Assembly: GCF_003352185.1 (NCBI RefSeq)
Contig: NZ_CP029608.1
Coordinates: 434,001 to 498,000, forward strand
DNA from: Pseudomonas kribbensis
Lineage (GTDB): Bacteria; Pseudomonadota; Gammaproteobacteria; Pseudomonadales; Pseudomonadaceae
DNA length: 64,000 nt
Direction of reading: 5' to 3'
Positions 1 to 64,000 of the stretch are shown here, one piece after another (positions within the stretch are counted from its first letter, which is position 1; the number at the start of each line of letters is the position of its first letter). The notes below the pieces were generated by a model. The model made no database searches, was not told the origin of the DNA, and worked only from the letters and a program-made list of their open reading frames with translations. Made by a program: the position numbers and the translations under genes.

Positions 1-341
1 AGGCGCCGAGCCTCAAGTACGCGGTACGTGCCACCCAGGTGATCTTCCTCGCCCGGGGTGACGGGCCTTACAGCCTGGCGCTGGGCAATCCGACGGTGAG
101 AACGGCGAATTTGCCGCTCTCGACCCTGATCCCTGACTTCAAACCGGAGAAACTGGCCACGCTGGGCAAGGCCATGGTGCAGGGCGATGCAGTCGCGACG
201 CAGACAACGACGGCGACGACAGCAGCTGTCGCCGAGACCAACTGGAAGAAAATCGGATTGTGGGCGGTATTACTGTTGAGTGTGCTGTTTCTGGCCGCGA
301 TGGCCTTCAGTCTGCTGCGCAAGCCGCCGGCGAAGTCCTGA
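1..341 (+). CDS. DUF3999 family membrane protein, C-terminal fragment
   Basis: The frame is already open at the window edge (first full codon at base 3) and ends in TGA at 339-341, so only about the last 112 residues are present. They contain a soluble stretch including ARGDGPYSLALGNP, a threonine/alanine-rich linker, and one C-terminal membrane segment (about 20 residues, rich in L, V and A) followed by a short basic tail. This ending matches what I know of DUF3999 proteins, which have an N-terminal signal, a large periplasmic part and one C-terminal anchor, and which often precede fbp in Pseudomonas. The function is unknown. The family call rests on this tail and the neighbourhood only. Confidence 0.6.
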   Translation, partial: APSLKYAVRATQVIFLARGDGPYSLALGNPTVRTANLPLSTLIPDFKPEKLATLGKAMVQGDAVATQTTTATTAAVAETNWKKIGLWAVLLLSVLFLAAMAFSLLRKPPAKS

Positions 342-346
342 ATATG

Positions 347-369
347 ACGGGTGTGGCCTCTACACCCGT
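347..369 (+). terminator. Hairpin downstream of the DUF3999 gene
   Basis: ACGGGTGT (347-354) pairs perfectly with ACACCCGT (362-369) across a 7-base loop, 5 bases past the stop codon. Only a short GGGTTT follows, so it is a weak intrinsic terminator or a 3' stabilising stem. Confidence 0.45.
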
Positions 370-536
370 CGGGTTTCCAACTACGCTGAATCCGATGCCT
401 GAACTCTCCCGGATTCGTCACGTCTGATAGCAGGAATTACACCCGACGCACGTTAGCGGGCGTCATTGCTCGCTACGGTTTCAGACTCCCTGTAAACTGC
501 GCGGGTTTTCAGCCCCCCATTCCACCGGAGCCGTCC

Positions 537-1547
537 ATGTCCCGCGTTACCCTGAGTCGCTATTTGATTGAGCAGACCCGCAGCAACAACACTCCTGCCG
601 ATCTGCGCTTCCTGATCGAAGTGGTGGCGCGTGCCTGTAAAGAGATCAGCCACGCCGTGTCCAAAGGCGCCCTGGGCGGTGTTCTGGGCAGCATGGGCAC
701 GGAAAACGTGCAAGGCGAAGTGCAGAAGAAACTCGACGTGCTGTCGAACGAAATCCTGCTCGAAGCCAACGAGTGGGGCGGTCACCTGGCCGGCATGGCG
801 TCCGAAGAAATGGACAACGCCTACCAGATCCCGGGCAAATACCCGAAAGGCGCCTACCTGCTGGTATTCGACCCGCTGGACGGTTCGTCGAACATCGACA
901 TCAACGCCCCGGTCGGCACCATCTTCTCGGTACTGCGTTGCCCGAACGAATACCTGAGCCAGAACGAAGCCCTGAACGAAAAGGCCTTCCTGCAGCCAGG
1001 CACCCAGCAGGTTGCGGCCGGTTACGCGATCTATGGTCCGCAGACCATGCTGATCCTGACCCTGGGCAACGGCGTGAAGGGCTTCACCCTGGACCGCGAA
1101 ATGGGCAGCTTCGTCCTGACCCACGAAGACATCACCATTCCTGAAAGCACCCAGGAATTTGCGATCAACATGTCCAACCAGCGTCACTGGGAAGCCCCGG
1201 TACAGCGCTACGTTTCGGAACTGCTGGCCGGTGAAGAAGGCCCGCTGAAAAAGAACTACAACATGCGTTGGGTCGCGGCGATGGTTGCCGACGTGCACCG
1301 CATCCTGACCCGTGGCGGTCTGTTCATGTACCCGCGCGACAGCCGCGAGCCGTCCAAGCCAGGCAAACTGCGCCTGATGTACGAAGCCAACCCGATGTCG
1401 TTCCTGGTGGAACAGGCAGGCGGCGCTTCCACCGACGGTCACCAGCGCATTCTCGACATCCAGCCTGAAGGCCTGCACCAGCGCGTAGCGGTGTTCCTCG
1501 GTTCGAAAGAAGAAGTCGCCCGCGCTACGGCCTACCACAAGGAATAA
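537..1547 (+). CDS. fbp: Class I fructose-1,6-bisphosphatase
   Basis: This cytoplasmic gluconeogenic enzyme hydrolyses fructose-1,6-bisphosphate to fructose-6-phosphate and phosphate. The 336-residue length is normal for the class I family. The metal and substrate site is intact: MASEEMD at 87-93 and DPLDGSSN at 112-119, where the acidic residues bind Mg2+. The ATG at 537 has a GGAG-type Shine-Dalgarno in CCGGAGCCGTCC just upstream. The next gene begins 3 bases after the stop, so the two are probably cotranscribed. Pseudomonads degrade sugars by the Entner-Doudoroff route, so this enzyme is central to growth on organic acids and amino acids such as histidine. Confidence 0.97.
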
Positions 1548-1550
1548 ACC

Positions 1551-2153
1551 ATGACCGCGCCCTGGCAGCCGTTGCTCGATTGGTGGTTCGGTCATGCCGA
1601 GTCAGCGACTGAAGTGACGGTGCAACAGGGCAAGTTGTGGTTCGGCAAGAAAGACAGTCAGGACCTCGAAGCGCGTGAGCGTTTCGGGGTCTTTGTCGAT
1701 CAGGCCCTCGCCGGCGAATTGACCGAGTGGACGCAACGTCCCGAAGGTTGGCTGGCGGTGGTGCTGCTGCTCGATCAGCTTCCGCGAATGATCTTTCGCG
1801 ATACACCCAAGGCTTTTTCCGGCGATCTGCGGGCGCAGAAACTGGTTGCCCAAGGCATCGCGGCGGATTTCGACCGGCAGTTGAAACCGATTCAGCGACT
1901 CTTCATCTACCTCGTCTTCGAACACTGCGAAAACCTTGCGGTGCAGAACGAGGCCGTTTCGCGATTCATCGAACTGGTGGCTGAACAGCCGGAAGCGGAG
2001 CGTGGGGTGTTTGCCGACAACCTGGATTATGCCGAGCGGCATCAGCGGGTGATTGCGCGGTTTGGGCGGTTTCCGCATCGCAATGCGGTGTTGGGGCGGG
2101 AGTCTACGGCGGAGGAGTTGGTGTTTCTTTCGCAGCCGGGATCGAGTTTCTGA
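1551..2153 (+). CDS. DUF924 family protein
   Basis: A 200-residue soluble protein whose ATG lies 3 bases after the fbp stop, suggesting one transcript. It opens with LLDWWFGHAES and contains LLLDQLPRMIFRDTPKAF and FEHCENLAVQNEAV, the pattern of the all-helical DUF924 family (TPR-like fold). No catalytic motif is visible and no role is established for the family to my knowledge. Position next to fbp is common in pseudomonads but does not by itself reveal function. Confidence 0.85.
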   Translation: MTAPWQPLLDWWFGHAESATEVTVQQGKLWFGKKDSQDLEARERFGVFVDQALAGELTEWTQRPEGWLAVVLLLDQLPRMIFRDTPKAFSGDLRAQKLVAQGIAADFDRQLKPIQRLFIYLVFEHCENLAVQNEAVSRFIELVAEQPEAERGVFADNLDYAERHQRVIARFGRFPHRNAVLGRESTAEELVFLSQPGSSF

Positions 2154-2169
2154 ATCAGCATCCAGACGA

Positions 2170-2205
2170 CTGACCTCTTCGCAGAAAGGCCTGCGAAGAG
2201 ATCAG
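2170..2205. terminator. 15-bp stem between convergent genes
   Basis: Two 15-base arms (2170-2184 and 2191-2205) are complementary at 14 of 15 positions around a 6-base loop. The stem lies between the DUF924 gene (plus) and the chemoreceptor gene (minus), 10 bases from the latter's stop. No long T-run follows on either strand, so it may block RNA polymerase weakly or protect both 3' ends. Confidence 0.5.
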
Positions 2206-2215
2206 TAAGAGCGCC

Positions 2216-4108
2216 TTAGATCCGGAAGCTACCCACCAACTGCTTGAGTCGGGCAGCCTGCTGCTCCAGATCCACACAAGCGCGCAATGTCGCCTGCAGG
2301 TTCTCGACCCCTTCCTGGTTCAGCGTGTTGATCTCGTTGATGTCGACGTTGATCGACTCGACCACTGCCGTCTGCTCTTCGGTCGCGGTCGCCACCGACT
2401 GGTTCATGCCGTCGATCTCGCCGATGCGCTGGGTCACGCTTTCCAGGCGTTCGCCGGCCTGGTTGGCGATGCCGACGCTGCTTTCGCTCTCGCGCTGGCT
2501 CTCGGTCATGATGCCGACGGCCTGGCGTGCGCCGACCTGCAGTTCTTCGATCATGCTCTGCACTTGCTGCGCCGAGTCCTGGGTGCGGTGCGCCAGATTG
2601 CGCACTTCGTCGGCGACCACGGCGAAACCACGACCGGCTTCACCGGCACGGGCGGCTTCGATGGCGGCGTTGAGCGCCAGCAGGTTGGTTTGCTGGGAGA
2701 TGCTGGTGATCACTTCCAGAATCTGCCCGATGTTCACGGTGTTGCTGTTCAGGGTTTCAATGTTGCCGCAGGAGTCGCTGATCTTCGCCGACAGTTGCTG
2801 CATCGCGTGGATGGTTTTATCCACAACCTGCTGGCCGTCGACCGCCAGGCTGCGCGCGTCGCTGGAGTGTTGCGAGGCGAGGGCGGCGTTCTGGGCGATT
2901 TCCTGGGCAGCGGCGCCGAGTTGGTTGATCGCGGCGGCCACGCTGTTGGTGCGCGAGGCTTGCTGGTCGGAATTGAACATCGACGAGTTGGACGCCGCGA
3001 CCACGCGCAGGGCGACTTCGTTGACCTGCCCGGTGGCCGAAGACACTTCGCGGATCGAGGTGTGGATACGCTCGACAAAACGGTTGAACGACAAACCCAG
3101 CGCGCCGAACTCGTCGTGGCCATGGATCACCAGACGTTTGGTCAGGTCGCCTTCGCCTTCGGCGATGTCATGCATGGCGCGACCCATGGTCAGCAGCGGT
3201 TGCATCAGCACGCGGATCAGCATGCCGAGCAGGGCGATGATGATCACCACGGCGATGACCATGGCGATCAGCGCCGAGGTGCGGAACTCGCTGAGCATCG
3301 AGAACGCGGTGTCCTTGTCCAGCACCAGGCCCACGTACCAGTCGGCCGACGGCACGCCGTTGACGCGGGTGAAGGAGATCAACTGGGTCTTGCCGTCGAA
3401 CTCGACTTCTTTCAGGCCCGGGCTGACTTTCGGCGCACCGCTTGGGTAGGCCTCGGCCAGGGTCTTGAGCACCAGTTTGCTGTCCGGGTGGATCAGGATC
3501 TTGCCGTCGGCACTGACGATGAACGCGTGGCCGTGGCCGCCGAAGTTCAGCGAGTTGATGATCGCGCTGACGCTGGTGAGGTCGATGTCGGCGCCGGCCA
3601 CGCCGATCATCTGGCCCTGACGCTGCACCGGGGTGGCGACGGTGATCACCAGTTTGCCTGACGACGCGGCGATGTACGGTTCGGTGACGATGGTCTGCTG
3701 GGCGCTGTTCGCGGCCTTGTACCAGCCACGGGCGCGTGGATCGTAATCCGGCGCGCGGTTGCCGGCCGGGACCGAGAACATCACGCCGTCGGCGCCGCCG
3801 AAATAGCTGAGCTGGAAATTGCCGGTGTAGGCAGGCAGGTCGATGATGCGCTTCAGGCTCGCCGGGGCGCTGCCGTCGGCGACAACCTGCTGCGACATCG
3901 ATTGCAGCAACTGGATGCGGCTTTCCAGCCAGGTCTGGATGTTGCTGGTGGTCAGGCTGCCCAGTTCCTGCATGGACGCTTCGGTGCTGCTTTGCAGGGC
4001 TTCGCGTTGTCGATAGTCGTTGAACAAAATGAAACAGGCGAACGCTACGGCCACCACGAGGGCGGCAGCCAACAAGATCTTGTGGCTGAATTTCATGTTT
4101 CTGGTCAT
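2216..4108 (-). CDS. dCache-type methyl-accepting chemotaxis protein
   Basis: Transmembrane chemoreceptor of 630 residues if started at the ATG at 4108 (MTRNMKF). The open frame extends further upstream, but the membrane segment follows MKFSHK directly. Order: TM1 (about 11-29), periplasmic double-Cache sensor (about 40-285), TM2, HAMP, and a cytoplasmic signalling domain with the hairpin tip [19 protein letters not shown]. The sensor has [13 protein letters not shown] and GADI, close to the amino-acid-binding signature of PctA-type dCache receptors. The residue after TEPYI is Ala where PctA has Asp, so the ligand may differ. It points convergently at the fbp unit. Confidence 0.9.
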
Positions 4109-4390
4109 TAAGTGAGCTACCGCGAAGGGGCTGGTCAAGAAAGGGCGGCAATTTGCCACACTCTCGGGCTTTGCGCTGCTCTTATTTCGACCGCCGCGCG
4201 ACAAAGATGAGGACGCTTTTGTTAAAGGCGACGAAATGCTCAATAGCCCTACAAAGTGTCTGATTTACCGATGAATGCCGGACGAGCGGGCCAATAAATA
4301 GCCACCCGCCGAGGGAACCAGACAGGGGTTTTCTCTTCTAAGCTTCTGGTTGGCGCCAGGCCATCCCCCTTCCGTTCCAGGAGTTACACC

Positions 4391-4645
4391 ATGTCGCTGC
4401 GATCTATCGCCCTTCTGTCGTTTTGCGTGCTGTTGGCCGCATGCAGCAAGGTCAATCAGGAAAACTACTCGAAGCTCTCGGCCGGCATGGCCAAGGCCGA
4501 AGTGGAGACGCTGCTCGGCAAGCCCACCGATTGCTCGGGCGCGCTCGGCATGTCCAGTTGCACCTGGGGCGACAAGAACAGCTTTATCAGCGTGCAGTAC
4601 GCCGGTGACAAAGTGTTGATGTTTTCCGGCCAAGGCCTGAAGTAA
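4391..4645 (+). CDS. Small lipoprotein with SmpA/BamE-like fold signature
   Basis: An 84-residue protein with a lipoprotein signal (SIALLSFCVLLAACSK, lipobox LAAC, lipidated Cys near residue 18). The mature part has NYSKLSAGMAKAEVETLLGKP, the helix-turn pattern (xxGMxxxEVxxLLGxP) of BamE/SmpA and DUF3862-type small lipoproteins, and then C-x-W-G-D. No partner is identifiable. GGAGTTACACC just before the ATG is a good ribosome site. The following lipocalin gene starts 31 bases downstream on the same strand and is probably cotranscribed. Confidence 0.8.
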   Translation: MSLRSIALLSFCVLLAACSKVNQENYSKLSAGMAKAEVETLLGKPTDCSGALGMSSCTWGDKNSFISVQYAGDKVLMFSGQGLK

Positions 4646-4676
4646 ACCGGGGCTACGCGCCCACGGGAGAAAAACA

Positions 4677-5246
4677 ATGAAGCGGTTATTGCTTGTCCTT
4701 TTTGCCGGCCTGGTACTGGCCGGCTGCGCCACCACCGGTGAAGATCCGCTGGCGCCCAAGACAGTCCACAGCGTCAATCTCAAGCGTTATCAGGGTACCT
4801 GGTACGAGCTGGCGCGACTGCCGATGTATTTCCAGCGCAACTGCGCACAATCCGAAGCCCGTTACACGCTCGAATCGGACGGCAACCTGGGCGTGTTCAA
4901 CCGTTGTCTGACCAAGGACTGGCAATGGGAAGAGGTCAAGGGCACGGCTTATCCACAGGTGCCGGGCAAGACCGACAAATTGTGGGTCGAGTTCGATACC
5001 TGGTTCTCGCGGCTGATTCCGGGCTCGGCGAAGGGCCAATACTGGGTGCTGTACGTCAGTGATGACTACAAGACCGCCATCGTTGGCGATCCGAGCCGAC
5101 GTTACCTGTGGCTGTTGTCCCGCACGCCGACCGTTAACGGTGTGGTACGCGAAGAACTGCTGAGCAAGGCGCGTCAGCAGGGTTATGACACCACGCGTTT
5201 GATCTGGCGGGCGTCGGATCAGCAGATGGCCAAGACGTCCAACTGA
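4677..5246 (+). CDS. blc: Outer-membrane lipocalin (Blc-like lipoprotein)
   Basis: A 189-residue bacterial lipocalin. The signal peptide ends in VLAGC (lipobox), so the protein is lipid-anchored. The lipocalin signature KRYQGTWYELARLPMYFQ appears at about residues 38-55, followed by the strand motifs YTLESDGNLGVFNRC and VLYVSDDYKTAIVGDPSRRYLWLLSRTP, as in E. coli Blc. Such proteins bind lysophospholipids or fatty acids in a beta-barrel and serve envelope lipid maintenance. The ribosome site GGGAGAAAAACA precedes the ATG. A perfect hairpin terminator follows within 10 bases of the stop. Confidence 0.93.
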   Translation: MKRLLLVLFAGLVLAGCATTGEDPLAPKTVHSVNLKRYQGTWYELARLPMYFQRNCAQSEARYTLESDGNLGVFNRCLTKDWQWEEVKGTAYPQVPGKTDKLWVEFDTWFSRLIPGSAKGQYWVLYVSDDYKTAIVGDPSRRYLWLLSRTPTVNGVVREELLSKARQQGYDTTRLIWRASDQQMAKTSN

Positions 5247-5254
5247 CGCGCAAC

Positions 5255-5290
5255 AAAAAACCTGTGGAGGTTGCCCTCCACAGGTTTTTT
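5255..5290. terminator. Bidirectional intrinsic terminator
   Basis: A perfect 16-bp stem (5255-5270 with 5275-5290) carries A-runs on one side and T-runs on the other, with loop TTGC. It sits between the lipocalin gene (plus) and hutF (minus), whose stop is 5 bases away, and can serve both. Confidence 0.92.
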
Positions 5291-5294
5291 TGTG

Positions 5295-6659
5295 TCAGCC
5301 CAACAGCTCTCGCAGGACCTGGGTGAAGGCGCGATTGCTGTCTTCTTCCCCGGCATGTCGCCCGTCGCGAACGACCCACTGGCCGTTGACCAGCACGTCG
5401 CGCACCTGACGGTCGCCACCGGCAAACAGCCAGCGGTTGAGGATCCCGTCACCGTTGGCGGTGGCCAGGTACGGATCGCTGCCATTGAGCACAATCCAGT
5501 CGGCGCGCTTGCCGACCTCCAGCGCGCCGATCGGCTGGCCCAGCGCCTGAGCGCCACCGTCCAGTGTGGCGTCATACAACGTGCGGCCAACCATCGGTTG
5601 ATCCGCGCCATACAAGCGGTTGCGCCGCTGATCGCGCAGACGCTGGCCGTATTCCAGCCAACGCAATTCTTCCACCACGCTCAACGACACATGGCTGTCG
5701 GAGCCGATACCCATGCGTCCGCCCTGAGCGAGGAAATCCACCGCCGGGAAAATCCCGTCGCCGAGGTTGGCTTCGGTGGTCAGGCACAGACCGGCGATGG
5801 CGCGACTCTTGGCCATCAGCGTGACTTCTTCCGGATTGGCGTGGGTCGCGTGGACCAGGCACCAGCGCTGATCGACTTCGGTGTTCTCGTACAGCCATTG
5901 CAGAGGGCGGCGACCGCTCCAGCTCAGGCAGTCGTCGACTTCTTTCTGCTGTTCGGCGATGTGGATGTGCACGGGGCATTGCTTGTCGCTGGCCGCCAGC
6001 ACTTCGCTGATCTGCTGCGGCGTGACTGCGCGCAACGAGTGGAAACACAATCCCAGCGACTGAGCCTTCTGCTGCGCCAGCAACGGTTGCAGGCGCGATT
6101 GCAGTTTCAGGTAGTTTTCGGTGCTGTTGATGAAGCGGCGCTGGCCTTCGTTCGGCGTCTGGCCACCGAAACCGCTGTGGCTGTAAAGCACCGGCAACAG
6201 TGTCAGACCGATGCCGGCAGAGCTGGCGGCCTGGCTGATGCGCAACGCCAGTTCCGCCGGATCGGCGTACGGCTGACCGTTGTGATCGTGGTGAACGTAA
6301 TGGAATTCGGCGACCGAGGTGTAACCGGCCTTGAGCATTTCGATGTACAGCTGGCGGGCGATCACGCCGAGCTGATCCGGGCTGATTTTTCCGACGAGCC
6401 GGTACATCAGATCGCGCCAGGTCCAGAAACTGTCGTTGGGATTGCCGGCCACTTCCGCCAGCCCGGCCATCGCTCGCTGGAACGCGTGGGAGTGCAGATT
6501 CGGCATGCCCGGCAGCAGCGGACCGCTCAGCCGTTCAGCGCCGTCTGCGGTGGAATCGGCCTGGATTCGGGTCAATACGCCATCGGCGCTGACCTCGAGA
6601 CGTACATTGTTGGCCCATCCGTTAGGCAGCAGCGCGCGTTCGGCAAAGAAGGCGGACAT
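5295..6659 (-). CDS. hutF: Formimidoylglutamate deiminase
   Basis: Amidohydrolase-superfamily enzyme (454 residues) that converts N-formimidoyl-L-glutamate to N-formyl-L-glutamate plus ammonia in the five-step histidine pathway. Metal ligands are visible: H56-x-H58 in NLHSHAF, the His-rich YVHHDHNG and HIHIAEQ segments, and the late Asp in GIGSDSHV. Its product is the substrate of HutG, encoded 13 kb away. It is transcribed away from hutC; the 106-bp gap holds a TGTA-N2-TACA palindrome, so HutC probably represses this gene as well. The ATG at 6659 is the only start that keeps the full N-terminal beta-sandwich. Confidence 0.96.
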   Translation of the reverse strand: MSAFFAERALLPNGWANNVRLEVSADGVLTRIQADSTADGAERLSGPLLPGMPNLHSHAFQRAMAGLAEVAGNPNDSFWTWRDLMYRLVGKISPDQLGVIARQLYIEMLKAGYTSVAEFHYVHHDHNGQPYADPAELALRISQAASSAGIGLTLLPVLYSHSGFGGQTPNEGQRRFINSTENYLKLQSRLQPLLAQQKAQSLGLCFHSLRAVTPQQISEVLAASDKQCPVHIHIAEQQKEVDDCLSWSGRRPLQWLYENTEVDQRWCLVHATHANPEEVTLMAKSRAIAGLCLTTEANLGDGIFPAVDFLAQGGRMGIGSDSHVSLSVVEELRWLEYGQRLRDQRRNRLYGADQPMVGRTLYDATLDGGAQALGQPIGALEVGKRADWIVLNGSDPYLATANGDGILNRWLFAGGDRQVRDVLVNGQWVVRDGRHAGEEDSNRAFTQVLRELLG

Positions 6660-6685
6660 GGTTCAGCACCCCATCGTGTGTTATT

Positions 6686-6702
6686 TGTATATACATATAC
6701 AG
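6686..6702. promoter_or_regulatory. Putative HutC operator between hutF and hutC
   Basis: TGTATATACA (6686-6695) is a perfect palindrome of the TGTA-N2-TACA form, extended by an overlapping TATACATATACA. It lies 27 bases before hutF and 64 bases before the hutC start, placed to control both. The same spaced half-sites recur upstream of hutU. HutC is known to bind such sites and to release them with urocanate. Confidence 0.75.
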
Positions 6703-6765
6703 ACGTTTGCCTGCCCGGTAAACTCCGGCAAGCTAGCAACCTTATCCAATGAACAGGGATCCATC

Positions 6766-7515
6766 GTGCCGACTCCGCCTCCAGTTTCTCCGTTGGCCGC
6801 GAACATGGGCGACAGTCCGGCGCCCTTGTACGCCCGCGTCAAACAGATGATTACCCAGCAGATCGACAGTGGTAACTGGCCGCCGCATTACCGCGTGCCG
6901 TCGGAAAGCGAGCTGGTCAGCCAGCTGGGCTTCAGCCGCATGACCATCAACCGCGCGCTGCGGGAAATGACCGCCGACGGTCTGCTGGTGCGCATGCAAG
7001 GCGTCGGCACCTTCGTCGCCGAGCCGAAGAGTCAGTCCGCGCTGTTCGAAGTGCACAACATCGCCGACGAAATCGCCTCCCGTGGCCATCGCCACACCTG
7101 CCAGGTGATCACCCTGGAGGAAGAGGCCGCGGGTTCCGAACGCGCCCTGGCGCTGGATATGCGCGAAGGGCAGAAGGTGTTCCACTCGCTGATCGTGCAT
7201 TACGAAAACGACATTCCGGTGCAGATCGAAGACCGTTTCGTCAACGCGCTGGTCGCCCCGGAATACCTCAAGCAGGACTTCACCCTGCAAACGCCATACG
7301 CCTATCTGAACCAGGTCGCGCCGCTGACCGAAGGCGAGCATGTGGTCGAAGCGATCCTCGCCGAGCCGTCCGAATGCAAATTGCTGCAGATCGAAAAAGG
7401 CGAGCCGTGCCTGCTGATCCGCCGTCGCACCTGGTCGGGTCGTCAGCCGGTGACCGCTGCACGTCTGATCCATCCCGGTTCCCGTCATCGTCTGGAAGGT
7501 CGGTTCCATAAATGA
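6766..7515 (+). CDS. hutC: Histidine utilisation repressor, GntR family
   Basis: A 249-residue regulator of the HutC subfamily. A winged helix-turn-helix (about 16-80, with PLYARVKQMITQQI and VPSESELVSQLGFSRMTINRALREM) precedes a UTRA effector domain (about 95-240, including GVGTFVAEPKSQSALFEV and RRRTWSG). In this family urocanate is the inducer. The GTG at 6766 was chosen because AGGGAT lies 7-8 bases before it and the length matches P. putida HutC; the ATG at 6805 lacks a ribosome site. Its stop overlaps the hutD start (ATGA). It probably represses hutF, its own operon and the hutU operon. Confidence 0.96.
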   Translation: MPTPPPVSPLAANMGDSPAPLYARVKQMITQQIDSGNWPPHYRVPSESELVSQLGFSRMTINRALREMTADGLLVRMQGVGTFVAEPKSQSALFEVHNIADEIASRGHRHTCQVITLEEEAAGSERALALDMREGQKVFHSLIVHYENDIPVQIEDRFVNALVAPEYLKQDFTLQTPYAYLNQVAPLTEGEHVVEAILAEPSECKLLQIEKGEPCLLIRRRTWSGRQPVTAARLIHPGSRHRLEGRFHK

Positions 7516-8081
7516 AAGAGTTGAAGGTTTTACGCGCCGAAGGCTACCCGCGCATGCCGTGGAAAAACGGCGGCGGCAGCACCGAGGAAATCACCCGTGA
7601 CGCCGGTGCCGGCCTTGACGGTTTCGGCTGGCGCCTGTCGATTGCCGACATCGCCGAATCCGGCGGTTTCTCGACGTTCACCGGTTATCAACGGGTGATC
7701 ACGGTGTTGCAGGGCGACGGCATGACCTTGTGCGTCGACGGTGACGACTCCCGGCCGCTGTTACCCCTCGACCCGTTTGCCTTCAGCGGCGAAAGCCAGG
7801 TGTCCTGCACCTTGCTCGGCGGGGCGATCCGCGACTTCAACCTGATCTACGCGCCACAGCGTTACAGCGCGCGCTTGCAGTGGCTGGATGGCGAGCAGCG
7901 GTTTTTCAGCTCCGCCGGCACCGTTCTCGTTTTCAGTGTCAGCGAGTTACTGCAAGTGCAGGTCGGTGACAGCGCTTCGCAGCTTGGCCGGCATGATTGC
8001 CTGCAACTGGACGGCAACACCGGTCTGGTGGAAATCGCCGTCAACGCGGGCTGCTGTGTGATCGAACTGACTGCACGCTGA
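7512..8081 (+). CDS. hutD: HutD family bicupin-like protein
   Basis: A 189-residue protein starting inside the hutC stop (4-base overlap), so coupled translation is likely. MPWKNGGGSTEEI, FGWRLSIADIAESGGFSTFTGYQRVITVLQGDGM and LLGGAIRDFNLIY are characteristic of the HutD family, a cupin-fold group without the usual metal-binding His set. HutD is conserved beside hutC in pseudomonads and has been proposed to limit hut expression, perhaps by binding a pathway intermediate, but its biochemical role is unsettled. A strong terminator follows, so hutCD is its own transcription unit. Confidence 0.93.
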   Translation: MKELKVLRAEGYPRMPWKNGGGSTEEITRDAGAGLDGFGWRLSIADIAESGGFSTFTGYQRVITVLQGDGMTLCVDGDDSRPLLPLDPFAFSGESQVSCTLLGGAIRDFNLIYAPQRYSARLQWLDGEQRFFSSAGTVLVFSVSELLQVQVGDSASQLGRHDCLQLDGNTGLVEIAVNAGCCVIELTAR

Positions 8082-8092
8082 TCCAATTCATG

Positions 8093-8148
8093 AAAAACCG
8101 CCGCTTTGAACAGTGCCTGTAGGGGCTGTTGAGAGCGGCGGTTTTTTT
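8093..8148 (+). terminator. Terminator of hutCD
   Basis: AAAAACCGCCGCT (8093-8105) pairs with AGCGGCGGTTTTT, whose T-run ends at 8148, across a 28-base loop. It begins 12 bases after the hutD stop and ends in seven T residues. Confidence 0.85.
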
Positions 8149-8336
8149 CATCCCGACGTTCCCGTACGCGCACCAACTTGTTACCGAACGCCCCAGCGTG
8201 GCGCAAAACAACGCACGTGAACTCGCCTTCCGCTTGTTCAAACCAACCCCGCGAAAAAATTCATACACGCCACAACCCTTGATTCAGGCGTCCTCCAGCC
8301 ATGAACGGCATTTTTGTTGAACAGCCCTCCAACAAG
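8149..8336 (+). other. Upstream region of the hutU promoter, no gene seen
   Basis: Together with the leader this makes a 420-base gap between hutD and hutU. I see no convincing coding frame here. It is AT-richer than the flanks near 8240-8330, as expected upstream of a sigma-54 promoter where an activator (CbrB is the known one for Pseudomonas hut genes) and IHF would bind. A lone TGTTAC at 8179-8184 is a possible CbrB half-site without a matching partner. Confidence 0.4.
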
Positions 8337-8353
8337 TTGGCCGCTCGATTGCA
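8337..8353 (+). promoter_or_regulatory. Putative sigma-54 promoter of the hutU operon
   Basis: TTGGCCGCTCGATTGCA has GG at 8339-8340 and GC at 8351-8352 separated by exactly 10 bases, the required -24/-12 spacing, and TTGC matches the -12 element. It predicts transcription starting near 8364. Pseudomonas hut operons are known to use RpoN with CbrB, which supports the call. The HutC-type palindrome directly overlaps the predicted start point. Confidence 0.72.
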
Positions 8354-8357
8354 TATG

Positions 8358-8371
8358 CTTGTATGTACAAG
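8358..8371. promoter_or_regulatory. Putative HutC operator at the hutU start point
   Basis: CTTGTATGTACAAG has perfect 6-base arms around a TG centre and fits TGTA-N2-TACA. It covers about -6 to +8 relative to the start predicted from the sigma-54 element, so bound HutC would block open-complex formation or promoter escape. Confidence 0.75.
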
Positions 8372-8380
8372 TAAAGACGT

Positions 8381-8506
8381 ATGCGTATGAGTCGTCAGAG
8401 GTTCTCCGCAGCGTCCCTGATTCGCTTGTCGCGCATTGAAGCGCACAAGCCGCTTGCCCATCGCCAGGGTTGGTTTGAATTGATCGCTGAGGAGTCTTTT
8501 TCGTGA
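8381..8506 (+). CDS. Possible 41-codon leader ORF overlapping hutU
   Basis: An open frame starts at ATG 8381 (second in-frame ATG at 8387) and ends with TGA at 8504-8506, overlapping the hutU GTG start at 8503-8505 as GTGA. It would encode 41 residues, basic and Arg-rich, with two His codons (22 and 27) and one Trp. The predicted transcript start leaves only about 17 bases of 5' untranslated RNA, and the ribosome site (TAAAGACGT) is weak. A frame this long can occur by chance at this GC content, so I hold it as a candidate. If translated, it would couple its own termination to hutU initiation. Confidence 0.35.
8424..8450 (+). other. Hairpin in the hutU leader RNA
   Basis: GCTTGT-C-GCGC (8424-8434) pairs with GCGC-ACAAGC (8441-8450) as ten base pairs with one bulged C and a 6-base loop, 52 bases before the hutU start and inside the possible leader ORF. 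No T-run follows, so it is not itself a terminator. Confidence 0.55.
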
Positions 8507-10185
8507 CTGACGCAAAAACTACTAAATTCCGTGACGTTGAAATCCGTGCATCGCGCGGCAACAAGCTGACCGCCAAGAGCTGGCTGACCGAAGCGCCGCT
8601 GCGCATGCTGATGAACAACCTCGACCCGGAAGTGGCCGAGAACCCGAAAGAGCTGGTGGTCTACGGTGGCATCGGTCGCGCCGCGCGCAACTGGGAGTGC
8701 TACGACAAGATCGTCGAAAGCCTGACCAACCTGAATGACGACGAAACCCTGCTGGTGCAGTCCGGCAAACCGGTCGGCGTGTTCAAGACCCACAGCAATG
8801 CCCCGCGCGTGCTGATCGCCAACTCCAACCTGGTGCCGCACTGGGCGACCTGGGAACACTTCAACGAACTCGACGCGAAAGGTCTGGCGATGTACGGCCA
8901 GATGACCGCCGGCAGCTGGATCTACATCGGCAGCCAGGGCATCGTCCAGGGCACTTACGAAACCTTCGTCGAGGCCGGTCGCCAGCATTACGATTCGAAC
9001 CTCAAGGGCCGCTGGGTCCTGACCGCCGGCCTCGGCGGCATGGGCGGCGCCCAGCCGCTGGCCGCGACCCTGGCCGGTGCCTGCTCGCTGAACATCGAAT
9101 GCCAGCAGGTGAGCATCGATTTCCGCCTGAAAAGCCGTTACGTCGACGAGCAGGCCAAAGACCTCGACGACGCCCTGGCGCGCATCGAGAAGTACACAAA
9201 AGAAGGCAAGGCGATCTCCATCGCGCTGCTGGGTAACGCCGCCGAAATCCTTCCGGAACTGGTCCGTCGTGGCGTGCGCCCGGACATGGTCACCGACCAG
9301 ACCAGCGCCCACGATCCGCTCAACGGTTACCTGCCGGCCGGCTGGACCTGGGACGAATACCGCGCCCGCGCCAAGACCGAACCGGCCGCTGTGATCAAGG
9401 CCGCCAAGCAATCGATGGCGGTGCACGTCAAAGCCATGCTCGACTTCCAGAAGCAAGGCATCCCGACCTTCGACTACGGCAACAACATCCGCCAGATGGC
9501 CCAGGAAGAGGGCGTGGAAAACGCCTTCGACTTCCCGGGTTTCGTGCCGGCCTACATCCGTCCGTTGTTCTGCCGTGGCATCGGCCCGTTCCGCTGGGCG
9601 GCGCTGTCGGGTGATCCGCAGGACATCTACAAGACCGACGCCAAGGTCAAAGAACTGATCCCGGACGACGCCCATCTGCACAACTGGCTGGACATGGCCC
9701 GCGAGCGCATCAGCTTCCAGGGTCTGCCGGCGCGCATTTGCTGGGTCGGCCTGGGCCAGCGCGCCAAGCTCGGTCTGGCGTTCAACGAAATGGTCCGTCG
9801 CGGCGAGCTGTCGGCCCCGATCGTCATCGGCCGCGACCACCTCGACTCCGGCTCGGTCTCCAGCCCGAACCGTGAAACCGAATCGATGCAGGACGGCTCC
9901 GATGCCGTCTCCGACTGGCCACTGCTCAACGCTTTGCTCAACACCGCGAGCGGCGCGACCTGGGTTTCCCTGCACCACGGCGGCGGCGTCGGCATGGGCT
10001 TCTCGCAACACTCGGGCATGGTAATCGTCTGCGACGGTACGGACGAAGCAGCCGAGCGTATCGCTCGCGTGCTGCACAACGACCCGGGCACCGGTGTGAT
10101 GCGTCACGCCGATGCCGGTTACCAGATCGCCATCGACTGCGCCAAGGAGCAAGGGCTGAACCTGCCGATGATCACCGGAAAATAA
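8503..10185 (+). CDS. hutU: Urocanate hydratase
   Basis: Urocanase (560 residues) adds water to urocanate to give imidazolonepropionate, using tightly bound NAD+ as electrophile. Family segments are present: [22 protein letters not shown], an NAD-binding [31 protein letters not shown], and the signature [13 protein letters not shown], whose Cys413 corresponds to the essential Cys410 of P. putida. The GTG start at 8503 has GGAG 8 bases upstream and gives the normal MTDAK-type N-terminus. It is the first recognised gene of the large plus-strand hut operon behind the sigma-54 promoter and HutC operator. The other half of the operon follows through short REP-containing gaps. Confidence 0.97.
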
Positions 10186-10194
10186 AAACCGGCG

Positions 10195-10214
10195 GGAGCG
10201 AGCGTGCTCGCTCC
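10195..10214. repeat. REP-like 9-bp palindrome after hutU
   Basis: GGAGCGAGC pairs perfectly with GCTCGCTCC around GT. The sequence is a short form of the GGGAGCGAGC heads of the longer REP pairs elsewhere in the window. It lies between hutU and the permease gene. Confidence 0.6.
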
Positions 10215-10229
10215 TGCTCAAGCCAATAC

Positions 10230-10237
10230 AACAACAA
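10230..10237 (+). promoter_or_regulatory. AAYAAYAA motif, candidate Hfq/Crc site
   Basis: AACAACAA matches the A-rich motif bound by Hfq with Crc in Pseudomonas catabolite repression. It sits inside the longer CA-rich stretch 10225-10240, 29 bases ahead of the permease ATG, where binding would limit translation. Confidence 0.5.
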
Positions 10238-10266
10238 AACCCAGAACAATCCACAGAGGTTGAATC

Positions 10267-11739
10267 ATGGCTGGCAACACCGATCGTGCAAGCAACAAAC
10301 CGTTGATCGAAAGGCGTTCGATCGACTACATCCCGGAAGCGGAAAGACACGGTCGTCTATTCAGTCAGTTCACCCTGTGGATGGGTGCCAACCTGCAAAT
10401 CACCGCGATTGTCACCGGGGCGTTGGCCGTGGTGCTGGGCGGCGATGTGTTCTGGTCGCTGATCGGTCTGTTGATCGGTCAACTGCTGGGCGGCGGCGTC
10501 ATGGCGCTGCACGCGGCGCAAGGGCCGAAGCTGGGCCTGCCGCAGATGATTTCCAGCCGTGTGCAGTTCGGGGTGTATGGCGCAGCGATTCCGATTGTGC
10601 TGGTGTGCCTGATGTACCTCGGTTTCACCGCCACCGGCACCGTACTGTCGGGTCAGGCGCTGGGCCAGTTGTTCGGGGTCAGCGACACCGTCGGCATCCT
10701 GCTCTTCGCCAGCGTCATCGTGGTGGTCACGGTGCTCGGCTATCGGGTGATTCACTGGATCGGCCGTATCGCCAGTGTCATCGGCGTGATTGCTTTCGTT
10801 TACCTGTTCAGCCGTCTGATGAGTCAGGTGGACGTCGGCGCACTCCTGCAAATCCGTCACTTCAGCTGGAGCAGCTTCCTGTTGGCGGTGTCGCTGGCAG
10901 CGTCCTGGCAGATCGCCTTCGGCCCTTACGTGGCGGACTATTCGCGTTACCTGCCGAGCAAGGTTTCCTCGGTGAAAACCTTCTTTGCTGCCGGCGCCGG
11001 TTCGGTGATCGGCGCGCAAGTGGCGATGATTCTCGGTGTGTTCGCGGCGGCTTCGGCCAACGGGCAGTTCGCCGGTCATGAAGTGGCCTACATCGTCGGT
11101 CTGGGCGGCACCGGTGCCACCGCGGCGCTGCTGTATTTCAGCATCGCGTTCGGCAAGGTGACCATCTCCACCCTGAACTCCTACGGCAGCTTCATGTGCA
11201 TCGCGACCATCATCAGCGGCTTCCGTGGCCACCTGACGGTCAGCCGGATGCAGCGTCTGGTGTTCGTGCTGGTGATCGTCGGTGCAGCGACCCTGATCGC
11301 TTTGCTCGGCCAGCACTCGTTCCTCGGGGCGTTCAAGTCTTTCATCCTGTTCCTGCTGGCGTTCTTCACGCCATGGAGCGCGATCAACCTGGTGGACTAC
11401 TACTGCATTACCCGTGAGCACTACGACGTCCCGGCGCTGGCCGATCCGAACGGTCGCTACGGCCGCTGGAACCTCCTCGGGATCAGCGTCTATGTGTTCG
11501 GTGTGCTGGTGCAGCTGCCGTTCATTTCCACCAAGTTCTATACCGGTCCGCTGGTGGCCGAACTGGGTGATGTGGATATCTCGTGGATCATCGGTCTGGT
11601 GCTGCCCGCTGCGCTTTACTACGTGTGCGCAAAGAAATGGCACGGCAGCGTGCCCGATCACCTGATTCTGCCGGTCGAGCAGAACAGCGTTGTACAACCT
11701 GAAGCAAACGGGACCGGCCGCGCTGCGGCGCAGGCCTGA
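10267..11739 (+). CDS. NCS1-family permease, probable urocanate transporter
   Basis: A 490-residue inner-membrane protein with about 12 predicted segments and the cytosine/purine permease layout: IPEAERHGRLFSQFTLWMGANLQITAIVTGA near the N-terminus and FGPYVADYSRYLP in the middle. NCS1 symporters import nucleobases and related ring compounds with H+ or Na+. In Pseudomonas hut clusters a permease of this kind has been linked to urocanate uptake (HutTu), which fits its place next to hutU. A cytosine or hydantoin substrate cannot be excluded from sequence alone. GAGG precedes the ATG by 7 bases, and a candidate Hfq/Crc motif lies in the leader. Confidence 0.82.
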   Translation: MAGNTDRASNKPLIERRSIDYIPEAERHGRLFSQFTLWMGANLQITAIVTGALAVVLGGDVFWSLIGLLIGQLLGGGVMALHAAQGPKLGLPQMISSRVQFGVYGAAIPIVLVCLMYLGFTATGTVLSGQALGQLFGVSDTVGILLFASVIVVVTVLGYRVIHWIGRIASVIGVIAFVYLFSRLMSQVDVGALLQIRHFSWSSFLLAVSLAASWQIAFGPYVADYSRYLPSKVSSVKTFFAAGAGSVIGAQVAMILGVFAAASANGQFAGHEVAYIVGLGGTGATAALLYFSIAFGKVTISTLNSYGSFMCIATIISGFRGHLTVSRMQRLVFVLVIVGAATLIALLGQHSFLGAFKSFILFLLAFFTPWSAINLVDYYCITREHYDVPALADPNGRYGRWNLLGISVYVFGVLVQLPFISTKFYTGPLVAELGDVDISWIIGLVLPAALYYVCAKKWHGSVPDHLILPVEQNSVVQPEANGTGRAAAQA

Positions 11740-11810
11740 TCTGGACGTGGACAGGGCTGGATGCCTCTTGAACTGCCGTAAGCCAATTCATGATTAGGAG
11801 CGTCACAACA

Positions 11811-12779
11811 ATGAAATCGAACAAGACCCTGCTGACCACATTGCTGTCCATGGGCCTGCTGGCCAGTGCCGGTGCCACCCAGGCCGCCGGCTGGTGCGAA
11901 TCCGGCAAACCGGTGAAATTCGCCGGCTTGAACTGGGAAAGCGCGATGTTGCTGACCGACGTGCTGCAAGTCGTGCTGGAGAAAGGTTACGACTGCAAGA
12001 CCGACAGCCTGCCAGGCAACTCCATCACCATGGAAAACGCCCTGAGCAGCAACGATATTCAAGTGTTCGCCGAAGAGTGGGTCGGCCGCAGCGAGGTCTG
12101 GAACAAGGCCGAGAAGGCCGGCAAGGTCGTGGGTGTCGGCGCGCCGGTGGTCGGTGCGGTGGAAGGCTGGTACGTGCCGCGCTACGTGATCGAAGGCGAT
12201 GCCAAACGCAAGATCGAAGCCAAGGCACCGGACCTGAAAAACATCGCTGACCTGGGCAAATACTCGGCGATCTTCAAGGACGCCGAAGAGCCGTCCAAGG
12301 GCCGCTTCTATAACTGTCCGGCCGGCTGGACCTGCGAGCTGGACAACAGCGAAATGCTGAAAAGCTACGGCCTGGAAAACAGCTACACCAACTTCCGTCC
12401 GGGCACCGGTCCGGCGCTGGATGCGGCGGTGCTGTCGAACTACAAGCGCGGCGAGCCGATCCTGTTCTACTACTGGTCGCCAACCCCGCTGATGGGCCAG
12501 ATCGACGCGGTCAAACTGGAAGAGAAGCCGGGCGTCGACAAGCGCGTGACCATCAAGGTCGGCCTGTCCAAGACCTTCCACGAGGAAGCCCCGGAGCTGG
12601 TGGCCGTGCTGGAAAAGGTCAACCTGCCGATCGACCTGCTGAACCAGAACCTGGGCCGCATGACCAAGGAGCGGATCGAGTCGCCGAAGCTGGCGAAAAT
12701 CTTCCTCAAGGAACATCCTGAGGTCTGGCATGCGTGGGTCAGCGACGACGCTGCCAAGAAAATCGACGCGGCGCTGTAG
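11811..12779 (+). CDS. hutX: Histidine ABC transporter, periplasmic binding protein
   Basis: A 322-residue OpuAC-type (glycine-betaine/proline class) binding protein, with a Sec signal ending in TQAAGWC. The ATG at 11811 gives the complete signal; AGGAG lies about 10 bases upstream. The mature protein has VKFAGLNWESAMLLTDVLQVVL, EEWVGRSEVW and EGWYVPRYV, aromatic-rich segments typical of cation-pi ligand pockets, plus four Cys (two near the N-terminus, two in YNCPAGWTCEL) that could form disulfides. With hutW and hutV it makes an uptake system that is a known histidine carrier in Pseudomonas hut clusters. A near-match to the Hfq/Crc motif overlaps the start codon. Confidence 0.88.
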   Translation: MKSNKTLLTTLLSMGLLASAGATQAAGWCESGKPVKFAGLNWESAMLLTDVLQVVLEKGYDCKTDSLPGNSITMENALSSNDIQVFAEEWVGRSEVWNKAEKAGKVVGVGAPVVGAVEGWYVPRYVIEGDAKRKIEAKAPDLKNIADLGKYSAIFKDAEEPSKGRFYNCPAGWTCELDNSEMLKSYGLENSYTNFRPGTGPALDAAVLSNYKRGEPILFYYWSPTPLMGQIDAVKLEEKPGVDKRVTIKVGLSKTFHEEAPELVAVLEKVNLPIDLLNQNLGRMTKERIESPKLAKIFLKEHPEVWHAWVSDDAAKKIDAAL

Positions 12780-12787
12780 GTCGATAC

Positions 12788-12817
12788 CTCCCGGCTAACC
12801 GTGAGGCTGGCCGGGAG
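12788..12817 (+). other. Stem-loop in the hutX-hutW gap
   Basis: CTCCCGGC (12788-12795) pairs perfectly with GCCGGGAG (12810-12817), 8 bases after the hutX stop, with no T-run. Stems in this position commonly protect the binding-protein mRNA so that it exceeds the permease and ATPase; this role is inferred. Confidence 0.6.
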
Positions 12818-12862
12818 AATTGCCGTCATCGCTTGATTGAGATTTCTGATTGAGAGCCGCTT

Positions 12863-13714
12863 ATGTTTCCCGAACGCTTTACGTTTTCCATCGCCGACTG
12901 GGTCAACGGTTGGGTCGATGCACTGGTCACCAACTACGGTGACGTGTTCCGCCATATCTCCGACACCCTGCTGTGGGCCATCGTCAACCTTGAAGGCCTG
13001 CTGCGCGCCGCACCGTGGTGGTTGATGCTGGCCATCGTCGCGGGTGTTGCCTGGCACGCCACCCGCAAGCTCGTGACCACCGCCGTGATCGTTGGTCTGC
13101 TGTTCCTGGTCGGCGCCGTCGGCCTGTGGGACAAGCTTATGCAGACACTGGCGCTGATGATGGTCGCCACGGTCATCTCGGTGCTGATCGGTGTGCCGCT
13201 GGGGATCCTCTCGGCACGCAGCAATCGCCTGCGTTCGTTCCTGATGCCGCTGCTCGACATCATGCAGACCATGCCCAGCTTCGTGTACCTGATTCCGGTG
13301 CTGATGCTGTTCGGCCTGGGCAAGGTGCCGGCGATTTTCGCCACCGTGATCTACGCTGCGCCGCCGCTGATCCGCCTGACCGATCTGGGCATCCGCCAGG
13401 TCGACGGTGAAGTGATGGAAGCCATCAACGCTTTCGGCGCCAACCGCTGGCAGCAACTGTTCGGCGTGCAACTGCCGCTGGCCCTGCCGAGCATCATGGC
13501 CGGGATCAACCAGACCACCATGATGGCCCTGTCGATGGTGGTGATCGCCTCGATGATCGGTGCCCGTGGCCTGGGTGAAGATGTGCTGGTGGGCATTCAG
13601 ACCCTCAACGTCGGACGCGGCCTTGAAGCCGGTCTGGCGATCGTGATTCTCGCAGTGGTCATCGACCGCATTACCCAGGCGTATGGTCGGCCACGGCATG
13701 AGGTGAGCAAATGA
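12863..13714 (+). CDS. hutW: Histidine ABC transporter, permease
   Basis: A 283-residue inner-membrane permease of the ProW/OpuAB type. It has 6-7 hydrophobic segments and a BPD_transp_1 core. The cytoplasmic EAA-like loop is visible at EAINAFGANRWQQLFGVQLPLALPSIMAGINQT, which docks onto the ATPase HutV. The N-terminal amphipathic stretch (MFPERFTFSIADWVNGWVDAL) resembles ProW relatives. The gene overlaps hutV by 4 bases (ATGA), so the two are translationally coupled, and both follow the binding-protein gene after a stem-loop. Confidence 0.92.
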   Translation: MFPERFTFSIADWVNGWVDALVTNYGDVFRHISDTLLWAIVNLEGLLRAAPWWLMLAIVAGVAWHATRKLVTTAVIVGLLFLVGAVGLWDKLMQTLALMMVATVISVLIGVPLGILSARSNRLRSFLMPLLDIMQTMPSFVYLIPVLMLFGLGKVPAIFATVIYAAPPLIRLTDLGIRQVDGEVMEAINAFGANRWQQLFGVQLPLALPSIMAGINQTTMMALSMVVIASMIGARGLGEDVLVGIQTLNVGRGLEAGLAIVILAVVIDRITQAYGRPRHEVSK

Positions 13715-14541
13715 GCAACGCAACCGTGAGCAAGATCGAAGTCAAAAACGTCTTCAAGATTTTCGGCAACCGTTCCAGGGACGCGCTGGCGATGGTCGGC
13801 CAGGGCAAGACCAAGGAGCAGGTGCTGAACGAAACCGGTTGCGTGGTCGGGGTCAACGACCTGTCCCTGAGTATCGGCACCGGCGAGATCTTCGTGATCA
13901 TGGGCCTGTCCGGCTCCGGCAAATCCACACTGGTTCGCCACTTCAACCGCCTGATCGACCCGACCAGCGGCGCGATCCTGGTGGACGGCGTGGACATCCT
14001 GCAATACGACATGGACGCGCTGCGCGAATTTCGCCGGCACAAGATCAGCATGGTGTTCCAGAGCTTCGGCCTGCTGCCGCACAAGACCGTGCTCGACAAC
14101 GTCGCCTACGGCCTGAAAGTGCGCGGCGAGAGCAAGCAGCTGTGCGCCGAGCGCGCGCTTCACTGGATTAATACCGTGGGCCTCAAGGGCTACGAAAACA
14201 AATACCCGCACCAGCTCTCCGGCGGCATGCGCCAGCGTGTCGGCCTGGCCCGCGCGCTGGCGGCGGACACCGACATCATCCTGATGGACGAGGCGTTCAG
14301 CGCCCTCGACCCGCTGATCCGCGCCGAGATGCAGGACCAGTTGCTGGAGCTGCAAAAGACCCTGCACAAGACCATCGTCTTCATCACCCACGACCTCGAC
14401 GAAGCCGTGCGCATCGGCAACCGCATCGCGATCCTCAAGGACGGCCGCCTGATCCAGGTCGGCACCCCGAAAGAGATCCTGCATTCGCCGGCGGACGAGT
14501 ATGTCGACCGTTTCGTGCAGCGGCGGGCGGCGGTGGTTTAA
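13711..14541 (+). CDS. hutV: Histidine ABC transporter, ATP-binding protein
   Basis: A 276-residue ATPase of the ProV/OpuAA class. Walker A is MGLSGSGKST (64-73), the signature is LSGGMRQRVGLARALA, Walker B is IILMDEAFSALDP and the switch His is in FITHDLDEA. ProV relatives carry a long extension with tandem CBS domains; this protein ends soon after the nucleotide-binding domain, so osmosensing by CBS domains is absent, in keeping with a nutrient importer. It is coupled to hutW by overlap. A REP pair lies between it and the next gene. Confidence 0.93.
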   Translation: MSNATVSKIEVKNVFKIFGNRSRDALAMVGQGKTKEQVLNETGCVVGVNDLSLSIGTGEIFVIMGLSGSGKSTLVRHFNRLIDPTSGAILVDGVDILQYDMDALREFRRHKISMVFQSFGLLPHKTVLDNVAYGLKVRGESKQLCAERALHWINTVGLKGYENKYPHQLSGGMRQRVGLARALAADTDIILMDEAFSALDPLIRAEMQDQLLELQKTLHKTIVFITHDLDEAVRIGNRIAILKDGRLIQVGTPKEILHSPADEYVDRFVQRRAAVV

Positions 14542-14588
14542 ACAAATTTGTGTTGGCTGGGCCGGCCCCATCGTCGGAGCGCCGCCCG

Positions 14589-14652
14589 GAGCAGGCTCGC
14601 TCCCACAGTTGAAATGTGTGCCCCTGTGGGAGCGAGCCTGCTCGCGATAGCG
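14589..14652. repeat. Inverted REP pair (BIME) between hutV and the hutH paralogue
   Basis: Two copies of a unit with head TGTGGGAGCGAGCCTGCTC face each other (14589-14608 and 14624-14652, the second continuing into GCGATAGCG). It starts 48 bases after the hutV stop. The same unit recurs at 29272 and 44481-44569. Confidence 0.85.
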
Positions 14653-14689
14653 TCGGCAAAGCTGCATCAAGGTTCGGATGAGGTTGAAG

Positions 14690-16213
14690 ATGTCCCAGGC
14701 TGAAAAAATCGTTATCGCCGACGCTCCAATGCGTTGGCAGGATGTGGTCGTGGTAGCCCGTCACGGCGCGCAGCTCGAGCTGTCGGCCCAGACCTGGGCG
14801 CGCATCGAAAATGCCCAGGGCATCGTCCAGCGCATCGTTGCCAGCGGCGAACGTGCTTATGGCGTCAACACCGGGCTGGGCGGTCTGTCCAATGTCTCGC
14901 TGCAGGGCGAACAACTCAGCCAGTTGTCGCGCAACACCTTGCTCAGCCACGCCTGCGGCGTCGGCCCGGTACTGGCCGACGAGCAGACCCGCGCCATCAT
15001 GTGCGCCGCGATCCGCAATTACAGCCACGGCAAATCCGGGATTCATCGCCAAGTAGTCGAAGCACTGCTGGCGTTGCTCAATCGCGGTATCACTCCGCAA
15101 GTGCCGTCCCAGGGTTCGGTCGGTTACCTGACCCACATGGCTCACATCGGTATCGCGCTGCTGGGCGTGGGCAATGTCAGCTATCGCGGGCAAGTGATTT
15201 CCGCGCAGCAGGCGCTGGCCGAAGAAGGCCTGCAACCGGTACAACTCGGGGCGAAGGATGGTTTGTGCCTGGTCAACGGCACGCCGTGCATGACCGGTCT
15301 CGGCTGCCTCGCCATCGCCGATGCCGTGCGTCTGGTGCAATGGGCCGACGTGGTCGGTGCCATGAGTTTCGAAGCGCAACGCGGCCAGATCGCCGCGTTC
15401 GATGCCGAGATCATCGCGCTAAAGCCGCACCCGGGCATGCAACAGGTCGGCGTCAATCTGCGGGCGCTGCTCGACGGCAGTGAAGTGATCGCGAAGAGCA
15501 AAGGCATTCGCACCCAGGATGCGCTGAGCATCCGCTCGATCCCGCAAGTGCACGGCGCCGCGCGCGATCAACTGCAACATGCGATCAAACAGATCGAAAC
15601 CGAACTCAACGGCTGCACCGACAACCCGTTGCTGCTGGGCACGCCGGACGACTTCCGGGTCATGTCCCAGGCCAACCCGCACGGGCAATCGGTGGCGTTG
15701 GCGGCGGACTTGCTGGCGATCGCGATGGCCGAAATCGGCTCGATTGCCGAGCGGCGTCTGGACCGTCTGATCAACCCGCACGTCAGCGGTCTGCCGGCGT
15801 TTCTGGTGGCCAATCCGGGGGTGAACTCCGGGATGATGATCGTGCAATACGTCGCCGCGTCGCTGTGCGCGGAAAACCGCCAGTTGGCGCAACCGGCGGT
15901 GCTCGACAACTACGTCACTTCCGGCCTGCAGGAAGACCACCTGAGCATGGGCACCAACGCCGCGCTGAAGCTGCACCGCGCGCTGGAAAACTGCACGCAG
16001 ATCCTCGCCATCGAGTACCTGCTGGCGGCTCAGGCGTTTGAATTTCTCAAGGAACAGCGCTTTGGCGCCGGCACCGATGTGGCGTGGCGACTGCTGCGCG
16101 AGAAAGTCCCGGCCTACGATCAGGACCGCTGGCTGGCGCCGGATATCGCCGCTGCCGCGAGCGTGTTGAAGGACCCGGATCTGCTGCGCCACGTACTGCC
16201 GAATTTGCACTGA
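14690..16213 (+). CDS. Ammonia-lyase paralogue lacking the MIO tripeptide
   Basis: A 507-residue member of the HAL/PAL fold, similar to HutH across its length. Conserved elements: YGVNTGLGG (Tyr57, equal to the catalytic Tyr of HutH), LLSHACGVG (His87), LVNGTPC (Asn196), TDNPLLL, PQVHGA and QEDHLSMG. The segment that should read GSVG-ASG-D reads GSVG-Y (codons at 15113-15127): the Ala-Ser-Gly that cyclises to the MIO cofactor is missing. With no stops or frameshifts, it looks selected rather than decayed, but ordinary histidine deamination is unlikely. The ATG at 14690 has GAGG 6 bases upstream; ATG 14678 is an alternative. It may correspond to the locus called hutH1 in other fluorescens-group strains. 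Confidence 0.85.
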
Positions 16214-16301
16214 AAACTATCCACGCCAGCGTGCCAAGGCGCGGCTCCCCAAAAGGGCAGACGCGACGGACAACGGACATCTCCGGAGCGTCTGGCGAGT
16301 T

Positions 16302-16309
16302 AACAATAA
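16302..16309 (+). promoter_or_regulatory. AAYAAYAA motif, candidate Hfq/Crc site before hutH
   Basis: AACAATAA is an exact AAYAAYAA match ending 7 bases before the AAAAGGAG ribosome site and 20 bases before the hutH ATG, well placed for translational repression. Confidence 0.55.
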
Positions 16310-16329
16310 ACTCTCAAAAGGAGCACAAA

Positions 16330-17862
16330 ATGACTGCGCTGAACCTGATCCCCGGCCAACTTAGCCTGGCCCAACTGCGTGATGTCTATCAGCAACCGGT
16401 CAAGCTGACTCTCGACAACAGCGCCTCGGCCCAGATCGAAGCCAGCGTTGCCTGCGTCGAGCAGATCCTCGCCGAGAACCGCACCGCCTACGGCATCAAC
16501 ACCGGTTTCGGCCTGCTGGCCTCGACCCGCATCGCCAGCGAAGACCTGGAAAACCTCCAGCGTTCGCTGGTGCTGTCCCACGCCGCCGGCGTCGGCCAGC
16601 CGATCAGCGATGAGCTGGTGCGTCTGATCATGGTGCTCAAGGTCAACAGCCTCAGCCGTGGTTTCTCTGGTATCCGCCGCGTGGTGATCGACGCGCTGAT
16701 CGCTTTGATCAATGCCGAGGTTTACCCGCACATTCCGCTGAAAGGTTCGGTCGGTGCGTCCGGTGACCTGGCACCGCTGGCGCACATGTCGCTGGTGCTG
16801 CTGGGCGAGGGCAAGGCGCGCTACAAGGGCGAGTGGATGGAAGCCACCGAAGCGCTGAAGGTCGCCGGTCTGAACCCGCTGACGCTGGCGGCCAAAGAAG
16901 GCCTGGCGCTGCTCAACGGCACTCAGGTGTCCACCGCATTCGCGCTGCGCGGTCTGTTCGAAGGTGAAGACCTGTTCGCCGGCGCGCTGGCGCTGGGCGG
17001 TCTTACAGTTGAAGCGGTGCTCGGTTCGCGTTCGCCGTTCGACGCGCGCATCCATGCGGCCCGTGGCCAGAAAGGCCAGATCGACACCGCCGCCGCTTAC
17101 CGCGATCTGCTCGGCGAGCGCAGTGAAGTCTCCGATTCGCACCAGAACTGCGAAAAGGTCCAGGACCCGTACTCGCTGCGCTGCCAGCCACAAGTCATGG
17201 GCGCGTGCCTGACCCAGTTCCGTCAGGCCGCTGAAGTGCTGGTCATCGAAGCCAACGCCGTGTCGGATAACCCGTTGGTATTCGCCGCCGAAGGCGACGT
17301 GATTTCCGGCGGCAACTTCCACGCCGAACCCGTGTCCATGGCTGCCGACAATATGGCCCTGGCCATCGCCGAAATCGGCTCCCTGAGTGAGCGCCGCATC
17401 TCGCTGATGATGGACAAGCACATGTCGCAACTGCCGCCGTTCCTGGTGGCCAATGGCGGCGTGAACTCCGGCTTTATGATTGCCCAGGTGACTGCGGCGG
17501 CCCTCGCCAGCGAAAACAAGGCACTGGCCCATCCGCATTCGGTGGACAGCCTGCCGACGTCCGCCAACCAGGAAGACCACGTCTCCATGGCCCCGGCTGC
17601 CGGCAAGCGTCTGTGGGAAATGGCCGAGAACACGCGCGGGATTCTCGCGGTGGAATGGCTGGCGGCGGTGCAGGGTCTGGACCTGCGTAACGGTCTGAAG
17701 ACCTCGAGCAAACTGGAGAAGGCCCGGGGCATTTTGCGTCGCGAAGTGCCGTTCTACGAGAAGGACCGCTTCTTTGCGCCGGACATCAATGCCGCGAGCG
17801 AACTGCTGGCTTCGCGCATTCTGACTGAGCTGGTTCCGGCCAAGTTGCTGCCGAGCCTGTGA
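16330..17862 (+). CDS. hutH: Histidine ammonia-lyase
   Basis: Catalyses the first step of the pathway, L-histidine to urocanate plus ammonia. The 510-residue length equals P. putida HutH. The MIO motif is present as [15 protein letters not shown] (Ala143-Ser144-Gly145). YGINTGFG (Tyr54), LSHAAGVG (His84), [17 protein letters not shown] and [13 protein letters not shown] supply the other active-site residues. The ATG at 16330 follows AAAAGGAGCACAAA; the frame is open further upstream but those codons show no family similarity. It lies directly after the MIO-less paralogue, and a 24-bp perfect REP pair separates it from hutI. Confidence 0.97.
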
Positions 17863-17869
17863 TGCACTC

Positions 17870-17933
17870 ATCGCCAGCAGGCTGGCTCCCACAAGAGCAC
17901 CGCGCAACCTGTGGGAGCCAGCCTGCTGGCGAT
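17870..17933. repeat. Perfect 24-bp inverted REP pair between hutH and hutI
   Basis: Arms 17870-17893 and 17910-17933 are exact reverse complements with a 16-base spacer, starting 8 bases after the hutH stop. The subtype carries CCAGCAGGCTGG instead of GAGCAGGCTC. It can form one long stem or two cruciform units. Confidence 0.9.
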
Positions 17934-17962
17934 TCGATTTTGAATACTGTGGAGACTAAGGG

Positions 17963-19168
17963 ATGAAAACCCTCTGGCAACACTGCCACGTCGCAACCAT
18001 GGCGCAAGGCGTCTACTCGATCATCGAGGATGCGGCCATCGTGACGTCCGGTGCACACATCGAGTGGATCGGCCCGCGCACTCAATTGCCGTCCGGCGAA
18101 TACCCGGCGGTCAACGATCTGCAAGGCGCGTGGGTCACCCCCGGACTGATCGACTGCCACACTCACACCGTGTTCGGCGGTAACCGCAGCGGTGAGTTCG
18201 AGAAACGCCTGCAAGGCGTCAGCTATGCCGAGATCGCCGCAGCCGGCGGCGGCATCGCCAGCACCGTGCGGGCGACGCGTGAAGCCTCGGAAGACGAGCT
18301 GTTCGCCAGCGCCGCCAAACGCCTGAAAAGCCTGATGCGCGATGGCGTGACCACGGTCGAAATGAAGTCCGGCTACGGCCTCGACCTGGCCAGCGAACGC
18401 AAGATCCTGCGGGTCATCCGTCGCCTCGCCGACGAACTGCCGATCAGCGTGCGCAGCACCTGTCTCGCTGCCCATGCGTTGCCGCCGGAATACAAGGACC
18501 GCGCTGACGATTACATCGATCACATCTGCGCCGAGATGCTGCCCGCACTGGCCGCCGAAGGGCTGGTGGACGCGGTGGATGCCTTCTGCGAATACCTGGC
18601 GTTCTCCCCGGAGCAGGTCGAGCGGGTGTTCATCACCGCGCAAAAACTGGGTCTGCCGGTGAAGCTGCACGCCGAGCAATTGTCGTCGTTGCACGGTTCC
18701 AGCCTCGCGGCGCGCTATCACGCGTTGTCCGCCGATCACCTGGAGTTCATGGATGAGGACGACGCCATTGCCATGGCCAAATCCGACACCGTCGCGGTGT
18801 TGCTGCCGGGGGCGTTCTACTTCCTGCGTGAAACCCAATTGCCGCCGATGGAAGCCCTGCGCAAGCACAAGGTGAAAATCGCCATCGCCAGCGACCTCAA
18901 CCCCGGCACGTCGCCGGCGCTGTCGTTGCGTCTGATGCTGAACATGGCCTGCACCTGTTTCCGCATGACCCCGGAAGAAGCCCTGGCCGGCGCCACGATT
19001 CATGCGGCGCAAGCCCTGGGCATGGCCGATACCCACGGTTCGCTGGAGGTTGGCAAGGTGGCGGATTTCGTCGCCTGGCAGATCGACCGGCCGGCGGACC
19101 TGGCGTACTGGCTGGGTGGTGAACTGGACAAACGTGTCGTGCGTCACGGCGTTGAATCAAGTCTGTAG
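17963..19168 (+). CDS. hutI: Imidazolonepropionase
   Basis: Zinc or iron amidohydrolase (401 residues) that opens the ring of 4-imidazolone-5-propionate to give formimidoylglutamate. Metal and substrate motifs: [20 protein letters not shown] (HxH), the aromatic YGLD after [23 protein letters not shown] and [11 protein letters not shown] (late Asp). The N-terminal part ([13 protein letters not shown]) is the family's usual beta-strand opening. HutU feeds it and HutF uses its product. hutG starts 10 bases downstream on the same strand, so the two are cotranscribed. Confidence 0.97.
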
Positions 19169-19178
19169 GAGAGCGGTT

Positions 19179-19979
19179 GTGGATAAGGTTCTGAACTTCA
19201 AACAAGGTCGTGTGCCGCTGCTGATCAGCATGCCTCACGCCGGTGTGCGCCTGACCCCGGTGGTCGAGGCCGGATTGATCCCGGACGCGAAAAGCCTGCC
19301 GGACACCGACTGGCATATTCCGCAGCTCTACGATTTCGCCGCCGAACTGGGCGCCAGCACCCTGGCGGCCGAGTATTCGCGGTTCGTCATCGATCTGAAC
19401 CGGCCATCCGACGACAAGCCGTTGTATGCCGGCGCCACCACCGGGCTGTACCCGGCGACACTGTTCGATGGCATTCCGTTGTTCAAGGAAGGCAAGGAGC
19501 CGTCGAAAGAGGAACGTGCGACCTATCTGGAGCAGATCTGGACGCCGTACCACCGCACCCTGCAGGAAGAACTGGCGCGGCTGAAGGCCGAGTTCGGTTA
19601 CGCACTGTTGTTCGATGCGCACTCGATCCGTTCGGTGATCCCGCACCTGTTCGACGGCAAGCTGCCGGACTTCAACCTCGGCACCTTCAACGGCGCCAGT
19701 TGCGATCCGCAGTTGGCCACGCAACTGGAAGCGATTTGCGCACGCCACGGCGATTACAGCCATGTGCTGAACGGACGCTTCAAGGGCGGCCACATCACCC
19801 GTCACTACGGCAACCCGGCCGAAAACATCCACGCCGTGCAACTGGAGCTGGGCCAGTGCACCTACATGGAAGAGTTCGAACCGTTCCGCTACCGCGCCGA
19901 TCTGGCGGAGCCGACGCGGGTGGTGCTCAAGGAGTTGCTGCAAGGGCTGCTCGCTTGGGGCGCAAAGCACTACAACTGA
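19179..19979 (+). CDS. hutG: N-formylglutamate deformylase
   Basis: The last step of the five-step route, giving L-glutamate and formate from N-formylglutamate. The GTG at 19179, preceded by TAGGAGAG, gives 266 residues, about the P. putida length; the frame is open upstream inside hutI but that part has no homology. Family motifs: LLISMPHAGVRL near the N-terminus, DTDWHIPQLYDF, FVIDLNRP, LLFDAHSIRSV and KGGHITRHYG. Together with hutF it shows that this strain uses the formylglutamate route rather than direct formiminohydrolase. Confidence 0.95.
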   Translation: MDKVLNFKQGRVPLLISMPHAGVRLTPVVEAGLIPDAKSLPDTDWHIPQLYDFAAELGASTLAAEYSRFVIDLNRPSDDKPLYAGATTGLYPATLFDGIPLFKEGKEPSKEERATYLEQIWTPYHRTLQEELARLKAEFGYALLFDAHSIRSVIPHLFDGKLPDFNLGTFNGASCDPQLATQLEAICARHGDYSHVLNGRFKGGHITRHYGNPAENIHAVQLELGQCTYMEEFEPFRYRADLAEPTRVVLKELLQGLLAWGAKHYN

Positions 19980-19988
19980 GTCAGCTGT

Positions 19989-20019
19989 GATCGTTCCCAC
20001 GCTCTGCGTGGGAACGATC
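19989..20019. repeat. 14-bp palindrome of a second intergenic repeat family
   Basis: Arms 19989-20002 and 20006-20019 are perfectly complementary around TCT, core TTCCCACGC / GCGTGGGAA. This differs from the TGTGGGAGC units and resembles the stem at 49015-49045. It follows the hutG stop by 9 bases and may also end the hutG transcript, although no T-run follows. Confidence 0.75.
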
Positions 20020-20120
20020 GGGAGAAGTCGCCACCGTGCAAATCCCGGTCGCCACAGGTCGCTTTTTCGTCTCGCCTGCTGCGTAATGTTTCGGCCACGG
20101 TGCAAGAAGACACCGATCCG

Positions 20121-20128
20121 AACAATAA
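20121..20128 (+). promoter_or_regulatory. AAYAAYAA motif, candidate Hfq/Crc site before the orphan binding protein
   Basis: AACAATAA, identical to the motif before hutH, lies 26 bases upstream of the ATG at 20155. Confidence 0.5.
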
Positions 20129-20154
20129 ACCGCTGCCGCACGAGACGATCCCAC

Positions 20155-21102
20155 ATGAAAAAACTGTTCACTCGTTGTGCGTTAATCCTCACCGGCAGTG
20201 CGCTGCTCAGCGCCGGCGCCATGGCTTCCGACGATGCTTCCTGCAAAACCGTGCGCATGGGCGTGGTCAACTGGACCGACGTGATCGCCACCAGTGGCAT
20301 GGCCGACGTGCTGCTCAACGGCCTCGGCTACGAAAGCAAACAGACCAGCGCCGTGCAGCAAATCATCTTTGCCGGCATCCGCGACAAACGACTCGATATC
20401 TTCCTCGGCTACTGGAAACCGGCGATGGACAAGAACATCGCGCCGTTCCTCGCCGCCAATCAGGTCAAAGTGATGGACAAGCCAAGCCTGGCGGATGCTC
20501 AGGCGACGCTGGCAGTGCCGGATTACGTCGCGGCGGCAGGGCTGAAAACCTTCGGCGATATCGCAAAATTCAAGGATCAGCTCGGCGGCAAGATCTACGG
20601 CATCGAGCCTGGCAGCGGCGCCAACACCACGATCAAGACCATGATCGAAACCAACCATTTCGGCCTGAAGGATTTCAAGATCATCGAATCCGGTGAGGCC
20701 GGCATGCTTGCCGCTGTGCAGCGGGCGGTGAATCGCAAGGAGTTCGTGGTGTTCGTTGGCTGGACGCCGCATCCGATGAACATCAACATGAAAATCACCT
20801 ACCTGACCGGCAGCGAAGACGTCTACGGTCCGAACGAAGGCGCCGCCACTGTTTCCACGGTCACCGCGCCGGACTACGCCGAGCGCTGCCCGAACGTCCA
20901 TCGGCTGCTGGAAAACCTGACCTTCACCGCCGCCCAGGAAAGTCAGTTGATGGTGCCGATCATGGAACGCAAGACACCTCAGGAAGTGGCGAAGACCTGG
21001 CTGCGTGAGCATCCGCAAGATTTGCAGCGCTGGCTGGCAGGTGTCAGCAGTTTTGATGGCAAGGACGGCGTGGCCACGGTCCAGGCCAGCCTGAAAAACT
21101 GA
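20155..21102 (+). CDS. Orphan choline/betaine-type ABC binding protein (ChoX-like)
   Basis: A 315-residue OpuAC-fold periplasmic protein. The signal peptide is MKKLFTRCALILTGSALLSAGAMASDD. Three Trp-containing pocket segments are visible: VRMGVVNWTDVIAT, DIFLGYWKPAMDK and VVFVGWTPHPMN, matching the aromatic-box layout of choline binders such as ChoX. There is no permease or ATPase beside it. In pseudomonads several orphan choline, carnitine and betaine binding proteins dock on one shared CbcWV core, so it may work with such a core elsewhere or with HutWV. It is not a copy of HutX: the segments around the pocket and the Cys pattern differ. The ligand is an inference from family resemblance. 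Confidence 0.8.
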   Translation: MKKLFTRCALILTGSALLSAGAMASDDASCKTVRMGVVNWTDVIATSGMADVLLNGLGYESKQTSAVQQIIFAGIRDKRLDIFLGYWKPAMDKNIAPFLAANQVKVMDKPSLADAQATLAVPDYVAAAGLKTFGDIAKFKDQLGGKIYGIEPGSGANTTIKTMIETNHFGLKDFKIIESGEAGMLAAVQRAVNRKEFVVFVGWTPHPMNINMKITYLTGSEDVYGPNEGAATVSTVTAPDYAERCPNVHRLLENLTFTAAQESQLMVPIMERKTPQEVAKTWLREHPQDLQRWLAGVSSFDGKDGVATVQASLKN

Positions 21103-22007
21103 TGGGCACTTATCCACTGTCGCCGGCGATGGCGGCGTTCGTCGCCAGGACCGAAAGTTTCGCCAGCGATGACAGCAGCTTCGCCGGATTGCGCCGTGGC
21201 TATGACGAGATGTGCCGGGCGTTCACCCCGCCGCGGCCGGCAGGGCTTGAGGTAGAGGACTTTCGGTTGGGTGCGGTGCCGGTTCGCGCCTATCGCCCGC
21301 CTGCTGCGTCACCATCCTGTGTGGTGTATCTGCACGGTGGCGGATGGGTGGTCGGTGGGCTGGACTCCCACGACTTCATCTGCTGCGAACTGGCCATGGC
21401 GCTGGGGGCGATGGTGGTGGCGGTGGATTATCGGCTGGCGCCGGAGCATCCGTTTCCCGCCGGATTCGACGATTGCCTGAGTGTCTGGCGTGCCCTGCGC
21501 AGCGGATCGTTTGGCTTCGACCGCGAGCGGATGCTGGTGGCCGGCGATAGCGCTGGCGGCAATCTCGCCGCTGCGTTGTGCCTGGCCCTGCGCGATGCCG
21601 GCGAGACTATGCCCAAAGCCCAAGTGTTGATCTATCCCGGGCTGGGTGGCGGCGAGCATCTGCCGTCACGCAGCGAATGCGCTGATGCGCCGTTACTCTC
21701 CAGCAGCGACGTGGATTGTTATCACGCGTTGTACCTGCGCGGCACACCACAACCGAATGCCTGGGCCATGCCGTTGCTTGCCGATGACTTCAGCGGCTTG
21801 CCCCCGGCCTGGATCGCCGTGGCGCAGTTCGATCCGTTGCGCGACGACGGTGTGCGCTACGCCGAACGACTGGTTGCCGACGGGGGCGAGGCCACGCTGT
21901 ATTACGGCGAAGGGCTGGTGCACGGCTGCCTGCGGGCGCGGCATCAGGCCGCCGAAGTCGATCGCCTCTACGAAAACCTGCTGGGGTTCATGGCTGACAA
22001 AATGTGA
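21102..22007 (+). CDS. Alpha/beta hydrolase of the hormone-sensitive-lipase family
   Basis: A 301-residue cytoplasmic esterase-like protein. The oxyanion motif YLHGGGW (76-82), nucleophile GDSAGGN (Ser150), acid FDPLRDDG and base GLVHGC are all present, and VDYRLAPEHPFPAGFDD is typical of the HSL (class IV) family. Its ATG shares one base with the stop of the binding-protein gene, so the two are coupled. This suggests it acts on the imported compound or an ester of it, such as a choline or carnitine ester; that is inference. No dedicated terminator is evident after it. Confidence 0.85.
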   Translation: MGTYPLSPAMAAFVARTESFASDDSSFAGLRRGYDEMCRAFTPPRPAGLEVEDFRLGAVPVRAYRPPAASPSCVVYLHGGGWVVGGLDSHDFICCELAMALGAMVVAVDYRLAPEHPFPAGFDDCLSVWRALRSGSFGFDRERMLVAGDSAGGNLAAALCLALRDAGETMPKAQVLIYPGLGGGEHLPSRSECADAPLLSSSDVDCYHALYLRGTPQPNAWAMPLLADDFSGLPPAWIAVAQFDPLRDDGVRYAERLVADGGEATLYYGEGLVHGCLRARHQAAEVDRLYENLLGFMADKM

Positions 22008-22111
22008 CAGCGCACGGGCATGCTCATTGACGTAAATCGGGTTTATGATGCCGGACGGCAGAATAATAGAAGTCCCCCCAGGGATGACCTCGACCCCTTA
22101 CGGAGCGCGCA

Positions 22112-23083
22112 ATGCAGACTTTGTTTCCGCAGATCAAACCTCACGCACGGCACGATCTGGCCGTCGACGACACCCATACGCTGTACGTCGACGAAAGCGG
22201 TTCACCGGAAGGTTTGCCGGTGGTGTTCATCCATGGTGGCCCGGGCGCCGGGTGCGATGCCCAAAGCCGTCGCTACTTCGATCCGAACCTGTATCGCATC
22301 GTCACCTTCGACCAGCGTGGCTGCGGACGCTCCACCCCCCACGCCAGCCTGGAAAACAACACCACCTGGGATCTGGTCGAAGACCTCGAGCGCATCCGCA
22401 AACATCTGGGCATCGAAAAATGGGTGCTGTTCGGCGGCTCCTGGGGTTCGACTCTGGCGCTGGCTTACGCGCAGACCCACCCGGAGCGCGTACATGGTCT
22501 GATCCTGCGTGGGATCTTTCTCTGCCGTCCGCAGGAAATCGAATGGTTTTATCAGGCCGGGGCCAGCCGTCTGTTCCCCGATTACTGGCAGGACTACCTC
22601 GCGCCGATTCCGCTGGACGAGCGCGACGACCTGCTCAGCGCCTTTCACAAACGCCTGACCGGCAACGACCAGATCGCCCAGATGCATGCCGCCAAGGCCT
22701 GGTCGACCTGGGAAGGGCGCACCGCGACCCTGCGCCCGAACCCGCTGGTGGTCGACCGTTTCTCCGAGCCGCAGCGCGCCTTGTCGATTGCGCGGATCGA
22801 ATGCCACTACTTCACCAATAACGCCTTCCTCGAACCGAACCAGCTGATTCGCGACATGGGCAAGATCGCTCATTTGCCGGGCGTGATCATCCACGGCCGT
22901 TACGACGTCATCTGCCCGCTCGACAATGCGTGGGAGCTGCATCAAGCCTGGCCGAACAGCGAGCTGCAGGTGATCCGCGATGCCGGTCACGCTGCGTCCG
23001 AACCGGGTATCACCGATGCGCTGGTGCGCGCTGCCAGCAAAATGGCCCGGCGCCTGCTCGACCTGCCGCCCGAAGAAGCATGA
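22112..23083 (+). CDS. pip: Proline iminopeptidase
   Basis: Alpha/beta hydrolase (323 residues, S33 family) that removes N-terminal proline from peptides in the cytoplasm. HGGPGAG (41-47) forms the oxyanion region, [14 protein letters not shown] carries Ser110, and the later HGRYDVICP and [10 protein letters not shown] hold Asp and His. [13 protein letters not shown] and [19 protein letters not shown] are diagnostic for the Xanthomonas/Pseudomonas-type enzyme. Its stop overlaps the dtd start (ATGA), an arrangement widely conserved in pseudomonads. GGAGCGCGCA precedes the ATG. Confidence 0.95.
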
Positions 23084-23517
23084 AGGGGCTTTTGCAGCGC
23101 GTGAAAGGCGCGCGGGTCGAAGTGGGGGGGGAGGTGGTCGGCAGCGTCGATCAGGGTTTGCTGGTGCTGGTGGCGGTCGAACCCGACGACACGCAGGCCA
23201 GCGCCGACAAACTTCTGCATAAGCTGCTTAACTATCGAGTATTCAGTGACGCCGAGGGCAAGATGAATCTGTCTTTGGCGGATGTGGGCGGCGGGCTGCT
23301 GCTGGTCTCTCAGTTCACCCTGGCTGCCGACACCAAAAGCGGGCTGCGTCCGAGTTTCTCGACCGCCGCCCCTCCGGCGCTGGGCGAGGAATTGTTCGAC
23401 TATCTATTAAGCAAAGCGAAACAGATGCATGGCACTGTGGCATCAGGTAGATTCGGCGCGGATATGCAGGTGCACCTGGTCAACGACGGCCCGGTAACCT
23501 TCCTGTTACAGACATGA
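23080..23517 (+). CDS. dtd: D-aminoacyl-tRNA deacylase
   Basis: A 145-residue proofreading enzyme that hydrolyses D-aminoacyl-tRNAs (and Gly-tRNAAla) and so prevents D-amino acids entering proteins. The family motifs SQFTLAAD and NDGPVTFLL, which build the cross-subunit active site, are intact. The start is ATG 23080 inside the pip stop; the upstream continuation lies in pip. Codons 16-19 include a run of eight G bases (23124-23131), a possible slippage site, but the frame is intact here. Confidence 0.96.
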
Positions 23518-23838
23518 AAGCGCTTGAAACAAGTTTTTAAGGGCTTTTCGACTGAAAACAGGGAATTTTCGCGATAAATACTTTGTTACCCCTGATGCGT
23601 TGTCACGCGGGCTACTAGATAATCGCGCGCTACGGGGATCAGCGTTCGTTGGTCCATTTTGACTTAGGTAGAGACTTGTCCGGATCCGATTGGGGAATCA
23701 TTTTGCCCCAGCGGAGTCGGAACAATGCTCGCCAACTTGGCAAGGGTGCCCTGCAAGGCCGGTATTTTTGTACCGAAAACCTCACAGGCACTTCATCTGG
23801 CCGTTGGTTTATTGATCTGTTTTCGGCGAGGGTTGCTC
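23518..23838 (+). other. dtd-opgG intergenic region, likely promoter and long leader
   Basis: A 321-base gap. I see no gene of its own. The opgG frame is open from an ATG at 23725, but residues before the GTG at 23839 resemble no OpgG N-terminus I know. The stretch 23540-23600 is AT-rich and could hold the promoter. Short stems (TGGGG/CCCCA near 23691-23711; CGGTA/TACCG near 23762-23777) suggest a structured leader. Confidence 0.4.
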
Positions 23839-25653
23839 GTGATTGTTAGTCCCTGTAATGCAGCAAAATTGTCTGCCAAACGCTTGCGCAGCGCTCTGGT
23901 AGCGGGCTCGGCAGTACTCTGCCTGCTCAGCGCCGGCCAGCTCTGGGCATTCAATCTTGACGATGTGTCGGCCAAGGCCAAAGAGCTGGCCGGGCAGAAA
24001 TTCGAAGCCCCGCGCAGCAACCTGCCGAACGAATTCCGTGACATGAAGTTCGCGGACTACCAGAAGATTCGTTTCCGCACCGAAAAAGCCGAATGGGCCG
24101 ACCAGAAGAACCCGTTCAAGCTGTCCTTCTATCATCAGGGCATGCACTTCGATACGCCGGTGAAAATCAACGAAATCACCGCGAACACCGTCGAAGAGAT
24201 CAAATACGATCCAAGCCGTTTCGATTTCGGCGATCTGCAGTTCGATCCCAAGGCCACCGAACAACTGGGCTATGCCGGTTTCCGTGTCCTGTACCCGATC
24301 AACAAGGCTGACAAGCAAGACGAAATCATGACCATGCTGGGCGCGAGCTACTTCCGCGTCGTCGGCAAGGGTCACACCTACGGTCTGTCGGCCCGTGGCC
24401 TGGCGATCGATACCGCTCTGCCGTCCGGCGAAGAATTCCCGCGTTTTCGCGAGTTCTGGATTCAGCAGCCGAAGCCGGGCGACAAGCACCTGGTGATCTT
24501 CGCCCTGCTGGACTCGCCGCGCGCGACCGGCGCCTACCGCCTGATCCTGCGCCCGGGCAGCGACACCATTGTCGACGTCAAAGGCCAGATGTTCCTGCGT
24601 GACAAGGTCGGCAAGCTCGGCATCGCGCCGCTGACCAGCATGTTCCTGTTCGGCGCCAACCAGCCGTCGAAAGTGCTCAACTACCGTCGCGAACTGCACG
24701 ACTCCAGCGGTCTGTCGATCCATGCCGGCAACGGCGAGTGGATCTGGCGTCCTCTGAACAACCCTAAACACTTGGCCGTGAGCCAGTTCAGTGTCGAAAA
24801 CCCGCGTGGTTTCGGTCTGCTGCAGCGTGGCCGTGACTTCAGCCACTACGAAGACCTCGACGACCGCTACGACAAGCGTCCAAGCGCCTGGATCGAGCCG
24901 AAGGGTGACTGGGGCAAGGGCACCGTCGATCTGGTCGAGATCCCGACCGCCGACGAAACCAACGACAACATCGTTGCGTTCTGGAACCCGGAAAAACTGC
25001 CGGAACCAGGCCAGCCGCTGGACTTCGCCTACCGCATGCACTGGACCATGGACGAAGCGGCGATTCACGCGCCGGACAGCGCCTGGGTCAAGCAGACCCT
25101 GCGTTCGACCGGTGACGTCAAGCAATCGAACCTGATCCGTCAGCCGGATGGCAGCGTTGCCTATCTGGTCGATTTCGAAGGCCCGTCCCTGGCGGCCCTG
25201 GCCCCGGATGCGGACGTTCGCAGCCAGGTCAGCGTCGGCGACAACGCCGAACTGGTCGAGAACAGCGTGCGCTACAACCCTGAAACCAAGGGCTGGCGCC
25301 TGACCCTGCGGATGAAGATCAAGGACGCGAGCAAGTCGACCGAGATGCGTGCCGCGCTGGTGCAGAACATCGTTCCGGCCGATCTGGCCAAGACCTCGCT
25401 GCCGGCTTCCAACTCCTCGGTTGCCAAGGCCGACAAGATCGCCGCCAAGCAACAGGAAAAAGCCGACAAGGAAGCCAAGGCCGCCGAAGCCAAACAGGCC
25501 GACGCCAAGCCAGCGGCAGATGCCAAGGACAAGGCCAACAAAGACGCCAAGCAGCCAGCGGCTGCGGACGCGGCCCCAGCCACACCGGAACCGGCCTCGA
25601 CTGAAGAAGTCCTGACCGAGACCTGGAGCTATCAGTTGCCTGCCGATGAGTAA
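23839..25653 (+). CDS. opgG: Osmoregulated periplasmic glucan biosynthesis protein G
   Basis: A periplasmic protein needed with OpgH to make branched beta-glucans under low osmolarity. The GTG at 23839 (GAGGG about 7 bases upstream) gives 604 residues, beginning [11 protein letters not shown] with a signal ending near GQLWAF. The mature part ([58 protein letters not shown]) is typical OpgG. Unlike the 511-residue E. coli protein, the end carries an extra Lys/Ala-rich region (about 520-585, many AK, AA and DK pairs) before a final [11 protein letters not shown]. It overlaps opgH by 8 bases. Confidence 0.95.
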
Positions 25654-28216
25654 CTCTCAAGTACAGCCAGAGACTCTGTCCGAGTATCTGGCGCATCTGC
25701 CGATGACCGACGAGCAGCGCGCGGAACTCGCGGGCTGCCAGTCCTTCAGCGAATTGCATCAACGCCTGTCGTCCTCGACGTTCGACGCACCGACCGAAGC
25801 CGCCCAGGCTTCGGTGGGCAAGCGCCTGACCCTGAGCACCGCCGAAGAGCTGGAAGACGCGGAAATGCTGGTGCTCGACGCCAGCGGCCGGGTCAGCCTC
25901 AAGGCTACGCCGCCGATCCGTCGGACCAAGGTCGTGCCGGAGCCGTGGCGCACCAACATCCTGGTGCGTGGCTGGCGTCGCCTGACCGGCCGGACCAATC
26001 CGCCGCAGCCGCCGAAAGACCAGAACGTGCTGCCAGCCGCCCGCTGGCGCACCGTCGGTTCGATCCGTCGCTACATCCTGCTGATCCTGATGCTCGGCCA
26101 GACCATCGTCGCCGGCTGGTACATGAAAGGCATCATGCCGTACCAGGGCTGGTCGTTCGTCGATCTGGAAGAAGTCCTGCATCAACCGTTGCTGCAGACC
26201 GCCACGCAAGTGCTGCCGTATGCGCTGCAGACCAGCATCCTGATCATGTTCGGGATTTTGTTCTGCTGGGTGTCGGCCGGTTTCTGGACCGCGCTGATGG
26301 GCTTCCTCGAGTTGCTCACCGGTCACGATAAATACCGGATCTCCGGTAAAAGTGCCGGCAACGAGCCGATTCCGAAAGACGCGCGCACCGCACTGGTGAT
26401 GCCGATCTGCAACGAAGACGTGCCTCGGGTGTTCGCCGGTCTGCGCGCGACCTTCGAGTCCGTTGCGGCCACCGGTGACCTGGACCGTTTCGACTTCTTC
26501 GTGCTCAGCGACAGTAACGACACCGATATCTGCGTTGCCGAGCAACAGGCCTGGCTGGATGTCTGCCGTGAAGCCAAGGGCTTCGGCAAGATTTTCTATC
26601 GCCGCCGTCGCCGTCGCGTCAAACGCAAGAGCGGCAACCTCGACGACTTCTGCCGTCGCTGGGGCGGTGATTACAAGTACATGGTCGTACTCGACGCCGA
26701 CTCGGTGATGAGCGGCGAGTGCCTGACCAGTCTGGTGCGCCTGATGGAAGCCACGCCGGACGCCGGCATCATCCAGACCGCGCCGCGCGCTTCGGGCATG
26801 GACACGCTGTATGCACGCATGCAGCAGTTCGCCACTCGCGTTTACGGCCCGCTGTTCACCGCCGGCCTGCACTTCTGGCAGCTGGGTGAATCCCACTACT
26901 GGGGTCACAACGCGATCATCCGCATGAAGCCGTTCATCGACCACTGCGCCCTGGCGCCGTTGCCGGGCAAAGGTGCGTTCTCCGGTGCGATCCTCTCCCA
27001 CGACTTCGTCGAAGCCGCGCTGATGCGCCGTGCCGGCTGGGGCGTGTGGATTGCCTACGACCTGCCGGGCAGCTACGAAGAACTGCCGCCGAACCTGCTC
27101 GACGAGCTCAAGCGTGACCGTCGCTGGTGCCACGGCAACCTGATGAACTTTCGCCTGTTCCTGGTAAAAGGCATGCACCCGGTGCACCGCGCGGTGTTCC
27201 TGACCGGCGTGATGTCTTACCTGTCGGCGCCGCTGTGGTTCTTCTTCCTGGTGTTGTCGACGGCGCTGCTGGCGGTGAACACGCTGATGGAGCCGCAGTA
27301 TTTCATGGAGCCACGCCAGCTCTATCCGCTGTGGCCGCAATGGCATCCGGATAAAGCGGTCGCGCTGTTCTCGACGACTATCGTGCTGCTGTTCCTGCCG
27401 AAGCTGTTGAGCATCATCCTGATCTGGGCCAAGGGCGCGAAAGAGTTCGGCGGCAAGTTCAAGGTGACCCTGTCGATGCTGCTGGAGATGCTGTTCTCCA
27501 TGCTGCTGGCGCCGGTGCGGATGATTTTCCACACCCGTTTCGTTCTGGCCGCGTTCCTTGGCTGGGCCGCGACCTGGAACTCGCCGCAGCGTGACGACGA
27601 CTCCACGCCATGGAGCGAGGCGGTCAAGCGCCACGGTCCGCAGACCCTGCTGGGCTTCCTCTGGGCGCTGCTGGTGATCTGGCTGAACCCGAGCTTCCTG
27701 TGGTGGCTGGTGCCGATCGTCGGTTCGCTGATGCTGTCGATTCCGGTGTCGGTGATTTCCAGCCGTGTGGGCCTGGGCCTCAAGTCCCGTGACGAGAGCC
27801 TGTTCCTCATCCCTGAGGAATACAATCCGCCACAGGCGCTGCTGGCCACCGATCAGTACACCCACGAAAACCGCTGGCACGCGCTGAACGACGGCTTCGT
27901 CCGCGCCGTGGTCGATCCGCAGCAGAACGCCCTGGCGTGCTCGCTGGCGACCTCGCGTCACGGTCAGGCCGAGCCGATCGAGTGGTTGCGTCAGGAACGT
28001 GTGCGTCACGCGATCAAGGTCGGCCCGGCCGGGCTGAACAACCATGATCGCCTGCAACTGCTGAGCGACCCGGTGGCCCTGGCTCGTCTGCACGAGCAAG
28101 TGTGGGCCGAAGGTCACGCCGAGTGGCTGGACGCATGGCGGGCCTCGGTGAAAGCCGATCCCCATGCGCCGCTGCTGCCGCTCAAGCCTGTGAGCCTGCA
28201 GGCACAACCGGCCTGA
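25646..28216 (+). CDS. opgH: Osmoregulated periplasmic glucan glucosyltransferase H
   Basis: An 856-residue inner-membrane family-2 glycosyltransferase that polymerises glucose from UDP-glucose into linear beta-1,2 chains and exports them. It has an N-terminal cytoplasmic stretch, paired membrane segments (about 140-230), and a catalytic domain with [15 protein letters not shown] and the acceptor motif [11 protein letters not shown], followed by four or more C-terminal membrane helices and a cytoplasmic tail. The start overlaps the opgG stop by 8 bases, so the two are tightly coupled. A strong terminator follows within 6 bases. Confidence 0.96.
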
Positions 28217-28221
28217 TGAAG

Positions 28222-28247
28222 AACCCCGCGAAAGCGGGGTTTTTTTT
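28222..28247 (+). terminator. Terminator of opgGH
   Basis: CCCCGC (28224-28229) and GCGGGG pair around GAAA, followed by eight T residues, 6 bases after the opgH stop. Confidence 0.93.
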
Positions 28248-28404
28248 GCCTGCCGAATGCTGGCATCGGTCAGCCACTCATGAAAAAACCTTGTGCAAAC
28301 GGACGAGTGCGTTAGCATCCGTCCCCGAATTGGCGCACCCGGACACTTTTGTCCATCTCTGTCGGTTTTCGCGCCGCAAACGCAATGGTTTTGGGGACTT
28401 GAAG

Positions 28405-29202
28405 ATGAAGAAGTATCTGTCGATGCTGCTGGTCGGCGTCACGGCACTGGTTGCAGTCAATGCGGCGCAGGCCGGCGCAATCGATGACGCGGTCAAGCGC
28501 GGCACCTTGAAAGTCGGCATGGACCCGACCTACATGCCGTTCGAGATGACCAACAAGCGCGGAGAGATCATCGGTTTCGAAGTCGACATCCTCAAAGCCA
28601 TGTCCAAGGCCATGGGCGTCAAGCTGGAGCTGGTTTCGACCGGTTACGACGGCATCATCCCGGCGCTGATGACCGACAAGTTCGACATGATCGGCAGCGG
28701 CATGACCCTGACCCAGGAACGCAACCTGCGCCTGAACTTCAGCGAACCGTTCATCGTGGTCGGCCAGACCCTGCTGATTCGCAAGGAGCTGGAAGGCACC
28801 ATCAAGTCCTACAAAGACCTGAACACCGCCGACTACCGCATCACCTCCAAGCTCGGCACCACCGGCGAAATGGTCGCCAAAAAACTCATCGCCAAGGCCA
28901 AGTACCACGGCTACGACAACGAGCAGGAAGCCGTGCTCGACGTGGTCAACGGCAAGGCCGACGCCTTCATCTACGACGCGCCGTACAACGTGGTGGCGGT
29001 GAACAAGGTCGGCGCCGGCAAGCTGGTGTTCCTCGACAAGCCGTTCACCTACGAGCCGCTGGCCTTCGGCCTGAAGAAGGGTGATTACGACAGCATCAAC
29101 TTCATCAACAACTTCCTGCACCAGATCCACGAAGACGGCACCTACGATCGCATCCATGACAAGTGGTTCAAGAGCACCGAGTGGCTCAAGGACATGGAAT
29201 AA
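28405..29202 (+). CDS. Polar amino-acid ABC transporter, periplasmic binding protein
   Basis: A 265-residue SBP_bac_3 protein. The signal MKKYLSMLLVGVTALVAVNAAQAG leads into AIDDAVKRGTLKVGMDPTYMPFEMTNKRGEIIGFEVDIL, the standard opening of this class. MTLTQERNLRLNFSEPF and the ligand-binding Arg region TSKLGTTGEMVAKKL follow. The ATG at 28405 has GGGGACTTGAAG upstream and gives a clean signal; the frame is open earlier only through the opgH terminator. The substrate within the polar amino acids cannot be read from sequence. Permease and ATPase genes follow beyond a REP pair. Confidence 0.93.
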   Translation: MKKYLSMLLVGVTALVAVNAAQAGAIDDAVKRGTLKVGMDPTYMPFEMTNKRGEIIGFEVDILKAMSKAMGVKLELVSTGYDGIIPALMTDKFDMIGSGMTLTQERNLRLNFSEPFIVVGQTLLIRKELEGTIKSYKDLNTADYRITSKLGTTGEMVAKKLIAKAKYHGYDNEQEAVLDVVNGKADAFIYDAPYNVVAVNKVGAGKLVFLDKPFTYEPLAFGLKKGDYDSINFINNFLHQIHEDGTYDRIHDKWFKSTEWLKDME

Positions 29203-29231
29203 GCGCTGGTCAGACTGACCGCGTCGCGCCC

Positions 29232-29299
29232 ATCGCCAGCAGGCTGGCTCCCACATTGGAATGCGTTTCCCTGTGGGAGCGAGCCTGCTCGCGATAGCG
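29232..29299. repeat. Mixed REP pair between binding-protein and permease genes
   Basis: The left unit (29232-29255) is the CCAGCAGGCTGG subtype and the right unit (29272-29299) the GCGAGCCTGCTCGC subtype, so the arms pair imperfectly. It begins 29 bases after the stop of the binding-protein gene. Confidence 0.85.
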
Positions 29300-29339
29300 G
29301 CCTCCCCCGGCGACACAACTTTCGGATTTCGCTAAACCC

Positions 29340-30299
29340 ATGAAACAGAAAAAAGCCCAATGGCCCTGGCACGTCCTGACCGTGCTGGTGCTGGTCGGCC
29401 TGGCTGGCGCGCTGTATTACGCCACGTCGCTGATGTCCTACGAATGGCGCTGGAACCGCGTGCCGCAGTACTTCGCCTATCAGGCCGAGGAAACCCAGCG
29501 CGCCACCGACATTTCCACCGTCAGCGAACTGGTGCGCAAGGGCGGCAGCGCGCAAGTCACCCTGCGCAACGATGCCGGTGACGAGCAGCACCTGATCGTC
29601 GACGAAAACAGCCTGCAATTCGCCCAGGGCGACGATGTGGCCGAAGGTGACGTTGTGGGTGTAACCCGGCATTGGGCGGCGGGGCCGCTGCTGTGGGGCC
29701 TGTGGACGACGCTTTGGCTGTCTGTGGTGTCCGGCGTGCTGGGGCTGCTGATCGGTCTAGCGACCGGGCTGTGCCGCTTGTCGAGTAACCCGACCCTGCG
29801 CGACCTGTCGACGATCTACGTCGAACTAGTACGCGGCACGCCGCTGCTGGTGCAGATCTTCATTTTCTACTTCTTCATCGGCACGGTGATGAACCTGTCC
29901 CGGGAGTTCGCCGGGATCGCCGCGCTGTCGCTGTTCACCGGCGCCTATGTGGCGGAAATCATCCGTTCCGGCGTGCAGTCGATTGCCCGTGGCCAGAACG
30001 AAGCAGCCCGCTCGCTGGGTTTGAGCGCCGGCCAGTCGATGCGTCATGTGGTGCTGCCGCAAGCGTTCAAACGTGTGCTGCCGCCGCTGGCCGGTCAGTT
30101 CATCAGTCTGGTGAAAGACACCTCGCTGGTATCGGTGATTGCGATTACCGAGCTGCTGAAAAGCGGTCGTGAAGTCATCACCACCTCGTTTTCGCCGTTC
30201 GAAATCCTGTTCTGCGTGGCCGGTCTGTACCTGTTGATCAACCTGCCGCTGTCGAAAATCGCCAGCCGGCTTGAGCGGAGGCTCGCGCAAAGTGATTGA
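29340..30299 (+). CDS. Polar amino-acid ABC transporter, permease
   Basis: A 319-residue HisM/GlnP-type inner-membrane protein. A first hydrophobic helix (about 8-28) is followed by a charged, apparently periplasmic stretch of about 85 residues (including [18 protein letters not shown]) before the usual core with five further helices. The core shows [19 protein letters not shown] and the EAA loop [33 protein letters not shown]. Most family members are 220-250 residues, so the inserted N-terminal domain is notable. It overlaps the ATPase gene by 8 bases. Confidence 0.92.
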
Positions 30300-31026
30300 A
30301 GTCCGCGATCTGGTAAAAGTCTTCGACACCCGTGGTCAGGTGGTGCGCGCCGTGGATCATGTCAGCACCAATGTGGCCAAGGGCGAAGTGCTGGTAGTGC
30401 TCGGCCCGTCCGGTTCCGGCAAGTCGACCTTCCTGCGCTGCCTCAATGGCCTGGAAGAGTTCGATTCCGGTTCGGTGAGCATCGACGGCCTGCAACTGGC
30501 CGACCCGAAAACCGACGTCAACGCCTACCGCCGTGAAGTCGGCATGGTGTTCCAGCACTTCAACCTGTTCCCGCACATGACCGTGCTGGAAAACCTCTGC
30601 CTGGCGCAGAAAGTCGTGCGCAAGCGCGGCCAGAAGGAAAGCGAGGCCAAGGCTTTGGCGTTGCTGGAGAAGGTCGGCATCGCCCAGAAGGCCCGCGAAT
30701 ACCCTTCGCGTCTGTCTGGCGGTCAGCAGCAGCGCGTGGCGATTGCCCGGGCGCTGGCAATGGACCCCAAAGTCATGCTGTTCGACGAGCCGACCTCGGC
30801 CCTCGACCCGGAAATGGTCGGTGAAGTGCTGGACGTGATGAAGAATCTGGCTGTGGAAGGCATGACCATGGTCTGCGTGACCCACGAAATGGGCTTTGCC
30901 CGGGAAGTGGCGGACCGGGTGCTGTTCTTCGATCACGGCAAACTGCTGGAAGATGCTTCGCCGACGGAATTCTTCGACGCGCCGAAGGATCCGCGAGCCC
31001 AGGCGTTCCTGCGGCAAGTCCTCTAA
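30292..31026 (+). CDS. Polar amino-acid ABC transporter, ATP-binding protein
   Basis: A 244-residue HisP/GlnQ-type ATPase. Walker [12 protein letters not shown]-loop [18 protein letters not shown], signature [16 protein letters not shown], Walker [14 protein letters not shown] and switch CVTHEMGFA are all intact. The GTG at 30292 was chosen because GGAGG lies 10 bases upstream and [11 protein letters not shown] is the normal opening; an upstream TTG at 30271 would add seven residues. The start lies inside the permease gene. A strong bidirectional terminator follows. Confidence 0.95.
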
Positions 31027-31036
31027 ACGCAAGGCA

Positions 31037-31069
31037 AAAAAAATCGCAGCCAATGGCTGCGATTTTTTT
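31037..31069. terminator. Bidirectional terminator
   Basis: A long perfect stem (A-run plus TCGCAGCC against GGCTGCGA plus T-run, loop AAT) lies between the ATPase gene and the convergent chemoreceptor gene, with T-runs on both strands. Confidence 0.93.
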
Positions 31070-31080
31070 GTTTGCGCGGT

Positions 31081-32997
31081 TTAAACCTTGAACCGGCCCA
31101 CCAGCGTTTGCAGGTGAGTGCCCAGGCGCGCCAGTTCGACGCTGGACGCCGCCGTCTCTTCACTCGCTGCCGACGTCTGATCCGACACATCCCGCACGTT
31201 CAGCACGCTGCGGTTGATCTCTTCGGCCACGGCGCTCTGCTGTTCGGCCGCCGCGGCGATCTGCTGGTTCATCGCCTGAATCGCCGAGACGGTGCGGGTG
31301 ATGCTTTCCAGCGAACCACCGGCACGGCGGGTCAGCTCGACGCTGCTGTCGGTCAGGGTGCGGCTGTTGTCCATGATCGTCGCCACTTGCTGGGTGCCGT
31401 TCTGCAGACCGACGATCAGCTCTTCGATCTCTTCGGTGGACTTCTGGGTGCGCTGGGCGAGGCTGCGGACTTCGTCGGCGACTACCGCAAAACCGCGACC
31501 GGCTTCACCGGCACGGGCCGCTTCGATGGCGGCGTTGAGGGCCAGCAGGTTGGTTTGCTGGGCCACGGATTTGATCACGTCGAGCACGCTGCCGATCTTG
31601 TCGCTTTCGCGCTTGAGCTCGCCCATGGCTTCCGTGGAGTGGCCGACTTCAGTGGCCAGACGTTCGATCTGGGCGATGGCTTCACCGACGACCTTGTCAC
31701 CTTCGCGGGCCTGCTGGTCAGCCGCGACGGCGGCTTCCGAAGCTTCCTCGGCGTTGCGTGCGACTTCCTGAACGGTGGCGGCCATTTCGTTCATGGCGGT
31801 GGCGACCTGATCGGTCTCGACTTTCTGATTGTTCACGCCGGCGCTGGTCTGTTCGGTCACGGCGGACAGTTCTTCAGCGGCGCTGGCGATCTGGGTGACG
31901 CCGTCGCTGATGCCGCCGATCAGTTCGCGCAGACCCTGGGTCATGCTCTGCATCGAGCGCTGCAGCTGGCCGAGTTCGTCGCGGCGCTGGGAAATCAGGT
32001 TGTGGGTCAGGTCGCCGGAAGCTACGCGCTCGGCGACTTTCAGGGTCTGGTTCAGCGGAATGATGATCTGCCGGGTGATCGCCCAGGCGGCCAGCAGGCC
32101 GAAAGCCACGGCCAGCAGGGTGGCGATCAGCAGCTGATTCTTGGCGCTGGCGGCGTCGGTGTCGCGAACGACGGTCTGGGATTCGGTGAGCTGCTTGCTG
32201 ACATCGAGCAGGATGTCGCCCTGCACCGACATACGGGCCAGAGCCTTGGCGCTGGCCACCTGGGAGTCGCGGAACTGGCTGACGGCAGCGCGATAAGCCT
32301 TGAGCGAGTCGGTGGCCTGTTGCAGGTTGGCGATGTGTTGCTCAGGCAGTTTGGCCGGCAGGGTCTCGAGGTTTTTCAGGGCGTTGTCGATGGCGTCGAG
32401 GGCCGGTTGCTCGGCTTCGGTCTTGCCGCTGTAGGTGTAGCCACGGACCTGGAAGCGCGCCTGCTGGATCAGTTTGCTCAGGTCGATCACCGCGTTGAAC
32501 TGGGCAACGCTGTCGCCCTGCAGCATGGATTTCTCGACTTCGGCGACCTTGGCCACGGCGTTGTCGGCGGTGGCGCCCAGCTTGCTGCGGGCATCTTCGC
32601 GGTTGGCGCCGGCCTGCACCATGTCGGCGAAGGCGCGTTTGTACTCGGCGACGGCCGCCAGTTGCTGATCGACTTTCGTGGCGTCCGACGGTTGCTCGAT
32701 CAGGCTGCGGGCGGTTTGCAATCCGCTGTCGAGTTTACCGAGCAGGTCATTGACCGCGCCCGGGCCTTGTTCGCCGCGACGCATTTCGTAGTCGAGACGC
32801 GCCAGACGCAAGTCCTTGGTCAGCTCGTTGAGGCTGGAGATGAAACCGAGTTTGTCACCGCGGCTGATGATGCCGCTCATGCCGGTCCAGCCGGTGAAGG
32901 TGATCAACAGCGTCAGCAGCAGCACCAGGCCGAAACCGATGCCCAGCTTGCGTTTGACGCTGACGTTTCCAAGATTCTCGGCTAACCAACGGTACAT
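31081..32997 (-). CDS. HBM-domain methyl-accepting chemotaxis protein
   Basis: A 638-residue chemoreceptor. TM1 (about 15-37) precedes an all-helical periplasmic region of about 240 residues with [36 protein letters not shown] and [19 protein letters not shown], the helical-bimodular (HBM) type seen in McpS-like receptors for TCA-cycle acids. TM2 (about 287-308), HAMP and the signalling hairpin tip [21 protein letters not shown] follow. The ligand is not deducible. The transcript starts beside rsmE, on the same strand, after a GC-rich stem. Confidence 0.9.
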
Positions 32998-33077
32998 GCG
33001 ACGACTCCCCTCGGACCACTAATTGGACTTATGGAGACTGTATCGGCTGGATGATGGCAATCTGTAACGCGATTTGT

Positions 33078-33097
33078 CCGGCGCCGAATGGCGCCGG
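33078..33097 (-). terminator. GC-rich stem after rsmE
   Basis: CCGGCGCC pairs perfectly with GGCGCCGG around GAAT, 6-25 bases past the rsmE stop on the minus strand. No T-run follows, so termination may be partial. Confidence 0.5.
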
Positions 33098-33102
33098 CAG
33101 GT

Positions 33103-33810
33103 TCAGAACAGGCGGGCGAGCAGGGCGGTGACGGCGGTTTCGACCCGCAGGATGCGATCGCCGAGCTGTACCGGTTGCAGGCCGGATTTGCCCAGCAGAT
33201 CGATTTCGTAGGGAATCCAGCCACCTTCCGGGCCGATGGCCAGGGTCACCGGTTCGCTCAGGGCGCGGGGGCAGGGCGGGAAGTTGCCGGGGTGGCCGAC
33301 CAGACCGAGGGTACCGTCGGTGATGGCCGGCAGGCGATCTTCAACGAACGGCTTGAAGCGCTTCTCGATGATGATTTCCGGCAGCACGGTATCCCGGGCC
33401 TGTTCGAGGCCGAGGATCAGGTTCTCGCGAATGGCTTCAGGCTCCAGGAACGGCGTCTGCCAGAAGCTCTTCTCGACGCGATAGCTGTTGACCAGAATCA
33501 CCTTCGACACACCCATGGTCGCCACGGTCTGGAACACCCGGCGCAGCATCTTCGGGCGTGGCAGGGCGAGTACCAGGGTCAGCGGCAGTTTGGCCGGCGG
33601 TGGCTGATCGAGGGTGACCTGCAGCTCGGCTTCGCCCGCTTCCAGACGCAGCAGCTCGGCCGAGCCCATCAAGCCGTTGATGCGCCCGACCCGCAGGCTG
33701 TCGCCGACTTCCGAGCGATGGACTTCCTGCATATGGGTCAGGCGCCGGTCGCGCAGCACGACGCGGTCGGCCGCAATGAAATCGGCCTCTTCGAGCAACA
33801 GCAGGTTCAT
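33103..33810 (-). CDS. rsmE: 16S rRNA (uracil-1498-N3)-methyltransferase
   Basis: A 235-residue SPOUT-class methyltransferase that modifies U1498 of 16S rRNA with SAM. An N-terminal PUA-like part ([31 protein letters not shown]) is followed by the knotted domain with LAIGPEGGW and [12 protein letters not shown], the SAM-binding trefoil-knot signatures. It overlaps tatC by 4 bases, making it the last gene of the tat unit. Confidence 0.95.
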
Positions 33811-34595
33811 GGCTGGGTCGCTGGCGGCTGGTCGTTATGGTCGTCGACGGTTTCGTCCGGGCGCTCGCGCTTGCTGACCAGGCTGCCGAACAGAATGCCG
33901 ACTTCAAACAGCATCCACATCGGTACGGCCAGCAGGGTCTGGGAGAAGATGTCCGGCGGGGTCAGGATCATGCCGACCACGAAGCAGCCGATGATCACGT
34001 ACGGGCGGATCTTCTTCAGGTATTTGACGTCGACCACGCCGATCCACACCAGCAACACCACGGCCACCGGGATTTCAAACGCCACGCCGAAGGCGAAGAA
34101 CAGCGTCATGACGAAATCGAGATAGCTGGTGATGTCGGTCATCATTTCCACACCGGCCGGGGTGGCCGAGGCGAAGAACTTGAAGATCAGCGGGAACACG
34201 AAGAAGTAGGCGAACGCCATGCCGGTGTAGAACAGCAGGATGCTGGAAATCAGCAACGGCACTGCGACACGCTTCTCGTGCTTGTACAGGCCCGGCGCGA
34301 TGAAGCCCCAGATCTGATGCAGGATCACCGGGATCGCGAGGAACAGCGAGACCATCATCGTCAGCTTCAGCGGCGTCAGGAACGGCGACGACACGTCGGT
34401 GGCGATCATCGTCGCGCCGGCTGGCAGGTACTGGCGCAGCGGCGTCGAGACGAAGGTGTAGATCTGCTGGGTGAAGGCGAACAACCCGGCGAAGATGATG
34501 AAGATCGCCGCGACGCAACGCAGCAGGCGGGTGCGCAACTCGGTGAGGTGCGATACCAGCGGCATGTGCTGGTCGTTTTCGGGGAGATCGCTCAT
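33807..34595 (-). CDS. tatC: Twin-arginine translocase subunit TatC
   Basis: A 262-residue, six-helix inner-membrane protein that binds the twin-arginine signal peptide together with Tat[18 protein letters not shown] with the conserved E and R of the N-terminal signal-recognition site, [11 protein letters not shown] and [20 protein letters not shown] are typical. Start and stop overlap tatB and rsmE by 4 bases each. The short C-terminal tail is polar ([12 protein letters not shown]). Confidence 0.97.
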
Positions 34596-35044
34596 GGGGC
34601 TCGCGGCGGCAAAGTGGAGTCGTGAGGAGCTGGCGCAACAGGCGCAGCCGCAGGTGCAACGGGTTCGACAGGCTTCATGATCGGCGTAGCTTCAGCGGCT
34701 GCGGCAGAGACGTGTTCGACGCTCGCCGGTTGCTCCGCAGCGGGAGCCGAAGGCGTCTGTTCTGCGACTGGCTGCACGGGCGTCGGCTCCTGCTGAACCG
34801 GTGGCGTGAAGATCTTCCGCGCCTCCTGCTCCAGCGACAGGATGTGTTCGTTGTGCAGTTGCCGACGGATTTCGTCGGCACCGATTTCACGTTCAACTTC
34901 CTGTTTGATCGCGTTGAAGCTGCGCTTCAGCCGCCCGACCCACAGGCCGGCGGTGCGCGCGGCACCCGGCAAACGCTCGGGGCCCAACACCAGCAGGGCA
35001 ACGAGGCCGACGAGCAGCAGTTCAGAGAAGCTGATACCAAACAT
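34592..35044 (-). CDS. tatB: Twin-arginine translocase subunit TatB
   Basis: A 150-residue protein with a single N-terminal helix. [26 protein letters not shown] contains the conserved Glu and the GPxRLP hinge, followed by the amphipathic helix ([19 protein letters not shown]). The rest (from about 85) is a Pro/Ala/Glu-rich, probably disordered tail. TatB forms the receptor complex with TatC. It overlaps tatC by 4 bases and follows tatA by 10 bases. Confidence 0.96.
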
Positions 35045-35054
35045 TAGTCAGTGC

Positions 35055-35333
35055 TCACACGTCTTTGCGGATCGGCTCTTCGACTTTCTGCGCCTGCACG
35101 TCGATGGTGTGCGGCGGGTTGGCCTGAGCGGTGGCTTGCGGCTGGACCGGTGGCACCGGCTGCGCAGGCGTGACGGTCGGATCGGCCGGTTTTTCGTCGT
35201 CGTTCATGGCTTTACGGAAGCCCTTGATCGATTCGCCGACGTCAGTGCCGAGGTTTTTCAGTTTCTTGGTGCCGAACACCAGCACCACGACAACCAGAAT
35301 GACGATCCAGTGTTTCCAGTCAAAAATGCCCAT
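35055..35333 (-). CDS. tatA: Twin-arginine translocase subunit TatA
   Basis: A 92-residue pore-forming subunit. [29 protein letters not shown] carries the short membrane helix and the FGxxKL hinge; an amphipathic helix ([13 protein letters not shown]) and a Pro-rich acidic tail follow. It lies 25 bases after the hisE stop, so it is probably cotranscribed with the histidine genes. AGAGAGGAACAGC precedes the ATG. Confidence 0.97.
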
Positions 35334-35358
35334 GTTGCTGTTCCTCTCTAAAAGTTGT

Positions 35359-35691
35359 TCAGGCGGACGGACGCGAGGCTTTCTCGACGTGTCCGGACAG
35401 GCCGAAGCGACGATCCAGTTCGTCGAGTACAGCCTGCGGATGCTGCCCCAGCTGGGCGAGCATGACCATGCTGTGGAACCACAGGTCGGCGGTCTCGTAG
35501 ATCACGTCGCTACAGTCACCGCTGACGGCGGCGTCCTTGGCGGCAATGATCGTTTCGACCGACTCTTCGCCGACCTTTTCCAGAATCTTGTTCAGGCCCT
35601 TGTGATACAGACTAGCTACATATGAGCTGTCGGCAGCAGCGCCCTTGCGCTCTTCAAGTACCTGAGCGAGGCGGGTCAGGGTGTCACTCAT
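35359..35691 (-). CDS. hisE: Phosphoribosyl-ATP pyrophosphatase
   Basis: A 110-residue, all-alpha MazG-like enzyme for the second step of histidine biosynthesis (PR-ATP to PR-AMP and pyrophosphate). The Mg-binding helix motif [15 protein letters not shown] and the [18 protein letters not shown] segment are clear. It starts within the last codons of hisI (8-base overlap). In enterics HisE and HisI are fused; separate adjacent genes are usual in Pseudomonas. Confidence 0.96.
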
Positions 35692-36085
35692 GTTTGTGTC
35701 CTGCGGAGTAGATTGCGTGCGGGTCTTTCAATACCGGGTCGACCGTTTTCCAGTCGCCGTTTTCGAAGACGCGGTAGAAGCAGCTCTGACGGCCGGTATG
35801 GCAAGCGATGTCGCCAATCTGTTCGACCATCAGGATGATCACGTCGGCGTCGCAGTCCAGACGCATTTCATGCAGGGTCTGCACATGGCCGGACTCTTCG
35901 CCCTTGCGCCACAGCTTGCCACGGGAACGTGACCAGTAGATGGCACGGTTTTCGGATGCGGTCAGCTCCAGGGCTTCGCGGTTCATCCAGGCCATCATCA
36001 ACACGCGTCCGGTCTTGTGATCCTGGGCAATCGCCGGCACCAGGCCATCGGCATCCCACTTGATCTCGTCCAGCCAGTTTTTCAT
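35684..36085 (-). CDS. hisI: Phosphoribosyl-AMP cyclohydrolase
   Basis: A 133-residue enzyme for the third step of histidine biosynthesis. [18 protein letters not shown] has the Mg-binding Asp cluster and the Zn-binding Cys; [12 protein letters not shown] supplies the other Zn ligands. ATG 36085 ([10 protein letters not shown]) was preferred over ATG 36109 because it matches the family N-terminus and length. It overlaps hisE by 8 bases and follows ubiB by 80 bases. The biosynthetic pair lies 15 kb from the histidine-degrading hut genes, with no regulatory link visible. Confidence 0.95.
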
Positions 36086-36165
36086 CTTCGACTCCGACAG
36101 CGAACCCACACTTCAATAGTCGGGTTCAGGCGTTGAAACAGTGTGCCAGCCGATCACGCAACTGG

Positions 36166-37770
36166 CTATCGGCGAACGACCAGATACAAGCCGACTGCCA
36201 CCATGATCCCGGCGGGCCAGTGCCCCAGTTCATTCAGCGGGCCACCGGCGGCGAGAATCGTGCCGCCCGCCAGATGGGCGCTGCCAAGCAGGCGCAGGAA
36301 CCAGTCGTCCTTGCGCTTTTTCCACGGCGGTGGCGGGTCGTTGGCGTGGGGCTGGGACATGCGTTCGAGCAGGTCGCGGGCCATGTTGGCCAGGTGCGGC
36401 AGCTGTTCGAACTGGCTCTGTACGTTGCCGATCAAGGCTTTCGGGCTGACGCGCTCGCGCATCCAGCGTTCGAGGAACGGCTGCGCGGTGTTCCACAGAT
36501 CCAGATCCGGGTACAGCTGACGGCCCAGGCCTTCGATGTTCAGCAGGGTCTTTTGCAGCAGCACCAGTTGCGGCTGCACTTCCATGTTGAAGCGGCGCGC
36601 GGTCTGGAACAGACGCATCAGCACCTGGCCAAATGAAATATCTTTTAACGGTTTTTCGAAGATCGGTTCACACACGGTACGGATCGCCGCTTCGAATTCG
36701 TTGAGTTTGGTTTCCGCCGGCACCCAGCCCGAATCGATGTGCAGTTGCGCCACGCGCCGGTAGTCGCGCTTGAAGAAGGCGAACAGGTTGCGCGCCAGAT
36801 AATCCTGGTCTTCCGGGGTCAGGCTGCCGACGATGCCGCAGTCGATTGCGATGTACTGTGGGCTCCACGGGTTGACGGTGCTGACGAAGATGTTGCCCGG
36901 GTGCATGTCGGCGTGGAAGAAACTGTCGCGGAACACCTGGGTGAAGAAGATCTCCACGCCGCGTTCGGCAAGCATTTTCATGTCGGTGCGCTGGTCGGCG
37001 AGGGTCGCCAGGTCCGTCACCTGAATCCCGTAGATACGCTCCATCACCAGCACTTTCGGCCGGCACCAGTCCCAATAGACCTGCGGAACATAGAGCAGCG
37101 GCGAGCCTTCGAAGTTACGCTTCAACTGGCTGGCGTTGGCCGCCTCGCGCAGCAAATCGAGTTCGTCGTAGATGGTTTTTTCGTAGTCGCTGACCACGTC
37201 CACCGGGTGCAGCAGGCGGGCGTCGGCGGAGACTTTTTCAGCGGCGCGGGCGAGGATGAACAGCCACGCCAGATCCTGCGCGATCACCGGTTTCAGGCCC
37301 GGGCGGATCACCTTGACCACCACTTCTTCGCCGGTTTTCAGCTGTGCGGCATGCACTTGCGCCACCGAGGCCGAGGCCAGTGGTTCGACGTCGAAGCGGC
37401 TGAACACTTCGCTGATCTTCTTGCCCAGCTGTTCTTCGATCAGTTTGACCGACAGCTGCGAATCGAACGGCGGCACGCGGTCCTGCAACAGCATCAGCTC
37501 ATCGGCGATGTCTTCCGGCAGCAGGTCGCGGCGGGTCGAGAGGATCTGCCCGAACTTGATGAAGATCGGCCCCAGGTCCTGCAAGGCCAGGCGCAGGCGT
37601 GCGCCACGGCTCAGGTCCAGCGGCTTGCGCGGGAACCAGCGCCACGGCAGGACATAGCGCAGCGCCAGCAGGAACCACGGCAAGGGCAGATCGAACAGCA
37701 GATCATCGAGGCGGTAGCGGATCACGACGCGCTGGATGCGCAACAGACGGCGGACGGCGAGCAGCTTCAT
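36166..37770 (-). CDS. ubiB: UbiB family ubiquinone biosynthesis ATPase/kinase-like protein
   Basis: A 534-residue atypical kinase-fold protein required for ubiquinone synthesis, anchored by two C-terminal membrane helices ([33 protein letters not shown]). Motifs: the KxGQ segment [16 protein letters not shown], the Ala-rich loop [11 protein letters not shown], catalytic [11 protein letters not shown] and metal-binding IDCGIVGSL. It overlaps ubiJ by 4 bases. UbiE, UbiJ and UbiB belong to one membrane-associated pathway, so this is a functional operon. Confidence 0.96.
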
Positions 37771-38390
37771 GCGTTATCGCTTGGGTCGAGGGATCGGGAA
37801 AGGCGCTCGAAGCGCGCCTCGAGACGTTCCAGATCGAGTTTGATCCGGTCCAGTTCGCTGAAACGGGCTTCGGCTTCGCGCTGCCCGACGAGGGTGCGCG
37901 ATTCTTCGGCCAGGTATTCGGCGAGGTTCTGGTTGAGGCTGGCAAATCCTTGTTGATACCAGCGGGCGCGGCTGCGCAGGTGACCGCCGACCAGTTGCGT
38001 GGCGACCGGGCCGAGCCAGCGCGAGAGTTCGTACTCCCAGTCCAGCTCAAGGTCCTGCAGCACGCCCGCCAGTTCCAGCAGCACGCCGCTGTCGCCGTCG
38101 AGTTCGACTTCCGGTGCGTGCAGCACCGCCGTCTTGTCCTTGCTCAGGGCCAGTTTCACCAGGCTCGAAGCCGGGGCGCGCAGGGTGCAGTCGACGCCGG
38201 TTTCCCAGTGAGACGCCAGCATCAGGCCTTCGTCGCTCGGCAGGATGAACAGTTGCAGCGCCGGGCTGCGGCAATCCACGGCAATCACTTTGCCGGTCAG
38301 ATGCGCCAGTCGCGGCAGCGCCGTGCTGTCGAGACGCAGTACACGGTTCAGGCCGAGTTCGACGCTGGCCAGCAGCCCGGTCAGCAGCAT
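37767..38390 (-). CDS. ubiJ: Ubiquinone biosynthesis accessory factor UbiJ
   Basis: A 207-residue lipid-binding assembly factor. The N-terminal half has the SCP2 sterol-carrier fold ([29 protein letters not shown]) and the C-terminal third is a predicted coiled coil ([26 protein letters not shown]). UbiJ with UbiK scaffolds the soluble Ubi complex. It is sandwiched between ubiE and ubiB with 1-base and 4-base overlaps, the conserved proteobacterial order. Confidence 0.94.
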
Positions 38391-39160
38391 CAGGGCTTGA
38401 TGCCGCGGTGCAGGGCGACGATGCCTGCGGTCATGTTGTGATAGGTCACGCGGTCGAAACCGGCGTCGACCATCATCGACTTCAGGGTTTCCTGATTCGG
38501 GTGCATGCGGATCGATTCGGCCAGGTAGCGATAGCTTTCCGAGTCGTTGGTGATCAGCTTGCCCATCAGCGGCATGAAGGCGAACGAGTAGGCGTCGTAG
38601 GCCTTGGACATCAGCGCGTTGGTCGGCTTGGAGAATTCCAGCACCAGCAGGCGGCCGCCAGGCTTGAGCACGCGCAGCATCGAACGCAGGGCGTCTTCCT
38701 TGTGCGTCACGTTGCGCAGGCCGAAGGCGATGGTCACGCAGTCGAAATGGTTGTCCGGGAACGGCAGCTTTTCAGCGTCGGCCTGGACGAACTCGACGTT
38801 GCCCGATACACCGACATCCAGCAGGCGGTCACGGCCGACCTTGAGCATGGATTCGTTGATGTCCGCGAGAACGACCTGACCGGTCGGGCCGACCAGGTGC
38901 GAGAATTTCTTGGTCAGGTCGCCGGTGCCGCCGGCGATGTCCAGCACGCGGTTGCCTGCGCGCACGCCCGACAGCTCGATCGCGAAGCGCTTCCACAGAC
39001 GGTGCATGCCGCCCGACAGAAGGTCGTTCATCAGGTCGTACTTGGCGGCCACGGAGTGGAACACCTCAGCGACTTTTTCCGCTTTCTGGCTTTCCGGAAC
39101 GTTTTTGAAGCCGAAGTGAGTGGTGGGTTCGGCATCGCTGCCTTTGCGCTGATCAGTCAT
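38390..39160 (-). CDS. ubiE: Ubiquinone/menaquinone C-methyltransferase
   Basis: A 256-residue class I SAM methyltransferase acting on the demethoxy-ubiquinol (or demethylmenaquinol) ring. Motif I is [36 protein letters not shown] and the C-terminal [22 protein letters not shown] are signature regions. ATG 39160 ([12 protein letters not shown]) was selected; the frame is open further upstream without similarity. It is the first gene of the ubi-his-tat series and diverges from the PHA locus across about 165 bases. Confidence 0.96.
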
Positions 39161-39325
39161 ATCGCTGTCACCAAAAGAGAATGCGCGACATTCTAATCCC
39201 CAAGCCATGCTTTGTCTTGGAATGGCTAAAGGTAAGATGGGCAACCTTCGGGACGATTTGCCGCAGTGGCGGTCAAGATTCGTTGCAGGCATTCATAGCC
39301 CCATTCAAAAAGCAGGAGTCATTCA

Positions 39326-39601
39326 ATGGCCCATATCAGTGTTGAGCGTGCCCACAGCCTGGGCAAGGAAGTTGCCCGCGAGAAAGCCGACAAACTGGCG
39401 CAGAAACTCTCCGATCAATATGGCCTCGAGCCGCAGTGGGCGGGTGACACCCTGAACCTCAAGCGTTCGGGCGTGAAGGGCGCGGTGCATGTGGCCGAGG
39501 ATTCGATCCGGGTCGACGTGGAACTGGGCCTGATGATGTCGGCCATGAGCGGCATGATCAAAGCCGAGATCGAAAAGGCGCTGGATAAAGCGCTGGTCTG
39601 A
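39326..39601 (+). CDS. PHA-system small protein (granule-region family)
   Basis: A 91-residue protein starting MAHISVERAHSLGKEVAREKADKLAQKL, with KRSGVKGAVHVAEDSIRVDVELGLMMSAM and a helical end. This is the small protein repeatedly found beside PHA loci (the polyhydroxyalkanoic-acid-system family, START/SRPBCC-like pattern). Its role is not established. It is followed by a terminator and then phaI. AGCAGGAGTCATTCA ahead of the ATG is a good ribosome site. Confidence 0.85.
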   Translation: MAHISVERAHSLGKEVAREKADKLAQKLSDQYGLEPQWAGDTLNLKRSGVKGAVHVAEDSIRVDVELGLMMSAMSGMIKAEIEKALDKALV

Positions 39602-39612
39602 TCAGGACAATC

Positions 39613-39641
39613 GGGGAGCTTCGGGCTCCCCTTTCTTTTCT
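39613..39641 (+). terminator. Terminator of the PHA-system small gene
   Basis: GGGGAGC (39613-39619) pairs with GCTCCCC (39625-39631) across TTCGG and is followed by the T-rich CTTTCTTTTC. Confidence 0.88.
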
Positions 39642-39761
39642 CGTGCACCTGCCTTTTATGTCAGTTGTTAGGGTGCCGTTTCTAATTTTTCTCCCTACTT
39701 TGTGCCTGAGCCCGACACTCGTCAGGGCAGTTCCTCAAACCTTCTGCGCGTGAGGTGCACC

Positions 39762-40184
39762 ATGGCCAAAGCTATTTTGAAGAAAAAAATCGACGCCTCG
39801 ACTTCTGCCCTGAGCGACGTCAAATCCTATGCCCGCAAGATCTGGCTGGCAGGCCTGGGTGCCTACACCAAGGTCGGTCAGGAGGGCAGCGAGTACTTTC
39901 AGGAGTTGATCAAGGCTGGTCAAACTGTTGAAAAGAAAGGCAAAAAAGCCGTCACCGAAAAACTCGAAGCGGCCAACGCCGAGATCGATGAAGCCAGGAG
40001 CGAAGTCAGTTCATTCAAAGGTCGCGTCGAAGTTCAGCTCGACAAGGTCGAGAAGGCGTTCGACACGCGTGTCGCCAGTGCCTTGAATCGTATCGGCATT
40101 CCGTCTAAACATGACGTTGAGGCACTCTCTGCTAAGCTCGATGAGCTGACGGCATTGCTCGAACGCGTCGCGCGTAAATCTTAA
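39762..40184 (+). CDS. phaI: Phasin PhaI
   Basis: A 140-residue granule-associated phasin coating PHA inclusions. SDVKSYARKIWLAGLGAYTKVGQEGSEYFQELIKAG is the phasin signature; the remaining helices (KKAVTEKLEAANAEIDEARSEVSSFKGRVEVQLDKVEKAF) have a coiled-coil pattern. ATG 39762 follows TGAGGTGCACC. It is homologous to the N-terminal half of PhaF, encoded 10 bases downstream in the same unit. Confidence 0.95.
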   Translation: MAKAILKKKIDASTSALSDVKSYARKIWLAGLGAYTKVGQEGSEYFQELIKAGQTVEKKGKKAVTEKLEAANAEIDEARSEVSSFKGRVEVQLDKVEKAFDTRVASALNRIGIPSKHDVEALSAKLDELTALLERVARKS

Positions 40185-40194
40185 GGAGAACGGG

Positions 40195-41049
40195 ATGGCT
40201 GGTAAAAAGAACACCGATAAAGAAGGCAGCTCGTGGATCGGAAAAGTCGAAGACTATTCCCGCAAGATCTGGCTGGCTGGTTTAGGCGTGTACTCGAAGA
40301 TCGACACTGACGGCAGCAAGCTCTTCGATACATTGGTCAAAGACGGCGAGAAAGCCGAGAAGCTCACCAAGGCTGCGGTCGGCAAGAAAGTCGATGCTGC
40401 CAAGGACACCGCGAGCTCGGCCAAATCGCGCATCAGCGGCGTGAAAGATCGCGCGCTGGGCACCTGGGATCAGTTGGAAGGGGCTTTCGACAAGCGCCTG
40501 AACAGTGCGATTTCGCGCCTGGGCGTACCGAGCCGCAATGAGGTGAAGGATCTGCACAAGAAGGTCGATACCCTGACCAAGCAGATCGAGAAACTCACCG
40601 GCCTGAAAACTCAGCCTGTCGCGGCCAAAACCGCAGCAGCCAAGCCTGCGGCCAAAACCGCTGCCAAGCCACTGGCTAAAGCCGCCGCCAAACCGGCAGC
40701 AAAACCAGCAGCCAAAACTGCTGCCGCCAAGCCAGCAGCGAAAGCCGCGGCCAAACCGGTTGCCGCCAAGGCCGCCGCCAAACCTGCTGCAAAACCAGCG
40801 GCCAAGCCAGCAGCGAAAACCGCTGCCGCCAAACCCGCTGCCAAGCCTGCCGCCAAACCGGCTGCAGCGAAAAAACCTGCAGTGAAAAAACCGGCCGCGC
40901 CGAAAGCCGCAGCGCCGAAACCAGCTGCACCAAAACCGGTGACCACACCGCAAGCACTGGCCAGCACGTCGAACTCCGCCTCGGCTCCAACCCCGGCGCC
41001 TGTTTCGACTGTTGCATCGACGCCGTCGACGCCGACCAGTCAGTCCTGA
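40195..41049 (+). CDS. phaF: Phasin PhaF with histone-like tail
   Basis: A 284-residue two-part protein. Residues 1-about 135 are a phasin domain (DYSRKIWLAGLGVYSKIDTDG and a leucine-zipper-like stretch) that binds the granule. From about 138 to 250 the chain is built of AAKPA/AKPAAK-type repeats, positively charged and histone H1-like, which in P. putida PhaF bind DNA and help distribute granules at division. The end is Pro/Ser/Thr-rich. The coding DNA of the tail is itself repetitive. GGAGAACGGG precedes the ATG. Confidence 0.95.
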   Translation: MAGKKNTDKEGSSWIGKVEDYSRKIWLAGLGVYSKIDTDGSKLFDTLVKDGEKAEKLTKAAVGKKVDAAKDTASSAKSRISGVKDRALGTWDQLEGAFDKRLNSAISRLGVPSRNEVKDLHKKVDTLTKQIEKLTGLKTQPVAAKTAAAKPAAKTAAKPLAKAAAKPAAKPAAKTAAAKPAAKAAAKPVAAKAAAKPAAKPAAKPAAKTAAAKPAAKPAAKPAAAKKPAVKKPAAPKAAAPKPAAPKPVTTPQALASTSNSASAPTPAPVSTVASTPSTPTSQS

Positions 41050-41064
41050 TTTTCAGGGCACAAG

Positions 41065-41097
41065 AAAACGCCCGGCCTGTGAAGGTCGGGCGTTTTT
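41065..41097. terminator. Bidirectional terminator between phaF and phaD
   Basis: AAAACGCCCGGCC and GGTCGGGCGTTTTT form a long stem with a 6-base loop between the convergent phaF and phaD genes. A/T runs flank both sides. Confidence 0.9.
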
Positions 41098-41107
41098 GTT
41101 TGTGCGG

Positions 41108-41728
41108 TCACTCGTGATCTTCGAGATATTGCAGCGCCATCCGCTCCGTCGCCACCTTCACCGGCGGCAACAGGTGCGGCGCAACCAGCATCATGATCTG
41201 GTAAACCACCAGCCTCACTTCACCCTCGCGATCAAGAATCCGCTGATAGTCCAGCGAGAACAGCAGCGTCATGGTGATCTGTTCCACCAGTTGTCCCAAT
41301 GCCTGGGTATCGCTGACCAATTGTCCCGAGGCCTTCAACCGCGCCAGCAGTGACGCCAGCGTGCGCTTCAGGACGTTGAGAAAGTTGCGAATGCCCTTGG
41401 CCAGTTTCGGCAGACGTCCGGCCAGGTTCGACAGGTCCTGGAACAGGAACCGGTACTGCGCCAGCCGCTCGACGATCAAATGCAGGAACAGCCAGTAATC
41501 CTCCGGTGCCAGTTCGACATCGGCGGGCGGGTCGAGCAGGGGCGCCAACTCGCTCTGAAAGCGCTCGAACAGCCCGAGGATCAGCGGCTCCTTGCCGTGG
41601 AAATGGTAGTAGAGGTTGCCGGGGCTGATCCCCATTTCATTGGCAACCTCCATGGTGGAGACGTTCGGCTCGCCCTTTTCGTTGAACAACTGCAGGGCAC
41701 ATTCGAGGATCCGTTCGCTTGTTTTCAT
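41108..41728 (-). CDS. phaD: TetR-family activator PhaD
   Basis: A 206-residue regulator. The N-terminal helix-turn-helix ILECALQLFNEKGEPNVSTMEVANEMGISPGNLYYHF is of TetR type; the rest is an all-helical ligand domain. In P. putida PhaD activates phaC1 and phaI promoters, probably sensing a fatty-acyl-CoA-type ligand. It is the last gene of the minus-strand pha series, 30 bases after phaC2. Confidence 0.95.
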   Translation of the reverse strand: MKTSERILECALQLFNEKGEPNVSTMEVANEMGISPGNLYYHFHGKEPLILGLFERFQSELAPLLDPPADVELAPEDYWLFLHLIVERLAQYRFLFQDLSNLAGRLPKLAKGIRNFLNVLKRTLASLLARLKASGQLVSDTQALGQLVEQITMTLLFSLDYQRILDREGEVRLVVYQIMMLVAPHLLPPVKVATERMALQYLEDHE

Positions 41729-41758
41729 CCAGTCTTCTTAAAGGGCGGTTGGGGCCGG

Positions 41759-43441
41759 TCAGCGCACGCGCACGTAAGTGCCGGGCGCCGCCTCCATCGG
41801 TGGATAGTTCGCGTTGCCAAGGGCCATCTGGGTTTCGCGCAGGGTGCCGGAGCGCTGCTGGACCCATTCCAGCCACTGCGGCCACCAACTGCCGTCGACT
41901 TTTTTCGCGTCGTAGTACCAGGCGCGCGGGTCGCTGCTCAGCTTGCCGTTTTCGACGTAGTTGGCCTTGGGGTTGCTCGGCGGGTTGAGAATGCTCTGGA
42001 CGTGGCCGCTGTTGGACAGCACGAAGCGCCGCTCGCCACCCAGCAGCAGGGTCGAGCGATACACCGCGTCCCAAGGCGTGATGTGGTCGTTCATGCCGGC
42101 CACGCTGAAACTGTCGACCGTGACTTTCTGCAGGTCGATCGGCGTGCCGCAGACTTCCAGGCCGCCCGAATGAATCAGCGGGTTGTGCTTGAAGAAGTCC
42201 AGCAGGTCGCCATGAAACGCGGCGGGCAGGCGGGTGCTGTCGTTGTTCCAGTAGAGGATGTCGAACGCCGGCGGCTCCTTGCCCAGCAGGTAGTTGTTGA
42301 CGAAGTAGCTCCAGATCAGATCGTTGGGCCGCATCCAGGCGAACACCCTGGCCATGTCGCGACCGTCCAGCACGCCTTTCTGATAGGAGCGACGCTTGGC
42401 TGCTTCGAGGGTCTGTTCATCGGCGAACAGTGTCGCCGGTGAATCGATCTGACTGTCGAGCAGGCTCACCAGATAGGTCGCGCTGGAGACCCGCCGCAAC
42501 TGCCGCTTGGCCTGCAAGTGCCCCTGCAATGCGGCGATGGTCAGCCCGCCGGCGCAGGCACCCATCAGGTTGACCTCCCGGGCACCGGTGATCGCCCGGC
42601 AGATGTTCATCGCTTCTTCCACGGCCTCGACGTAGGTCGACAGGCCCCATTCGCGATGACGAACGTCCGGGTTACGCCAACTGATCATGAAGGTCTGCAA
42701 GCTGTTCTTCAGGGCGTACTGGACGAAGCTGTTGCTCGGGCTCAGGTCGAAAATGTAGTACTTGTTGATTTGTGGCGGCACCACCAGCAGCGGTTTCGAA
42801 TACTGCTTTTCGCTCATCGGCTTGTACTGGATCAGCTCGAGCAGTTCGTTGCGAAACACCACCGAACCGGTGGTGGTGGCGACAGTCTTGCCGACTTCGA
42901 AAGCCTGTTTGGTCACCTGACGCGGCAGGCCGTCGTTGTGCAGCAGGTCATCGAACAGATGGCTCAGCCCCCGCACCAGACTGTGGCCGCCGGAGTTGAA
43001 CAGCTCCTTGATCGCCAGCGGATTGAGCAGCGTGTTGGAGGGCGCCACGGCGTCGTTGATCAGGGAAAAAGCGAAGTGCGCGCGGGCGCGGTCGTCGTCG
43101 CTCATGCTGCTTTCGTCGATCCAGCTCTTGACCTGTTTCTGCCAGCTCAGATAGGCCTGCAGGCCCCGGCGGTAAAACGGGTTGAGGCTCCAGGCCGGAT
43201 CGGCGAACCGGCTGTCATTGGGGTTGGTCGGATGCAGGGTTTCACCGAGCAGCACGCGTCCGAGCGCGCCACCGAGTTTCAACGCGTGCTTCGCGCTGTG
43301 AATGGGGTTGCGCAGACCATGGGCGGCTACGCTGCGCAACGTCGAAATCAGGTCGCGGCCTCGCAGGCCGGTCATTGCACTTTGTGCATTGATGAAAACG
43401 GCGGGACTGGGCACTACGCCCGTCGCGGGTTTGTCGCGCAT
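41759..43441 (-). CDS. phaC2: Class II poly(3-hydroxyalkanoate) synthase 2
   Basis: A 560-residue medium-chain-length PHA polymerase. The lipase-like box is GACAGG with nucleophile Cys296; VAGMNDHITPWDAVYRS supplies Asp and LSNSGHVQSILNPP the His. PLLVVPPQINKYYIFDLSPSNS is the class II signature. It is paralogous to PhaC1 over its whole length, with a distinct N-terminus (MRDKPATGVVPSPAVF). A 139-base gap with no terminator separates it from phaZ. Confidence 0.96.
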   Translation of the reverse strand: MRDKPATGVVPSPAVFINAQSAMTGLRGRDLISTLRSVAAHGLRNPIHSAKHALKLGGALGRVLLGETLHPTNPNDSRFADPAWSLNPFYRRGLQAYLSWQKQVKSWIDESSMSDDDRARAHFAFSLINDAVAPSNTLLNPLAIKELFNSGGHSLVRGLSHLFDDLLHNDGLPRQVTKQAFEVGKTVATTTGSVVFRNELLELIQYKPMSEKQYSKPLLVVPPQINKYYIFDLSPSNSFVQYALKNSLQTFMISWRNPDVRHREWGLSTYVEAVEEAMNICRAITGAREVNLMGACAGGLTIAALQGHLQAKRQLRRVSSATYLVSLLDSQIDSPATLFADEQTLEAAKRRSYQKGVLDGRDMARVFAWMRPNDLIWSYFVNNYLLGKEPPAFDILYWNNDSTRLPAAFHGDLLDFFKHNPLIHSGGLEVCGTPIDLQKVTVDSFSVAGMNDHITPWDAVYRSTLLLGGERRFVLSNSGHVQSILNPPSNPKANYVENGKLSSDPRAWYYDAKKVDGSWWPQWLEWVQQRSGTLRETQMALGNANYPPMEAAPGTYVRVR

Positions 43442-43580
43442 GACTCAACACTCCTTCGTCTTCAGGTCAAAAACAAACACACCGAACCAGAACACCATAG
43501 ACGCTGTTGCGGCTTGTTGCCTGCGCGGCGTCCTGCCACGCGTGTTGCAAGTAGCTGTCCAGAAAACCGGACCGGGCCGG

Positions 43581-44435
43581 TTATCCGCCCAGCGGTGTCG
43601 GGTGGGGGTGCATCACTGCGCGAAGACGTTCCTCCTGGAGAAATTTCATGATGATCGGCGCCACGGCTTCGGCCCGGGTGATGAGGAACAGATGCCCGTC
43701 ATCGATGATGTGCAATTGCGCGTTGGGGATGCGCCAGGCGAGCAGACGCATGTTGATCAGCGGGATCAGCGGATCGTCGTCGCCGGCCAGCACCAGGGTC
43801 GGCTGATGGATCTTGTGCAGCCAGTGAATGCTGGTCCAGCCAAGGCCCGCGAACAGTTGCCAGTAGTAGCCGAGCTTGCCTGCCGAACGCACCTTGGCCG
43901 CATGGCTGGCAGCGAGCGTCGGGTCGCGACGGAACGAGCCGCCGTAGATCATCGGGGCGATGCGGATCACATGGGACGGCTGGATGTAGCGACGCGGGCT
44001 GGCCATCATCCACAGCACCTTCGGCTTGCCCGGCACCATCACCGCGCCCGCCGCCGTGGCGGCCAGTACCAGCTTCTTGCAGCGCTCGGGATAGTCATGG
44101 GCGAATTGCTGCGCCAGAGCGCCGCCCCAGGACACGCCGATCACATTGACCTGGCCGTAGTCGAGGTAATCGAGCATCCGTGCCGTGAGTTTGGCCAGGC
44201 CCGGAAAGCGATATGGCCGGCTCGGCGTCGAAGAACCGCCGACACCGGGCACGTCGAAGGCGATCACTTCCAGGTCCGGATCCAGCGCCGCGACAAAAGG
44301 AAACACCAGCTCTAGGTTGGCGCCGATGCCGTTGAAAATCAGCAAGGGCGTCAAGTGAGGCTTGCCGGGGCGTACGGCGGTCCGGAGGGTCTGGCCATCC
44401 AGCTCGACGGTACGGAAGATGAACGGTTGCGGCAT
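43581..44435 (-). CDS. phaZ: Intracellular mcl-PHA depolymerase
   Basis: A 284-residue alpha/beta hydrolase that releases 3-hydroxyacids from stored polymer. NVIGVSWGGALAQQF gives Ser102, LAGDDDPLIPL the Asp and IIDDGHLFL the His; FNGIGANLEL is the oxyanion region. Its place between the two synthases is the standard pha order. A perfect 24-bp REP pair lies between it and phaC1 and may shape relative mRNA levels. Confidence 0.96.
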   Translation of the reverse strand: MPQPFIFRTVELDGQTLRTAVRPGKPHLTPLLIFNGIGANLELVFPFVAALDPDLEVIAFDVPGVGGSSTPSRPYRFPGLAKLTARMLDYLDYGQVNVIGVSWGGALAQQFAHDYPERCKKLVLAATAAGAVMVPGKPKVLWMMASPRRYIQPSHVIRIAPMIYGGSFRRDPTLAASHAAKVRSAGKLGYYWQLFAGLGWTSIHWLHKIHQPTLVLAGDDDPLIPLINMRLLAWRIPNAQLHIIDDGHLFLITRAEAVAPIIMKFLQEERLRAVMHPHPTPLGG

Positions 44436-44480
44436 GCTTCAGGGCCCTGTGGGTCAATCTCGATGTCAGCCTCGATCCCC

Positions 44481-44569
44481 TGTGGGAGCGAGCCTGCTCG
44501 CGATAGCGGTGTATCAGTCAGCACATTGTTCCGGCTGCCGACGTCATCGCGAGCAGGCTCGCTCCCACA
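44481..44569. repeat. Perfect inverted REP pair between phaC1 and phaZ
   Basis: Two 24-base arms (44481-44504 and 44546-44569) are exact reverse complements with a 41-base spacer. They are the TGTGGGAGCGAGCCTGCTC subtype, the same as at 14625 and 29272. Confidence 0.9.
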
Positions 44570-44590
44570 TTGTGGGGCGAGGTGTGTCAG

Positions 44591-46270
44591 TTACCGCTCG
44601 TGTACGTAAGTACCCGGCGAGGCTTCGCCTGCCGGATATGCCTTGTTGCCCAGCTTCGTCGGTGCCTTTTTCAGTTCGCCCGAACGCGCCGCCTGCCAGG
44701 CCTGCCAGTGCAGCCACCAGGAGTCGGCGTGCTTGGTCGAGTTTTCCTGCCAGTCATCGGCATTGGCGGTCATTTCGTCGCTGGTCATGTAGCGCGATTT
44801 CGGGTTGCCCGGCGGGTTCAGAATGCTCTGGATATGCCCGCTGCTGGACAGCACGAATTCCACCTTGCCGCCAAACAGCTGCGCCGACTTGTAGCAGGAC
44901 TTCCACGGGGTGATGTGGTCGTTGGTGCCGGCCAGCGAGAAGATGTCGGCCCTGACTTTCTTGAGGTCGATCGGCGTGCCGCACACTTCCAGTGCATCGG
45001 GGCGGGTCAGTGGGTTGTTTTTGAACATCTCGATCAGGTCGCCGTGGAACGCGGCCGGCAACCGGGTGGTGTCGTTGTTCCAGAACAGGATGTCGAACAC
45101 CGGCGGCTCGTTGCCCAGCAGGTAGTTGTTGACCCAGTAGTTCCAGATCAGATCGTTGGGGCGCATCCAGGCGAAGACCTTGGCCATGTCTTTGCCTTCG
45201 AGCACGCCGGCCTGATACGAATGACGCTTGGCCATCTCCAGAGTCTGCTCGTCGACGAACAGGGCGACGTCGCTGTCCAGGGTGGTGTCGAGCACGCTGA
45301 CCAGCAGGGTCAGGGCATTGACCTTGTTTTCGCCGGTGGCGGCGTAGTGGCCGAGCAGGGCGGTGCAGGTGATGCCGCCGGAGCAGGCGCCCAGCATGTT
45401 GACGTCCTTGCTGCCGGTGATCGCGGTGACCACGTCGACCGCTTCCTTCAGGGCTTCGATGTAGGTCGAGAGGCCCCACTCGCGCTGTTCCTTGGTCGGG
45501 TTGCGCCAGCTGACGATAAAGGTCTGCACATTGTTGCGCAGGCAGAAACGCGCCAGGCTCTTGTCCGGGCTCAGGTCGAATACGTAGAACTTGTTGATTT
45601 GCGGCGGCACCACCAGCAGCGGACGCTCGTGGACTTGCTCGGTGATCGGTTTGTACTGGATCAGCTCCAGCACGTCGTTGCGAAACACCACCGCGCCTTC
45701 GCTCACACCCAAGGTCTTGCCGACCTCGAACGCACCCATGTTGACCTGGCTCGGCATGCCGCCGTTGTGTACCAGATCCTTGGCCAGATGCGAGAGGCCG
45801 TCGAGCAGGCTCTTGCCGCCGGTTTCGAAGAAGCGTTTGACCGCTGCCGGGTTGGCTGCGGTGTTGGTCGGCGCCATGGCTTCGGTCATCAGGTTGATCA
45901 CGAAGTGGCCGCGCGCGATGTCCTTGGGCGAGAGGCTGCTGTCGTCGATCCAGGCATGGAGTTCCTTGCGCCACGCCAGATAAGTTTGCAGGTAACGTTT
46001 GTACAGCGGGTTCTGACTCCACGCCGGGTCGACAAAGCGACGGTCATCGCCTGCCGGTTGCAGTTCTGATTTGCCGAACAGCACGTTCTTCAGTTCGATG
46101 CCGAAATGAGTGACGTGTTTGACGCTATGGATCGGTTGTTTGATGGCCTGGGTCAGCACCATTCGAGCAGAGGCCAGCAGATCCTTTCCGCGAAGCCCAA
46201 CGACAGGATTCAGCCCCAGGGTGTTTTCCGAGGCTTGGTACTTCAAATCATCGTTATTCTTGTTACTCAT
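44591..46270 (-). CDS. phaC1: Class II poly(3-hydroxyalkanoate) synthase 1
   Basis: A 559-residue polymerase joining (R)-3-hydroxyacyl-CoAs into mcl-PHA on granules. Box GACSGG holds Cys296, LAGTNDHITPW the Asp and LSSSGHIQSILNPPGN the His, the known class II triad. It is the first gene of the minus-strand pha unit. The start codons contain an A-rich AACAAGAATAAC, a match to Hfq/Crc sites; Crc is known to lower phaC1 translation in P. putida. A sigma-54-like element lies about 125 bases upstream. Confidence 0.97.
   Translation of the reverse strand: MSNKNNDDLKYQASENTLGLNPVVGLRGKDLLASARMVLTQAIKQPIHSVKHVTHFGIELKNVLFGKSELQPAGDDRRFVDPAWSQNPLYKRYLQTYLAWRKELHAWIDDSSLSPKDIARGHFVINLMTEAMAPTNTAANPAAVKRFFETGGKSLLDGLSHLAKDLVHNGGMPSQVNMGAFEVGKTLGVSEGAVVFRNDVLELIQYKPITEQVHERPLLVVPPQINKFYVFDLSPDKSLARFCLRNNVQTFIVSWRNPTKEQREWGLSTYIEALKEAVDVVTAITGSKDVNMLGACSGGITCTALLGHYAATGENKVNALTLLVSVLDTTLDSDVALFVDEQTLEMAKRHSYQAGVLEGKDMAKVFAWMRPNDLIWNYWVNNYLLGNEPPVFDILFWNNDTTRLPAAFHGDLIEMFKNNPLTRPDALEVCGTPIDLKKVRADIFSLAGTNDHITPWKSCYKSAQLFGGKVEFVLSSSGHIQSILNPPGNPKSRYMTSDEMTANADDWQENSTKHADSWWLHWQAWQAARSGELKKAPTKLGNKAYPAGEASPGTYVHER
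46253..46264 (-). promoter_or_regulatory. Candidate Hfq/Crc site in phaC1 codons 3-6
   Basis: On the minus strand codons 3-6 read AACAAGAATAAC, containing the A-rich AAnAAnAA pattern immediately after the start codon, where Hfq-Crc binding would block initiation. Confidence 0.6.
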
Positions 46271-46393
46271 CTACGACGCTCCATTGTCCTGAGACGAGTA
46301 CCCGGTTTCTGCTGTGCAGTTCCACAGCCAATGCCAGGTACTACTGCTCGGGTGACCGTTGATTCTGCATAGCTGCTTTACAGTCGTAGAGCA

Positions 46394-46411
46394 CTGCAGG
46401 GAACTTGCCAG
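46394..46411 (-). promoter_or_regulatory. Putative sigma-54 promoter of phaC1
   Basis: The minus strand reads TGGCAAGTTCCCTGCA, with GG (46409-46408) and GC (46397-46396) exactly 10 bases apart and a TGGCA -24 element. It predicts a start near 46384 and a leader of about 115 bases. Involvement of RpoN in Pseudomonas PHA synthesis is established in some species. Confidence 0.5.
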
Positions 46412-46527
46412 CTCCATTGGTTACCCGAGTTTAATTTTTTTCGCAAGCAGCCGATCCTGGGCCGCTTTAGCGGAGCATTCAAACAGATGAATTTAGAAAA
46501 TGCCCTCTAAACAGTCCGAGGCGCGGA

Positions 46528-46905
46528 CTAGAGCATCAGCTTGACGACGGACTCGTCCGGGTCGCGGGTTTTGCCGGCGGCTTTGAGCTCGGCCAGATAA
46601 TCCGCCCAGAGTGCGTCATAACGTCGCCCCAGTTCGTAGAGGTAATCCCAGGTGAACAGGCCGCTGTCATGACCGTCGTCGAAGGTCAGTTTCAGTGCGT
46701 ACTGGCCGGCCGGTTCTACCTTGGTCAGGCTGACGTGGAGCTTGCCGAATTGCAGGATCGGTTTGCCGTGGCCCTGGACCTCGGCGGAGGGGGAATGCAC
46801 GCGCAGGAATTCGGCGGGCAGGGTGTATTCCTCGCCGGACGCGTATTTGAGCGACAGGGTTTTCGAGGCTTTGTGCAGTTTGATGTCGGTGGGGAGTTGG
46901 GTCAT
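46528..46905 (-). CDS. DUF971 (GBBH-like N-terminal domain) protein
   Basis: A 125-residue protein with the small zinc-ribbon-like domain found at the N-terminus of gamma-butyrobetaine hydroxylases, here standing alone. MTQLPTDIKLHKASKTLSLKYASGEEYTLPAEFLRVHSPSAEV and DGHDSGLFTWDYLYELGRRYDALWADYLAEL are characteristic. The free-standing form is widespread beside hslU in gamma-proteobacteria, and its function is not established. It follows hslU after a terminator-like hairpin. Confidence 0.88.
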   Translation of the reverse strand: MTQLPTDIKLHKASKTLSLKYASGEEYTLPAEFLRVHSPSAEVQGHGKPILQFGKLHVSLTKVEPAGQYALKLTFDDGHDSGLFTWDYLYELGRRYDALWADYLAELKAAGKTRDPDESVVKLML

Positions 46906-46924
46906 CGCCGGCGTTCCGTCAGGT

Positions 46925-46956
46925 GGAAAAAATTGTGGGAGCCGATGGCTCCCACA
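46925..46956 (-). terminator. Terminator of hslVU
   Basis: TGTGGGAGCC and GGCTCCCACA form a perfect 10-bp stem around GAT, followed on the minus strand by a run of six T residues. The stem uses the same TGTGGGAGC head as the REP units. Confidence 0.85.
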
Positions 46957-46981
46957 GTTTCACGACCACTGTAAGTATGGC

Positions 46982-48319
46982 TTACAGGATATAACGGGAC
47001 AGATCTTCGTTCTGCGCCAATTCACCCAGGTGGCTGTTGACGTACTCGGCGTCGATCAGGATCGCCTTGTCGTCGTGGGCGCTGGCCAGATCGCCGGCAC
47101 TGAACGACACCTCTTCCAGCAGGCGCTCGAGCAGCGTGTGCAGGCGACGGGCACCGATGTTCTCGGTCTTCTCGTTGACCTGCCAGGCGATCTCCGCCAG
47201 ACGCTTGATGCCTTCAGGCTGGAACTGGATGTTCAGGCCTTCGGTCTTCAGCAGTGCGCAGTACTGCTCGGTGAGCGAGGCGTGCGGTTCGCTGAGGATG
47301 CGCTCGAAGTCTTCCGGGCTCAGGGCCTTGAGTTCGACGCGGATCGGCAGACGGCCTTGCAGCTCCGGCACCAGATCGCTCGGCTTGCTCAGGTGGAACG
47401 CACCGGAAGCGATGAACAGGATGTGGTCGGTCTTGACCATGCCCAGCTTGGTGTTGACGGTGCAGCCTTCGATCAGCGGCAGCAGGTCACGCTGCACGCC
47501 TTCACGGGACACATCGGCGCCGCCCACATTGCCGCGCTTGGCGACCTTGTCGATTTCGTCGATGAACACGATGCCGTGCTGCTCGACCGCTTCCAGGGCC
47601 TTGGCCTTCAACTCTTCTTCGTTGACCAGGCGACCGGCTTCTTCATCGCGCACCAATTTCAGCGCTTCCTTGACCTTGAGCTTGCGGGACTTCTTCTTGC
47701 CCTTGCCCATGTTGGCGAACAGGGACTGCAGCTGGTTGGTCATTTCTTCCATGCCCGGCGGCGTGGCGATCTCGATGCCGGCCATTTCGGCGACTTCGAT
47801 CTCGATTTCCTTGTCGTCCAGCTGACCTTCGCGCAGACGCTTGCGGAACAGCTGGCGAGTGTTGGAGTCCTGGGTCGGCGCGTCTTCGTTGCCGAAGCCC
47901 ATGCGTGCCGGCGGCAGCAGGGCGTCGAGGATGCGGTCCTCGGCGGCGTCTTCGGCGCGGTGACGCACGCGGGTCATTTCCTGCTCGCGCAGCATCTTGA
48001 TCGCGGCATCGGCCAGATCGCGGATGATCGATTCGACGTCACGGCCGACGTAGCCGACTTCGGTGAACTTGGTCGCTTCGACCTTGATAAACGGCGCGTT
48101 GGCCAGCTTGGCCAGGCGGCGGGCGATCTCGGTTTTACCGACACCGGTCGGGCCGATCATCAGGATGTTCTTCGGGGTTACTTCAACGCGCAGCTCTTCA
48201 GGCAGCTGCATGCGGCGCCAGCGGTTGCGCAGGGCAATCGCGACGGCGCGCTTGGCATCGTCTTGGCCGATGATATGGCGGTTGAGTTCGTGGACGATTT
48301 CGCGGGGAGTCATGGACAT
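46982..48319 (-). CDS. hslU: ATP-dependent protease ATPase subunit HslU
   Basis: A 445-residue AAA+ unfoldase that feeds substrates to the HslV peptidase. Walker A is GPTGVGKT (56-63), Walker [10 protein letters not shown], sensor and arginine-finger regions lie in [15 protein letters not shown], and the pore motif is within GYVGRDVES. The C-terminal DLSRYIL, which inserts into HslV, is intact. It lies 54 bases downstream of hslV in one unit, a heat-shock operon in other gamma-proteobacteria. Confidence 0.97.
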
Positions 48320-48373
48320 AATAATTGACGGTCCTCAAGCAGAAACAAGCCGTGGCACAGGGCCGCGTCAGGC

Positions 48374-48904
48374 TTATTCAGCGAGATCCTGCTCCTCAAT
48401 GGTCTGGGTGTGGTTGGTGAATACACAGATGTCGCCGGCGATGCCGAGAGCGGTCTCGACGATTTCGCGGGCCGACAGGTCGGTCTTCTTCAGCAGGGCG
48501 CTGGCGGCGGCTTGCGCATAGGCGCCACCGGAACCCATGGCGATCAGGCCGTCTTCGGGTTCGACCACGTCACCGTTGCCGGTGATGATCAGGGAGGCGT
48601 CCTTGTTGGCGACCGCGAGCATCGCTTCGAGGCGGCTCAAGGAGCGGTCGGTACGCCATTCTTTGGCGAGTTCGACGGCGGCACGGATCAGGTGGCCCTG
48701 ATGTTTCTCGAGCTGGCCTTCGAAACGTTCGAACAGGGTAAAGGCGTCGGCGGTGGCACCGGCAAAACCGGCGATGACCTGGCCGTGGTACAGGCGACGA
48801 ACTTTCTTCGCGTTGCCTTTCATCACGGTGTTGCCGAGAGAAACCTGGCCGTCGCCGCCCATGACGACTTTGCCGTGGCGGCGGACTGAAACGATGGTGG
48901 TCAA
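48374..48904 (-). CDS. hslV: ATP-dependent protease peptidase subunit HslV
   Basis: A 176-residue proteasome-like threonine protease. The N-terminus must be processed to expose [21 protein letters not shown], where the first Thr is the nucleophile. The TTG at 48904 directly before this Thr, with GGAGA 7-8 bases upstream, gives the canonical length. The in-frame ATG at 48952 would add 16 residues ahead of the catalytic Thr, which this family does not have. [17 protein letters not shown] and [15 protein letters not shown] are typical. Confidence 0.95.
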
Positions 48905-49014
48905 GGGAAGAGTCTCCACACTGCGGGGCGAAAATGCCTTATGCCCATTCATATGGGGGTGGTGGAGAGGATTTCAACTGCAGGAAGGGAGAGGGGACGA
49001 GCGGTGGTGTTGCT

Positions 49015-49045
49015 GATCCTCCCCACGCAGAGCGGGGGAAGGATC
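49015..49045. repeat. Degenerate palindrome of the CCACGC type after the SPOR gene
   Basis: GATCCT-CCCC and GGGG-AAGGATC face each other around ACGCAGAGC, similar in core to the stem at 19989-20019. It lies 12 bases past the SPOR gene stop on the minus strand and may also act as its transcript end. Confidence 0.55.
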
Positions 49046-49057
49046 ATTCGGGGGGAG

Positions 49058-49774
49058 TCAGCGGCTCTGGCGTTGTTGTAACAACAGGTTGCTGAACCCT
49101 GCGCCCGCCAATTGCTTCTGGGCGGTGGTCAGTTGTTCGCGGTTGCTGAACGGGCCGACCAGTACGCGATACCAGGTTTCATCCTTCACCGTCCCGGACT
49201 CAACCGCGACCGCCTGGCCGAGCAGAATGATCTGCGCGCGGACCTTGTCGGCATCTGTCTGCTTGCGGAACGAGCCGGCCTGGAGGAAGAACTTGGTCAC
49301 CGGTGCAGCCTTGGTCACCGGCGGCGCTGGTGGCGGGGTGATACCGGCCAGCGCAGCCTGGGCGCGCGCGGTGTCGATCTTCGCCGCTTCCGCCGGGGTC
49401 ACCGGCGTGGTCGGGATCGCTGGCACTTGTGGCGTCGGCAGGGTTTTCTCCGGCACGGCGTCAGGCGGCACGATCACTTCCGATTCCGGCAGCAGGGTGT
49501 AGAAGTCGTACTTCGGCTTCACCGGTTGCGTCGGGCTCGGCGGGGTCTTGTTGGCCTCGGCGATCTTGGTGGCTTTCTGTTGTTGCTGTTGCTCGACCTT
49601 CTCGCGCTTGACCGTGTCGCTGCCCTTGCCCGGCTCCAGTTTCATCAGGAACACGATGAACGCACCGACCGTCAGGCCGATGGCCATCCACAGCCAGCCC
49701 GGGATCGGTTGCTTCGCAGGAGCTTGGTAACGGCTGGCGCCACGCTTGGGTGCAGGTTTTTTCTTGGCAGCCAA
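49058..49774 (-). CDS. SPOR-domain membrane protein (FtsN-like)
   Basis: A 238-residue single-pass protein. A basic cytoplasmic N-terminus (MAAKKKPAPKRGASRYQAP) leads to one membrane helix (about 26-46), a long Pro/Ala/Thr-rich periplasmic linker, and a C-terminal SPOR domain (about 160-235; KFFLQAGSFRKQTDADKVRAQIILLG and WYRVLVGPFSNREQL) that binds denuded peptidoglycan at the septum. Its place just after argS is typical for the Pseudomonas gene annotated as FtsN-like. It lacks the longer essential FtsN elements that I could name with confidence, so division function is inferred. The argS stop is 1 base before its ATG. Confidence 0.9.
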   Translation of the reverse strand: MAAKKKPAPKRGASRYQAPAKQPIPGWLWMAIGLTVGAFIVFLMKLEPGKGSDTVKREKVEQQQQQKATKIAEANKTPPSPTQPVKPKYDFYTLLPESEVIVPPDAVPEKTLPTPQVPAIPTTPVTPAEAAKIDTARAQAALAGITPPPAPPVTKAAPVTKFFLQAGSFRKQTDADKVRAQIILLGQAVAVESGTVKDETWYRVLVGPFSNREQLTTAQKQLAGAGFSNLLLQQRQSR

Positions 49775-49775
49775 C

Positions 49776-51512
49776 TTACATGCGCTCCAGGGTTTCCAGG
49801 CCGAGCAGTTCCAGGCCTTGCTTGAGGGTACGGCCGGTCAGCGCGGCAAGGCGCAGACGGCTTTGCATTTGTGCCGGGGTCTCGGCGGCGAGGATCGGGC
49901 AGTGCTCGTAGAAACTGGAGAACAGGCCGGCCACGTCGTACAGGTAGGTGCACAGGGTGTGTGGCGTGCCCTTTTCTGCAACGTTGTTCAGCACTTCGCC
50001 GAACTGCGCCAGTTTGGCTGCCAGATCGTGCTCCTGCGGCGCTTCGAGGACGATCTGGCCGTCGACTTCGCTGTAATTCTTGTCAAGCTTGCGGAACACG
50101 CCGGCCACCCGGGTGTAGGCGTACAGCAGGTACGGCGCGGTATTGCCTTCGAGGTTGAGCATCTGGTCGAAGTTGAAGCTGTAGTCGCTGGTGCGGTGCT
50201 TCGACAGGTCGGCGTACTTCACCGCGCCGATGCCCACAACCTTGGCGATGCTGCGCAGTTCGTCGTCGGCCAGTGTCGGGTTTTTCTCTTTTACCAATGC
50301 GTAGGCACGTTCCTGAGCTTCGGTCAGCAGATCGATCAGCTTCACGGTGCCGCCGTCACGGGTCTTGAACGGACGGCCGTCGGCGCCGTTCATGGTGCCG
50401 AAGCCCATGTGCTCCATTTCCATCGGATGGGTCACGAAACCGGCCTTGCGCGCCACGGCGAACACTTGCTGGAAGTGCAGGGCCTGACGCTGGTCGACGA
50501 AGTACAGCGCACGGTCGGCCTTCAGTTTGCCGCTGCGGTAGCGCACGGCCGCGAGGTCGGTAGTCGCGTACAGGTAGCCGCCGTCAGCCTTGACGATGAT
50601 CACCGGCAACGGCTCGCCTTCGGCGTTCTTGAATTCGTCGAGGAACACGCACTGGGCGCCGTTGCTTTCGACCAGCATGCCGGCGGCTTTCAGGTCGTTG
50701 ACCACGTTGATCAGGTCGTCGTTATAGGCGCTTTCGCCCATCACGTCGGCCATGGTCAGTTTGACGTTGAGCAGTTCGTAGATCTTCTGGCAGTGCGACA
50801 GCGAGATGTCCTTGAACTTGGTCCACAGCGCCAGGCATTCGGCATCGCCGGCCTGCAGCTTGACCACCAGGCCACGGGCGCGGTCGGCGAATTCCGGGGA
50901 TTCGTCGAAGCGCTGCTTGGCGGCGCGGTAGAAGTTTTCCAGGTCCGACAGCTCGTCGCTGGTGATCGGGTTTTCCTGCAGGTAGGCCATCAGCATGCCG
51001 AACTGGGTGCCCCAGTCGCCGACGTGGTTCTGACGGATCACGGTATCGCCGAGAAATTCGAGCACCCGGGCCACGCCGTCGCCGATGATGGTCGAGCGCA
51101 AGTGGCCGACGTGCATCTCTTTGGCCAGGTTCGGCGCCGACAGGTCGACCACGGTGCGTTGCGCCGGGCCGGCCTTGCGCACACCAACGTGAGCGTCGGC
51201 CAGAGCGGCGTCGAGGCGCGAGGCCAGTGCCTGAGTGTTCTGGAAGAAATTGATGAAGCCGGGGCCGGCGATTTCGGCCTTGGTGACGTTCTCGTCAGCC
51301 GGCAGGGCGGCGATGATTTTTTCTGCCAGATCGCGCGGTTTCATGCCTGCAGGCTTGGCCAGCATCATGGCGATGTTGCTGGCGAAATCGCCGTGGGTCT
51401 TGTCCCGGGCGTTTTCCACCTGGATCGCCGGCGTCAGGCCTTCAGGCAACACACCTTCGTTGACGAGTTGGGTGAGGGCTTGTTGGATCAGCTGGCGAAT
51501 GGTGTCTTTCAT
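49776..51512 (-). CDS. argS: Arginyl-tRNA synthetase
   Basis: A 578-residue class Ia synthetase. The HIGH-type motif is HVGH at 134-137 ([18 protein letters not shown]); the N-terminal additional domain (residues 1-110) and the C-terminal DALR anticodon domain ([16 protein letters not shown] to the end) are complete. ATG 51512 was chosen because [13 protein letters not shown] is the family opening; the open frame extends upstream without similarity. It is followed at once by the SPOR gene. A perfect REP pair separates it from priA upstream. Confidence 0.97.
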
Positions 51513-51645
51513 GGTCTTCTCTTTCGACCGCAAGCGCGGCGGCGCATCGATGCGCGGGTGGAAAAACTGGGCATTATCCGTTGCGAAGACGGGCTTGCCA
51601 ACCTTAGCAGGCAGGATGTGGATGTGTGGTGACAATTCGTCAGCC

Positions 51646-51711
51646 ATCGCAGGCAAGCCAGCTCCCACAAGAACGACGCAATTCCCCTGTGGGAGCTGGC
51701 TTGCCTGCGAT
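51646..51711. repeat. Perfect inverted REP pair between priA and argS
   Basis: Two 24-base arms (51646-51669 and 51688-51711) are exact reverse complements, subtype TGTGGGAGCTGGCTTGCC, with an 18-base spacer. It lies 10 bases past the priA stop. Confidence 0.9.
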
Positions 51712-51720
51712 AGCAATCAA

Positions 51721-53955
51721 TCAATACAAATCGACAGGATCGACATCCAGCGACCAGCGCACCGCCCGGCCGCTCGGCATCTGCTCCAGCGCCAGCAGCC
51801 AGCTCGCCAGCAAGCGGTGCAGCGGCGCCCGGGCAGTGGCCTGCAACAGCAGTTGCGCGCGGAAGCGTCCAGCCCGGCGTTCCATCGGTGCCGGCACCGG
51901 GCCCAGCAGTTCAATGCCGGTCAGATTCTGTTCGGCCAGCAAACGCTCGGCCTCGCTGCAGGCCTCATCGAGAAAACCTTCGGCCTGCCCCGGCTTGTGC
52001 GCTTCGGCGCGCAGCAGGGCGAGGTGGGCGAACGGCGGCAGGCCGGCGGCGCGGCGTTCGCTCAAGGCCTGTTCGGCGAAGGCGAAGTAACCCTGTTCGG
52101 TCAGTTGCACCAATAAAGGATGGTCGGCCAGGTGGGTCTGGATGATCACTTTGCCCGGTTCTTCCGCCCGCCCGGCCCGCCCGGCGACTTGCACGATCAG
52201 TTGCGCCATGCGTTCGCTGGCGCGGAAGTCGCCGGAGAAGAGTCCGCCGTCGGCATCAAGGATCGACACCAGTGTGACGCGGGGGAAATGGTGACCCTTG
52301 GCCAACATCTGCGTGCCGACCAGAATGCACGGCTGGCCTTTCTGAATGGTGGCGAACAACTGGTTCATCGCATCTTTGCGCGAGGTGCTGTCGCGGTCGA
52401 CGCGCAGCACCGGATAGTCCGGGAACAGAATCGCCAGCCGTTCCTCGGCGCGCTCGGTGCCGGCGCCCACCGGCCGCAGGTCGACCTTGTTGCACTTAGG
52501 GCACTGGCGCGGCACGCGCTCGACGTAACCGCAGTGATGGCAGCGCAGTTCGCCGTAGCGCTGGTGCACGGTCATCCGCGCATCGCAGCGCTGGCATTCG
52601 GACATCCAGCCGCAGTCGTGGCACAGCAGGGTCGGGGCAAACCCCCGGCGGTTGAGGAACACCAGCACCTGCTGGCCGGCAGCGAGAGTCTGGCCGATGG
52701 CTTGCTGCATCGGCCCGGAAATGCCGCTGTCCAGTGGACGGCTTTTCACATCCAGGCGCAGGAAACGTGGCTGTTTGGCGCCGCCGGCCCGTTCGTTCAG
52801 GCGCAGGAGCCCATACCGGCCGGTGTAGGCGTTGTGCAGGCTTTCCAGCGATGGCGTCGCGGAGCCGAGCACGATCGGGATGTTTTCCTGCCGCGCGCGC
52901 ACCAGTGCCAGATCCCGTGCGTGGTAGCGCAGGCCTTCCTGCTGTTTATAGGAGCCGTCGTGTTCTTCGTCGATGATGATCAGCCCCGGATTTTTCATCG
53001 GGGTGAACAGCGCCGAGCGGGTGCCGATAATAATGTCGGCTTCGCCATCCCGGGCGGCGAGCCAGGCATCGAGGCGATCGCGGTCATTGACCGCCGAGTG
53101 CAGCAGGGCGATGCGTGCGTTGAAACGTTGTTCGAAGCGCGCCAGGGTCTGCGGGCCGAGGTTGATCTCCGGGATCAGCACCAGTGCCTGTTTGCCGGCC
53201 TCGAGGGTTTCGCGGATCAGCTGCAAATAGACTTCGGTCTTGCCGCTGCCGGTGACCCCGGCCAGCAGGAATGCGTGATAACTGTCGAACCCGGCGCGAA
53301 TCGCCTCGTACGCGGCGCGTTGCTCGCTGTTGAGCGGCAGCTCGGGCTGGGCCAGCCAGTGTTCGTGACGTGCGCCGGGAGCGTGACGACGCACTTCGAC
53401 CTGTACCAGATCCTTGGCCAGCAGCAGATCGAGGCTGTCCTTGCTCAGCATCAGTTTGCTCAGCAACTGATGGGCGACGCCATGAGGGTGCTGCGCCAGT
53501 GTCGCCAGGGCTTCTCGCTGGCGCGGGGCGCGGGCGATGCGCGGGTCATCGAGGCTGGCACCGGGGGCGGCGGACCAGAAACGTTCCTGTCGCGCCTCGG
53601 CCAGTTCGCCCTGACGCAGCAGCACCGGCAGTGCCCAGCTCAGGGTATCGCCGAGGCTGTGCTGATAATACTGGGCGGTCCACAGGCACAGCTTGAACAG
53701 TGCCGGCGGCAGCGGTGGGGTGGCGTCGAGCAGCGCGAGCGCCGGTTTGAGCTTCTCCACCGGTACTTCGCTGGTGTCAGTGACTTCCACCAGAATCCCG
53801 ATCATCTCCCGCCGCCCGAACGGTACCCGCAGGCGCATGCCCGGTTGCAACTGCGAGCGCAGCACACCGGCCGGGGCCCGATAGTCGAACAGGCGGCGCA
53901 GGGGCGAAGGCAGGGCGAGGCGCAGAATGGCGTCGGGCACGCGGAGGATTCTCAT
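51721..53955 (-). CDS. priA: Primosomal helicase PriA
   Basis: A 744-residue superfamily-2 helicase that restarts stalled replication forks. Order: N-terminal DNA-binding domains, Walker A AGVTGSGKT (232-240), Walker B IIIDEEHDGSYKQQE, the Cys-rich zinc region LLCHDCGWMSECQRCDARM ... LRCHHCGYVERVPRQCPKC (eight Cys), and the C-terminal helicase motif QVAGRAGRAEEPG. A GTG at 53940 (MPDAILRLALP) is an alternative start and may be the true one, since neither has a clear ribosome site. It diverges from rpmE, a common Pseudomonas arrangement. Confidence 0.95.
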   Translation of the reverse strand: MRILRVPDAILRLALPSPLRRLFDYRAPAGVLRSQLQPGMRLRVPFGRREMIGILVEVTDTSEVPVEKLKPALALLDATPPLPPALFKLCLWTAQYYQHSLGDTLSWALPVLLRQGELAEARQERFWSAAPGASLDDPRIARAPRQREALATLAQHPHGVAHQLLSKLMLSKDSLDLLLAKDLVQVEVRRHAPGARHEHWLAQPELPLNSEQRAAYEAIRAGFDSYHAFLLAGVTGSGKTEVYLQLIRETLEAGKQALVLIPEINLGPQTLARFEQRFNARIALLHSAVNDRDRLDAWLAARDGEADIIIGTRSALFTPMKNPGLIIIDEEHDGSYKQQEGLRYHARDLALVRARQENIPIVLGSATPSLESLHNAYTGRYGLLRLNERAGGAKQPRFLRLDVKSRPLDSGISGPMQQAIGQTLAAGQQVLVFLNRRGFAPTLLCHDCGWMSECQRCDARMTVHQRYGELRCHHCGYVERVPRQCPKCNKVDLRPVGAGTERAEERLAILFPDYPVLRVDRDSTSRKDAMNQLFATIQKGQPCILVGTQMLAKGHHFPRVTLVSILDADGGLFSGDFRASERMAQLIVQVAGRAGRAEEPGKVIIQTHLADHPLLVQLTEQGYFAFAEQALSERRAAGLPPFAHLALLRAEAHKPGQAEGFLDEACSEAERLLAEQNLTGIELLGPVPAPMERRAGRFRAQLLLQATARAPLHRLLASWLLALEQMPSGRAVRWSLDVDPVDLY

Positions 53956-54108
53956 AGGCGGGGCGGTGAAGAAGGGCGGGAGCCTAGCAGACGGTCGGTC
54001 TCAGTGACAGCTTGCGTGATCGGGATTGTCTGGTAGAATCCGCGGCCTAATTACGTGCGGTATTCAACAATCGTGTTGGATGGCGGCACGCCAGCTGAGG
54101 AAAACACC

Positions 54109-54327
54109 ATGAAAGCCGATATCCACCCGAATTACCCAGAAGTTGCAGTAACTTGCAGCTGCGGCAACAAGTTCGAAACCCGTTCGACCTTCGGCAAAGC
54201 CCTGGCGATCGACGTTTGCAACGAGTGCCACCCGTTCTACACCGGTAAGCAGAAGACTCTGGACACCGGTGGTCGCGTTCAGAAGTTCGCCGACCGTTTC
54301 GGTGCTTTCGGCGCGAAAAAGGCCTAA
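54109..54327 (+). CDS. rpmE: 50S ribosomal protein L31, zinc-binding form
   Basis: A 72-residue ribosomal protein. [28 protein letters not shown] carries Cys16 and Cys18 and [17 protein letters not shown]ys37 and Cys40, the four-ligand zinc type; the zinc-independent paralogue lacks these. ATG 54109 follows GAGGAAAACACC; the frame is open upstream to 54055 without homology. Its terminator lies within the first codons of the next gene. Confidence 0.97.
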
Positions 54328-54368
54328 GGCCCCTCATTCTGGAAAACCTCAGCGGCTTTTCCGGTCTG

Positions 54369-55151
54369 ATGAAAAAGGCGTCCCTTGTGGGCGCCTTTTT
54401 TGTGTCCGCGATTTGGCTGTCCGCTGCCCAGGCGTTCTGCCCGAAGCCCTCGGGGCTGTCGAGCGTGGCGGTGCAGCGGGTTGTCGATGGCGACACGGTG
54501 CGCTTGAGTGATGGCCGCAGCGTACGCCTGATCGGCCTCAACACGCCTGAGCTGGGCAAGCAGGGTCGCAGCGACGAACCGTTTGCCGTGGCGGCGCGCA
54601 AACGCCTGGAAGCCTTGGTGGCCGACAGTGGCGGTCGGGTCGGTTTGCGCCTTGGTGCGCAAGAAAAAGACCATTACGGGCGTACGCTCGCCCATCTCTA
54701 CAGCGTCAGCGGCGCCAGTCTCGAAGCGCAAATGCTCGCCGAAGGCCTTGGATTCCAGGTCGCGGTGGCACCGAATGTCGATCTTGTCGATTGTCAGCAA
54801 GCCGCCGAACGCAGCGCGCGGCAGGCCGGGCTTGGCCTGTGGAAGCGTTCGCCTGTACTGAAAGCGGAGCAGATCGAACGTTCGGGTTTCGCCATCGTCA
54901 GCGGGCGTGTGAGCAAGGTTCAGCGCAATCGTGGCGGAATCTGGATCGAGTTGCAGGACAAGCTTGTACTGCGCGTTGCACCCAATCTGCTGGAGCGCTT
55001 CGCCGGCAGTTCCCTGCAAGGGCTGAAGGGCAAGCAGATCGAGGCCCGGGGCTGGGTAGTCGATCGTTCGCGACGGGGCGGATTGAAACCCGGTCAGGCT
55101 CGCTGGCTGTTGCCGCTGACCGACCCTTCGATGTTGCAATCGTCCCGTTGA
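54369..55151 (+). CDS. Secreted SNase-like nuclease with C-terminal OB-like part
   Basis: A 260-residue exported protein. The signal MKKASLVGAFFVSAIWLSAAQA precedes a staphylococcal-nuclease domain (about 35-165) with VDGDTVRLSDGRSVRLIGLNTPELGK, EKDHYGRTLAHLY and AERSARQAGLGLW, which hold the metal Asp residues and catalytic Arg. The last 90 residues (SGRVSKVQRNRGGIWIELQD) look like a small beta domain. Phosphodiesterase activity on DNA or RNA in the periplasm is inferred. There is no clear ribosome site before the ATG, and its first 11 codons coincide with the rpmE terminator. Confidence 0.82.
   Translation: MKKASLVGAFFVSAIWLSAAQAFCPKPSGLSSVAVQRVVDGDTVRLSDGRSVRLIGLNTPELGKQGRSDEPFAVAARKRLEALVADSGGRVGLRLGAQEKDHYGRTLAHLYSVSGASLEAQMLAEGLGFQVAVAPNVDLVDCQQAAERSARQAGLGLWKRSPVLKAEQIERSGFAIVSGRVSKVQRNRGGIWIELQDKLVLRVAPNLLERFAGSSLQGLKGKQIEARGWVVDRSRRGGLKPGQARWLLPLTDPSMLQSSR
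54370..54401 (+). terminator. rpmE terminator embedded in the nuclease start
   Basis: AAAAAGGCG-T-CCC pairs with GGG-CGCCTTTTTT around TTGT, with one bulged T, 42 bases after the rpmE stop. It begins at the second base of the nuclease ATG. Confidence 0.85.
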
Positions 55152-55335
55152 AGAAAAAGTTGTAGACATTTTTTCTGTCGATTGTGAACAGTCTAGCCCT
55201 TGTGCGCCGTGGCTCTTGGCCCAAAGTCGTAGGGCAGGGCGCTTGACAGGGGTGACCGGGCAGTCTTGTGGGGACTTTGCGAGGCGCGTATCCTCGCTGA
55301 CCAGTCTGTCCAACAGTAAAAAGCGGAATGCCAAA

Positions 55336-56604
55336 ATGTCTGATCTGAAAACTGCCGCTCTCGAATATCACGCCAATCCTCGTCCAGGAAAGCTGAGTGT
55401 CGAGCTCACCAAGGCCACTGCTACCGCCCGCGACCTGTCGCTGGCCTACAGCCCCGGCGTAGCTGAACCAGTGCGCGAGATCGCCCGCGATCCTGAACTG
55501 GCCTACAAGTACACCGGCAAGGGCAACCTGGTTGCAGTCATTTCCGATGGCACCGCGATTCTGGGCCTGGGTAACCTCGGCCCACTGGCTTCCAAGCCAG
55601 TGATGGAAGGTAAAGGCGTGCTGTTCAAGCGCTTCGCCGGCATCGACGTCTTCGACATCGAAGTCGACTCCGAAAGCCCGCAAGCCTTCATCGACACCGT
55701 AAAACGCATTTCCATCACCTTCGGTGGCATCAACCTGGAAGACATCAAGGCACCTGAGTGCTTTGAGATCGAACGCGCTCTGATCGAGCAGTGCGACATT
55801 CCGGTATTCCACGATGACCAGCACGGCACCGCGATCGTGACCGCTGCGGGCATGATCAACGCTCTGGAAATCGCTGGCAAAACCCTCGGCGAAGCCAAGA
55901 TCGTCTGCCTGGGCGCCGGCGCTGCCGCCATCTCCTGCATGAAACTGCTGGTGAGCATGGGCGCCAAGGTCGAGAATATCTTCATGATCGACCGTACCGG
56001 CGTGATCCACGCTGGCCGTGACGACCTGAACCAGTACAAGGCCGTGTTCGCCCACGCTACCGAGAAGCGCACCCTGGACGACGCCATCGAAGGCGCTGAC
56101 GTATTCGTCGGTCTGTCGGGCCCGAACCTGCTGAGCGCCGAGCAACTGAAGCGCATGGCGGCCAACCCGATCGTCTTCGCCTGCTCCAACCCGGATCCGG
56201 AAATCTCCCCGGAACTGGCTCACGCCACCCGCAACGACGTGATCATGGCTACCGGCCGTTCGGACTACCCGAACCAGGTCAATAACGTGCTGGGCTTCCC
56301 GTTCATCTTCCGCGGTGCCCTGGACGTTCGCGCCAAGCGCATCAACGAAGAAATGAAGATCGCTGCTGCCAACGCCCTGCGCGAACTGGCCAAGCTGCCG
56401 GTTCCTCAGGAAGTCTGCGACGCCTACGGCGGTATCTCCTTGGAATTCGGTCGTGAGTACATCATTCCGAAGCCAATGGACAAGCGCCTGATCACCGTGA
56501 TCTCCGACGCCGTGGCCAAGGCTGCGATCGAGACCGGCGTAGCGACCCTGCCGTATCCGAAGAACTACCCGCTGAAAAGCGTGGATGACGTGTTCAACGG
56601 CTAA
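55336..56604 (+). CDS. maeB: Malic enzyme, short form without phosphotransacetylase domain
   Basis: A 422-residue decarboxylating malate dehydrogenase giving pyruvate, CO2 and NAD(P)H. Motifs: YTGKGNLVAVISDGTAILGLGNLG, FKRFAGIDVFDIEVD, FHDDQHGTAIVTAAGMINAL (metal and malate site) and the Rossmann KIVCLGAGAAAISCM. E. coli MaeB is about 759 residues with a C-terminal Pta-like regulatory domain; this protein ends at the catalytic part. ATG 55336 (MSDLKTAALEYHANPRPGKL) matches the family. A strong terminator follows. Confidence 0.93.
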   Translation: MSDLKTAALEYHANPRPGKLSVELTKATATARDLSLAYSPGVAEPVREIARDPELAYKYTGKGNLVAVISDGTAILGLGNLGPLASKPVMEGKGVLFKRFAGIDVFDIEVDSESPQAFIDTVKRISITFGGINLEDIKAPECFEIERALIEQCDIPVFHDDQHGTAIVTAAGMINALEIAGKTLGEAKIVCLGAGAAAISCMKLLVSMGAKVENIFMIDRTGVIHAGRDDLNQYKAVFAHATEKRTLDDAIEGADVFVGLSGPNLLSAEQLKRMAANPIVFACSNPDPEISPELAHATRNDVIMATGRSDYPNQVNNVLGFPFIFRGALDVRAKRINEEMKIAAANALRELAKLPVPQEVCDAYGGISLEFGREYIIPKPMDKRLITVISDAVAKAAIETGVATLPYPKNYPLKSVDDVFNG

Positions 56605-56625
56605 GTCGTTGTAACGCTTCAAGCG

Positions 56626-56657
56626 AAAGCCCCGGCTCGTGAGAGTCGGGGCTTTTT
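56626..56657 (+). terminator. Terminator of maeB
   Basis: AAAGCCCCG and CGGGGCTTTTTT form a stem 22 bases after the maeB stop, ending in six T residues. Confidence 0.93.
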
Positions 56658-56720
56658 TGTGCCTGTGAATTCTGTGTTGTCGGCGAAGGAGTCAGTCCAT
56701 GCAATACAAATCTGGCAGGC

Positions 56721-56758
56721 ATAAAAAAGCCCCGCATTCTTTCGAAGGCGGGGCTTTT
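56721..56758 (-). terminator. Terminator of ponA
   Basis: GCCCCGC (56729-56735) and GCGGGGC (56748-56754) pair and are followed on the minus strand by six T residues, 13 bases after the ponA stop. Confidence 0.9.
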
Positions 56759-56771
56759 CAGTGTCTGCGAA

Positions 56772-59219
56772 TCAGAACAGATCGATCGGCGCCTGTTCAT
56801 CCGCCGGCAGCGGGCTGCCCGGTGCCGTGCCGTTGCCGATCTCGTTGACCGACGGCGGCGTGTCTTCGGCCTTGAACAACTCGAAGTAGGCGCCTGGTGT
56901 ACTCGGCGAAGCCGCGCGGCCGCTGACCGGGTCTACCCGCAGGCTGAGGATGCCTTCCGGCTCCGGCTGGACATGCGGCGGCTTGTCCTTGAGCGCGGCG
57001 CTCATGTAGTTCATCCAGATCGGCAGGGCCACGGTGCCGCCGAACTCCCGGCGACCGAGGCTTTCCGGCTGGTCGAAACCGGTCCAGACCGTGGTCACGT
57101 AATCGGCGTTGTAACCGGAGAACCACGCATCCTTGGATTCGTTGGTAGTACCGGTTTTGCCCGCGATATCGCTGCGGCCCATGGCCAGTGCGCGACGCCC
57201 GGTGCCGAGCTTGATCACGTCCTGCAACATGCTGTTGAGGATGTAGGTGGTGCGGCCATCGACGATGCGTTCGGCGACTGCCGGAGCCTGTGGCATTGCG
57301 GCGCTGCCCGGTGCTTCACCCGGAACCGGTGCTGCGTCGACGGTGATCGGTTGGGTCGCCGGTGCCGCGATGCCGTCGGTGGCCGAGCCACCCTGCGGCA
57401 CGGTCGGCGGGTTGGCGACGAACAGCGTGTCGCCATTGCGGCTTTCGATCTTGTCGATGATGTACGGAGTGATCTTGTAACCACCGTTGGCGAAAGTGCT
57501 CCAGCCGGTGGCGATTTCCATCGGGGTCAGGGTCGCGGTGCCCAGCGCCAGGGACAGGTTTGGCGGCAGGTCCTGCTTGTTGAAGCCGAAGCGGGTGATG
57601 TAGTCGATGGTCTTGCCTACGCCCATCGCCTGCAGCAGGCGGATGGAAACCAGGTTGCGCGACTTGTACAGCGCTTCGCGCAGGCGGATCGGGCCGAGGA
57701 AGGTGTTGGTGTCGTTCTTCGGACGCCAGACCTTGTCCAGGTACTCGTCGACGAACACGATCGGTGCGTCGTTGACCAGCGTGGCGGCGGTGTAGCCGTT
57801 ATCCAGTGCGGCACTGTAGACGAATGGCTTGAAGCTCGAGCCCGGCTGACGCTTGGCCTGCATGGCACGGTTGTAGTTGCTCTGCTCGAAGGCGAAACCG
57901 CCGACCAGCGAGCGGATTGCGCCGTTCTGCGGATCCAGCGACACCAGCGCGCCCTGGGCCTGTGGAATCTGGCTGAACTTCAGCGAATTGTTCGGCTGGC
58001 GCTGTACGCGCACCAGATCGCCGACCTGCGCGACATCCGATGGCTGACGCGGCGCGGCGCCCATGCTGTTGGTATTGAGGAACGGACGGGCCCATTTCAT
58101 GGTGTCCCACGCCACATGCTCTTCACCGGTACGGGTCAGCACTTGCAGGCCGTTCTTGTCGACCTGGGTGACGATGGCCGGTTCGAGGCTGCTGATGGTG
58201 CGTTGCTTGGTCAGCTCGACGGCCCAGGCTTCACGGGTCTTGCCCGGCAGGCGCGATTCAGGACCACGGTAGCCGTGACGCTGGTCGTAGGTCATCAGGC
58301 CTTCGTGCAGCGCGGTGTTGGCCATTTCCTGCAGGTTGCTTGGCACCGTGGTGGTGACGCGGAAACCTTCGGTATAGGCGTCGCTGCCGTAGCGGCCGAC
58401 CATTTCGGCGCGGGCCATCTCGGCGATGTACGGCGCGTTCACTTCCGGGGTCGGCACGTGGTAGCTGGCGTTCAGCGGCTCGTTGATGGCCGCGGTGTAG
58501 TCGGCTTCGGTGATCTTGCCGAGCTTGTACATGCGCCCGAGGATCCAGTCGCGACGCTCCTTGCTGCGCGCCGGGTTGGCCAGCGGATTGAAGCGCGACG
58601 GGGCCTTCGGCAGGCCGGCGATCATCGCCATCTGCGCCAGGCTGACCTCACGGATCGACTTGCCGTAATACACCTGCGCCGCCGCCTCGATGCCGTAGGC
58701 GCGGTTGCCCAGATAAATCTTGTTCACGTACAGCTCGAGGATCTCGTCCTTGGTCAGCTGCCGTTCGATCTGCAGGGCCAGGAGGATTTCCGTGGTCTTG
58801 CGCGAGAAGCTGCGTTCGCTGGTCAGGAAGAAGTTCTTCGCCACCTGCATGGTGATGGTGCTGCCGCCGGACTGGATGTGCCCGCTCTTGACCAGTTGGG
58901 TCGCGGCACGCATCAGGCTGCTCGGATCGACGCCATAGTGGTTGGCGAAGTTGTCGTCTTCAGCACTTAGTAACGCATTGATGAAATTGGGGGGAATGTC
59001 GGCGAAACGGATCGGAGTACGGCGCATTTCGCCAAATTCTGCGATCAACTTGTTGTCGCTGCTGTAGACCCGGAGCGGAATCTGCAACTGAATGCTTCTC
59101 AGCGCCTCCACAGATGGCAAACCCGGACTAAGGTAAAGAAACGCGCCGCTGAGAACTAAAAGCAGTCCGCAGAAAACGGCGACGATGGACCAACCGAAGA
59201 ATTTCAGCAGACGAATCAA
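56772..59219 (-). CDS. ponA: Penicillin-binding protein 1A (bifunctional peptidoglycan synthase)
   Basis: An 815-residue class A PBP. One N-terminal membrane helix (about 5-30), then a GT51 glycosyltransferase (SAEDDNF with catalytic Glu87; SGGSTITMQVAKNFFL), an inserted OB-like domain (about 315-420), and a transpeptidase with QPGSSFKPF (Ser461), KSRN and GKTGTTNESKDAWF. The tail is Pro-rich. The start was placed at TTG 59219 (MIRLLKFFGWS), which matches the PonA opening. An ATG at 59276 would add 19 Cys-containing residues before the helix. It diverges from pilM, the classic Pseudomonas arrangement. Confidence 0.94.
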   Translation of the reverse strand: MIRLLKFFGWSIVAVFCGLLLVLSGAFLYLSPGLPSVEALRSIQLQIPLRVYSSDNKLIAEFGEMRRTPIRFADIPPNFINALLSAEDDNFANHYGVDPSSLMRAATQLVKSGHIQSGGSTITMQVAKNFFLTSERSFSRKTTEILLALQIERQLTKDEILELYVNKIYLGNRAYGIEAAAQVYYGKSIREVSLAQMAMIAGLPKAPSRFNPLANPARSKERRDWILGRMYKLGKITEADYTAAINEPLNASYHVPTPEVNAPYIAEMARAEMVGRYGSDAYTEGFRVTTTVPSNLQEMANTALHEGLMTYDQRHGYRGPESRLPGKTREAWAVELTKQRTISSLEPAIVTQVDKNGLQVLTRTGEEHVAWDTMKWARPFLNTNSMGAAPRQPSDVAQVGDLVRVQRQPNNSLKFSQIPQAQGALVSLDPQNGAIRSLVGGFAFEQSNYNRAMQAKRQPGSSFKPFVYSAALDNGYTAATLVNDAPIVFVDEYLDKVWRPKNDTNTFLGPIRLREALYKSRNLVSIRLLQAMGVGKTIDYITRFGFNKQDLPPNLSLALGTATLTPMEIATGWSTFANGGYKITPYIIDKIESRNGDTLFVANPPTVPQGGSATDGIAAPATQPITVDAAPVPGEAPGSAAMPQAPAVAERIVDGRTTYILNSMLQDVIKLGTGRRALAMGRSDIAGKTGTTNESKDAWFSGYNADYVTTVWTGFDQPESLGRREFGGTVALPIWMNYMSAALKDKPPHVQPEPEGILSLRVDPVSGRAASPSTPGAYFELFKAEDTPPSVNEIGNGTAPGSPLPADEQAPIDLF

Positions 59220-59408
59220 GGCTTTTGGACATCCAGGGCAAAGAATGAATTGGGCGACAGGGTTCCGGGAACACACAGAACGGCCCGCGCCGGCAGTAAA
59301 AAGCGGAAAAAATCGCTGGGCATTATAAGCACTTTTCCGCTGGGGGCGTCATTTGCGCTTCTGTCAAGACGGGGCGAGGGAACGCAATGCGCATTACAGA
59401 GTCCGTAA

Positions 59409-60499
<1,091 letters not shown>

Positions 60500-60500
<1 letters not shown>

Positions 60501-61066
60501 TGGCGCGGATCAACCTCCTCCCCTGGCGCGAGGAGCGCCGCGAAGAACGGCGCAAACGCTTTCTGCTGACCCTGACCGGCGTGGTGGTCGGTTCGGTCGG
60601 CGCGGTATTCATTGCCGCTCAGATATTCAGCACGGCCATCGAGCATCAGCAGGCGCGCAACGATTACATCGGCAAGCAGATTGCCGTGGTCGATGAGCGG
60701 ATCAAGCAGATCAGCGAACTCAAGGCGCGTCGCCAGCAACTGGTGGAGCGCATGCGCATCATCCAGGACCTGCAAGGCAACCGGCAGGTCAGCGGGCGGA
60801 TCTTCGATCAACTGGCGCGGACCCTGCCCGACGGTGTCTATTTCACCAGCGTGAAGATGGTCGGCAAGACCCTGTCGATCAGCGGTGCGGCGGAATCGAA
60901 CAACCGGGTCTCCGACCTGATGCGCAATCTTGAGGCGTCCGACTGGTTCGATGCGCCGACCTTGAACGAGGTCAAGGCAACCACGGCGGGGCAACTGGAT
61001 CAGGCCAACGTGTTTCAGTTGACTGTTCATCAGACCCGGCCGAAAAACCTGGAGGACGACCAATGA
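60500..61066 (+). CDS. pilN: Type IV pilus assembly protein PilN
   Basis: A 188-residue bitopic protein. ARINLLPWREERREERRKRF, the cytoplasmic INLLPWR peptide that PilM binds, is followed by one membrane helix (about 22-44), a coiled coil (about 45-85) and a ferredoxin-like periplasmic domain (VYFTSVKMVGKTLSISGAAESNNRVSDLMRNLE). It heterodimerises with PilO. It overlaps pilM by 1 base and pilO by 4 bases. Confidence 0.96.
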
Positions 61067-61686
61067 AACCGTCCGAATGGCTGGCCAGCCTGCGCAATAT
61101 CGACTTCAACGACCTGGATACCAGCAACATCGGCTCCTGGCCACCGGCCGTGAAAGGCCTGGCCGGGGCGCTATTGATGATTCTGGTACTGGCCCTGGGC
61201 TACAACTTTTTCGTCAGTGACATGGAGAGCGAGCTCGAAACCAAACGCACGGAAGAGGCCACGCTCAAGGAACAGTTCTCCAGCAAGGCGCACATGGCGG
61301 CCAATCTGGAGCTGTACACCCAGCAGATGAAGGAGATGGAGAACTCGTTCGGCGTGCTGTTGCGGCAATTGCCCAGTGACACCGAAGTGCCGGGATTGCT
61401 GGAGGACATCACGCGCACCGGGCTGGGCAGTGGTCTTGAGTTCGAGGAGATCAAGCTGTTGCCGGAGGTGACGCAGCAGTTCTACATCGAATTGCCGATC
61501 CAGATCACTGTCACAGGCGCCTATCACGACCTTGCCACCTTCGTCAGTGGCGTGGCCGGGTTGCCGCGGATCGTCACGCTGCACGACTTCGAGCTGGCGC
61601 CGGCCAACCCGGAAGGCGGGACGAAGTTGCGCATGAGCATCCTCGCCAAGACGTACCGCTACAACGACAAGGGGCTGCAAAAATGA
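61063..61686 (+). CDS. pilO: Type IV pilus assembly protein PilO
   Basis: A 207-residue bitopic protein. A cytoplasmic start (MKPSEWLASLRNIDFNDLDTSNIGSWP), membrane helix (about 29-50), coiled coil with EATLKEQFSSKAHMAANLELY, then FGVLLRQLPSDTEVPGLLEDITRTGLGSGLEFE and PIQITVTGAYHDLATFVSGVAGLPRIVTLHDF, the typical PilO core. It links PilN to PilP. It overlaps pilP by 4 bases. Confidence 0.96.
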   Translation: MKPSEWLASLRNIDFNDLDTSNIGSWPPAVKGLAGALLMILVLALGYNFFVSDMESELETKRTEEATLKEQFSSKAHMAANLELYTQQMKEMENSFGVLLRQLPSDTEVPGLLEDITRTGLGSGLEFEEIKLLPEVTQQFYIELPIQITVTGAYHDLATFVSGVAGLPRIVTLHDFELAPANPEGGTKLRMSILAKTYRYNDKGLQK

Positions 61687-62207
61687 GCCCGATCCGTTTT
61701 CTTCTGTTGTCGGCATTGATGCTGGGGCTGAGCGGTTGCGGCGGCAACGACTTCGGCGATCTCGACGCCTACATGAATGAAGTGCGTCTGCGGCCGCCGG
61801 GCAAGATCGAGCCGACGCCGACCTTTCGTTCCTACCCCACGTTCACCTACAGCGCGTCCAATCTGCGCAGTCCTTTCTCGCGTCAGGTACGGGTCGATCT
61901 GGCCGGGCAGCAGCACGGCTCGCGCAACGTCAAGCCGGACCCGAACCGGGTCAAGCAATACCTCGAAGGTTTCAACATCGAGCAGTTCGAGATGGTCGGC
62001 ACGATTTCCAATGCCTCCGGTTCCTTTGCGCTGCTGCGCGGGGCGGGCGGGGTGCATCGGCTGAAAGTCGGCGATTACCTGGGGCGCAACGACGGACGCA
62101 TCGTCGCGATCAGCGCCTCCCAGGTCGATGTGGTCGAAATCGTTCCCGATGGCGAAGGCGCCTGGCTGGAGCGACCGCGCACCATTCCTTTGAAAGAGCA
62201 CTCATAG
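61683..62207 (+). CDS. pilP: Type IV pilus assembly lipoprotein PilP
   Basis: A 174-residue inner-membrane lipoprotein joining the PilNO complex to the PilQ secretin. The signal ends in LGLSGCGGN (lipobox). An unstructured segment with PDPNRVKQYLEGFNIEQFEMVGTISN leads to the beta-sandwich (GSFALLRGAGGVHRLKVGDYLGRNDGRIVAISASQVDVVEIV). The pilQ ATG is 13 bases downstream. Confidence 0.96.
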   Translation: MSPIRFLLLSALMLGLSGCGGNDFGDLDAYMNEVRLRPPGKIEPTPTFRSYPTFTYSASNLRSPFSRQVRVDLAGQQHGSRNVKPDPNRVKQYLEGFNIEQFEMVGTISNASGSFALLRGAGGVHRLKVGDYLGRNDGRIVAISASQVDVVEIVPDGEGAWLERPRTIPLKEHS

Positions 62208-62220
62208 TGGAAGTCGAACA

Positions 62221-64000
62221 ATGAACAGGATTTTCTCCACCCTCGGTTTTTCGCTATGGATAGCGCTGCTTTCACCGATGGTTCACGCGGCCAACCTGAA
62301 GACGCTGGACGTTGCCGCGCTGCCGGGTGATCGCGTCGAGCTGAAGCTGTCGTTCGACGGCCCGCCGCCGCAGCCCAAGGGTTACACCACCGACTCGCCG
62401 GCGCGGATCGCCCTCGACCTGCCGGGAGTGGCCAGCCAGCTCGCGACCAAGACCCGCGACCTCGGTAGCGGCAATGCGCGCTCTGCCACGGTGGTCGAGG
62501 CCAATGACCGTACCCGGTTGATCATCAACCTGACGCAACTGGCGCCGTATGACGCCCGGGTCGAGGGCAACACGCTGTTCGTGGTGGTCGGGCAGGGCAC
62601 CAAGGCCAGCGCACCGCGACCTGTCGCGAAGACAACGCGTGCCACGCCGGTGGCAGCGCCGGCGCGGACTTACGCCCCCGTCGCCAGGGCCATTCGTGGT
62701 GTGGATTTCCAGCGCGGCACGGCGGGTGAGGGCAATGTGGTCATCGACCTGTCCGACCCGACCATCGCGCCGGACATTCAGGAGCACGACGGCAAGATCA
62801 TCCTCAATTTCGCCCGCACCCAGTTGCCCGAGCCGTTGCGGGTGCGTCTCGACGTCAAGGATTTCGCCACCCCGGTGCAGTTCGTCAACGCCGGCGTGAG
62901 CGGGGATCGGGCGACCATCACTGTAGAGCCCGGCGGCACGTTCGACTATTCCACCTACCAGACCGACAACAAGCTGACGGTGAGCATCCGTCCGCTGACC
63001 ATCGACGACCTGCAAAAGCGCAATGCCGACCGCAACAGCTACAGCGGTGAAAAGCTTTCGTTGAATTTCCAGGACATCGATGTGCGTTCGGTACTGCAAC
63101 TGATCGCGGACTTCACCAATCTCAATCTGGTGGCCAGCGATACGGTGCAGGGCGGGATCACCTTGCGCCTGCAAAACGTACCGTGGGATCAGGCGCTGGA
63201 TCTGGTGCTCAAGACCAAAGGCCTGGACAAACGCAAGGTCGGCAACGTGTTGCTGGTAGCACCGGCGGATGAAATCGCCGCCCGCGAACGGCAGGAACTG
63301 GAGTCGCAGAAGCAGATCGCCGAGCTGGCGCCGCTGCGCCGTGAACTGCTGCAAGTGAACTACGCCAAGGCTGCGGACATCGCCAAGCTGTTCCAGTCGG
63401 TCACCAGCGCCGAGGCGAAGGTCGATGAACGCGGCTCGATCACCGTCGATGAGCGCACCAACAACATCATTGCCTACCAGACCCAGGATCGCCTCGACGA
63501 ACTGCGGCGGATCGTGGCGCAGCTGGATATCCCGGTGCGTCAGGTGATGATCGAGGCGCGGATCGTCGAGGCCAACGTCGATTACGACAAGAGCCTGGGT
63601 GTGCGCTGGGGCGGGTCAATCCAGAACAAGGGCAACTGGAACACTTCCGGGGTCAGCAATGGCTCGTCGACCACCATCGGCACGCCGGGCAGCACCAGTA
63701 CCAACTCGCCGTTCGTCGACATGGGCACGGTCAACAACACATCCGGGATCGGCATTGCGTTCATCACCGACAACGTTCTGCTGGACCTTGAACTGACGGC
63801 GATGGAGAAGACCGGCAACGGCGAAATCGTCTCGCAACCCAAGGTGGTCACCTCCGACAAGGAGACCGCGAAAATCCTCAAGGGCACCGAGATTCCGTAT
63901 CAGGAAGCCAGTTCCAGCGGCGCTACGTCGGTGTCGTTCAAGGAGGCCTCGCTGTCGCTGGAGGTCACGCCGCAGATCACCCCGGACAATCGCATCATCA
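62221..64000 (+). CDS. pilQ: Type IV pilus secretin PilQ, truncated by the window end
   Basis: The ATG at 62221 opens a frame running off the window after 593 codons; the family is about 700 residues. The signal MNRIFSTLGFSLWIALLSPMVHA precedes AMIN domain 1 (about 25-125, peptidoglycan binding), a linker rich in Ala, Pro and Thr, AMIN domain 2 (about 155-260), an STN domain (KLSLNFQDIDVRSVLQLIADFTNLNLV), an N1 domain (LLQVNYAKAADIAKLF, VDERTNNIIAYQT) and the start of the secretin core (VRQVMIEARIVEANVDYDKSLGVRWGG). A Ser/Thr/Asn-rich loop follows GG. It forms the outer-membrane pilus pore. Confidence 0.96.
   Translation, partial: MNRIFSTLGFSLWIALLSPMVHAANLKTLDVAALPGDRVELKLSFDGPPPQPKGYTTDSPARIALDLPGVASQLATKTRDLGSGNARSATVVEANDRTRLIINLTQLAPYDARVEGNTLFVVVGQGTKASAPRPVAKTTRATPVAAPARTYAPVARAIRGVDFQRGTAGEGNVVIDLSDPTIAPDIQEHDGKIILNFARTQLPEPLRVRLDVKDFATPVQFVNAGVSGDRATITVEPGGTFDYSTYQTDNKLTVSIRPLTIDDLQKRNADRNSYSGEKLSLNFQDIDVRSVLQLIADFTNLNLVASDTVQGGITLRLQNVPWDQALDLVLKTKGLDKRKVGNVLLVAPADEIAARERQELESQKQIAELAPLRRELLQVNYAKAADIAKLFQSVTSAEAKVDERGSITVDERTNNIIAYQTQDRLDELRRIVAQLDIPVRQVMIEARIVEANVDYDKSLGVRWGGSIQNKGNWNTSGVSNGSSTTIGTPGSTSTNSPFVDMGTVNNTSGIGIAFITDNVLLDLELTAMEKTGNGEIVSQPKVVTSDKETAKILKGTEIPYQEASSSGATSVSFKEASLSLEVTPQITPDNRII

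Follow-up and report, generated by a model that had tools for sequence, protein, structure and literature searches.

Why would a bacterium carry, beside a canonical HutH, a second HutH-like protein without the tripeptide from which the electrophile MIO is formed? The question is raised by P0001, encoded in the 64,000-nucleotide stretch of Pseudomonas kribbensis DNA analysed here (the window). Databases label it a histidine ammonia-lyase, yet P0001 is without the group that defines this enzyme. An earlier note on the window had proposed that the protein may sense histidine or urocanate, form mixed tetramers with HutH or use different chemistry.

Frame, loop and pocket of P0001

The reading frame of P0001 is open over its 507 codons, as the earlier note had described, and GAGG, a ribosome-binding-like motif, lies directly 5' of the ATG at 14690. 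One lyase domain covers the length of the protein, with a whole-domain match to Pfam Lyase_aromatic (PF00221; E 1.7e-165, 551.7 bits against a cut-off of 27.3). In a global alignment to the HutH of the window (16330-17862), which gave 198 identities over 501 aligned pairs, the three-residue gap at the MIO tripeptide proved to be real: codons 142-146 (15113-15127) read GSVGY, and the HutH-defining ASG is missing (GSVG---Y).

P0001 and HutH (TIGR01225) have the fold, the length, the hut operon and the positions of HAL Tyr53, His83, Asn195, Arg283 and Glu414 in common, and Tyr57, His87 and Asn196 are present in P0001 as previously stated. The further statement that the rest of the active site is kept did not hold. 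HAL Tyr280, in the HutH motif QDPYSLR, aligns with Leu279 of P0001 (QDALSIR), and HAL Phe329, in GGNFH, aligns with Pro330 (QANPH); both replacements are fixed in 114/114 orthologues. P0001 thus differs from HutH in lacking ASG/MIO and the pocket pair Tyr280 and Phe329, and in having a new Tyr146 and His149. The HAL residue numbering and roles used here (Tyr280, Phe329 and others) follow the HAL literature.

The solved structure nearest to P0001 by sequence is PDB 7tqr, a probable histidine ammonia-lyase (E 3.4e-105) that we assume to come from Thermoplasma acidophilum. Unlike P0001, it has a modified residue at the MIO place and Tyr and Phe at the Tyr280 and Phe329 positions.

Table 1 Features of the MIO-less gene and its neighbours in the window
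Feature	Position	Strand	Basis or remark
MIO-less HutH-like lyase P0001, 507 aa; proposed histidine-betaine trimethylamine-lyase	14690..16213	+	open frame
Loop G142-S-V-G-Y146-L-T-H149-M150 at the former MIO tripeptide site	15113..15139	+	alignment
Q276-D-A-L279-S-I-R282; Leu at the HAL Tyr280 position, as in ergothionase; Arg283 kept	15515..15535	+	
P330, at the HAL Phe329 position	15677..15679	+	
E415, at the HAL Glu414 position, kept	15932..15934	+	
HutX, OpuAC-type periplasmic binding protein	11790..12779	+	W97, W180 and W229 align with ProX W65, W140 and W188
HutW, importer permease	12863..13714	+	PF00528
HutV, importer ATPase, directly 5' of the MIO-less gene	13711..14541	+	PF00005
Canonical HutH with ASG	16330..17862	+	alignment
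HutU, canonical urocanate hydratase, not thiourocanate hydratase	8503..10185	+	TIGR01228, 1023 bits; thiourocanate model 691 against a cut-off of 930
HutI	17963..19168	+	blastp to annotated R. etli HutI, 51%

Could P0001 still be a histidine ammonia-lyase, slow and independent of MIO? The HutH model TIGR01225 barely accepts it (540.4 bits against a cut-off of 539.15) and scores its relatives from S. meliloti (465) and Agrobacterium (427) below the cut-off. Besides the score above the cut-off, a MIO-independent addition pathway of PAL with electron-poor substrates (PMC7247363) speaks for such an activity. Against it, a mutation that removed MIO left PAL with practically no activity on Phe (PMC3903478), Tyr280 and Phe329 are gone as well, and the genome already holds a true HutH. 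We therefore regard a slow HAL as highly improbable.

Extent and conservation of the MIO-less family

Relatives of P0001 with at least 57% identity occur in 137 of the 199 Pseudomonas genomes searched, and the MIO-less subfamily extends beyond Pseudomonas to Enterobacterales, Burkholderiales, rhizobia and Priestia. Members of Pseudomonas, Serratia, Pantoea, Erwinia, Sodalis, Prodigiosinella, Pokkaliibacter, Polaromonas and Rhodoferax are among the best 80 of at least 593 relatives, and the MIO-less loop was read on plasmids or chromids of Erwinia, Burkholderia, Rhizobium, Sinorhizobium, Agrobacterium, Aminobacter, Roseateles and the Firmicute Priestia. By identity to P0001 we distinguished group A (the Pseudomonas hut operon and near kin, at least 66%), group B (56-59%) and group C (44-53%); Priestia (45%) stands outside this grouping. 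A family profile at E 1e-100 matched in 45 of 369 Gammaproteobacterial genomes sampled. Among the 30 loci read from this sample, two are MIO-less (the window and a Pseudomonadales genome, G563) and 28 carry ASG; 19 further matches were left out.

The pocket was compared across 32 proteins of groups A-C, 46 HutH, four ergothionase-type and two PAL-like proteins. ASG is missing from 32/32 members of groups A-C and 4/4 ergothionase-type proteins, and present in 46/46 HutH and 2/2 PAL-like proteins. Tyr146 and His149, for which HutH has Ala142 and Pro148, are invariant in all 32 members of groups A-C, and the HAL Tyr280 position holds Leu in 31 of them (Met in one) and in 4/4 ergothionase-type proteins, but Tyr in 46/46 HutH and 2/2 PAL-like proteins. 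At the HAL Phe329 position, groups A and B have Pro, group C Ala, Priestia Cys and ergothionase Phe. HAL Asn195 is kept in groups A-C, whereas ergothionase has Ser.

The earlier note had named ASG in close relatives, or freely varying pocket residues, as grounds for doubting its reading. The gap was found in every orthologue read, with Tyr146 and no ASG in 114/114 distinct orthologues of at least 75% identity to P0001; Leu279 and Pro330 are fixed in the same set. Eight HAL pocket columns had been named in advance, and every one of them is invariant, compared with 216 of 507 columns overall (p 0.001); a longer list of fifteen columns, partly chosen post hoc, was kept out of this test. The median dN/dS of the orthologues is 0.122 (1441 pairs, 114 sequences) and that of HutH 0.080 (1428 pairs, 79 sequences), so the MIO-less gene is constrained, somewhat less than HutH. 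The sequence comparison indicates that the ASG gap is the mark of an old, fixed subfamily and no recent loss, and that the pocket has been re-tooled with new invariant residues (Tyr146, His149, Leu279 and Pro330) rather than relaxed. The alignment would place Tyr146 and His149 within this pocket.

A decaying pseudogene or a sequencing error, to which nothing but the missing tripeptide points, is barely credible given that the same gap recurs in many assemblies and that dN/dS is 0.12. For the family as a whole, the earlier judgement that P0001 is not a decaying pseudogene is thus borne out by unrelaxed constraint.

In a quick tree of 87 proteins, groups A, B and C form one clade (SH-aLRT 100) from which ergothionase is separated. 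Trees constrained to unite this clade with ergothionase and/or group D have a likelihood above that of the quick tree, and the AU test rejected none of these groupings (p 0.673 for A+B+C with ergothionase, p 0.696 with group D and p 0.713 with both), so that the trees are compatible with one loss of MIO as well as with several. Group D comprises ASG-less HutH-like proteins of about 37% identity (L055 4832-6370, L056 7983-9521 and L057 7977-9515) with the loop GSVGYLAVEGH. It keeps Tyr280 and Phe329 (3/3 loci for Tyr280) and adjoins an amino-acid-type importer; L056 also holds a HutU copy 96% identical to that of the window. The window's genome encodes a further ASG-bearing PAL/HAL-like gene (L004, G000:C1:523832-525181), 34% identical to P0001.

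Ergothionase (ergothioneine trimethylamine-lyase; PDB 6s7j/6s7q, Treponema denticola; Burkholderia HME13) is a trimethylamine lyase without MIO, as described in parts of PMC13405746; natural loss of MIO is therefore already known. The fold, the absence of MIO, Leu at Tyr280 and the Tyr53, His83, Arg283 and Glu414 positions are common to ergothionase and P0001. Ergothionase differs in its loop (S-I-G-E-G-D, with Asp kept), in Ser at Asn195, in the retained Phe329 and in a Lys (K383) at the position of P0001 Tyr387, where one of the four ergothionase-type sequences has Ala. It is 27-30% identical to four members of group C. Since the loop and the residue at Asn195 differ, residue roles are not transferable from ergothionase to the MIO-less family. 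Ergothionase-type proteins with an [EQ]AD loop and Leu at Tyr280 were read in Paracoccus, S. meliloti and Burkholderia arboris (L219 7503-9191, L220 7533-9173 and L221). The Paracoccus gene lies directly after hutU; the Paracoccus and S. meliloti proteins are annotated as aromatic/histidine ammonia-lyase and, judged by eye, have a putative signal peptide.

Importers and hut genes around the MIO-less gene

The neighbourhoods of 108 distinct MIO-less genes that passed a flank and length filter were compared. An importer ATPase lies directly 5' of the MIO-less gene in 104 of the 108 loci, 88 of the OpuAC type (HutXWV) and 16 of the polar-amino-acid type; the spacing is at most 20 nt in 40 of the 104, and the genes overlap in nine. 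HutH lies directly downstream in 66/108 loci. Of the four loci without an ATPase 5', two have a BCCT transporter directly upstream (L050, L051); in the other two (L053, L054), a GbcA-like gene is found a short way upstream and a gene of the ferredoxin-reductase type downstream of the MIO-less gene. In group B, a BCCT betaine/carnitine/choline transporter is found directly 5' in all four loci (L050 and L052 by Pfam; L051 and L229 by blastp, 75-79% to that of L050). The order in L229, from G563, is HutU, BCCT, MIO-less gene, HutI and HutG, with HutH about 8 kb off.

In the window, perfect inverted repeats (20 and 24 nt) lie in the gaps that precede the MIO-less gene (14589-14643) and follow hutH (17870-17933); they are presumably of the REP type known from Pseudomonas.

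Co-occurrence was scored in the 199 Pseudomonas genomes at E 1e-165 or better for HutX and E 1e-150 or better for HutH. HutX was found in 128/137 genomes with the MIO-less gene and in 1/62 without it, HutH in 137/137 and 50/62, all of these counts ignoring shared ancestry. HutX is thus the sharper partner of the MIO-less gene. A close HutX is missing from nine genomes that carry the gene; three of these belong to group B and have BCCT (L050-L052), two have an amino-acid-type importer (L048, L049) and four (L224-L227) keep HutW and HutV. The single genome with a close HutX and without the MIO-less gene is G043, in which a HutC-like gene and HutXWV stand without HutH or the MIO-less gene (L228).

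These patterns bear on the proposal that P0001 is a catalytically dead paralogue that enters mixed tetramers with HutH and tunes its activity. In the aromatic lyase fold several subunits contribute to each active site, HutH is often the next gene, and it is present in every genome with the MIO-less gene (137/137 Pseudomonas and 15/15 others): no genome with the MIO-less gene but without a MIO-bearing HutH was found among the 137 Pseudomonas genomes, of 199 searched, and the 15 further genomes. The HutH frame is interrupted in the assemblies of Serratia rubidaea and Polaromonas. Against mixed tetramers, HutH is not directly downstream in 42/108 loci and is never adjacent in the 15 other genomes, where the nearest lies about 4.4 kb away; in 10 of these 15 the best HutH is just 56-61% identical to that of the window. 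The far more frequent importer ATPase 5', the sharper association with HutX and a pocket re-tooled rather than relaxed weaken the proposal further, and we consider it very unlikely.

The alternative of a non-catalytic sensor of histidine, urocanate or a betaine would fit the loss of MIO under strong conservation, and HutC regulators lie near the MIO-less gene in Rhizobium and Burkholderia. HutC is, however, already the repressor; one lyase domain spans P0001, the catalytic Tyr, Arg and Glu positions are kept and the new Tyr and His are fixed. A pure sensor would also leave the repeated pairing with betaine importers in catabolic operons unexplained, and this role now appears improbable.

In an alignment of the window HutX with E. 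coli ProX, the residues W65, W140 and W188, which we take to form the betaine box, fall on Trp of HutX. All three positions are kept in 88/88 OpuAC-type binding proteins of the 108 loci. For OpuAC/ProX types, sections of PMC9732360 describe a Trp cation-pi contact to the trimethylammonium of glycine betaine; hercynine was tested there on EgtU, an ergothioneine importer. Among the amino-acid-type importers, the sole binding protein compared, that of Erwinia E602, is nearest to octopine/nopaline-binding proteins, which bind N-substituted amino acids; this likeness would also fit other N-substituted histidines.

S. meliloti carries on pSymB hutC, hutF, the OpuAC importer hutXWV and a MIO-less HutH with GSVGYLTH and QDPLSLR, a group C member 48% identical to P0001; we take this locus to be the hutXWV-hutH2 operon. 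In the study of Boncompagni et al. (2000), the hutH2 product was reportedly called a putative histidase, and HutXWV is said to take up histidine, proline and betaines, so that a betaine box is no proof of a betaine substrate.

We assume that PA5093 is the MIO-less HutH-like gene of PAO1 and that PA5091 is hutG. In parts of PMC12772324, hutG is given as PA5093; unless this tag is a misprint, the 'hutG' mutant of that study may concern the MIO-less family.

A candidate trimethylamine-lyase for hercynine

Together, the sequence and gene-order data suggest that P0001 probably releases trimethylamine from a histidine betaine without the help of MIO, that this betaine is most likely hercynine and that urocanate, the product natural to a hut operon, is formed. 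The absence of ASG, the invariant Tyr146 and His149, the Leu at Tyr280 in common with ergothionase, the dN/dS of 0.12 with invariant pocket columns and the co-occurrence with HutX all argue for a lyase of this type, and the OpuAC importers with their Trp positions and the BCCT transporters of group B argue for a betaine as substrate. Of the possibilities raised by the earlier note, different chemistry is therefore the one that gains support, from purifying selection, a re-tooled invariant pocket and the coupling to importers. The higher dN/dS compared with HutH counts against the trimethylamine-lyase.

P0001 would accordingly be catalytic, with the aromatic amino acid lyase fold, but would have given up the deamination of histidine. 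The betaine would be taken up by HutXWV, and hercynine (N-alpha-trimethylhistidine) would be cleaved by P0001 to trimethylamine and urocanate, which HutU, HutI, HutF and HutG could then degrade. Because a quaternary ammonium is a good leaving group, the MIO electrophile would not be needed. In such a pocket, Tyr57, Arg282 and Glu415 may bind and orient the substrate, Leu279 and Pro330, in place of Tyr280 and Phe329, may create space for N(CH3)3, and Tyr146 and His149 of the former MIO loop may carry out acid-base chemistry. The sequence changes and their fixation, the gene neighbourhoods, the co-occurrence and the kept Trp positions are observations; substrate, product and residue roles are predictions from them. 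That the large subfamily annotated as HutH consists of hercynine trimethylamine-lyases whose acid-base chemistry is carried out by a Tyr-His pair where MIO once stood has, in our estimate, an even chance of being right.

Group C loci hold GbcA-like, SolA and ErtD-type genes, some of them of the N-demethylation type, which further supports a trimethylamine-lyase. The GbcA-like Rieske oxygenases of two group C Pseudomonas loci reach 582 and 586 bits where the model for glycine betaine monooxygenase requires 670, and by this measure they are relatives of that family, not members; the reductase beside them resembles GbcB only weakly (68 bits, with 500 required), which we counted against this reading. 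In Rhizobium CB3090 and Roseateles, the MIO-less gene adjoins a gene for a SolA-type N-methyl-L-tryptophan oxidase, which clears the model cut-off of 257 with 418 and 421 bits. On Agrobacterium pAt the order is an S-methylthiourocanate-hydratase-like gene (855 bits against a cut-off of 880, the protein being incomplete at the locus edge), an S/N-oxide reductase, ErtD (hydantoin-5-propionate amidohydrolase of the ergothioneine-utilisation family; 783.6 bits against a cut-off of 600), an OpuAC importer and the MIO-less gene.

These loci may also be read in another way, with P0001 as a MIO-independent lyase acting on a different N-alpha-substituted or thio-histidine, such as ergothioneine, S-methylergothioneine, mono- or dimethylhistidine or an opine-type histidine. 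The ErtD operon of the Agrobacterium relative, the adjoining SolA-type oxidases and the Erwinia E602 binding protein all point in this direction. In the window's genome, by contrast, canonical HutU is the only hydratase found, in two copies, and an ErtD search of this genome gave nothing above the cut-off; the OpuAC Trp positions and BCCT indicate a full quaternary ammonium. We regard a substrate of this kind as rather unlikely. With a canonical HutU, no ErtD above the cut-off and Tyr387 in place of ergothionase K383, hercynine is preferred over ergothioneine. Ergothionase as such was rejected for the window gene on the canonical HutU, the ErtD result, the differing loop and Asn195.

The second HutU copy belongs to a further hutU-hutH pair located towards the opposite end of the contig (G000:C1:6299849-6303072; L231 6850-10085); its HutU matches that of the window at 100% identity and its HutH at 98%.

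Eight ErtD-type clusters, one reached via its lyase and seven of 45 ErtD records, were read. A MIO-bearing HutH is present in three (L241 11750-13363, L242 7368-8900 and L244 4020-5546), the MIO-less form in one (L232), and no annotated lyase lies within the stretch in four (L238, L239, L240 and L243), a distribution that we counted against the trimethylamine-lyase. The MIO-bearing HutH of these ErtD (ergothioneine/hydantoin) clusters perhaps acts on a primary-amine thio- or oxo-histidine. The contrast between L244 (MIO form with a HisM-type importer) and L232 (MIO-less form with a betaine importer) fits, in a small number of clusters, a trimethylamine-lyase. In two more of the 45 records, from Burkholderia arboris and Paracoccus denitrificans, ErtD lies by position about 6 kb from an ergothionase-type loop.

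In the open-access literature, subscription journals being outside its scope, our searches found no hercynine lyase, no hercynine degradation, catabolism or utilization and no MIO-less HutH, natural MIO loss being described for ergothionase alone; nothing was found in it on the activity of a P0001-type protein.

The subfamily, annotated as HutH, is found in about two thirds of the sampled Pseudomonas species. If it does act on hercynine, many Pseudomonas and rhizobial genomes would be misannotated, and hercynine, the biosynthetic precursor of ergothioneine, would have a catabolic route by which histidine betaine from fungi and soil could enter the histidine pathway. A hidden source of trimethylamine would then exist among bacteria of the soil and rhizosphere, and the family would show how an enzyme can drop its electrophilic cofactor once the leaving group needs none.
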